A DNA stretch of 33,430 nucleotides. It comes from Parvularculaceae bacterium (GTDB lineage Bacteria > Pseudomonadota > Alphaproteobacteria > Caulobacterales > Parvularculaceae). The notes beneath the pieces were generated by a model. It had not been told where the DNA came from and searched no databases. It saw only the letters and a program-made list of their open reading frames with translations. Positions 1 through 33,430 of the stretch are shown in pieces. The position numbers and the translations under genes are program-made. How positions within the stretch are numbered: position 1 is the stretch's first letter; each line of letters opens with the position of its first letter. The stretch spans positions 1-33,430 of the forward strand of contig JAJFFW010000110.1 of NCBI GenBank assembly GCA_021776435.1. The letters are read 5' to 3'.

Positions 1-2
1 GT

Positions 3-2693
3 TTTGTCTGCGAGCTTGTCGATAACCCAAGCGCGCCCATAGGGGATGTTGACCTGCTATCGGAAGCTGAGAGTTGCAAACTTATTGTCGATTGGAACGA
101 TACAGCGTGCGCGCTTCCAGACAAAGCGGTCTTCCAGCTTGTCGAAAAACAAGCACAATGCGCACCTAAAGCCATTGCTGTACGATATGGCGACACCAAT
201 CTTTCCTATGCCGAGCTTAATGGCCGTGCAAACTTTTTGGCGCGTACGCTTATAGATGCGGGCGTCGGCGCTGGCGATATCGTTGCGCTCGCTCTGCGAA
301 GTTCGGAGATGTATCCCATAGCCGTTCTCGGGGTAAACAAGACGGGCGCCGCATTTCTGCCAATCTCCCCTGATGACCCTGCAGCCCGACAGGCTCAGAT
401 TTTTGAAGATGCGAATGTAAAATCAATAATAACTCTCGGCGACGATGCGAATCGCCTGCCGCCATGCAGCGCCAAGATCGTAAATTTGTCTTCTATTGGA
501 ACCAACACCGACCCACGCGATGTCACCGACCAAGAGCGCAGCAAACCGTTCCACCTATCAGACCCAGCCTATGTCATTTACACGTCCGGTTCGACCGGAC
601 TTCCGAAAGGCGTCGTTCTGGCGCATGAAGGCCTCGCAAATATGATTGCTGATGCGGTGGATATAGTCCCCCTTAGCTCTTCTGACCGGCTCATGGCCGT
701 CGCCACACCTACATTTGATGCTTCTATCCTCGAAATTCACGCACCGCTTTCGGTCGGCGCCACGCTTGTCGTCGCGCCAATGGAAACGATACGTGAACCG
801 ATGAAACTCGCTGACTTGATGCGTCGTGAGGCGATAACCACGGCGACGATGTCACCGTCGCTCTGGAATGCGCTTATTGCTTGTCGCGGGGCGCAATTGC
901 GCGGATTTAAGGCCATCGTCGGGGGTGAGACGTTGACCAGCAAATTAGCGCGTACGCTACATGATCTCGGCGCTATCGTTATCAATTTCTACGGCCCAAC
1001 CGAAACTACGGTCCTGTGCACCGGCATGAAGATCGGCGATTCAGAACTTGCTGCACCGCCGATTGGCAAACCAATCCGGAACATGCGTACATATATACTC
1101 GATGAAAATCTGAAACCTTTGCCCATAGGGGTTGCTGGAGAACTTTGCATCGGCGGCGTCGGCGTCGGCCTCGGTTACCTCAACAGACCAGCACTGACCG
1201 CCAAACGCTTTTCACAGGACCCGTTCGGCCCCAAGGGCGCACGCTTATATAGAACGGGCGATCTCGCCCGCTGGCGCGGCGACGGCGTTCTTGAATTTCT
1301 CGGTCGGCGCGATCGACAGCTAAAGATCCGCGGCTTTCGAATCGAACCCGGAGAAGTTGAAACTGTGCTCTCGGCATGTGCGGGCGTTGAAGCCGTGCAT
1401 GTTGATACAATCGAAAACCCAAAGGGCGGCAAACGTCTTGCAGCTTTTGTCACTGCAAAAAAAGGGGCGCAGCTAGACAAAGAGCAGATCAAAGACGCTC
1501 TCTCTGAAAAATTGCCGAATTATCTCATACCATCGGCGATTTTTATCCTCGATGCGATGCCGCTGACGCGCAATGGCAAGATTGATCGTAATGCATTGCC
1601 GAAAACGGATGACCGGGTTCTTACCGGTTATGTTGCGCCGCGTACGGATACAGAACAAAAGCTGGTTGATATCTTCGCGACAATGCTCGGAATTGAAAAA
1701 GTTGGCGTTGAAGATAATTTTTTCGAGCTCGGCGCTGATTCCCTCACCGCTGTGCAACTCCTCATCGAAATTGAATCCCAGTTCTCAACACAATTATCAT
1801 TGCTCTCTCTGTTTGATGCGCCGACCATCGCAAATCTCGCAAAGCAAATGGACAATGAAGCCGCTCCTGATCCGTTCGCTGCAGTTTTTCCTTTTCGCCG
1901 GCAAGGCAGCGAAGAACCGTTATTTTGCATTCACTCTGTCATCGGCATTTCCTGGTCCTATGCTGGGTTGCTGCGCCACTTAAGCGAACGCCACCCAGTC
2001 TATGGGCTGCAGGCTCGGGGCCTCAGCAGCGCCAACAATGAAGCGCTGCCTAAAAATATCGATGCGATGGCGGATGATTATCTTACTGAAGTCCGGGCGA
2101 TCCAACCTCATGGGCCTTACAGGTTTCTGGGGTGGTCCCTCGGCGGACTTGTGGCGCACGCCATGACAGAAAAACTTGAGGCAGCAAACGAGCGCGTTGA
2201 GTTTTTATGTCTGCTCGATTCTTTTCCCTTCGCTCATGCTGCGAACGGCGCCCGGCATGATGAGGCGTTGCTCGCCGAAAATGCGCTTCGGTTCATGAAC
2301 TATTCGCCCGACAAAACCTCCAAATGGCCGCAAGATGTGGCCTCTCTCGCTGAGTTTATGTTCCAGGAATTTGATTTGTTCTCGACGCCGATACTGAGAA
2401 AAGCTGGTTTTGATAACAAGGATCTCCGTCTTCGATTCCAAAATGTGATTGCTAATAATTTCAAGGCCGCGCTTATTCAGCGCCCCGGTATTGTGAAAGC
2501 AGATCTGCATATCATCAGGGCTGCGGAACGCAATGGCAGCAAGCTCGACGGCCTTGTTGAACATCAAGCCGGCGCCTGGAAGCGTTATACTGACGGCCGC
2601 GTCATCGAGAGTTGCATTCAGTGCCATCATTTTGAAATGCTCAACCCTGAACCGCTTGAAATCATCGGGCCAATAATTCGCGACGCACTATAG
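3..2693 (+). CDS. Non-ribosomal peptide synthetase, final module (C-term of C domain, A, T, TE), 5' partial
   Basis: The reading frame is open to the left edge, so the true start lies outside the window; a TTG at 237 is internal, not the start. The first residues (LLSEAE...WNDT) are the usual linker between condensation and adenylation domains. Adenylation core motifs follow in order: LSYAEL, YTSGSTGLPKG, FDAS, NFYGPTE, GELCIGG, YRTGDL, GRRDRQLKIRGFRIEPGE, LPNYLIP and NGKIDR. A carrier domain follows with DNFFELGADSL; Ser580 (counting from base 3) would carry phosphopantetheine. A type I thioesterase closes the protein, with GWSLGG nucleophile Ser712 and a late His near 876. The enzyme would activate one amino acid, join it to an upstream peptide and release the product by hydrolysis or cyclisation. 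Aligning by eye to GrsA gives the specificity residues D-A-L-T-I-G-F-V-L(-K), which I do not recognise. The gene ends an operon; no tailoring gene follows. Confidence 0.93.
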   Translation, partial: FVCELVDNPSAPIGDVDLLSEAESCKLIVDWNDTACALPDKAVFQLVEKQAQCAPKAIAVRYGDTNLSYAELNGRANFLARTLIDAGVGAGDIVALALRSSEMYPIAVLGVNKTGAAFLPISPDDPAARQAQIFEDANVKSIITLGDDANRLPPCSAKIVNLSSIGTNTDPRDVTDQERSKPFHLSDPAYVIYTSGSTGLPKGVVLAHEGLANMIADAVDIVPLSSSDRLMAVATPTFDASILEIHAPLSVGATLVVAPMETIREPMKLADLMRREAITTATMSPSLWNALIACRGAQLRGFKAIVGGETLTSKLARTLHDLGAIVINFYGPTETTVLCTGMKIGDSELAAPPIGKPIRNMRTYILDENLKPLPIGVAGELCIGGVGVGLGYLNRPALTAKRFSQDPFGPKGARLYRTGDLARWRGDGVLEFLGRRDRQLKIRGFRIEPGEVETVLSACAGVEAVHVDTIENPKGGKRLAAFVTAKKGAQLDKEQIKDALSEKLPNYLIPSAIFILDAMPLTRNGKIDRNALPKTDDRVLTGYVAPRTDTEQKLVDIFATMLGIEKVGVEDNFFELGADSLTAVQLLIEIESQFSTQLSLLSLFDAPTIANLAKQMDNEAAPDPFAAVFPFRRQGSEEPLFCIHSVIGISWSYAGLLRHLSERHPVYGLQARGLSSANNEALPKNIDAMADDYLTEVRAIQPHGPYRFLGWSLGGLVAHAMTEKLEAANERVEFLCLLDSFPFAHAANGARHDEALLAENALRFMNYSPDKTSKWPQDVASLAEFMFQEFDLFSTPILRKAGFDNKDLRLRFQNVIANNFKAALIQRPGIVKADLHIIRAAERNGSKLDGLVEHQAGAWKRYTDGRVIESCIQCHHFEMLNPEPLEIIGPIIRDAL

Positions 2694-2760
2694 CTAATGC
2701 TCTGAACTTGAACCGCCACTTCTAGCGGCAAATCCGGGTTTGTTTGAAGCAATGATTTAT

Positions 2761-2829
2761 TCTAGATTCTTGGCGCCGCGTTTCCGGACGGAAAACCGGT
2801 GAACCACTTTTCCTCGGAAACGCTCTAGC
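2761..2829. repeat. Nested palindromic element, dispersed alphaproteobacterial repeat type
   Basis: A nested inverted repeat lies between the NRPS and pepN. Outer arms GCGTTTCCG (2778-2786) and CGGAAACGC (2815-2823) enclose GGAAAA...TTTTCC, which in turn encloses GGT-GA-ACC. TCTAGA on the left and CTCTAG on the right extend the symmetry. Sequences of this kind (GCGTTTCCG...AAAACCGGT...CCACTTTTCC...CGGAAACGC) recur in intergenic regions of many alphaproteobacteria; that is recollection, not a search. It may act as a transcript 3' end for the NRPS or simply be a mobile repeat. Confidence 0.7.
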
Positions 2830-2919
2830 CAGTCCGTTCATTTCCAGGGTTGATCTCAACGCCGCTTTACTTCCCGCGCGCAAGTCGCCACATCTTGTCG
2901 CCATCAGTAGGATCATCTC

Positions 2920-5553
2920 ATGCGCAACGACGCTTCGCCCGACACCCCCGCCCCAAAACCGGTTCGCCTGGCCGATTATGCGCCGCCCGACTACTTGATC
3001 GATCATGTGGACCTCAACGTATCGCTCGACCCGGCGCGCACGATCATCAAGTCCCGACTGGTTATGCACCGCAGGTCGGGCGCTGACGTAGAGGCGCCGC
3101 TCGTCCTCAATGGAGAACACATAGAGCTAATCACATTGGCGCTCGACGCGGATCAGTATTCGCCGGAAAATTACGATGTCAGCGATACACTACTGACCAT
3201 TCGCGGGCTGCCTTCCGAATTCACCCTTGAGATTACGAGCGCCTGCGCACCGGAGGCGAATACGGCGCTTTCCGGCCTTTATTTGTCGAATGATATGTTC
3301 TGCACCCAGTGCGAGGCGGAAGGCTTCCGACGGATCACTTATTTCCTCGACCGGCCCGATGTGCTCGCACGCTATTCGGTGCGGATTGAAGCGGACAAAG
3401 CGCGCTATCCAGTGCTGCTCTCCAACGGCAATTTACTGGGTGGAAGCGATCTCAAAGACGGACGCCATTGGGTGCAGTGGTCTGATCCGCATCCAAAACC
3501 CGCTTATCTTTTCGCGCTGGTCGGCGGCGACCTGACTGCTGTCGAAGATGAATTCACGACGATGTCGGGTCGCAAAGTTGCGCTGAAAGTTTTTGTTCAA
3601 CCTCAGAACGCGGACAAATGCGGCTACACACTCGACGCATTGAAACGTGCGATGCGCTGGGACGAAGAGGTCTTCGGGCGCGAATATGATCTCGATATCT
3701 TCATGATCGTCGCCGTTGATCATTTTAATTTTGGCGCAATGGAGAACAAAGGCCTCAATATATTTAATTCGGCCTATGTGCTGGCGAGCCCGGATACGGC
3801 GACGGATATCGATTACGAGACAATCGAGTCCATTGTAGCGCATGAATATTTCCACAACTGGTCGGGCAATCGCGTCACCTGCCGGGACTGGTTTCAACTT
3901 TGCCTGAAAGAGGGTTTCACGGTCTTCCGCGATCAGGAATTCTCGGCTGATATGCGCTCAAGGCCCGTGCAGCGCATCAAGGATGTGCGGCGATTGTGGA
4001 GTCGACAATTCCCGGAAGATGCAGGCCCCCTCGCCCATCCAGCACGACCCGAAAGCTACATCACCATCGATAATTTTTATACGGCGACAGTCTATGAAAA
4101 AGGCGCCGAACTGGTTCGCATGATGAAGGCGTTGCTGGGACCGGAAAAATTCCGTAAAGCGACGGATCTCTATTTCTCAAGACATGACGGCCAGGCGGCG
4201 ACCGTCGAGAATTTCATCAAGGTGATGGAGGACGCAGGTCAGATCAACCTGACCCAGTTCCGCCGCTGGTATTCAGATGCAGGCACGCCAGAAATCACTG
4301 TCGAAGAAAGCTACAATCCAGCTGCACGCAGCTTCAGGGCAATTTTCAGCCAGAAGACCGCACCTACGCCGGGACAAGACGAGAAACCTCCCCGTCATAT
4401 GCCAGTCAAGATCGGTCTTTACGATGCCCAAAGCGGCGTTGTGATGACCGAGGAAACTCTCGAACTCACCCAAGACCGTCAAGAATTCAGGTTCGATGAT
4501 GTTGATGCAAAGCCTGTATTTTCAGTGTTTCAGGGCTTTTCCGCTCCGGTACGCATCAAGCGAGAGTTGAGCCTTACGGACAGGCTGGCGCTGTTCCGTC
4601 ATGATCGCGACCTCTTCAACAAATGGGCCCTTAGCTATGGGCTGTGGACGGATCTTTGCCTATCGGGCGCCGGAGCAATCCGGATCGATGACCGCGAAGC
4701 GGCTCTGCATGGATTCGCTGACGCGCTAAAAGCCTTATTGAGCGATGCTCAGGCGGACCCGGCGCTCGTCGCACAGATTTTATATGCCCCCAGCGAAGCC
4801 GAACTCGCGCGCCTCGCCAATGTGATCGACCCCGATGCAATTTCTGCAGCCCGAAACTCGGTTCGCGAACAGATCGCCCGGACCCTCAAAGGCCCGCTCC
4901 GCAATCTTTTTGAAGCGCTGAAATCCAACGCGCCGTATTCGCCAGATGCAGAACAGGCAGAGAAGCGCGCCCTTAAAAGGGCTGCTTTATCTTTGCTCGT
5001 GACATCTGGGGACTCTGCTCTTGCTTTTGAAGAGGCTCAATCCGCTACAAATATGACCGATGAAGCGGCGGCGACTGCCGCCCTCGCCGTCAGTAATGCT
5101 CCCGAACGCCAAGCGGCTCTGGAGCAATTCTATGATAAATGGAACGACGATCCGCTGGTCATTAATAAATGGCTGGCTTGGCGGGCCATGCGGCCAGGCG
5201 ACAAAGCGCTCGCCGATATCGAATCGCTGACTGCGCATGAATCCTTCGATATGAAGAACCCCAACAAGGTCCAGGCTCTTATCGGGGTGTTCGCCAGCGA
5301 AAACCTGGCAGGGTTTCATCGCGCAGACGGTGGCGGATATCGGTTCTTCTTCAACCGAATCATTGCCTTGGACGCCATCAACCCGCAGGTGGCGGCGCGT
5401 CTCCTCACCATTGTAGAAAGCTGGCGCAAGCTCGAAGGCGGTCGGCGAGCCCTCCTTGCCGCAGAGCTTAACCAATTGGCGGAACGTCAAAATCTCTCGC
5501 CAAATGTCTTTGAGATGGCGTCCCGGCTGTTGGGGGAAAATCCAGCGTCCTGA
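2920..5553 (+). CDS. pepN: Aminopeptidase N (M1 family metallopeptidase)
   Basis: This 877-residue protein has the length and layout of E. coli-type PepN (about 870 residues). It removes N-terminal residues from peptides in the cytoplasm during protein turnover. The substrate-anchoring motif GAMENKGLN starts near residue 271. The zinc site is HEYFHNW with H308, H312 and E331 (HExxH-18-E), with E309 as general base; Tyr392 (TATVYEKGAEL) matches the transition-state tyrosine. The beta-rich N-terminal domain and the long helical C-terminal domain (about 560-877) are both present and intact. There is no signal peptide. The ATG at 2920 has an AGGA about 8 bases upstream. The gene stands alone on the + strand between the NRPS and a histidine kinase, with no obvious functional link to either. 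Confidence 0.96.
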   Translation: MRNDASPDTPAPKPVRLADYAPPDYLIDHVDLNVSLDPARTIIKSRLVMHRRSGADVEAPLVLNGEHIELITLALDADQYSPENYDVSDTLLTIRGLPSEFTLEITSACAPEANTALSGLYLSNDMFCTQCEAEGFRRITYFLDRPDVLARYSVRIEADKARYPVLLSNGNLLGGSDLKDGRHWVQWSDPHPKPAYLFALVGGDLTAVEDEFTTMSGRKVALKVFVQPQNADKCGYTLDALKRAMRWDEEVFGREYDLDIFMIVAVDHFNFGAMENKGLNIFNSAYVLASPDTATDIDYETIESIVAHEYFHNWSGNRVTCRDWFQLCLKEGFTVFRDQEFSADMRSRPVQRIKDVRRLWSRQFPEDAGPLAHPARPESYITIDNFYTATVYEKGAELVRMMKALLGPEKFRKATDLYFSRHDGQAATVENFIKVMEDAGQINLTQFRRWYSDAGTPEITVEESYNPAARSFRAIFSQKTAPTPGQDEKPPRHMPVKIGLYDAQSGVVMTEETLELTQDRQEFRFDDVDAKPVFSVFQGFSAPVRIKRELSLTDRLALFRHDRDLFNKWALSYGLWTDLCLSGAGAIRIDDREAALHGFADALKALLSDAQADPALVAQILYAPSEAELARLANVIDPDAISAARNSVREQIARTLKGPLRNLFEALKSNAPYSPDAEQAEKRALKRAALSLLVTSGDSALAFEEAQSATNMTDEAAATAALAVSNAPERQAALEQFYDKWNDDPLVINKWLAWRAMRPGDKALADIESLTAHESFDMKNPNKVQALIGVFASENLAGFHRADGGGYRFFFNRIIALDAINPQVAARLLTIVESWRKLEGGRRALLAAELNQLAERQNLSPNVFEMASRLLGENPAS

Positions 5554-5623
5554 CCGGTGATTCGCGCGTGACTTCCCAGGCCGAACAAGAATAGTTTCCA
5601 AAAGGTAAACAGGCGAGCAAATA

Positions 5624-5670
5624 CGCGCCGGAAATAGTAGCTTGGGTTACACGCCCCGATTTCCGGTGCG
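5624..5670 (+). terminator. Strong stem-loop between pepN and the histidine kinase, possible terminator
   Basis: CGCGCCGGAAAT (5624-5635) pairs with ATTTCCGGTGCG (5659-5670) over 12 positions with one G-U wobble, around a 23-base loop. TTCTTTACATTT follows directly. The tail is less T-rich than in a classic intrinsic terminator, so it could instead be an attenuator or a structured leader of the kinase gene 31 bases downstream. Confidence 0.45.
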
Positions 5671-5700
5671 TTCTTTACATTTCATTGCAGCGGTCGGTGC

Positions 5701-7953
5701 ATGGCGAGAATTGAAAAAAATAGCGCAGAAAGTTTAGCTGCTCGCGTTGAAGCCTTGTCACCGCGCCGCCTTTCGATTCTGACAGGCCTTTTCATCCTGG
5801 CGCTGACTGCCCTTTTGGCAGGCAAGCTGAATGAAGAAGGCCGGGCGCGTCAGATCGAAACCGAATTGCGCGTGATACAGGCGGTCAATGACGGCTCCTC
5901 CGCCATGAATATCGCCATTATGACGGGCGCCTCAACGCGCGTCGCCTTGGCGGAAGCATGGCCCGGCGGGCTGGCGGTGCTCTATCACCTTTCACCATCA
6001 AGTGATGTTCTCGCTGCTTACGGCGCAACTGAGGTTATTAATCTCGATGCTGTCTCGTTAAGAGCGCTGCCCCTGAATGCGAGAGCCGAGAGGCGCATAG
6101 ATCTTGCCTCTGGCGAAATTACCGCCGCTTGGCGCCCGCTCGATAATGGTGAGGTTTTACTCGCCGCTGCGCCGGCCCGGGACATGTTCGCCCGGACGCC
6201 GATCTGGATTGGCTACGGGCTGATCCTGGCTGCGATCACACTTGTTACTGCATCTCTTATGGCGGCCTTCATAAGGCAAAGCCGCGCTGCAGCGGAGGCG
6301 GCAGGCGCAGTTGCAACGCTTGGCGATTTTGACGAAGCGCTCGCAGGCGGTCGCTGCTGTCCATGGTTTTACGACAGCAAAATGCGAATGATCAGATTCT
6401 CACGGGCATTCCTGGAACCGTTGGGATTGGGCGCTCGGGATCGCTATTTCACAATGCGCGAGATTTCGGCCCTCCTCCACCCGCAGGATTTGCGCACCGC
6501 TGTGGCTATTTTTACCGGTGACGCAGCGGGAACAAATGAGGGTGTCGTTCGGATGCGCGAACCGAGCGGGGGTTGGTCGCGCGTATTCCTGAGAACTTCA
6601 TCAAATGCGACACGATTCGAACGGGCAGGTGTCGCGATCGACCTGGCAGGCTCCCGCATGATCGCTCCGGCGGCGGCGATTGCAGAATCGCGCCTGCGAG
6701 ATGCAATCGAAAGCATTCCGGAAGCCTTCGTTTTATGGGATGCACACGGTCGCCTGGCAGTTTGCAACCGCCGTTTCGCCAGCATCTTCCGCTTATCGCC
6801 CCAAGACCTGAAGCCGGGGCTAAAAGCTGCGGACATCGCCAAACGCGCACGCATTGGCGCCGAAATTGTCACAACTTATTTTGCCCCCGAGGCGGCGCTC
6901 AACCAGCAAAGCGTAGAGGTTGAATTACCCGGCAACCGTTGGACACATATCTCACGCAGGCGCACTGCTGAAGGCGGTATGGTCTGCATCGCGACCAATG
7001 TGACCGACTTAAAACGGCGTGCGCGCGCACAAAAGAAAAAGGAACGTGAACTCGAGCGCATTGTCGATGACCTGGTGCGCTCTCGCAAAGAACTGTCCGA
7101 TACGATGCACAATTATGAACTCGAGAAATACCGCGCTGAGGAAGCCAGCCGCTCGAAGAGTGAATTTCTCGCGAATATGAGCCATGAACTGCGCACGCCT
7201 TTGAATGCGATTAATGGCTTTTCCGAGATTATGCAGTCGGAGTTGTACGGACCACTGGGTGATGAGAAGTACAAAGAATATGTTTCAGATATTCTCTCAA
7301 GCGGCCGTCACCTGCTGGAGCTGATTGACGACATTCTCGACATGTCCAAAATCGAAGCGGGGCGCATGAAACTCGAGCCCAAACGCGTCGAGCTTGAGCG
7401 CATTTTGAGGGAAAGCACGCGTCTCGTTTCAAAACGCGCCGCAGATGCAGGCGTCAAACTCACCGCCTCTGTCGGTCACGCCCCTCCGGTTTGGGCTGAT
7501 GCTCGCGCTGTCAAACAGGTGACTTTGAATTTGCTCTCCAATGCAATCAAATTTACGCCGGAGGGCGGCGAAGTAACACTCACAGCCGAAGCTGACCTTG
7601 ATGGCGTGACGGTGATCATCGCAGATAACGGCACTGGAATTGAAAAAGAACAGCTTGAGAAAATTGGCGCTCCGTTCGAACTCGTAGAAGACCATTTTTC
7701 AAAAAGCCGTAAAGGTTCTGGACTAGGTCTCGCCCTGTCAAAATCACTGATGGAACTTCAGAACGGTCTGCTGGCGATCGCCAGCAGACCGGACAAAGGC
7801 ACGGTCGCTTGTGCAACCTTTCCCCGCCGTAAAGGCGCCAAAGTGCGGCTACCGCAATTCATCCGTCATGAGGCGCGTATTCTAACGGGGGAACTAGATG
7901 GCGTGTCATCCCCGTCCGAACTAAAAATCGCCTCCCCGAAAGCCGCAGAGTAA
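5701..7953 (+). CDS. Membrane PAS-domain sensor histidine kinase, PleC/DivJ-like core
   Basis: This 750-residue inner-membrane kinase has a transmembrane helix at about 24-41, a periplasmic segment of about 120 residues, a second helix at about 166-190, a poorly conserved first sensor region (about 200-320), a PAS domain (about 328-430), a charged coiled coil (about 433-480) and the catalytic core. The phosphoacceptor is His495 in FLANMSHELRTPLNAINGFS. N-box (NLLSNAIKFTPEGG), G1 (DNGTGI) and G2 (GSGLGLALSKSL) motifs are complete. The HisKA sequence is of the type found in PleC and DivJ, the alphaproteobacterial cell-cycle kinases, but no response regulator or other cell-cycle gene is adjacent, so the orthologue is not assigned. 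A basic tail of about 45 residues follows the ATPase domain. No clear ribosome binding site precedes the ATG. Confidence 0.9.
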   Translation: MARIEKNSAESLAARVEALSPRRLSILTGLFILALTALLAGKLNEEGRARQIETELRVIQAVNDGSSAMNIAIMTGASTRVALAEAWPGGLAVLYHLSPSSDVLAAYGATEVINLDAVSLRALPLNARAERRIDLASGEITAAWRPLDNGEVLLAAAPARDMFARTPIWIGYGLILAAITLVTASLMAAFIRQSRAAAEAAGAVATLGDFDEALAGGRCCPWFYDSKMRMIRFSRAFLEPLGLGARDRYFTMREISALLHPQDLRTAVAIFTGDAAGTNEGVVRMREPSGGWSRVFLRTSSNATRFERAGVAIDLAGSRMIAPAAAIAESRLRDAIESIPEAFVLWDAHGRLAVCNRRFASIFRLSPQDLKPGLKAADIAKRARIGAEIVTTYFAPEAALNQQSVEVELPGNRWTHISRRRTAEGGMVCIATNVTDLKRRARAQKKKERELERIVDDLVRSRKELSDTMHNYELEKYRAEEASRSKSEFLANMSHELRTPLNAINGFSEIMQSELYGPLGDEKYKEYVSDILSSGRHLLELIDDILDMSKIEAGRMKLEPKRVELERILRESTRLVSKRAADAGVKLTASVGHAPPVWADARAVKQVTLNLLSNAIKFTPEGGEVTLTAEADLDGVTVIIADNGTGIEKEQLEKIGAPFELVEDHFSKSRKGSGLGLALSKSLMELQNGLLAIASRPDKGTVACATFPRRKGAKVRLPQFIRHEARILTGELDGVSSPSELKIASPKAAE
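7764..7791. repeat. Perfect 28-bp palindrome inside the kinase coding sequence
   Basis: Bases 7764-7791 are identical to their own reverse complement, with GCGATCGC at the centre. It spans codons for NGLLAIASRP in the ATPase domain. It could form a loop-less cruciform or an mRNA hairpin near the 3' end of the message. Confidence 0.9.
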
Positions 7954-7961
7954 GGGGCATT

Positions 7962-8489
7962 TTATTTACCGTCTGATGGAAGCGTAGTTTCTGGCGTTGG
8001 GTGACCATTCTTTCGCTGATCGGATTTGTTTCGACGCCGATGATGAAAACGCTCGCCTCGCTCCATCATCATTTTCCGATCCTCACTGGGCAATGTCTCC
8101 AAGGCGTCGAGCAAAAGCGCGGACATCATCTCCTCACGAACGGCTTCCGCCTTCTTCATGTCGCCAAGCGCCGCCTCAACAGTGGCGCGGTCCCATTCAG
8201 GCGCACCCACGGCTTCAGAAAAAATGCGGTGAAGCCGACGAACCTCGCGGTGTTGAGTACGCAGTTGTTCTCTATTTTGTTCGAACACAGCCCGGAAAGC
8301 CTCACGGCGTTCAGGCGGCAACCCGGCGCCTCTACTCCAAAACCCGCCGCGATCTTCTGATTGAGGCGGCGCCTGGTGATGGGTCAATACACCTCCATGC
8401 CTGTCGAGAGCGCGCGCGCCGAAAAATCCGATGGCGAGGATATTGAATCCCAAAGAAACGAGAAGCGCGGTTGTTAGTCCTCTACCCAT
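7962..8489 (-). CDS. Spy/CpxP/CnrX-like periplasmic (heavy-metal) sensor protein
   Basis: This 175-residue protein has an N-terminal membrane anchor (about 7-27) followed by a helical, charged, periplasm-facing domain. The pattern LPPERREAFRAVFEQNREQL...REVRRLHRIFSEAV...LGDMKKAEAVREEMMSALL is characteristic of the Metal_resist family, to which CnrX belongs; Spy and CpxP have a comparable helical hairpin. A late HHRRR cluster follows. The ATG at 8489 has AGAGG 7 bases upstream and overlaps the end of the preceding anti-sigma candidate by 16 bases, so the two are translationally coupled. In Cnr-type modules such a protein senses periplasmic metal and controls release of an ECF sigma factor; I infer a similar role from the gene order. 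It converges on the histidine kinase gene with an 8-base gap. Confidence 0.75.
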   Translation of the reverse strand: MGRGLTTALLVSLGFNILAIGFFGARALDRHGGVLTHHQAPPQSEDRGGFWSRGAGLPPERREAFRAVFEQNREQLRTQHREVRRLHRIFSEAVGAPEWDRATVEAALGDMKKAEAVREEMMSALLLDALETLPSEDRKMMMERGERFHHRRRNKSDQRKNGHPTPETTLPSDGK

Positions 8490-8965
8490 AATAGTGCCTC
8501 TTCATCTTCCACAAATGCGATCGTAAAAGCCTCTTCGACATAAGACGCGGTATCAAATTCCTGACTGGATGTCGCCGTGAGGGATGACGTCAACAGGCCG
8601 AGCACACCCCCTAACAAAACGAGCATCGCCGCAGCGCTCGCCGGTACGAACCGGCCGAATACGGACAAAGGATCAAATATTTCAGCCCACTCCTTAGCGA
8701 GGAAACGCTTTTGAGAGATATCAAAATTATTAATCAAGCGTGTGTTTAGCGCACTGTCTGCGCTCGGCGCCGACGCCGAACGCAACAGTTCGTCAAGAAC
8801 GTTTGCTTCAGACCGTTCTTGAGAAAGAGCCGAATGCGCGATCTGATCACCGTAAGCGGTTCGCGCAGCCTGAGGCCACTTCTCTAGATCAGCGCCGTAA
8901 ACTTCAAGGTAACGTCGCGCTGCATCGATTGCAGCACGCTCAGTTTGCGATGATTGAGTGCTCAT
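8474..8965 (-). CDS. Single-pass membrane protein, probable anti-sigma factor
   Basis: The protein has 163 residues. A soluble, mainly helical N-terminal half (about 1-105) is followed by one transmembrane helix (about 107-130, ASAAAMLVLLGGVLGLL) and a short acidic C-terminal tail outside. The gene lies directly after an ECF sigma gene and overlaps it by 26 bases, the classic place for an anti-sigma factor. It has no cysteine, so it is not a zinc-binding (ZAS) anti-sigma. I do not recognise a named family, and the function rests on topology and position. The ATG at 8965 is preferred over the GTG at 8968 because AGGAGG sits 8 bases upstream. Confidence 0.6.
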   Translation of the reverse strand: MSTQSSQTERAAIDAARRYLEVYGADLEKWPQAARTAYGDQIAHSALSQERSEANVLDELLRSASAPSADSALNTRLINNFDISQKRFLAKEWAEIFDPLSVFGRFVPASAAAMLVLLGGVLGLLTSSLTATSSQEFDTASYVEEAFTIAFVEDEEALLWVED

Positions 8966-9536
8966 CACGTCGTCCTCCTATAAGATGCTCACGTTGCGGT
9001 AAAAGTTTCGTTCGCAAGAATCGCCGCCCTCTGGCAAGCAATGACTCTATCGCTTCAATACTTACATCCATAATCTCAGCCGCTTCGATATTTGAAAGCT
9101 CCTGATAATGACAAAGCGCAATGGCTAACCTTTGGCGTTCCGGCAGCAAAGCTATAGCGGCCCAAACCTGCATGTTGCGGTCTTTATCCATCAACACCTC
9201 ATCAGCGCGCGGGCTGCCATCGGGTAGATCAAGAGCCTGATCTTCCGGCACCTCGCGGCCCCTTCGACGAAGTTTGTCGACACAGATATTGACGGCAATC
9301 TTGTACAACCACGTTTCAAATTTCGCCCCCTCTGGCCGCCATCTCCCGACATGGCGCCAGAGTCTTAAAAAGGTCTCTTGCACAACATCTTCCGCTGCCG
9401 CTCTATTTTGAAGCATGCGAAAAGAGACAGCAAATATCTTATCCGTATGCCGCATGATGAGCACGCCAGCCGCCAGGCGGTCACCTCCTCCCGCACGCAT
9501 CGCCAGCGTTTCATCACTTTCTTCTGATGCTCGCAA
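8940..9536 (-). CDS. ECF-type RNA polymerase sigma factor
   Basis: This 198-residue protein has only sigma regions 2 and 4, as in group IV (ECF) sigma factors. Region 2 includes VVQETFLRLWRHVGRW and the promoter-melting KFETWLYKIAVNICVDKLRR; region 4 includes LPERQRLAIALCHYQEL and the helix-turn-helix SNIEAAEIMDVSIEAIESLL. The start codon is TTG at 9536, with AAGGAG 5 bases upstream. It overlaps the anti-sigma candidate downstream, and the third gene encodes a periplasmic sensor, so the three probably form one regulatory operon that turns an envelope signal into transcription. A rare-start, high-quality ribosome site suggests tuned expression. Target promoters could not be identified in the window. 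Confidence 0.92.
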   Translation of the reverse strand: MRASEESDETLAMRAGGGDRLAAGVLIMRHTDKIFAVSFRMLQNRAAAEDVVQETFLRLWRHVGRWRPEGAKFETWLYKIAVNICVDKLRRRGREVPEDQALDLPDGSPRADEVLMDKDRNMQVWAAIALLPERQRLAIALCHYQELSNIEAAEIMDVSIEAIESLLARGRRFLRTKLLPQREHLIGGRRDEHSIIAN

Positions 9537-9608
9537 CCCGGCTCCTTAATCCTCGGCTCATATACTCTAGCTGAAGACAGTCAGGTGATACGCCCGACCG
9601 TGTTCGGT

Positions 9609-10052
9609 CTACTTCTTCTCGTGTCCACGACGGTGATGGCCCTTACCGTGATGGCCTTGACCGTGATGAGCGCGCATTTCATCCTTACTCAACACACCGT
9701 CACCATCTTTATCGAGGCGGTCAAACCGTTCTCCGGCGGCTTCAATATACTCGCTCCGATCGACGACACCATCGCCATTGGAATCACCGGATCGCTTTTG
9801 CATATGCTCCGCACGGCGCGCAATATGGAATGCTTCCATTTCTTCGCGCGTAATTGCGCCATCTCCATCCCCATCCGCTTTGGCAAAAAAGTCTGCATGT
9901 TTCGCGTTCATTTCATCGGCAGTAATCTTGCCATCGCCATTGGCGTCGAGTTGGTCCCATTGACCATGGCCTTTACCATGGTCAGCCGCTTGCGCGCTGG
10001 CTGCGACGACGCCAATACCGATTACGGATAAGATAATAGCAAAGTTTCTCAT
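9609..10052 (-). CDS. Secreted EF-hand protein with His-rich C-terminus
   Basis: The protein has 147 residues. A signal peptide (MRNFAIILSVIGIGVVAASAQA) is followed by four EF-hand loops: DANGDGKITADE, DGDGDGAITREE, DSNGDGVVDRSE and DKDGDGVLSKDE. It ends in a His/Gly/Lys-rich tail (HHGQGHHGKGHHRRGHEKK). It probably binds Ca2+ through the loops and transition metals through the histidines, in the periplasm. The ATG at 10052 is chosen because AGGAG lies 6 bases upstream and the signal peptide begins there. The tail is encoded by imperfect 15-bp tandem units (about 9631-9675). It lies 72 bases upstream of the sigma-factor gene and may be part of the same metal or envelope stress response. Confidence 0.9.
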   Translation of the reverse strand: MRNFAIILSVIGIGVVAASAQAADHGKGHGQWDQLDANGDGKITADEMNAKHADFFAKADGDGDGAITREEMEAFHIARRAEHMQKRSGDSNGDGVVDRSEYIEAAGERFDRLDKDGDGVLSKDEMRAHHGQGHHGKGHHRRGHEKK

Positions 10053-10094
10053 AAATTCTCCTGTTGTTTTCAATTCGTGTTTTCCTTAAACGCA

Positions 10095-11261
10095 TCATCG
10101 GCGCGTTTCCGTCGCTTGATCGAGATTTTCGCGATAAGTTAGCGCCAGTAGGCGTTCCGGGGTCTCAAAGAGACTGGCCGCGAGCCGACGCCCATCAACG
10201 CTCACCATAGAGACCTCAAGTGTTTTTCTCAATGCGGCGGGAGCCAGATCAGCAAAGGCGACAACACGTTTTAGATGGGGCGAAAATGCGCTCGAAGTAA
10301 TGCGCCCAACTGGTTTCCCCGCAGCGAACACCGCCGCGCCAGGCGCAGCATAATCGGCATCAATAGCCAGGACGGTCACCGCACGTCGCCGCGCGCCCTT
10401 CGGATGTTTCAGAGCGCTACGGCCATTAAACCAACCCCGGTCGAGCGGCGCCAGGTGAGACAACCCCAACTCTGCCGGTCGCCTGACGCCGGCGTCCGAG
10501 AATGCATATTCAGCCGAGATGAAGTCAGTACCCGGGCGCGGAACGCCAGCTTCAATGCGCAACAGGTCGAATGCATCAAGACCAATAGGCGCCGGTTTGC
10601 TGGAACGGTCAATCCGTTCCCAGATCGTCAATGCCTCTTCCATAGGAAAGATCAATTCGATGCAATCATTTCGCCCGAGATGAAATGGGCGCGCAACAAT
10701 TTCCACACCGCGCATTCTGCCCTGCGCTGCAAGATGATCACTCTTTACATCAATGCCGATAGCGGAGACGGCTTTGCGCCAATCTGGGCCAATCAATCCA
10801 ATTATAGCCACTTCGCCAGTGATATCCTTTACCTCGACATCAAATCCACGGGCGGCAAGTCTTAATCTTCGGGCATGAGGATGCGTCATGGCCATAAGAA
10901 AGAAATCGTCAGACAGGTTCGTCGTCTCAACATGATCGATCACTTCGCCTTCATCGCTCAAGATCAACCCGCGAGCACTTTCCCCCAATTCAAGACTGCT
11001 TGCAGGAACACTCGTCGCACGTGAGAGCATCGTCCCCGCATCTTTTCCTCGTATGGAATAACGAGCGATCGCTCCCATATCAAGAACCGCCACGCGGTGA
11101 GACGCGGCTTCGTATTCTTCTTCAATCGATGTGTAAAGCCGAGCTGTTGTCCATCCGTTGACGGATGTCCACACATTCGCTTTGCTTACCGATGCGGCCG
11201 CAGAGAAAAGCGGCGTCGGCCTTGGGTTATCCGATTTCAGATCTTCTGCTGCGAAAATCAC
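10095..11261 (-). CDS. GcvT-like aminomethyltransferase-family (folate-binding) protein
   Basis: This 388-residue protein follows the two-domain pattern of the glycine-cleavage T-protein family: an N-terminal region with VAVLDMGAIARYSIRGKDA, a central DAFDLLRIEAGVPRPGTD, and a C-terminal barrel with GKPVGRITSSAFSPHLKR. Family members move one-carbon units from methylamine-type substrates to tetrahydrofolate; some are only folate-dependent accessory proteins. It is not near gcvH or gcvP, so it is unlikely to be the glycine-cleavage T protein itself. The start is GTG at 11261, overlapping the stop of the FAD oxidoreductase gene by 4 bases. This coupling suggests that it receives a one-carbon unit released by that oxidoreductase, as in sarcosine and dimethylglycine oxidases; that is inference. 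Confidence 0.78.
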   Translation of the reverse strand: MIFAAEDLKSDNPRPTPLFSAAASVSKANVWTSVNGWTTARLYTSIEEEYEAASHRVAVLDMGAIARYSIRGKDAGTMLSRATSVPASSLELGESARGLILSDEGEVIDHVETTNLSDDFFLMAMTHPHARRLRLAARGFDVEVKDITGEVAIIGLIGPDWRKAVSAIGIDVKSDHLAAQGRMRGVEIVARPFHLGRNDCIELIFPMEEALTIWERIDRSSKPAPIGLDAFDLLRIEAGVPRPGTDFISAEYAFSDAGVRRPAELGLSHLAPLDRGWFNGRSALKHPKGARRRAVTVLAIDADYAAPGAAVFAAGKPVGRITSSAFSPHLKRVVAFADLAPAALRKTLEVSMVSVDGRRLAASLFETPERLLALTYRENLDQATETRR

Positions 11262-12868
11262 AAGAATCGAGCTCGACTTTTAGAATCATCCATGGCTGCT
11301 TTTGCCGCAACCCGTCCGGCGGCGCCACTGACGCCAACCCCTATCTGCGCTTCCGGCCCGCAAAAATAAAATCCCTCTATACCACTGCTTTCAATGAGCA
11401 ATTGCGCGCGGGCCCATTGTTCAAGAATTAATGGTCGCGCAGCGAGGGTCACAGGATCGACCCCGGATTCGTGAGCAATATCGGCCGGCAACCGCAACTC
11501 TGACGCTTCAATCCGATCGGTCACCCCCGGCATGATCAATTCGAGAGACCGGATCGCCGCTTCCATTATTTCTGCCCGCATATTCTCTGAAGGGTTTTCG
11601 TCATATGGAATCGGATGAGCAAAAATTGAAAGCACTTGCTTCTTCGCAGCCATTGCTTTTTCGTCGAATGCACTCGGAAATACCGCTTCTATAATCAGCG
11701 GCGCGCTGACCTTACCGGACCGGGCGCTATGATAGGCGTGACGAAGGGCGGTGCGAGACGGCGCCAATACCAGCCGACGAGACAGGTTGGCCTTAGTGCT
11801 TTGATCAGCCGGAGCGCCCCGGAGTGCAAAATGGATGCGGGCCGAGGCCGTTTTTGGCGTGGGCGCGTCAAGCACATGCTGAAACTCTAAGTTTATCTTT
11901 TCAAATCCGATCTGGTTGACAAATGCACTTCTGGCATCAAGCGCATTCACAACAATCGGCGTACGGATTTGCGTTCCATCGACAAGCTCAACGCCCGCAA
12001 TTCTATCCCATTCGACGATGACAGACTTCACCGACGCAGCGGCACGAATATCGACCTTTTTAGCTTGAGCCGCTCGACGCAGCGCATCAACCACCCCGAC
12101 AATACCCCCTTTGACATAAGCCCGCGCGCCTTGCAGTCCAGCGACCTCTCCGCTCAAAGCGTGCACAAGAGCCAAAAAACTGAAGGCATCATGGGGCGCC
12201 GCAGCCATACGTAAAGACGATTCAGCCATAATCAAATTTTGCAATCGAGGGTCCTTAAACACCCCATCGAGGACATCGTCAGTCGATCCAAACAAGAACC
12301 GTTCGATCAGTGCAACACGTTCTGGAGGCGCGTTCGAAAATATGCTCGACACCATGAACTTCGATTGGCGCCCATCCCGACCCATTGTTAATTTGAGATG
12401 CGAGCGTAGAAGCGCCGCCGTCTCAAGAACCATCTCCATGAAATCACCAAACGGTTCGATTTCATCACAGCCTGCCCGTGAAAGTGACTGCTTCCATCTC
12501 TGCGGCTCACCGTCGAGCCGGATCGCGGCGCCGTCATCAAAGTAGTAGACCGTGTCGAGACATCGATTGGAAAAACTGAGTCCGAAACGATACAGGTCAA
12601 AATCAGAGACCAGCTCAGGATCCAGCGCAGAGAGAAGGTGCTCACCGTCTGCGCAATGGTAACCTGGCGCAAATTCACGCTCTCGACCAGCCGCCCCTGC
12701 TGATGCGCCAGCTTCCAGAAGAACCGTCTTAAAACCCGCTTTCCCCAAATAGGACGCCGCGGCAAGACCCTCCACAGTGGCGCCGACTACAACGGCGTCG
12801 ATTCCCGCCTCGATTTTACTTGGGGCGCGTGATTGGGTTTTTGATGTCGCATTTTTGGATTCAGGCAC
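11258..12868 (-). CDS. FAD-dependent oxidoreductase, phytoene-desaturase/PYROXD2-like
   Basis: This 536-residue protein has an N-terminal Rossmann region (AVVVGATVEGLAAASYLGKA, then VLLEA with Glu52), the PYROXD2-like stretch FAPGYHCADGEHLLSALDPE, and a well-conserved C-terminal flavin-contacting segment (GFYFCGPEAQIGVGVSGAAG, near 500-522). The dinucleotide motif GxGxxG reads G-A-T-V-E-G, so the central glycine is a threonine, which is unusual. The protein probably acts in the cytoplasm or at the membrane face on an amine or an unsaturated substrate; the substrate is unknown. The GTG start overlaps the previous gene by 8 bases, and the end overlaps the GcvT-like gene by 4. It is the middle gene of a coupled set downstream of glnE. 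Confidence 0.8.
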   Translation of the reverse strand: MPESKNATSKTQSRAPSKIEAGIDAVVVGATVEGLAAASYLGKAGFKTVLLEAGASAGAAGREREFAPGYHCADGEHLLSALDPELVSDFDLYRFGLSFSNRCLDTVYYFDDGAAIRLDGEPQRWKQSLSRAGCDEIEPFGDFMEMVLETAALLRSHLKLTMGRDGRQSKFMVSSIFSNAPPERVALIERFLFGSTDDVLDGVFKDPRLQNLIMAESSLRMAAAPHDAFSFLALVHALSGEVAGLQGARAYVKGGIVGVVDALRRAAQAKKVDIRAAASVKSVIVEWDRIAGVELVDGTQIRTPIVVNALDARSAFVNQIGFEKINLEFQHVLDAPTPKTASARIHFALRGAPADQSTKANLSRRLVLAPSRTALRHAYHSARSGKVSAPLIIEAVFPSAFDEKAMAAKKQVLSIFAHPIPYDENPSENMRAEIMEAAIRSLELIMPGVTDRIEASELRLPADIAHESGVDPVTLAARPLILEQWARAQLLIESSGIEGFYFCGPEAQIGVGVSGAAGRVAAKAAMDDSKSRARFL

Positions 12869-14198
12869 GGCTTACCAACCTGTCGGCAAAGCGAACCGCT
12901 GCTCCTATTCGATCTGCTGAGGCAGGCGCAGATACAATACGTTGATCGAGAGAATGGAGAGGTCGTGTGTCTCTATCTGGGGTTGTTTTATTTAACCGTA
13001 TACTGGCGCGCTTAACGGCGGGTGTGAAACCATCGAGATAACGCGATAGCCGTTTCATAATGCGTGAGCTGAGTTTTTGTCGGTCCTGCTGTGCCCACTC
13101 GCGGGCGACGTCGTCATCTCGTAAGCTGCCCGGGCAATATGGCGCACGCACAACGATGTCGCCGCCTGGTGTTATCTCAAATGAAAACGGGGGAACCACG
13201 GGAATGCGGCCTTGAAGAGCATCCGCTCTGGCGGTTATAATTTCATCCAGGGATTCAGCGACAAAATAAACGGCATCCTCACCCCCAGGCGCTTCAAGAG
13301 GTTGAGAGAGCGTGAAACGAATCTGCGCCTCTGTGACATCGCGCCGGTCAAGGGGCAAAAGCGACGGCGGAATAAATGCGCGCGAAGCGCCACCGGCCCC
13401 TCTCGACGCGTTATAGATCACACGTGCACGCCATACTCCGTCGACGCCAAGGTCGACTTCCCTCATTTTCGCTGTTGGAGCGCTGATGCGTTTAATATCT
13501 CCTTTCAGAAATGTGACGCGAGCATCAACACAGGCTCGCTCCAACACATTCGCGACCGAAGGCCCGCCTTTCGATACACGCATTGGCCATGCATCGGCAG
13601 TGAATACAGACGAAAGAGCCCCGGCGGAACCTGGCTCATCACCGCCAAGCCCAAACGGCGCCAATGCAAAACTCGCAACATGCGTTCTCAACCTGTCGCT
13701 TTCGAAATAGTCATTCAGAAAACCAGCGCAAGTAGAGACCAAAAATCGTAATTCACTCAGACTTGGCGAAAACACCGCGCTATTTTTTGTATGCCCCCCG
13801 CCAAGATACATATTAATCTGTGCGAGATGCTTTGCGTGTTCTGTCAGTTCCGAGACAAAATCCTGCCAGAGCTCTCCATCAGTGATGTTGGCTTTTTTCA
13901 ATGATGCCTTCGTTGCGATTGTATCTTCAAAGGTTTTGATGATTTCGCCATCTTCAAACAGCGAAATCCTTGCGCTGGCCGGTTGCAGCGTGATTCCCGC
14001 GCCTTGAAGATCTAGGCGTCGCCAGACAAAGTTTGGAATCCCGCTCGCAAAAATATCTTCCGCCATCATATGGCCATGCGCGCCTCTCAAGACTGCAACC
14101 CGAGCACCACTCTTCGCCGCGCACGCCGCCGCTGCGAAACCCGAAGGGTTTTCGCCAAGAACAAGTAGATCAAATGGTTTAGATATCGACATTCTCAC
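12861..14198 (-). CDS. Degenerate FAD-oxidoreductase-like protein, companion of the next gene
   Basis: This 445-residue protein begins with a Rossmann-like strand-turn-helix (FDLLVLGENPSGFAAAACAA), but GxGxxG reads G-E-N-P-S-G and the acidic residue expected at the end of strand 2 is an arginine (AVLRG, R38). The C-terminal flavin motif of the family is weak or missing. Overall length and layout still resemble a phytoene-dehydrogenase-like protein, so it may be a diverged paralogue of the downstream protein that has lost canonical FAD binding and serves as a structural partner. It overlaps glnE by 20 bases and the next gene by 8. The start is GTG at 14198 or ATG at 14192; neither has a strong ribosome site, which fits coupled translation. 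Function unknown. Confidence 0.65.
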   Translation of the reverse strand: MRMSISKPFDLLVLGENPSGFAAAACAAKSGARVAVLRGAHGHMMAEDIFASGIPNFVWRRLDLQGAGITLQPASARISLFEDGEIIKTFEDTIATKASLKKANITDGELWQDFVSELTEHAKHLAQINMYLGGGHTKNSAVFSPSLSELRFLVSTCAGFLNDYFESDRLRTHVASFALAPFGLGGDEPGSAGALSSVFTADAWPMRVSKGGPSVANVLERACVDARVTFLKGDIKRISAPTAKMREVDLGVDGVWRARVIYNASRGAGGASRAFIPPSLLPLDRRDVTEAQIRFTLSQPLEAPGGEDAVYFVAESLDEIITARADALQGRIPVVPPFSFEITPGGDIVVRAPYCPGSLRDDDVAREWAQQDRQKLSSRIMKRLSRYLDGFTPAVKRASIRLNKTTPDRDTRPLHSLDQRIVSAPASADRIGAAVRFADRLVSRA

Positions 14199-17124
14199 CA
14201 GGGGGTTGCTCGAACCCGTCTCTTGATTTTATGCGGGCGTTGATCATTTTATCGAACAATACCGCAATCGCCGCCTGACGTTGCATGAGTTCGCGTTCAG
14301 CCTCTTCGATTGTTGTCACCCTACACACCTTCACCATTCGTGCACAAAGCGCCTCTCCCGCCTTGGCAGGGTCAAACACACCGCCCTGAACCGCGCGACC
14401 AATTTGAATAATGTTTTCAAACAATTCGAGTGTCGTTAATAACGTCACTACAATTTGTGGGTCGAGAAGGTGGGATTCTCGAAGGCAATCAATCGCCTTT
14501 CCGGCTGATGGCGGCGGCACGCCTAAGCGGGCCGAATTGGCAAGCCAAAAATATTGCCAAAGAAAATCAATATCGGTCCGCCCACCGCACGCCAGTTTTA
14601 TATCCCACACGTTTTCCACAGGTTTTGCTTCCGCGATACGGGCCCGCATCTGGGCGACATCGCGCGCCAAGACATCACTGGGTATGGAGCATTTAAATAT
14701 GGTTTCGATTTCACTCGAGATCTTCACGCCGAGAGCGCTATCGCCAGCGATAATACGCGCTTTTGTCAGCGCCATTTTCTCCCACGTCCAGGCTTCATTT
14801 TCGTAATACCGTTTAAAAGCAGCCAGACTGACTGCCGCAGGACCCGCAGCGCCGGATGGGCGCAACTGCATGTCAACTTCGTAGAGTTCGCCTTCCTCAG
14901 TCGTCGCAGAAAGCGCCGTCACCACTCTGCGGACAAGACGCGTATAATAACTCACCCCATCGATCGCCTTAGGGCCGTTCGAGAGTGCACCCTCTGTGGT
15001 TTCGTAAATAAAGATCAGGTCTATGTCTGAACGCGCTGTCATTTCTCCGGCACCGAGGCGGCCGAGCCCGAGAACAATCAACCCGCCATCAATCACCCCA
15101 TACTTTTTTCTCATCTCTTCTTGCGCGACTGGCAACAGCTCACCAATCGCTGCATCGGCGATCGCCGTGAAAGCATCGGCTGCGATTTCGGGCGAGATCC
15201 GACCAACGGCGAGGTGCGCGCCGATCTGGAACTGCTGCTCGCCACCCCATCGGCGTGCAGCGTTGAGTTTGGCTTCAAAATTCCCGGCAGCGGCGATTTT
15301 AGCGGCAAGGACTTGTCGCGAGCGCGCCATATCTGGCGCCGCAGAAGGCCAGGCGTTTTCCACCAAAGCCTCAATGAAGTTGGTGTGTTTTGAAAGCTCC
15401 CGACCGAGATAAGGCGACGTCGTGATGATATCGATGAGCGTGTCAAAAATTTGCGGATTATGGGCGAAGAGAGAAAATATCTGAACGCCTGAAGGCAACC
15501 GCGAAAGAAAATGATCAAAGGCATAGAAAGCCGCGTCGCCGTCGCCGGCCCGCGATAACGCAGCGACAAGGGCCGGTGTCAATTTTGTCAAAAGCTCTCG
15601 GGCTCTCGGCGACCGTGTTGCGCGGATCGCGCCCGTATGCCAACGCCTTATCGTTTCGCAGATTTCCGCCTTTCGCTCAAAACCAAGGTCTTCCAGGGTA
15701 GCGAGAGTGGACGGATCATTCTCAACACCTGTGAAGATCAGATTTCCGCCTTCCGTTGACAGACGGTCTTCGCCCTCAAACAGAGTGGAAAAACAATGAT
15801 GGGTCGCTTTCAATGCTGCATTTAATCGCACCCGAAACGCGCCCTCGCTGTTTTCCCCCAGAAAAGAGGCGAGACGCTGAACGCTTTCGGACGTGCGGGG
15901 AATCATGTGTGTCTGTTCATCATTGATCATTTGAATACGGTGTTCGACTTGGCGTAAATAAAGATAAGCGTCGTTCAGAGTCGTCGCATCCACCTTCGTA
16001 ACATGACCCTTTCGCGCCAAAGCCGCGAGAGCATCAAGGGTCGAAGATGTGCGCAGGTCAGGATTTTTTCCGCCCAAAATAAGTTGTTGGGTCTGAGCGA
16101 AGAACTCAATTTCCCGGATACCGCCGCGACCGAGCTTCAAATCATGACCGTAAAATTCTATTCTTCCGCCGCCTTTGGCCGCATGTATCTGGCGCTTGAT
16201 CGAATGGATGTCTTCAATTGCTGCAAAATCCAAATATTTTCGCCAAACAAATGGCCTCAAGGCAGAGAGAAATGCATCACCAATTTTTCTATCGCCTGCA
16301 CAGGTGCGCGCCTTTATAAAAGCTGCACGTTCCCAATTCTGTCCGTGCGCTTCATAATATGCTTCAGCAGCGCGAACGGACACCGCCGCAGCCGAGACCC
16401 CTGGGTCTGGTCGTAATCTGAGGTCCGTGCGGAAAACATACCCATCCGATGTTTGATCTTGCAGGAGGTCAACAATCCCTTTGGCGGCCCGAATGGCGAT
16501 GTCGCGGGGATCGCCGTCTGGCGATACCGGCATCCACTCCGAATCATAAATGACGATAAGATCGACATCGCTTGAATAATTGAGCTCTCTGGCGCCGAGC
16601 TTACCCATCGCGATTACCGATAAACCACAATCCCGTTCAGGCGTGGTGGCGCTGGTCGGTGCAAACCCTCTATCTGTAAGTCGAGCAAGCGAGGCGCGAA
16701 GAGCGGCGCCAATAACGGCATCCGCAAAGTCAGACAGATACGAGGTGACCTCGCAAGTACCCCAGACACCACCGATATCGCAGAGCGCGATAAGAAGCGC
16801 CGCCCTTGCTTTGACTTCTCTCAATGCTGATTTTTGAGCCTCAACATCAGACATCGTCGCGGCGCGCCAGGCTGACGTAATAATCTCATCTATCACGGCC
16901 TCTGGCGCCCTTGAGAATACGTCAACCGTGAACGCCGGCGCCTTTTCCATAAGTCGACTGAGATATGGTGAACATCCGCCCACGCTGTATATCAATTTGC
17001 GAGCTTCAGGAGATAATCGATCGAGATCCGAACCAAGTTTTGCACAAAGCCGGTCAGCTGCCTCCCTGTCATAAGCAAGAGGGCGCATGTTTATTCGATC
17101 TTTTAAGGCGCATTCAACCGACAT
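14179..17124 (-). CDS. glnE: Bifunctional glutamine-synthetase adenylyltransferase/deadenylyltransferase
   Basis: This 981-residue protein has the two nucleotidyltransferase domains that define GlnE. The first has GKLGARELNYSSDVDLIVIY at about 174-193, with metal-binding Asp186 and Asp188; it would remove AMP from glutamine synthetase. The second has GLGRLGAGEMTARSDIDLIF near 680-705 and would add AMP. Regulatory helical regions separate and follow them. The enzyme tunes nitrogen assimilation together with PII and GlnD, neither of which is in the window. Two starts are possible, ATG at 17124 and ATG at 17088; no clear ribosome binding site separates them. The gene leads an overlapping set of four genes, an unusual partnership for glnE. 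Confidence 0.96.
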   Translation of the reverse strand: MSVECALKDRINMRPLAYDREAADRLCAKLGSDLDRLSPEARKLIYSVGGCSPYLSRLMEKAPAFTVDVFSRAPEAVIDEIITSAWRAATMSDVEAQKSALREVKARAALLIALCDIGGVWGTCEVTSYLSDFADAVIGAALRASLARLTDRGFAPTSATTPERDCGLSVIAMGKLGARELNYSSDVDLIVIYDSEWMPVSPDGDPRDIAIRAAKGIVDLLQDQTSDGYVFRTDLRLRPDPGVSAAAVSVRAAEAYYEAHGQNWERAAFIKARTCAGDRKIGDAFLSALRPFVWRKYLDFAAIEDIHSIKRQIHAAKGGGRIEFYGHDLKLGRGGIREIEFFAQTQQLILGGKNPDLRTSSTLDALAALARKGHVTKVDATTLNDAYLYLRQVEHRIQMINDEQTHMIPRTSESVQRLASFLGENSEGAFRVRLNAALKATHHCFSTLFEGEDRLSTEGGNLIFTGVENDPSTLATLEDLGFERKAEICETIRRWHTGAIRATRSPRARELLTKLTPALVAALSRAGDGDAAFYAFDHFLSRLPSGVQIFSLFAHNPQIFDTLIDIITTSPYLGRELSKHTNFIEALVENAWPSAAPDMARSRQVLAAKIAAAGNFEAKLNAARRWGGEQQFQIGAHLAVGRISPEIAADAFTAIADAAIGELLPVAQEEMRKKYGVIDGGLIVLGLGRLGAGEMTARSDIDLIFIYETTEGALSNGPKAIDGVSYYTRLVRRVVTALSATTEEGELYEVDMQLRPSGAAGPAAVSLAAFKRYYENEAWTWEKMALTKARIIAGDSALGVKISSEIETIFKCSIPSDVLARDVAQMRARIAEAKPVENVWDIKLACGGRTDIDFLWQYFWLANSARLGVPPPSAGKAIDCLRESHLLDPQIVVTLLTTLELFENIIQIGRAVQGGVFDPAKAGEALCARMVKVCRVTTIEEAERELMQRQAAIAVLFDKMINARIKSRDGFEQPPGENVDI

Positions 17125-17193
17125 GATTCTAATTGAACACGGGCGCCCCTTTTCTCAAAGAGATTTGCCAATCTGAGGTCACGGCGCCCACAT

Positions 17194-17230
17194 AAAAAAT
17201 CCGCCGCACAAGTTTCCTCGCACGACGGAT
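17194..17230 (-). terminator. Intrinsic terminator after the HU gene
   Basis: Read on the minus strand, ATCCGTCGTGCGAG pairs with CTTGTGCGGCGGAT (14 positions, with G-U wobbles) around a GAAA tetraloop, then a run of six T. It lies 24 bases past the HU stop codon and insulates glnE from upstream transcription. Confidence 0.88.
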
Positions 17231-17253
17231 AACAAAAGAAAATCGCAGTGCGC

Positions 17254-17538
17254 TTAGCAGCCAGCTGCGCCCTTCAAATTCGAGGAAGGACGGAAACGCA
17301 GGCTCTTTGACGCCTTGATTTTAATCTCTTCTCCCGTACGCGGATTGCGGCCTTTACGGGCGCCACGCTTTGAAATAGCGAAGGTGCCAAAAGTACCGAT
17401 CGTATATTTGCCGTCCTTGCGGGAGCGTTTCAGACCCGCTTCAACTTCTCCAAAAACAAGTTCGACAACGCGTTTTGCTTCAGCGTTGCTCATGTCACCC
17501 GCTTTGGCCACATTGGCGATAAAATCAGCTTTGCTCAT
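17254..17538 (-). CDS. hup: HU-family DNA-binding protein
   Basis: This 94-residue histone-like protein bends and compacts DNA as a dimer. The start is the ATG at 17538 (MSKADFIANVAKAGDMSNAE), with GAGG 9 bases upstream; the frame is open further upstream but that part does not look like HU. The typical elements are present: the N-terminal helices, GTFGTFAISKRGARKGRNP, where the arm carries the DNA-intercalating proline region, and the basic C-terminal half KIKASKSLRFRPSSNLK. A clear terminator follows. It lies between a two-component kinase gene upstream and glnE downstream, with about 164 non-coding bases before it, so it is probably transcribed on its own. Confidence 0.96.
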   Translation of the reverse strand: MSKADFIANVAKAGDMSNAEAKRVVELVFGEVEAGLKRSRKDGKYTIGTFGTFAISKRGARKGRNPRTGEEIKIKASKSLRFRPSSNLKGAAGC

Positions 17539-17702
17539 CGTATGCATCCTCAAAAGATCACGCGGCCAACGCCGCCCTATACCCGCCTTAAAAGACGGTA
17601 TGCGCTGAAAAAGACCTGATTTTTGAAATTTCGCAAGAGGGACATTCGCATATTCGTCAGTTTTTTGCTGGCTTTTGCGTAAATAAGTGCGATTCTGAGT
17701 TG

Positions 17703-19115
17703 TCAATCCCGTTCACTGGGTGGAAATTGCAGGACAATTTCGAATCCTGTCGTCGATCCGTCACCAAAACTGAGGTCTGCATTATGCGCGTGCGCAATGG
17801 CGGCGACGAGACTAAGACCCAGCCCGCTGCCCGTGGTTGAACGACTCTCTTCAAGGCGCACGAAACGCTGCAAAATCCGCTCACGGTCGCTATCGGGGAC
17901 GCCTGCGCCATCGTCTGAAACGCTTAGAATCGCTCCCCCGCCGGCGGCGCTTTCGACCTTAATTTCAATCCGACTCGCGCCAGCAGCATATTTGAGGGCA
18001 TTGTCCAGAAGGTTGGCGATCGCCTGGGAAATCAACGCCCTTGAGCCCGTTACAAGCGGTGTCGGGCCAACGGACAACACCAGTGAGAGACCGGCTTCTT
18101 GTGCTGCAGGCTCATACAGTTCAGCCATTTCTTGCGCAATGGCGACCAGATCAACGGGCTCCATCGCCCCCGCCCCTTCCCCTGATTCAATACGTGCGAT
18201 TGAAAGCAATGCGTTAAAGGTTGCCAGCATGCGCTCCGTATCTTCGAGCGTCGCACGCAGCGCCTGCTCTTTCGCACCCGCATCATCTTCAAGTGCAATC
18301 GTCAATCGGTTTTGTATTCGGGTCAGCGGTGAACGCAGATCATGAGCAATATTATCGCTGACTTCACGCATGCCAGTCATCAGACGCTCGATTTGATCCA
18401 GCATCACATTGAGGCTGGTCGCAAGATGATCAAGCTCATCCCCTCCCCCCGATAAAGGAATGCGTTGGGAAAGATCACCGCCGCGAATAGCACGCGCTGT
18501 TTGGTTTACAGCTTCGACACGCCGCAGGAGTGAGCGACTAAATAACAAGCCAATAACAAGACCGAGTACAATCGTCGCCAGCGCGGACCGAAATATGACG
18601 CTCTGAGATCGCTCGCGCAGACCTTCCCGCCCGGCAACATCGCGCGCCACAAGCAGCACATACCATGACGATGATTCAGGTGATGATTTCAACCGCGTAA
18701 TCCGGCCCCGTGCTTCGCGCGCCTCAATGCCAATCTCTCGCCCCGCCGCATCCAGTAGCGAGCGCTCATAGTTAAAATCAAAAAATGATTCGCCCGCCTG
18801 TAAAGCTTCTGGCGGCAGCGCCGTTAGATTACCCTCGCGGACTGCGCCGGGCGGTGCGACAATCAGCATATAAAGCCCGTCATCGCGCCAAGCCGTACGC
18901 TGGCGGATCACCCGGCCGAGCGAATTTGGGCCATTCGATGCAAAGAGCTCAGTCAGAACCGAAATTTCACCAGCGATAATTTCATCTGTCTGTTTTGCCG
19001 CCGCGCCAAATGTCGCCTGATAAACATAGCCACCAAGAATCGCCACCGCGCCCGAAAACAAGAGAACGTATATGAGTGTGAACCGAAAAGAGGTCGTGCG
19101 GAGCAACCGCAACAT
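17703..19115 (-). CDS. Sensor histidine kinase with HAMP domain, partner of the adjacent OmpR-type regulator
   Basis: This 470-residue inner-membrane kinase has transmembrane helices at about 11-33 and 173-194, with a periplasmic sensor of about 135 residues between them. A HAMP domain (about 195-245) precedes the dimerisation domain, where His258 in DNIAHDLRSPLTRIQNR is the phosphoacceptor. N-box (ANLLDNALKYA), G1 (SDDGAGVP), F-box and G2 (GSGLGLSLVAAI) motifs are intact. It starts 2 bases after the response-regulator gene, so the pair is one operon. Its position next to an HtrA protease gene suggests an envelope-stress or outer-surface signal, but the sensed ligand is not visible from the sequence. 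Confidence 0.93.
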   Translation of the reverse strand: MLRLLRTTSFRFTLIYVLLFSGAVAILGGYVYQATFGAAAKQTDEIIAGEISVLTELFASNGPNSLGRVIRQRTAWRDDGLYMLIVAPPGAVREGNLTALPPEALQAGESFFDFNYERSLLDAAGREIGIEAREARGRITRLKSSPESSSWYVLLVARDVAGREGLRERSQSVIFRSALATIVLGLVIGLLFSRSLLRRVEAVNQTARAIRGGDLSQRIPLSGGGDELDHLATSLNVMLDQIERLMTGMREVSDNIAHDLRSPLTRIQNRLTIALEDDAGAKEQALRATLEDTERMLATFNALLSIARIESGEGAGAMEPVDLVAIAQEMAELYEPAAQEAGLSLVLSVGPTPLVTGSRALISQAIANLLDNALKYAAGASRIEIKVESAAGGGAILSVSDDGAGVPDSDRERILQRFVRLEESRSTTGSGLGLSLVAAIAHAHNADLSFGDGSTTGFEIVLQFPPSERD

Positions 19116-19117
19116 CG

Positions 19118-19795
19118 TCAGTCAGCGTCCGAAATCGTATAGCCGGCGCCGCGGATCGTCTGCAGAAGTGGCTTATCGAACTCTTTGTCTATTTTCGAGC
19201 GCAACCGGGAAATATGTACGTCAATTACATTCGTCTGCGGATCAAAATGATATTCCCATACATTTTCGAGTAACATCGTACGCGTGACAACCTGTTCAGC
19301 ATGGCGCATCAAATATTCAAGCAGTCGAAATTCTCGCGGTTGCAGATCGATCTTCTTGCCGCCGCGACGAACGGTGCGCGAAATAATATCGAGTTCAAGA
19401 TCACCAACGCCAAAACGCGTCGTGACATTGGCGGGCCCGCGACGACGGCCCAGCGCCTCAACACGCGCAAGCAATTCAGGAAAGGCGTAGGGTTTGACGA
19501 GATAGTCATCGCCGCCCGCTTTCAATCCTGCGACTCGGTCGTCGACCTCACCAAGCGCCGATAAAAACAATGCCGGCGTTTCATCATTTTCCTCGCGCCG
19601 TCGCGCAAGCAAACTCACACCGTCTAGCTTTGGCAACATGCGGTCGATGACATAGGCGTCATAATTTCCGGCCGACGCCATCTTCAGCCCGGCGTCGCCA
19701 TCCAGAGCATGATCAACAGAATGGCCAGCCCCGCGCAGGTTTCTTGCGAGATAGGCCGCCGCTTCTTCATCATCTTCAATTACGAGAATACGCAT
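19118..19795 (-). CDS. OmpR/PhoB-family response regulator
   Basis: This 225-residue regulator has a receiver domain with acidic pair E7-D8-D9, phosphoacceptor Asp51 (YVIDRMLPKLDGV) and Lys101 (DDYLVKPYAF), then a winged-helix DNA-binding domain (about 125-222) with FRLLEYLMRHAEQVVTRTML, VIDVHISRLRSKID and IRGAGYTI. It is encoded immediately upstream of its kinase. The operon starts 121 bases after the htrA gene and is separated from it by a strong terminator, so htrA is expressed separately but may be a target. Confidence 0.96.
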   Translation of the reverse strand: MRILVIEDDEEAAAYLARNLRGAGHSVDHALDGDAGLKMASAGNYDAYVIDRMLPKLDGVSLLARRREENDETPALFLSALGEVDDRVAGLKAGGDDYLVKPYAFPELLARVEALGRRRGPANVTTRFGVGDLELDIISRTVRRGGKKIDLQPREFRLLEYLMRHAEQVVTRTMLLENVWEYHFDPQTNVIDVHISRLRSKIDKEFDKPLLQTIRGAGYTISDAD

Positions 19796-19860
19796 GAATT
19801 CATCATAACCGATAAAGGGCTACAGGGGATAAGTATTCTTATATACGAGGCCATCGGGAG

Positions 19861-19885
19861 AAAAAAGCGCTCTCGCGGAGCGCTT
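19861..19885 (-). terminator. Intrinsic terminator after htrA
   Basis: On the minus strand AAGCGCTC pairs perfectly with GAGCGCTT around the loop CGCGA, followed by a T run. It begins 32 bases after the htrA stop codon and separates htrA from the two-component operon. Confidence 0.9.
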
Positions 19886-19916
19886 CTCACGCCGACTTTC
19901 GCTCATAGAAGCGTAC

Positions 19917-21413
19917 CTACTCAGCCTTTAGCGGCAGTGCTCCAAATTGTTTGTTCTCACCGATTTGAATACGCAGCAAAACGGCGTCCTTACCGTTCTT
20001 ACGGGCGCTGTCGATCTTCGTTTTGAGGTCGGCGCCAGATTTTACGGATTGACCATCCACCTGAAGGATAACGACACCCGCACGCAAGCCCGCGGTCTCC
20101 GATACGCTGTCAGGCTTCACACCAGTCACAACGACACCATTAACGTCTTCAGGCACCCTGAATTGCTGGCGCATTGCGGTATTCAGTTCTGAAACGCGAA
20201 GGCCGAGGTCCTTCGCGAGGCTGTCATCATTCTCGGTGGTGCCGATCACTTCAGCAACCTGCGTATCACCTTCACGCTCTCCAAGCGTAACATTGACGAT
20301 CTTTTCAGAACCCTCGCGCAGTATTTTCACGCTTGCCTTATCACCCGGTGCGAGCGCTGCAATGCTGCGGGTGAGATCACGCGGGGCGTCGATCGCCTCC
20401 CCATTCAGAGCGAGAACCAAATCTCCCGTCTTGAACCCCGCTTTTGCCGCCGGTGTTTTCTCGATCACCTCATTCACGAGGGCGCCTTTGGCTTCCTTGC
20501 GGCCGAGCGCGGCGGCAATTTCGATCGTGACAGGCTGTATCTGCACACCCAACCAGCCCCGCGAAACAGAGCCGTTATCGATTAATTGAGCGACCGTTTC
20601 CTTGGCGATTTTGGCGGGAATAGCGAAGCCAATTCCGACACTGCCGCCATTCGGAGAGTAAATCGCTGTATTGACCCCAACAACGCGTCCTTTGAGATCG
20701 AAAGTCGGTCCGCCCGAATTGCCGCGATTAATCGGCGCATCGATTTGAATGTAATCCAGATAAACGCCTTCGCGATTTTGTCCGCCGATGGCGGAAACGA
20801 TGCCGCTGGTCACGGTGCCACCCAATCCAAACGGATTGCCGATCGCAACCACCCAGTCGCCGACACGCAATTTCACATCTTCAGCGAATTGAACAAAAGG
20901 CTGATTGTCGGCCGCCTCGACTTTGAGGACGGCGAGGTCGGTCATCTCATCCCTGCCGACGATTTCCGCATTCAGTTCGGATCCGTCAGCAAGGCGGATC
21001 TTCACCACGTCCGCCTCTAGAACCACGTGGTTATTGGTCACCACATGACCGGCCCGGTCGATAAAAAAGCCAGCGCCCTGCGCTTCCATTCTTCGTGGCG
21101 CGTTGAACCCATCGTCTCCACCTTGGGGCTCGCCAAAACGGAATTGGAAAAACTGTTCAAGCTCATTGGGCATCTGTGGGCGTTCAACTTCGCGCTCAAC
21201 AAGAACGCTCACGACCGCAGGACTGACGCGTTCAACGATGTCGGCAAAAGAGAGCGTACCGTCAGCGGCCAGAGGCGGGGACAATAATCGCGGCGCCTGC
21301 GCCTGCGCTGAAACGTTTATCGAAAACGCCCCTGCGGCAATTATCGCAGCGGCGACGCCAGCGGTAAAAACAGACCCCATTACCCTTTTGGACGACAGTA
21401 ATTTTGTACTCAT
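19917..21413 (-). CDS. htrA: HtrA/DegP-type periplasmic serine protease-chaperone
   Basis: This 498-residue protein has an N-terminal signal or anchor segment (about 12-36), a trypsin-like protease domain with catalytic His129 (VTNNHVV), Asp159 (MTDLAVLKV) and Ser233 (RGNSGGP), and two PDZ domains (about 285-375 and 400-490). It would degrade or refold damaged proteins in the periplasm. GAGG lies about 10 bases before the ATG. Its neighbours are a sensor kinase and response regulator on one side and a hydrolase-OsmC fusion on the other. The family label HtrA/DegP is firm; which paralogue (DegP, DegQ or MucD) cannot be decided here. Confidence 0.95.
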   Translation of the reverse strand: MSTKLLSSKRVMGSVFTAGVAAAIIAAGAFSINVSAQAQAPRLLSPPLAADGTLSFADIVERVSPAVVSVLVEREVERPQMPNELEQFFQFRFGEPQGGDDGFNAPRRMEAQGAGFFIDRAGHVVTNNHVVLEADVVKIRLADGSELNAEIVGRDEMTDLAVLKVEAADNQPFVQFAEDVKLRVGDWVVAIGNPFGLGGTVTSGIVSAIGGQNREGVYLDYIQIDAPINRGNSGGPTFDLKGRVVGVNTAIYSPNGGSVGIGFAIPAKIAKETVAQLIDNGSVSRGWLGVQIQPVTIEIAAALGRKEAKGALVNEVIEKTPAAKAGFKTGDLVLALNGEAIDAPRDLTRSIAALAPGDKASVKILREGSEKIVNVTLGEREGDTQVAEVIGTTENDDSLAKDLGLRVSELNTAMRQQFRVPEDVNGVVVTGVKPDSVSETAGLRAGVVILQVDGQSVKSGADLKTKIDSARKNGKDAVLLRIQIGENKQFGALPLKAE

Positions 21414-21526
21414 TTCAATTCAGCCTCTTTGCAGTCACGCCCCGGAAAGTTCTCTCACACAGTACCATTTAAGTCCTTACAATGCGCGAAGAACGGTCGA
21501 TGCGGGATTAAAATTTGTTAAAAATA

Positions 21527-22750
21527 TCAAGTGAGTCGAGAGTTAACCTTAACACCTTCCGTCAACATGCGGTGAACCGGGCATTTGTCGGCGATTTCGA
21601 GAAGCCGTTCACGCTGCTCGGCGTCCAGTGGGCCGCTAAGTTCCAGGCTTTTGTCGAGAACGCGCGTCGCGTGATCATCTTCCCCCTCGGCGCGTTTGAT
21701 ACGGATCTTGACCGTTCCCACATCCCAGCCTTTGCGCCCGGCATACATCTTAATGGTCATCACCCCGCAGGCCGCGAGCGCCGCCTCAACCACTCGAGTC
21801 GGATTGGGACCCATATCATCACCGCCGTCACTTTTCGCTGCGTCGATCACGAAGGGATACCCGTCGACTGAGAGGGCTGTCGCGTATCGCTGGCCAGGGA
21901 CAGATTGAGCGTGCACACCCCCTTCCAACATGGGCAGGGCGCCGGCTTTAATGTCGCCGAGTTCAGGTCTGAAAGCCGTCGCCTCAATCCCGATATACCG
22001 CGCCGCCCAGGCGGCAAGAACACCAGCGGCGTATCGCGCGTCGCGCTCATCGCTCAATAAATGGTCAGCCGTATCGAGGCTGATGAAGCTCTTTGGATGT
22101 TTCGCCGCACCGAAAATCTGAGCGGCGTTATCAACGCTGACCGTCTGGTCGAAGGGAGCGTGCATAACGAGAAGCGGTTTCTTCAACTCGGCGGCGGCGG
22201 CAAGGACATTCTGGTTTTCAATGTCTTCGATGAATTGTTTTTTGATCATGAACGGACGGCCCGCGAGTTGAACGGTGGCGGCGCCTTTTTGTTCGATCTC
22301 ATCGCGCTTTTCCGCAAAGTGATGGGCGACATGGGCGGCGTCTGAAGGGGCGCCGATCACCGCAACGCCTTTTATCTCAGGGATTTTAGAGGCAGCGACA
22401 ATCACCGCCGCACCGCCCAGGCTGTGACCGATCAAGATGCTCGGCGCAACGAACTCCCGCCGGAGAAAATCAGCCGCCTTCACAAGGTCGTCCACATTCG
22501 AAGTGAAGTTGGTGTTGGCGAAGTCCCCTTCGGAAGCGCCGAGACCCGTAAAATCGAACCGCATGACAGCGAAGCCCGCAGCCCGCAGGGCGCGCGCAAT
22601 TTGCCTGGCCGCCATAATGTCCTTCGAACAGGAAAAGCAATGCGCGAAAAGCGCGAAGGCGATCGGCGGACCTGAAGGTAACTCCAGCGCTGCAGCGAGC
22701 TTATCGCCTAACGCGCCTTCAAATTCAGTCTTTCTGGTTTCTCCGCTCAC
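21527..22750 (-). CDS. Alpha/beta hydrolase - OsmC fusion protein
   Basis: This 407-residue protein joins two domains. The first (about 20-260) is an alpha/beta hydrolase with nucleophile Ser110 in LIGHSLGGAA and a late histidine (DTADHLLSD). The second (about 265-405) is OsmC/Ohr-like, with the two redox cysteines Cys328 (AACGVMTIKMYA) and Cys390 (DKCPVHRML). OsmC proteins reduce organic peroxides; this fusion is a known bacterial family whose natural substrate is uncertain. A plausible role is detoxifying acyl or organic hydroperoxides in the cytoplasm. The GTG start has GGAGA 7 bases upstream. It sits next to the HtrA protease gene, in line with a stress-related neighbourhood. Confidence 0.9.
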   Translation of the reverse strand: MSGETRKTEFEGALGDKLAAALELPSGPPIAFALFAHCFSCSKDIMAARQIARALRAAGFAVMRFDFTGLGASEGDFANTNFTSNVDDLVKAADFLRREFVAPSILIGHSLGGAAVIVAASKIPEIKGVAVIGAPSDAAHVAHHFAEKRDEIEQKGAATVQLAGRPFMIKKQFIEDIENQNVLAAAAELKKPLLVMHAPFDQTVSVDNAAQIFGAAKHPKSFISLDTADHLLSDERDARYAAGVLAAWAARYIGIEATAFRPELGDIKAGALPMLEGGVHAQSVPGQRYATALSVDGYPFVIDAAKSDGGDDMGPNPTRVVEAALAACGVMTIKMYAGRKGWDVGTVKIRIKRAEGEDDHATRVLDKSLELSGPLDAEQRERLLEIADKCPVHRMLTEGVKVNSRLT

Positions 22751-22777
22751 AGATTTTCTCCAAAAAATATCGCTTCC

Positions 22778-22805
22778 AAAAAATGGTGAAAGCCGAAGCG
22801 CTCAC
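22778..22805 (-). terminator. Intrinsic terminator after the 482-residue hypothetical gene
   Basis: On the minus strand GTGAGCGC pairs with GCTTTCAC (one mismatch, one wobble) around a TTCG tetraloop, then CATTTTTT. The stem starts 1 base after the stop codon, leaving the hydrolase-OsmC gene to its own promoter. Confidence 0.7.
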
Positions 22806-22806
22806 T

Positions 22807-24255
22807 TCAATAGGCGCATGCTGCCGCCATCGCACGGTCATGCAGCAAAGCAATGTCTTCGTCGGCCATAAGCGGCGAACAGACCGCGAGAGCGTGATCC
22901 ATCAACCGGCGGGCCGCAAGACGGTCCTCGCCCTCAACTGCGCGAATTTCCTTCACAAGGTCTTCAACATAAGCGCTCGCCCGTTCGGTCGCTTCCCCCT
23001 TTAGCGCACTCGCCGAACCATCGCGTTGAAGGCGTTGAGCGAGATCATCCGCGTCGGCGAGAAAGCTGGACGCCATCTGCGCCGACTCCGTTTGAGCCGC
23101 CGATGGCACAAGATTGAAGTCCGGGCGAAACGCCATCAACCGACTCGATCCGCCGGCTGGGCGCACCGGCAGCGCCGTGCGCAGCTCAGCAAGGGATTGT
23201 TCGAGAAACCGGGCAAACGCCTCTCCAGCAACGTCGCGGCAGGCCTCAAGACGATTCAAGATCACATTGTCGTCAGCTTTTTGCGCTTCGACTGTCAGCC
23301 CCTGTGCGAAATCCGCGAAGTGGGCGATCTGGATCCGCGCCGCGTCCGCATGAAATGCACCCTCGGCGTCCCGCGATAATCCGCGCACGAGGTCTTCAAG
23401 TTCGTCAAAAAGCGTTTGTGGTATGATCGCGATGGTTTCCCGCGCAGCATCGGCTTCCTCGTCGCAGGCGCGCAGTAAGTGATAATAGAAACCAAGCGCC
23501 GCCCATCGGGCCTCCATTCTGCCCATCAACGCCAGCAGGAAATAAGAACCAAACTCCGGCGCCTCATCCTGGACAACGAAGAACAACCGACGAATTTCAA
23601 AGAGCTCTTCCTCACTCAGGCCGTCGGCAGGTTTCGGGGCCGCTTTTTGCAGCGCTGTCAAATATTCAACACGACCGAGAAGAAATGCGATCTCTTCAAA
23701 ATCTGCGAACGCATTTTCATCCCCCAAACGGTCAATAAGGTCCGAGCGAAAATCCGCATCAACGCGCGCGCGTTCAACCAGCTTCGACATGGCCGGAACG
23801 GATGAACTGTAGAGCGCCATTTCGCGCTCGCTCCGGTCGCCGCCATCCCTTTCGAGACGGGCCCCAGCGAGACAGGCCCCTGCGAGACAGGCATTGAGTG
23901 CGTCAGCGGCTTTGGCGATTTCTTCACAGGCAGGGTCGCTGGTCAAAATGTTCCAGATCGGCGTGAAGGATGACCTGCACAAACGCCCGGTTTTCTTATG
24001 ACCGCAACGCTGCGCAATGATGAAGTCCTCAACCGGTGTAAAAAAGATCCGTCTTGCGTCAGGCTTTCGCGGCGGTAGCGTCGCGTTGCGCCTTAAAAGT
24101 TGACCGCGTAAATCCGTAAGCAGATCTTCGTGCGGCAGACCACCCTTTCCAAACAACCGTTCGAATTCAAGTGCGGCGAACAATTTCAACGCCGTCGCGT
24201 TCGGAAGCGATCCGAGGAAGGTGGAGAGACGTTCACGCTTTTCCTGTGAGATCAT
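22807..24255 (-). CDS. Conserved hypothetical protein, cytoplasmic, mostly helical
   Basis: I do not recognise a family in this 482-residue protein. It has no signal peptide and no transmembrane segment, is rich in Ala, Glu, Leu and Arg, and is probably almost all alpha-helical. An early segment has CGHKKTGRLC, and a short tandem CLAGA-CLAGA lies near residues 128-137. Codon use and length are those of a real gene. The ATG at 24255 is preferred over the TTG at 24270, which has no better ribosome site. The gene follows a DnaJ-type co-chaperone with a 64-base gap and is closed by a terminator, so the two may be co-transcribed. Similarity to adaptor-like or cell-envelope regulatory proteins cannot be judged by eye. 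Confidence 0.7.
   Translation of the reverse strand: MISQEKRERLSTFLGSLPNATALKLFAALEFERLFGKGGLPHEDLLTDLRGQLLRRNATLPPRKPDARRIFFTPVEDFIIAQRCGHKKTGRLCRSSFTPIWNILTSDPACEEIAKAADALNACLAGACLAGARLERDGGDRSEREMALYSSSVPAMSKLVERARVDADFRSDLIDRLGDENAFADFEEIAFLLGRVEYLTALQKAAPKPADGLSEEELFEIRRLFFVVQDEAPEFGSYFLLALMGRMEARWAALGFYYHLLRACDEEADAARETIAIIPQTLFDELEDLVRGLSRDAEGAFHADAARIQIAHFADFAQGLTVEAQKADDNVILNRLEACRDVAGEAFARFLEQSLAELRTALPVRPAGGSSRLMAFRPDFNLVPSAAQTESAQMASSFLADADDLAQRLQRDGSASALKGEATERASAYVEDLVKEIRAVEGEDRLAARRLMDHALAVCSPLMADEDIALLHDRAMAAACAY
23851..23895. repeat. Short 15-bp tandem repeat inside the hypothetical gene
   Basis: Three consecutive 15-base units share the core CGAGAC(A/G)GGC, at 23851, 23866 and 23881. 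They encode the repeated pentapeptide CLAGA and a diverged neighbour. This is probably a small replication-slippage expansion in frame. Confidence 0.7.
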
Positions 24256-24319
24256 TACGGCACAGCTCAACCTGTTGACTTCGTTGAATTATCTCTCACG
24301 ACCATAGGGGATGAACCGA

Positions 24320-25234
24320 TTAAACGCCAGCGAACCGCTTACGCGGGGAATGGGCTTTTCCGGCCTTCCAGTTTTTGACAAACTCTTCAAGCTCTGCATC
24401 GCTAGCATCGGGAAGCATGATCTTCAATTTTACATATTGGTCGCCCGCTTTTCCGTCTCGACCAATGGGCGCACCGCGTCCACGCAAACGCAGGACGATC
24501 CCCGAGCTGGCCCCTTTCGGCGTCGTCACCGAAACATCGCCTGAGATTGTCGGCACCGTGATTTTCCCTCCAAGGACAGCTTCACGCAACGAAATGGGCG
24601 CTTCGATATGAATATCGGCGCCGTTGCGTTCGAATATGGCGTGCGGCTTGACTTTGACTTCCACATAAACGTCACCCGACGCAGCACCCCCTGTGCCGGG
24701 TTCGCCCTGTCCGCGCAGGCGCAATGTCTGGCCATCCTCAAATCCGGGCGGCACCGCCAGATCGAGCGTTCGCCCATCAGGCATGGTGACCCGTTTTTTG
24801 GCGCCGGCGGCAGCATCGAGAAACTCCACCTCAAGGCGATAGCGGAGATCGCGACCGCGTGCAGCGGCCGTGCGTCGGGAGCCAAACAGATCGGAAAAAA
24901 TATCGCCAAGGTCATCGAACGAGGCGCCAGCCCCTGGTCCGCCAGCGCCCGTATGCTGGCCGCCGGCGTGTTGGCGATTGGCCCAGGCGCCGTAAGCGGC
25001 GCTGCGTTCGCGGCCATCCTCGTCAATTTCACCGCGGTCGAAGCGCTTGCGCTGTTCTGAATCACCGAGAATATCGAACGCGCCGGAGACTTCCTTGAAC
25101 TTCTCCTCGGCTTTCTTGTTGCCGGGATTGCGGTCGGGATGATGCTCCTTGGCGAGCCTGCGAAAGGCGGCGCGAATGTCAGTGTCGCTGGCCGTCGGGG
25201 ACAGGCCCAATACGAGATAAGGGTTCCTCGCCAA
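24320..25234 (-). CDS. DnaJ-type co-chaperone (CbpA-like: J domain plus C-terminal peptide-binding domains)
   Basis: This 304-residue protein has an N-terminal J domain with His32-Pro33-Asp34 (KEHHPDRNPG), a Gly/Ala-rich linker (about 78-110, GGQHTGAGGPGAG) ending in FDDLGDIFSDLFG, and the two beta-barrel C-terminal domains (RLEVEFLDAAAGAKKRV and VKVKPHAIFERNGADI). The zinc-finger CXXCXGXG repeats of true DnaJ are absent, so it is CbpA/DjlB-like. It would stimulate DnaK ATPase activity and bind unfolded clients in the cytoplasm. The start is TTG at 25234, with GAGGG upstream. It is the first host gene beyond the gene-transfer-agent cluster. Confidence 0.94.
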   Translation of the reverse strand: MARNPYLVLGLSPTASDTDIRAAFRRLAKEHHPDRNPGNKKAEEKFKEVSGAFDILGDSEQRKRFDRGEIDEDGRERSAAYGAWANRQHAGGQHTGAGGPGAGASFDDLGDIFSDLFGSRRTAAARGRDLRYRLEVEFLDAAAGAKKRVTMPDGRTLDLAVPPGFEDGQTLRLRGQGEPGTGGAASGDVYVEVKVKPHAIFERNGADIHIEAPISLREAVLGGKITVPTISGDVSVTTPKGASSGIVLRLRGRGAPIGRDGKAGDQYVKLKIMLPDASDAELEEFVKNWKAGKAHSPRKRFAGV

Positions 25235-25404
25235 TTCGTTTCATTCCCTCGCTGCAACACGTCGCGCGCGTCACTCCGTCAAATAATGGAATTTGACGCA
25301 AAAAGAAGAGCTTACCGTTAATTTAGTAGCGCCCCTCAGGTTTGGCGAGGAGAGATTTGCTACCATCTGATTTCATTCAGTTTTTCAGTTTGAAGAAATC
25401 GCCG
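25235..25404. other. Non-coding stretch next to the orphan gp15 tail
   Basis: The gene-free interval from 25235 to 25575 holds the orphan gp15 tail (25405-25515) and otherwise little. A 12-bp perfect inverted repeat, ATCTGATTTCAT (25365-25376) and ATGAAATCAGAT (25412-25423), lies partly inside that tail with a 35-base loop. No tRNA, promoter or attachment-site gene was seen in 25235-25404 or 25516-25575. Confidence 0.5.
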
Positions 25405-25515
25405 TTAAAAGATGAAATCAGATTTCGACTCAACGCCTTCGCCGACCAAATCAGAAATCTGACAGACGGCGAAGCCATCGGACGCCGCCGGTCCCGCTGG
25501 GCCGAGCGATATTAA
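25405..25515 (-). pseudogene. Orphan C-terminal tail of a GTA gp15-like gene
   Basis: This minus-strand frame of 36 codons ending in TAA has no start codon. It aligns with the last residues of the intact gp15 protein encoded 2 kb upstream: both have GPAGP, then nine residues, then Q(L/I)SD(V/L)VGEG, then ESK and a short end. The spacing between GPAGP and Q is identical. Codons differ at most positions outside the shared 18-bp block, so this is a diverged tail and not a recent duplication. A TGA lies directly upstream in frame. It is either the fossil of the resident gp15 3' end, displaced when new DNA entered here, or an exchangeable alternative tail. Confidence 0.75.
25488..25505 (+). repeat. 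18-bp direct repeat, copy in the orphan gp15 tail
   Basis: CCGGTCCCGCTGGGCCGA occurs here and again at 27502-27519 inside the intact gp15 gene, in the same orientation and the same gp15 reading frame (codons for FGPAGP or LGPAGP on the minus strand). Confidence 0.9.
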
Positions 25516-25575
25516 TCAAAAATTCCCAACCCCCTTTTTGAGACGCCCGGAATATCGAACTCAGCTGTCAAATTT

Positions 25576-27309
25576 TCAATTTGCTCGCAACAATTTAATA
25601 AGACGGGCAGCCACTGGAGGCTCAATATCCGACAGAACTTGTGCACCACAATCATCGAGATATCCGGATTTACCGCCCCACAATATGCCAGCCCGTGGGG
25701 CGCGTACAAATGGTACGCCAGCTTCTTGAAGGCTTGCGTCAAGCGTATCCAATCGATCCAGAAATTCGGGTGTCCGCTCTTCATGCCACAAAACCTCAAC
25801 GGAAAACTTACCGGTTTTTTTTAACCGATAGCCAACACCAAGCTTGGCGACCTCGTCATCATCAGCATCAAATCTAAAGCATCTGAGTTCAACGCGATCC
25901 ACATCGCCAAGCTCCACCTGTGTCTCCCAAGGTTCCAAATACCGCGAGTAATGAATGCCCTCGGTATGCACAATCTGGAACCAGCGAATATCTGCCGTTG
26001 TAAAAATTATTGTCATCAACCCCAAAAACATCGTCGTCCGGTAGACCAGACCAGCGCGTTCGCGAAAAGCCTGGTATAGAAAATCACCAGGAAGAAATTC
26101 TTCTTTCACGTCGAGACGGCGCAAACGCACAAATCGCGTAAGAATTTTGAGATGATCTCCCGCAGTCCGATCACTGGAGCTCATACTGTTCCAGCCTGCT
26201 TTCGCCTGAAGATATTGCGCAAGCAATATGTGGCTGCCGCCTATCCACTGAATAGTCGCCCAACCGATCGCTACGCCGAAGAAAAACGCCGCCGCCAGGC
26301 CGCCGAAAAAAGCCGGCCCGTTTTGAACAAGAACATTCAACCCTTCGAGCCGAGCCGCCACCGCGTGGGTAAACATGTATTCCTCAAAAAAATATAAAAG
26401 AAATGGCGCCGCTAACATCGTTGTTATCGGCAGCGCCACGAAGGCGACCAAAGCTATTCGCGGAAACACGCCAAAGGATTTATTCTTCAGATAATCCAGA
26501 ATAGCTTGCAGGCCATCCGCCAGATAACGGCGCTCTTGGTCATTTAGAGCGCGATTCACGTCATCGGACTGTCCAAGGTCGCTCTTGGCAGAGAAGGTCG
26601 TAAAGATCGCCTGAATTATGTAGACGCTCCCGAGAACGACAACGTAGGCTGCTATTATCGGCCATTGCTCAGAAAAGGCAGTAATTAACGATTTCCCGAT
26701 ACGGGCAAAACTAATGACAGCGTCGTCGAAAATGACCATCTGCAGCAATTTGCCATAGAGAAATATTAGCGTGATGATCAAAATCACTGCCGAGATATAA
26801 AGGGCGACCCCAAAAATAGATTTAATCAGGCCGCCAGCGCCTGGCGATTCTATTTTCCAAATATCAGGTCTGATGAGGGGATAAAAATCTTCATTATCAT
26901 CAAGTCCCTCATCAACACGGTCGTTTTCGCCATTATTGAGCGATGCCGATTCTTCGCCAGCGCCGTCATCAGGCTGGGTGAATAATTGACCAAGGTTAAA
27001 TGACCCGACTACAGAAAATATCAACGTCCAGAGATGCTCAATCTGCCCGGCAAATATTGCGCAGCCACCAATCCAAAAATTTATCCCAGCGAGATAAAAC
27101 GCCAATAACAAAACAAAGCGCGCATTTTCGCGCGAGCGAGCGACAAGCAAGGATGTAACGCCCGTCAGAATAAAATGAAATTGCAGCAACCGAAATGAAT
27201 CCGATGTCGGCGCCTGCTCAATAACGATGAAAGGGATGTGGGCAAGAGTAAGCCCCGCCACAATCAACACTATGCCTAGCAGTCCATTTAATCCACGAAT
27301 CCAGCTCAC
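25576..27309 (-). CDS. Polytopic membrane protein of unknown function
   Basis: I do not recognise this 577-residue protein. It has about nine predicted transmembrane helices (near 8-30, 41-58, 64-82, 92-110, 163-186, 215-237, 282-308, 333-356 and 421-439). A strongly acidic loop lies at about 112-145 (EESASLNN, VDEGLDDNEDF), and a soluble C-terminal domain of about 130 residues (440-577) has a repeated beta-strand pattern. The start is GTG at 27309 without a good ribosome site. Codon use looks more AT-rich than in the neighbours, which suggests acquired DNA. It sits between the intact gp15 gene and an orphan gp15 tail, so it appears to be cargo inserted at the end of the gene-transfer-agent cluster. 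It is not one of the known GTA structural genes. Confidence 0.8.
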   Translation of the reverse strand: MSWIRGLNGLLGIVLIVAGLTLAHIPFIVIEQAPTSDSFRLLQFHFILTGVTSLLVARSRENARFVLLLAFYLAGINFWIGGCAIFAGQIEHLWTLIFSVVGSFNLGQLFTQPDDGAGEESASLNNGENDRVDEGLDDNEDFYPLIRPDIWKIESPGAGGLIKSIFGVALYISAVILIITLIFLYGKLLQMVIFDDAVISFARIGKSLITAFSEQWPIIAAYVVVLGSVYIIQAIFTTFSAKSDLGQSDDVNRALNDQERRYLADGLQAILDYLKNKSFGVFPRIALVAFVALPITTMLAAPFLLYFFEEYMFTHAVAARLEGLNVLVQNGPAFFGGLAAAFFFGVAIGWATIQWIGGSHILLAQYLQAKAGWNSMSSSDRTAGDHLKILTRFVRLRRLDVKEEFLPGDFLYQAFRERAGLVYRTTMFLGLMTIIFTTADIRWFQIVHTEGIHYSRYLEPWETQVELGDVDRVELRCFRFDADDDEVAKLGVGYRLKKTGKFSVEVLWHEERTPEFLDRLDTLDASLQEAGVPFVRAPRAGILWGGKSGYLDDCGAQVLSDIEPPVAARLIKLLRAN

Positions 27310-27415
27310 TTGCTGCGCCCCCGCTCGGCAATTTTCTTATAACGAAATTGGTTCAAAGAACGGAACAGATATAAAGGGATGCTGTCAACATGAGCGTTCT
27401 CAAATATTGTTGTAA

Positions 27416-30400
27416 TCATGCGATTTTTACTTCTGATTTTTTACTCTCCCCTTCCCCCACAACATCGGAGAGCTGAGCGATTGATAACGTCAGGCTTTCG
27501 CCCGGTCCCGCTGGGCCGAAGTCGGTGAGGATGTCTGCAGCGGCATACAGAAAATCGGGCGACGCGGTTTCGACGGTGCGGATCAACGTGGGAACGCCGT
27601 TGATGTCGTCATAAATTTTAACCCGGTACCGCTCAAAGGCTTCGCCGAGCGGAACGTCTTCCCCCTCCCAGCTATCGCCGCCGATGCGGGTGCGGCGGAT
27701 CCACAAAAGCCGGATGTCACCGCCCTCCTGACGGGCCCGTACATGAACCGGCGACAGCGGCTTCAAACCGCGCGCCTGAAAAACAAGGGCGCGGGACGTG
27801 AAATTGGCGCCGCCCGGCAATTCGTCTTCGGGGCCTGCCGACCAGTCAAAAGAAATGCCGCGCAGATCAACCGGGAAACTTGCCTGCTCAACAGCCGGGG
27901 TCAGAGCGATAAACCGGGCGCCGATTGCGGCCCCGGCCAAAGCCTGCGCTTCGCTCCCCGCCTGCCCGCGCAATAACCCGCTCAACGTCCAGGCGCCGTC
28001 CGGCTCAAGGGTCGCGGTCTCGAATTGCGCGACTTCCCAATCGCCATCAGCGGACTGAACGGCAAAGGCATTGGCGCCCGCCAGAACCTCGATCCGGTCG
28101 CGCGCCGCCAGTGCGCCAAAGGAAAGCCTTACACGGACGGGTTTTTGATCCCACCGCCCCGAGGCGCCCGGCGCAAGCGCCGTCTCTAACCGGCCCATAA
28201 TCGCACGCGCCGATGCAGTCGCAGTTAAAGACGGCGCGGGAGATTGCGCACTGGCGCCCATCTCCCGGTAAAGCGCAACGCCCCCCGGCCACGGATCAGC
28301 GAACGCCGCCAGCCAGGGCCGTGACGGATCGGCGGTCGTATCAAACAGCGGCAATTCAAACAATTCCCAGACAGGCGCAGTGAACACCGCTTGCGCTGGC
28401 GGCGCTTTGAAAGCCAACCCGCCCACCGGCGCCGCATAGACCGATGGCGAAACACGCACCGCCTCAACCGTACGCGCCGCCGCGTCGGTAATTTCAGTGA
28501 TACGATACCGGCGAGACACACCGGACGCGGAAAACAGCACACTATCGCCCGGTTCGACATCCAGCATCGCAGGCGGCAGGACCAGTCCGATGGTCTCTCG
28601 CATCACCCACGCGTCAGCGAGAATGGAACGCGCCCGCGCTTCCGCCTCACCAACCGGCAGGACGACTGGAATTTCGACCCCGGTCTCGCGAGCAGGACGG
28701 GCGCCGGGATCACGCACTTCAACCACCGCCGGAGAGAAATCGGCGCCTTCATCAAGAAAGCCTAGCCGAAAAGCCGACGGCAGGTCGGCCTCCTGCATCA
28801 GCGTCACGGAAAATGCAGCCCCCTTTCGAACGGCGAGGTCGTTCTCGTTCAAGATGTAATCGGGTTCGCTGTTACGCGCCTGAAACCGCAGCGTCGCCGC
28901 CGTTTCGACCATGTCGAATTGAAACACATCCGCTAACGGATCGATCATTTCACGCGCGCTCATCGGCCGGTCGATGACATAGCCGGTGATCAATCCCTGA
29001 AGTCTGTTGGCGTCAACATTCGTAAACCCGGTCTCCGCCGCCAGCGCCGTCACCAGAAGATCAAGCGGCGCGCGCCCAAGCCGTCCGGTCAGCCAATGGC
29101 CTTTTTCCCAATTCTCGGCGTCGCCCCAGACATCGCTGCGAGCCGGAAAGTCGGGAAAGGGGCGCGCATCCCAGGCGTAAATATAGATCTGGCCATCATC
29201 GATCATCGCCGCGCCAGTAAGCGTAGAAATCGGATTATTGACGCCGTCACGCCAATATTGCGCTTGCGCTTCAATCAGACGACGCTGGGCAAGATCATCG
29301 CGGGCGCCGGATGAATAAAACGGCAGGGCGCTTTCGGCGCTCTTCGCATCGACAAAAACATTCGGTTGATTGGCGCCTTTGTCGACAGCAGGACAGCCGG
29401 ATTCCGTAAAGACGATCGGTTTTGATTGCGGCGTCCACAGGGTGGCGTTCGTGGCCCGCACACCGCCAGGCCGATCATGATGGGCATTCTCCCACCACCC
29501 GCGTAAATCCTTATAGCGAAAGACCCAGTCCTCGCCATAAGCGCCGTCACTGATCGGCGACCGGGCTTGCGCATCGCGGTCGGCCTGAGAGGCGTAAAAC
29601 CAGTCATATCCCTCGCCGCCTTCAATATTGGATTTCAAATAGGCGCAGTCATAAGGGCCCGCCGCGCCGCCAAGCGCATCGAGATGCGCAAACCCATCGC
29701 GCCAATCGGCGAGCGGCATATAATTATCGACGCCGATAAAATCCACATTGGCGTCAGCCCAGAACGGATCGAGATGAAAGAATACGTCGCCCGTCCCGTC
29801 CGCAGGCTGATGACCAAAATATTCTGACCAATCGGCGCCGTAGGAAATCTTGGTTGAGGGACCGAGAACAGCGCGCACGTCAGCGCCAAGAGTTTGCATC
29901 GCGGCAATCGCCGGATACGCAGTCGCGCTTGACCGTGCGGTGGTGACATCGCGCAGCTCAGAGCCAATAAGGAAATTATCAACGCCGCCCGCCAGCGCAC
30001 ACAGATGCGCGTAATGCAAGATCATCCGCCGGAACGACCACTCCGCTGGCCCCGCATAAGTGACGGCGCCGGCGCCGGGCGAAAAGTCAGTGACAGCGGC
30101 GGATCCGAAAAACTGGGCGATGTCTAAGGCCGCAGTCGCAGTCTTGTCATTGGCGCCAACGCTGATCCGTCCACGCCACGGATACGCCGCCTGCTCACCG
30201 CCGCCAGAAGGGTTGGGCAAGCCATTGCCCGGAGCAATGTCCATCAAAATGAACGGATGAAACATCACCTTGAGGCCGCGTTGGTTCATCTCGACGATGG
30301 CCTCGATCACCGCTTTATCGGACGGTGTGCCGCCAAACGCCGACGCGGCGCCGATCTGGCTGATGAGATGGGCTTGCGCGCGCGTCGCACCCCCACCCTG

Positions 30401-31348
30401 CCAATCATACGGCGTGGTGATTTTATCGGGGGTTTCGACCCCCGGACGGAGTTGACAGACCCCGGCGCGCAAATCATCGCCAAACCACGAAACAACCAGC
30501 GAGACAGATTGGACATTCGGCGCCGCCGACTGCAACGCATCAAGCGAAGCGACAAAGTCAGTCTGACCTGAATTATTGTGAACATTCTCGGAAACCGTCA
30601 CGCCCTCCCCGACGACCCGTGAGACCTTGCTGGTTCCGTACACAAACTCGCCCGAGCCAGGGATGAGATTGACCGCAGTGATTGCGTTCTCCATGACATT
30701 CGGATCGGTCTGGCGCAGGCTCTTTTCAATCTCGAAGGATAGCTGGGGAATGCGGTTGCCGAAATCTTTCAACAGCAGATCCTCGAAGACGATATAAGCC
30801 AGCCCCCGAAAAGCAGGCGCACCATTGGCGCCTTCGGTGGCTTCAATCAACGGATCGGGAAGCTGGGTTTCCGCCCCTTTGTGGACGCGGATCGTATGTT
30901 TGGATAAATCGATCGGTTTTCCATCCGCCCAGACGCGGCCGATGCGATCAATCTCGCCTTCACACAAACCTACGGCGAATGAAATGGAATAGAGAAATTC
31001 CGTCAGCGTTGTTTTGGTGCGCGCCCGCCCACCCTTGCCGCCGGATGACTCGGTGGTCTCCGACACGGTTTCCTTGAAATTCGCCGCCCAGATGACCTGT
31101 CCCGAGACCCGCGCCCGGCCGAAAACCCGCAAGATCGGCGCGCCTTCGGTGGAGGCTTGCACAGAAAAACTTTGAAGCCGGGGGCCTGTGACTTTGCGCT
31201 TATGCGGACCGAAGATCAGCCGGTCGGCCTGGCCGGCGGCGAAGGCAGCCGCGGTTGTCGCAGCGGTGCGCGCCAGAAAGGCGCCAATTCCCGCACGGCC
31301 GGCGGCGGATACGGCGCCCGTTGCGGCGGTTAAAATCAATTGGGCCAT
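27416..31348 (-). CDS. GTA gp15-like tail-tip/host-specificity protein (TIM-barrel megatron)
   Basis: This 1310-residue protein matches the last structural gene of the Rhodobacter-type GTA (Rcc01698). An N-terminal hydrophobic Ala/Gly-rich stretch (about 1-40) precedes phage-tail domains, then a glycoside-hydrolase-like TIM barrel (about 350-700) with Glu464 (LIGSELRDV) and Glu649 (FTESGCPA) as a possible catalytic pair, then further tail domains up to the end motif AQLSDVVGEG. It would form the tail tip that contacts the recipient envelope. The ATG at 31348 is chosen because GGGAG lies 8 bases upstream; the open frame before it belongs to gp14 DNA. It overlaps gp14 by 13 bases. The gene is intact, although a second diverged tail lies downstream. 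Confidence 0.93.
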   Translation of the reverse strand: MAQLILTAATGAVSAAGRAGIGAFLARTAATTAAAFAAGQADRLIFGPHKRKVTGPRLQSFSVQASTEGAPILRVFGRARVSGQVIWAANFKETVSETTESSGGKGGRARTKTTLTEFLYSISFAVGLCEGEIDRIGRVWADGKPIDLSKHTIRVHKGAETQLPDPLIEATEGANGAPAFRGLAYIVFEDLLLKDFGNRIPQLSFEIEKSLRQTDPNVMENAITAVNLIPGSGEFVYGTSKVSRVVGEGVTVSENVHNNSGQTDFVASLDALQSAAPNVQSVSLVVSWFGDDLRAGVCQLRPGVETPDKITTPYDWQGGGATRAQAHLISQIGAASAFGGTPSDKAVIEAIVEMNQRGLKVMFHPFILMDIAPGNGLPNPSGGGEQAAYPWRGRISVGANDKTATAALDIAQFFGSAAVTDFSPGAGAVTYAGPAEWSFRRMILHYAHLCALAGGVDNFLIGSELRDVTTARSSATAYPAIAAMQTLGADVRAVLGPSTKISYGADWSEYFGHQPADGTGDVFFHLDPFWADANVDFIGVDNYMPLADWRDGFAHLDALGGAAGPYDCAYLKSNIEGGEGYDWFYASQADRDAQARSPISDGAYGEDWVFRYKDLRGWWENAHHDRPGGVRATNATLWTPQSKPIVFTESGCPAVDKGANQPNVFVDAKSAESALPFYSSGARDDLAQRRLIEAQAQYWRDGVNNPISTLTGAAMIDDGQIYIYAWDARPFPDFPARSDVWGDAENWEKGHWLTGRLGRAPLDLLVTALAAETGFTNVDANRLQGLITGYVIDRPMSAREMIDPLADVFQFDMVETAATLRFQARNSEPDYILNENDLAVRKGAAFSVTLMQEADLPSAFRLGFLDEGADFSPAVVEVRDPGARPARETGVEIPVVLPVGEAEARARSILADAWVMRETIGLVLPPAMLDVEPGDSVLFSASGVSRRYRITEITDAAARTVEAVRVSPSVYAAPVGGLAFKAPPAQAVFTAPVWELFELPLFDTTADPSRPWLAAFADPWPGGVALYREMGASAQSPAPSLTATASARAIMGRLETALAPGASGRWDQKPVRVRLSFGALAARDRIEVLAGANAFAVQSADGDWEVAQFETATLEPDGAWTLSGLLRGQAGSEAQALAGAAIGARFIALTPAVEQASFPVDLRGISFDWSAGPEDELPGGANFTSRALVFQARGLKPLSPVHVRARQEGGDIRLLWIRRTRIGGDSWEGEDVPLGEAFERYRVKIYDDINGVPTLIRTVETASPDFLYAAADILTDFGPAGPGESLTLSIAQLSDVVGEGESKKSEVKIA
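27502..27519 (+). repeat. 18-bp direct repeat, copy in the intact gp15 gene
   Basis: This is the partner of the repeat at 25488-25505. The two copies are 2014 bases apart and bracket the gp15 end, the gap and the whole membrane-protein gene. Homologous or site-specific recombination between them would delete that segment and join gp15 in frame to the orphan tail. Confidence 0.9.
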
Positions 31349-31998
31349 TCGTCTGCTCCCGGAAAGATAAATACGCCAGCAAGACGCGATAACCACCAGC
31401 GATAAAGCCAGCTCTCGCACACATGACGGCCGGCATAGGCATGAATGAATCGATCTGGCGCGCTCATGATCCCGCAATGTTTGGCTGGCCCGTCAGCGGC
31501 GACTCGAAAGATCAGCACGTCACCCGGTTTTGCGTCTGCATGAAGGCGCTCGGCCATATTGCGCTGCGCGGCGCCGAGAAGCGGTTCATCGCCACGACGC
31601 TCGTTCCAGTCCGGCGTATAAGGCGGCGGGATTTCCGGCTCGCCGCCATAGAGTTCGCGCCAGACACCGCGCACCAGACCGAGGCAATCGGCGCCGGCGC
31701 CTTTGGCGCTGGCCTGATGAACATAGGGCGTATTGATCCAATCCCGGGCGGCGCGGATGATTTCGTCTCTCGCAATCGCTCGCCCCTCAGCCCATCCTTC
31801 GCGACGCAGACCTTCAGTCTGCTCCTCAGGATGAGGATTTTCTTTGCTGCAACAAACAACGCCCTCATCCTGAGGCGCCCGGCCCCCGTCCTTCGAGGCT
31901 CCCCCGGATTTAATCCGGGGTCGCACCTCAGGATGAGGGGGCCGGGCCTCGAAGGATCGCGAAACGTTCCGCATCGGAAATTCGGCTTGCCGCGTCAT
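31336..31998 (-). CDS. GTA gp14-like NlpC/P60 cell-wall peptidase with repeat-encoded N-terminal insert
   Basis: This 220-residue protein corresponds to the GTA peptidase (Rcc01697). The NlpC/P60 domain runs from about residue 78 to the end, with catalytic Cys105 (AGADCLGLVRGVW), His174 (KHCGIM) and a third polar residue, probably His186. It would cut peptidoglycan during DNA entry. The ATG at 31998 overlaps the gp13 stop (ATGA). Residues of about 15-70 (HPEVRPRIKSGG, RAPQDEG, HPEEQTEGLRREG) are the translation of palindromic repeat elements and are foreign to the family, whose members normally start close to the equivalent of RDEIIRAARDWI. No ATG, GTG or TTG occurs in frame between the insert and the domain, so the insert is probably translated. 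Confidence 0.88.
   Translation of the reverse strand: MTRQAEFPMRNVSRSFEARPPHPEVRPRIKSGGASKDGGRAPQDEGVVCCSKENPHPEEQTEGLRREGWAEGRAIARDEIIRAARDWINTPYVHQASAKGAGADCLGLVRGVWRELYGGEPEIPPPYTPDWNERRGDEPLLGAAQRNMAERLHADAKPGDVLIFRVAADGPAKHCGIMSAPDRFIHAYAGRHVCESWLYRWWLSRLAGVFIFPGADEWPN
31791..31836. repeat. Palindromic repeat element A inside gp14
   Basis: Arms CCCATCCT (31791-31798) and AGGATGAG (from 31828) enclose GCAGAC (31806-31811) and GTCTGC (31817-31822). It shares the 13-mer CCTCAGGATGAGG with element B. Repeats of this CCTCATCCTGAGG type are widely dispersed in alphaproteobacterial genomes, by recollection. Confidence 0.85.
31862..31939. repeat. Palindromic repeat element B inside gp14
   Basis: A perfect 14-bp inverted repeat, CCCTCATCCTGAGG (31862-31875) and CCTCAGGATGAGGG (31926-31939), encloses an inner palindrome around CCCCGGATTTAATCCGGGG. 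A further partial copy (CCTCGAAGGATCGCG) follows up to about 31962. All of this lies in frame in the gp14 coding sequence. Confidence 0.9.
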
Positions 31999-32879
31999 CT
32001 TTTGCCCCCGTCATTCTTTTCACCGCGCAACGGATAGCTCACGACGAAGTCATTGCCGGGCATCAGATGAAAGCCGCGAAAATTGACAACATTGTCGAAT
32101 TTGTCCCGGCAGGTTTCAAAGCGTTTGTCACACCCGGCTGTCGTCTCAAATGTATCGCCGATGGTGATCGCCGCCCCTGCCGGCAGCCATAGCTCAATAG
32201 CCGTACCGGTAACGCCCACAGCTTGCGTTTTGATATGCGCGGACCCGCCCGCATTGGCGCCGCTCGTCCAGGAACACAATCCGAGTGCAAACCAGTTGTC
32301 TTCAAACCCGGCGAACCCATCAGCGATAAATTTTTGTTCGTCGACAACCTGCACAACAGTGGCGCTGGTTCGCAATTGCGGATCGGAAAGGTCAACACCG
32401 CAACGCGCATCCCCCAACACCGCATCGCAATTGCGTTGATACAAACGCCCCACCGTCTGGTCGAGAACATGGCTGAGGCCGCGAATTTCAGCGGTGAACG
32501 CCAGGTTTTCGCGAGTCACTTCCCCAATCACTCCAGTCTTGAGAAGCAGTCTCTCATCGGGCGCAGTCCAATTGACCCGCCAGAGTTCAACCGTAGCGCC
32601 ATCAAACCGGCCCGCCGCCAACTCCTCCGCTCTCAAATGATCAGAAGATAAAGCGCCTTCGATCTCACTATTGTCGATCGCTAGATCGGCGCTCGAGGTT
32701 ATCGCAGAACCCGAAGCACCCGCCTCCGGTTCGTAAGACGTCCCGGCAAACACAAGCGTCCGGTCATGATCGGTGAAACCGAAAACAACCCCGTCGCGCC
32801 GTTCAACACGCCAGCACGTCGCGAGCGTTGTTGCGCCGGTGTCAAGATGGGATTTGAAAGCCGGATCGAGCGCACGCAT
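31995..32879 (-). CDS. GTA gp13-like baseplate hub protein (DUF2163)
   Basis: This 294-residue protein is the counterpart of Rcc01696, the baseplate hub of the Rhodobacter GTA. The N-terminal part carries the family pattern WRVERRDGVVFGFTDHDR and VELWRVNWTAPDERLLLKTG. Cys151, Cys160, Cys250 and Cys257 (YQRNCDAVLGDARCGV and AGCDKRFETCRDKF) match the four cysteines that bind an iron-sulfur cluster in the described hub. It joins the tail tube end to the megatron protein. The ATG at 32879 overlaps the gp12 stop by one base (TGATG) and its own stop overlaps gp14, so the tail genes are translationally coupled. Confidence 0.94.
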   Translation of the reverse strand: MRALDPAFKSHLDTGATTLATCWRVERRDGVVFGFTDHDRTLVFAGTSYEPEAGASGSAITSSADLAIDNSEIEGALSSDHLRAEELAAGRFDGATVELWRVNWTAPDERLLLKTGVIGEVTRENLAFTAEIRGLSHVLDQTVGRLYQRNCDAVLGDARCGVDLSDPQLRTSATVVQVVDEQKFIADGFAGFEDNWFALGLCSWTSGANAGGSAHIKTQAVGVTGTAIELWLPAGAAITIGDTFETTAGCDKRFETCRDKFDNVVNFRGFHLMPGNDFVVSYPLRGEKNDGGKR

Positions 32880-33430
32880 CAGATCAGCACCTCCAATAAC
32901 GCAATGGACGGGATGTCGCCGGCTTTGAAGGCGGCGAGATTGACGCGCAAGTCATCGGTATCGAAGCGGACCGGCGTATCAAAAAGAAAACCGGCGGTGA
33001 TCACGACTCCCGCCGTGGGCGCGATCGTAAAGCTGACCATCCCACTTGTGTCATTGACGGTGAAATCGACGCCGGATTGCAGCATCAGACCATCAACAGC
33101 GATTACAACGGAAGTCGAAACCGGCTTGGTGATCGCGCGCACATAAGAGGCGCCGCCGCTGTCGTAGCGTTTGACAAGCTGAAAGTCTGCCATCACTCCG
33201 TCGGCTGTCGCGATGAGCTGATCGTCCGCCTGCGGTGTCTTGGTGATAGAGCAAGATTTATAATCAAACGGATCGCGAAAACGAAACCCATGCAGCCGCC
33301 CGTGGCGCGCCTCGAAAAAGGCGACGACCGCTTCGATGTCTTCAACCGACTTGACGCCATATCCGGCGTTGAAGCTGCGTCTTGAGCCAGCCCAGGGAGA
33401 ATTGCGTTGCTCATGACCGGAGGCGAGCGC
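32879..33430 (-). CDS. GTA gp12-like distal tail protein (DUF2460), 5' partial
   Basis: The frame is open to the right edge, so the start lies outside the window; the methionines near 33196 are internal. The visible 183 residues carry the DUF2460 pattern: QRNSPWAGSRRSFNAGYGVK, EDIEAVVAFFEARHGRLHGF, FRFRDPFDYKS, and later YVRAITKPVSTSVVIAVDG. It corresponds to Rcc01695, the distal tail protein that connects tail tube and baseplate. The upstream GTA genes (capsid, portal, terminase, tape measure) would be expected beyond the right edge. Confidence 0.92.
   Translation of the reverse strand, partial: ALASGHEQRNSPWAGSRRSFNAGYGVKSVEDIEAVVAFFEARHGRLHGFRFRDPFDYKSCSITKTPQADDQLIATADGVMADFQLVKRYDSGGASYVRAITKPVSTSVVIAVDGLMLQSGVDFTVNDTSGMVSFTIAPTAGVVITAGFLFDTPVRFDTDDLRVNLAAFKAGDIPSIALLEVLI

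Follow-up and report, generated by a model that had tools for sequence, protein, structure and literature searches.

A second, diverged gp15 end, probably the displaced original, downstream of the megatron gene in a Parvularculaceae gene transfer agent locus

The usual picture of gene transfer agent (GTA) clusters is one of phage genes that have been domesticated and conserved. In the case of prophage e14 in icd, the element's copy replaces the end of the host gene, and the original end is left as an orphan. According to the cited portions of Jackson et al. (2009; PMC2935791), an incoming gene end in Rhs loci displaces the attached one, the old end persists farther downstream, preceded by a repeat whose length varies, and a circular intermediate with a single crossover has been proposed. 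The cited portions of Kirchberger et al. (2017; PMC5361080) describe Vibrio T6SS effector-immunity arrays in which new pairs of genes are inserted after a conserved anchor, older material shifts downstream, and 3' ends of earlier genes persist together with orphaned small genes. In RcGTA, the C-terminal domain of the megatron binds the tail fibre (PMC7296036, in the part considered here).

The window, by which we mean the whole 33,430-nucleotide stretch of Parvularculaceae DNA that was analyzed, carries gp15, the GTA megatron (baseplate multidomain protein), as an intact minus-strand frame of 1353 codons at 27416..31477, counted from the tool-listed TTG. The gene matches NCBIfam model NF048004 (GTA_megatron) with 1655 bits (cut-off, 800) over model positions 1-1297 of 1299. 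Consecutive minus-strand genes match TIGR02217, TIGR02218, TIGR02219, and NF048004 in the order distal tail, hub, peptidase, megatron, the TIGR02217 match being partial and below cut-off (117.7 versus 136.65) for a gene at the contig end (33430). Judged from the genes alone, by its full-length family match and the tail-gene order, the window's gp15 is an RcGTA-type megatron. In family and order, the final tail genes agree with those of RcGTA, after which the hub (g13) and megatron (g15) are named (PMC7296036, same part). The locus departs from an RcGTA-type cluster in carrying additional genes in the gp15-dnaJ interval, and relatives also have them between gp13 and gp14. The dnaJ-like gene (24320..25234, minus strand; Pfam DnaJ and DnaJ_C) is the common right-hand neighbor of gp15 in our gap survey, and the block AAATTAACGGTAAGCTCTTC upstream of it (25305..25324, minus strand) looks similar, by eye, in many clade relatives.

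The initial annotation had placed a second, diverged gp15 C-terminus at 25405-25515, with the intact gp15 ending at 27416 and a 577-residue gene between them, and its coordinates are right. The minus strand at 25405..25515 (36 codons and a stop) translates to LISLGPAGPAASDGFAVCQISDLVGEGVESKSDFIF, gp15-like from 25505 down, and gp15 itself ends in GPAGPGESLTLSIAQLSDVVGEGESKKSEVKIA, each followed by the stop. Local alignment of the 87-residue end of gp15 to the 2181-nt gp15-dnaJ gap scored 82, against a maximum of 49 among 300 dinucleotide shuffles, and among 57 loci with >1500 nt downstream, scores of >41 occurred solely in the four loci with repeated tails. The orphan tail was also recovered in a search of the window's own genome (E = 9.4e-4), and chance similarity is ruled out by the shuffles and this whole-genome search. 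The 36-residue fragment alone had no NCBIfam match at E up to 10, which we attribute to its short length, but when set in register behind gp15 it added 10.7 bits to the megatron score (193.0 versus 182.3 bits). The match reached model position 1272 without a tail, 1296 with the orphan, and 1297 with the current tail (196.9 bits), out of a model length of 1299. Ten shuffled tails gave 182.0 to 184.2 bits, a gain of at most 1.9, and extended to position 1292 at most; none of the 10 reached 193.0. Shuffles and in-register gain together confirm that 25405-25515 encodes a diverged gp15 C-terminus. Both tails fit the megatron profile, and the copied end is conserved.

The similarity opens with an exact 18-nt repeat that codes GPAGP in frame, shared by the two gp15 ends; one copy lies inside gp15 (27502..27519) and the other, 2014 nt away, at the start of the orphan's similarity (25488..25505, both on the minus strand). 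Past the repeat, 41 of 78 nt differ, and the sequences upstream of it show little similarity (13 matches in 60 nt); the mismatch counts within and past the repeat (0/18 versus 41/78) give a Fisher p of 1e-5, post hoc. The statement that most codons differ thus holds past the first 18 nt, where the next 25 codons include only 4 identical ones, but not within them, where five codons running agree. A similar gradient is seen in a related genome, G001, whose orphan gp15 tail opens with 28 identical nt and has 1 difference in the first 38 columns and many later (p = 1e-4, post hoc). Across genomes, the border repeats measure 18, about 28, 111, and 194 nt, G005 having no exact core, and their start points are unlike among the window, G001, G005, and G070. 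Because the repeats vary in both position and length, no single mechanism is proved. The 18-nt identity was chosen post hoc, and any local similarity must start at some match. Direct repeats were rejected as a sole signature, since over 97 regions (882,873 nt) they are also present away from gp13 and gp15 ends, with the strongest of all among these; repeats as such are therefore not special to gp15.

The gene between the two ends (25576..27309, minus strand, 577 codons) encodes a multi-pass membrane protein with 7 hydrophobic segments by hydropathy scan. It has no match in Pfam, NCBIfam, PHROGs, or PDB sequences and none among phage records, and its best value against PADLOC was E 0.03; on viral contigs, no relatives of it or of the coiled-coil cargo described below were confirmed. 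Its predicted structure is unusable (mean pLDDT, 44). As the one large gene of the 2-kb insert, it matches no recombinase, toxin, immunity, or defence family at a significant level in Pfam, NCBIfam, PHROGs, or PADLOC. Relatives with 34-35% identity adjoin gp15 in G001 and in a further genome, G068.

The analogy with Rhs systems drawn by the initial annotation is a good one where mechanism is concerned, as far as the cited portions of PMC2935791 and PMC5361080 go. As in those systems, a second gene end lies downstream of an intact gene with another gene between, and what we take to be the old end stands behind a repeat of the attached one. Unlike Rhs, in which the end itself is variable, the window has a conserved structural tail as its end and a varying separate gene behind it, and its repeat is 18 nt where Rhs has a long core. 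Unlike the T6SS arrays, the window has a GTA baseplate gene as its anchor and, as its cargo, a single membrane protein that lacks a recognized partner; what would have been displaced is a structural tail, and the intervening gene has no significant toxin, immunity, or defence match. The likeness to e14 in icd lies in a replaced gene end and an original left as an orphan, but the insert is only 2 kb, has no recombinase match, and shares no core with the other, independent insertions.

Second gp15 tails were found in 4 of 59 Parvularculaceae loci (the window, G001, G005, and G070), and gp13 had a second tail in 2 of 30 (G001 and G015), against 0 of 51 for dnaJ. The gp14 control yielded one nominal match in 31, in G023 (48% over 29 residues, arginine-rich, E = 6e-4), which was judged spurious. 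As the search of other genomes suggested by the initial annotation showed, the layout of tail end, cargo gene, and orphan tail recurs with different genes between. In G001 the cargo is a HicA-type gene, a DUF1902 gene, and a small membrane gene; in G005, a PEGA-like protein below the family cut-off; and in G070 and G015, a coiled-coil gene with a small membrane open reading frame. The 194-nt repeat of G070 is 97.9% identical, and the two genes behind its copies are ∼35% identical. In two of the four genomes with orphan tails, gp15 or its cluster appears truncated. Named-genome gp15 loci were retrieved with an alignment query in place of the window's single gp15 end, which had found nothing in these genomes; 79 of 80 were considered, L209 being excluded with a match that runs to the locus end. 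Among those unmatched to Parvularculaceae, 0 of 55 had a second tail at E<1e-5. Matches in L166, L190, and L198 (E 6e-4 to 0.005) were judged spurious.

We conclude that the orphan is probably gp15's old ending, displaced when DNA with a new tail and the membrane gene recombined in. The ancestral gp15 would have ended in the now-orphan tail, about 170 nt before dnaJ. Incoming foreign DNA, comprising the 3' end of another gp15 and the membrane-protein gene, would have recombined with the resident gp15 at or near the identical 18-nt patch coding GPAGP, perhaps by a single crossover there. The product would read, in order, resident gp15 up to the patch, foreign tail and stop (27416..27501, minus strand), membrane gene, patch again, and the resident's old tail, and the gp15 frame would stay whole because the incoming DNA carries its own tail. 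The surroundings of dnaJ are consistent with this reading. Outside the window's clade, gp15 commonly stands beside dnaJ with no large gap (24 of 25 genomes, at distances of 37-263 nt), as a comparison proposed by the initial annotation brought out, and gaps of >500 nt occur in 26 of 29 clade genomes versus 1 of 25 others. The 170 nt from orphan to dnaJ in the window resemble the whole gp15-dnaJ gap of the three clade members that have no large insert (162, 206, and 234 nt). Comparison of the tails, by contrast, favors neither order of the two copies. Among the matches listed (28 of 59 tails, in stretches of ∼30 residues), the current tail outscores the orphan against 17 of 20 tails from g2, the genus that contains Marinicaulis, and the orphan outscores the current tail against 6 tails from g4 and g6. 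From the two membrane-gene relatives, we would guess at a Marinicaulis-like donor; the vehicle may have been transformation or the GTA itself.

Homology-facilitated illegitimate recombination, in which one end of a linear fragment recombines in gp15 and the other joins the resident tail without homology, is a real if lesser possibility. It gives the same product as displacement by crossover at the patch, with a different joint. Such a process has been proposed for the analogous T6SS arrays (cited portions of PMC5361080), and the orphans do begin at differing points of the tail, as expected from an unspecific second joint; the perfectly identical orphan starts in the window and G001, however, better fit a crossover at a short patch. 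Moreover, in a sliding comparison over segments of ∼110 residues, the window's gp15 shared at most 61-82% of residues per segment with any relative compared, so that such a donor would pair poorly over long homologous stretches. That comparison had no clear import breakpoint, a point against the reading we prefer; G001 or G068, the carriers of the membrane-gene relatives, were the best match in 4 of 16 segments but not in the last (gp15 of G068 is on its contig for the last segments only). An old tandem duplication of the gp15 end, followed by insertion of the membrane gene and divergence of the copies by drift, is simple and requires no donor of a gp15 tail. We nevertheless regard it as unlikely, as it leaves unexplained an exact 18 nt next to 41 of 78 differing nt and the occurrence at the ends of two tail genes (gp13 and gp15) but at none of the 51 dnaJ ends; the strongly different genes behind near-identical repeats in G070 are likewise unlike plain tandem duplication.

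Still less probable, in our view, is that a small element integrated site-specifically at the gp15 3' end and brought a replacement gene end with it. An exact short in-frame core at both borders and a substitute 3' end would suit it, but the insert's one gene matches no recombinase or other family, and the core at the borders falls at one position of the gene in the window and at another in G001, so that the two have no attachment site in common. Finally, like the members of Rhs tip arrays, the orphan could be a silent alternative end that is swapped back into gp15 and so varies how the tail fibre attaches. The orphan is in frame with the 18-nt patch, patch-to-patch recombination would yield a gp15 with the other end, and the part of PMC7296036 cited above places tail fibre binding in this domain. 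We nonetheless find this explanation highly improbable. The tail shows conservation and not variability, few loci have an orphan (4 of 59), two of these four genomes have a gp15 or a GTA cluster that seems truncated, and the repeat is short for recombination to be efficient. The idea of the initial annotation that the tail tip is diversified is unsupported, as a conserved end was copied, both copies fit the profile, there is no sign of orphan use, and it is the neighboring gene that the insertion alters, with no choice of tips on offer; layout, recurrence, gp15-dnaJ state, and Rhs-like mechanism are supported.

Displaced gene ends or cassettes of this kind in GTA loci are not described among the matches listed in the open-access GTA literature on insertion, hotspot, cargo, effector, toxin, and duplication, and a term search of one GTA genomics paper (PMC9836097) returned nothing relevant on insertions within the cluster. 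Recurrent insertion at two baseplate gene ends suggests that left-over ends record how genes enter GTA clusters without breakage, and if GTA-borne DNA recombines there, the particle would reshape its own locus. We put forward tentatively, and with considerable doubt, a broader view in which Parvularculaceae gp13 and gp15 ends are landing sites for small exchangeable cassettes with their own gene-end copies, displaced as in Rhs, CDI, and T6SS loci, the window's membrane gene being another passenger. The recurring coiled-coil gene and, on the opposite strand, the gene for a membrane protein of two or three helices would then encode a toxin-immunity-like pair tied to GTA expression. Marinicaulis flavus SY-3-19 (L160) has such a coiled-coil gene at L160:11195-11734, faced by a membrane gene. 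This speculative reading of the related cargo, if the two are toxin and immunity protein, would link GTA production to competition between kin. A search of the coiled-coil model against the PDB returned generic coiled coils, none at E below 0.001, and the predicted structure itself consists of two long helices (mean pLDDT, 68).

The window is contig 13 in a genome of 142 contigs, and its gp15 (positions 27416 to 31477, minus strand) is a full-length GTA megatron by the family profile. The 2.18 kb separating gp15 from dnaJ (24320 to 25234, minus strand) hold a 577-codon membrane-protein gene (25576 to 27309, minus strand) and, last, a 36-codon fragment (25405 to 25515, minus strand). Local alignment of the gp15 end with this gap scored 82, compared with a maximum of 49 from 300 dinucleotide shuffles, and a whole-genome search with the gp15 end returned the fragment as the second match, on the same strand (E = 9.4e-4). 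When the fragment was placed behind gp15 at the common repeat, the megatron profile match rose from 182.3 to 193.0 bits and extended, in register, from position 1272 to 1296 of 1299; the current tail reached 196.9 bits in the same test, and shuffled tails put in the same place (n = 10) gave 182.0 to 184.2 bits. Judged by sequence, the fragment is a gp15 end, confirming the gp15-tail repeat that the initial annotation had placed downstream of the intact gene. Our working view is that the membrane gene is a passenger, read through from gp15. A perfect 12-nt inverted repeat (25365 to 25376 and 25412 to 25423) flanks the orphan's stop; the minus strand there has a predicted fold of -23.5 kcal/mol (z, -1.9) and is possibly a terminator.

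Both tail copies contain the same 18 nt (27502 to 27519 and 25488 to 25505), coding GPAGP in frame. Similarity upstream of this patch is slight (13 of 60 nt match); downstream, 41 of 78 nt differ, yet 10 of the first 25 residues are identical. The orphan gp15 tail of a relative, G001, is perfectly identical to that genome's own current tail over its first 28 nt and diverges afterwards; these border tests, in the window and G001, were post hoc, picked with data already seen.

The closest searchable relatives are Parvularculaceae, with named gp15 loci that include Marinicaulis flavus, Amphiplicatus metriothermophilus, and Parvularcula dongshanensis. From matches in 61 and 62 genomes we picked 60 gp15 loci and searched 59 of them, up to 7 kb downstream, with all tails, the remaining one having no downstream sequence left. 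Second tails were found in 4/59 loci, those of the window, G001, G005, and G070. At E < 1e-5, only the G001 and G005 records had one among the 79 of 80 named loci tested with their own tails (24 of them matching family-set contigs in length, 55 not). Three weaker matches in named loci, two of them in those 55, had E values of 6e-4 to 0.005 and seem spurious. dnaJ was not seen in 6 of the 60 loci, one being a second match in G013 that is possibly not the GTA gene.

Other gene ends were searched similarly. Second tails of the hub gene gp13 occurred in 2/30 (G001 and G015) and of dnaJ in 0/51; the single gp14 candidate (1/31) was a weak arginine-rich match and was not counted. At the gp13-gp14 junctions of G015 (L115) and G001 (L117), orphan gp13 tails lie behind inserted genes in the layout seen at gp15. 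The intact gp13 of G015 ends immediately before the inserted gene, and the stop of its orphan tail overlaps the gp14 start by sequence reading, as gp13 and gp14 do in the window; the orphan is therefore the copy in the ordinary gp13-gp14 junction.

The genes between the tails differ. At gp15, G001 holds a HicA-type gene preceded by a DUF1902 gene, with a small membrane gene on the opposite strand, and a gene related to the membrane gene of the window follows its orphan tail; G005 holds a PEGA-like protein on the opposite strand, under the family cutoff; and G070 holds a coiled-coil gene together with a small membrane open reading frame (ORF). At gp13, a small membrane ORF lies between the tails in G001 (repeat of 111 nt, 94.6% identical), and a coiled-coil gene plus a small membrane ORF in G015. 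In G068, the membrane gene stands directly behind gp15, and no orphan tail was found downstream.

Among genomes with gp15 and dnaJ on one contig, the gap exceeded 500 nt in 26/29 of the window's clade (genera g1, g2, g4, and g6) and in 1/25 others. The window's orphan-to-dnaJ distance, 170 nt, approximates the whole gp15-dnaJ gap of G015, G076, and G063 (162, 206, and 234 nt), and many of the clade's genomes have, by eye, a similar block upstream of dnaJ. In all three g4 genomes examined (L040, L041, and L047), the gap is occupied by a gene of 668 to 692 codons that we call histidine kinase-like from its sequence by eye.

We consider it probable that an incoming gp15 end with a passenger gene displaced the old gp15 end. 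The orphan tail would formerly have been the end of gp15; recombination at or near the short identical patch would have brought in the DNA carrying the new end and passenger, leaving the old end behind. GTA particles or transformation would be our guess for the vehicle; RcGTA is reported to transfer fragments of ∼4.5 kb that integrate through allelic replacement (PMC9690577). A single crossover of a circle, as proposed for Rhs (PMC2935791), may have made the window's layout and is favored by the exact 18-nt patch. One-sided homologous recombination with an illegitimate joint, as proposed for T6SS arrays (PMC5361080), is a possible but doubtful route, favored by the differing start points of the repeats between genomes.

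Counting against displacement, a sliding comparison of the window's gp15 with relatives gave no clear breakpoint, the tail comparison was ambiguous, and direct repeats occur elsewhere in the surveyed regions too. Plain tandem duplication of the gp15 end is unlikely and fits G070 poorly: there, the 194-nt repeat is 97.9% identical and takes in codons 1 to 22 of the coiled-coil gene, but the two coiled-coil genes are ∼35% identical overall. Site-specific integration at the gp15 3' end, lacking a recombinase match and a common core, is very unlikely. The comparison of the layout to Rhs/CdiA in the initial annotation was partly right: tail end, gene, and orphan tail recur in relatives, and the suggested tail-tip diversification was not supported. 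The window case would be a variant of a known displacement process, in a GTA setting; among the open-access GTA papers that our searches listed, we found no report of displaced gene ends in GTA loci.

The gp15 match of G005 (L119) begins only at residue 543, behind genes that by eye are mrp antiporter-like, and G070 (L137) has a fragment, terminase-like by eye, and then the last part of gp15. The GTA looks broken in both, so their inserts say little on GTA function. G005 (L039) also carries a 260-nt direct repeat, 97% identical, with copies 6.8 kb apart and away from GTA gene ends (reverse complement 3183 to 3442 and 9942 to 10201).

The coiled-coil family (∼180 residues; six members aligned) starts with motifs like MRSNEFTGATLEEAVRKATAVY and usually lies opposite a small membrane gene (L092 of G070, L097 to L104, and others), behind gp15, between gp13 and gp14, or elsewhere, e.g., beside an sdhA-like gene (by eye). 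It was detected in 13/299 genomes of the order, the window's not among them, and in 1/385 of the class. We examined 14 of 18 matches, leaving out half of a split gene, 25- and 51-residue remnants, and a weak match; a scripted scan found a facing ORF with at least two hydrophobic segments within 700 nt in 11/14. Outside those 11, G073:C230 has a facing ORF resembling a membrane protein, the second copy in G070 faces an ORF with one hydrophobic segment only, and in G085:C300 the hydrophobic ORF shares the coiled-coil gene's strand. Where the gp13-gp14 gap exceeded 200 nt, 8/9 genomes held a minus-strand ORF with at least two hydrophobic segments. Because the toxin and membrane immunity genes of pore-forming colicins face each other, we speculate that these pairs may be toxin-immunity-like. 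Family searches gave no toxin match supporting this reading, and two distant coiled-coil homologs in G303 have no clear facing membrane gene. In L108 (G065:C19), the match is confined to the family's 25-residue start, which leads into a nonfamily reading frame.
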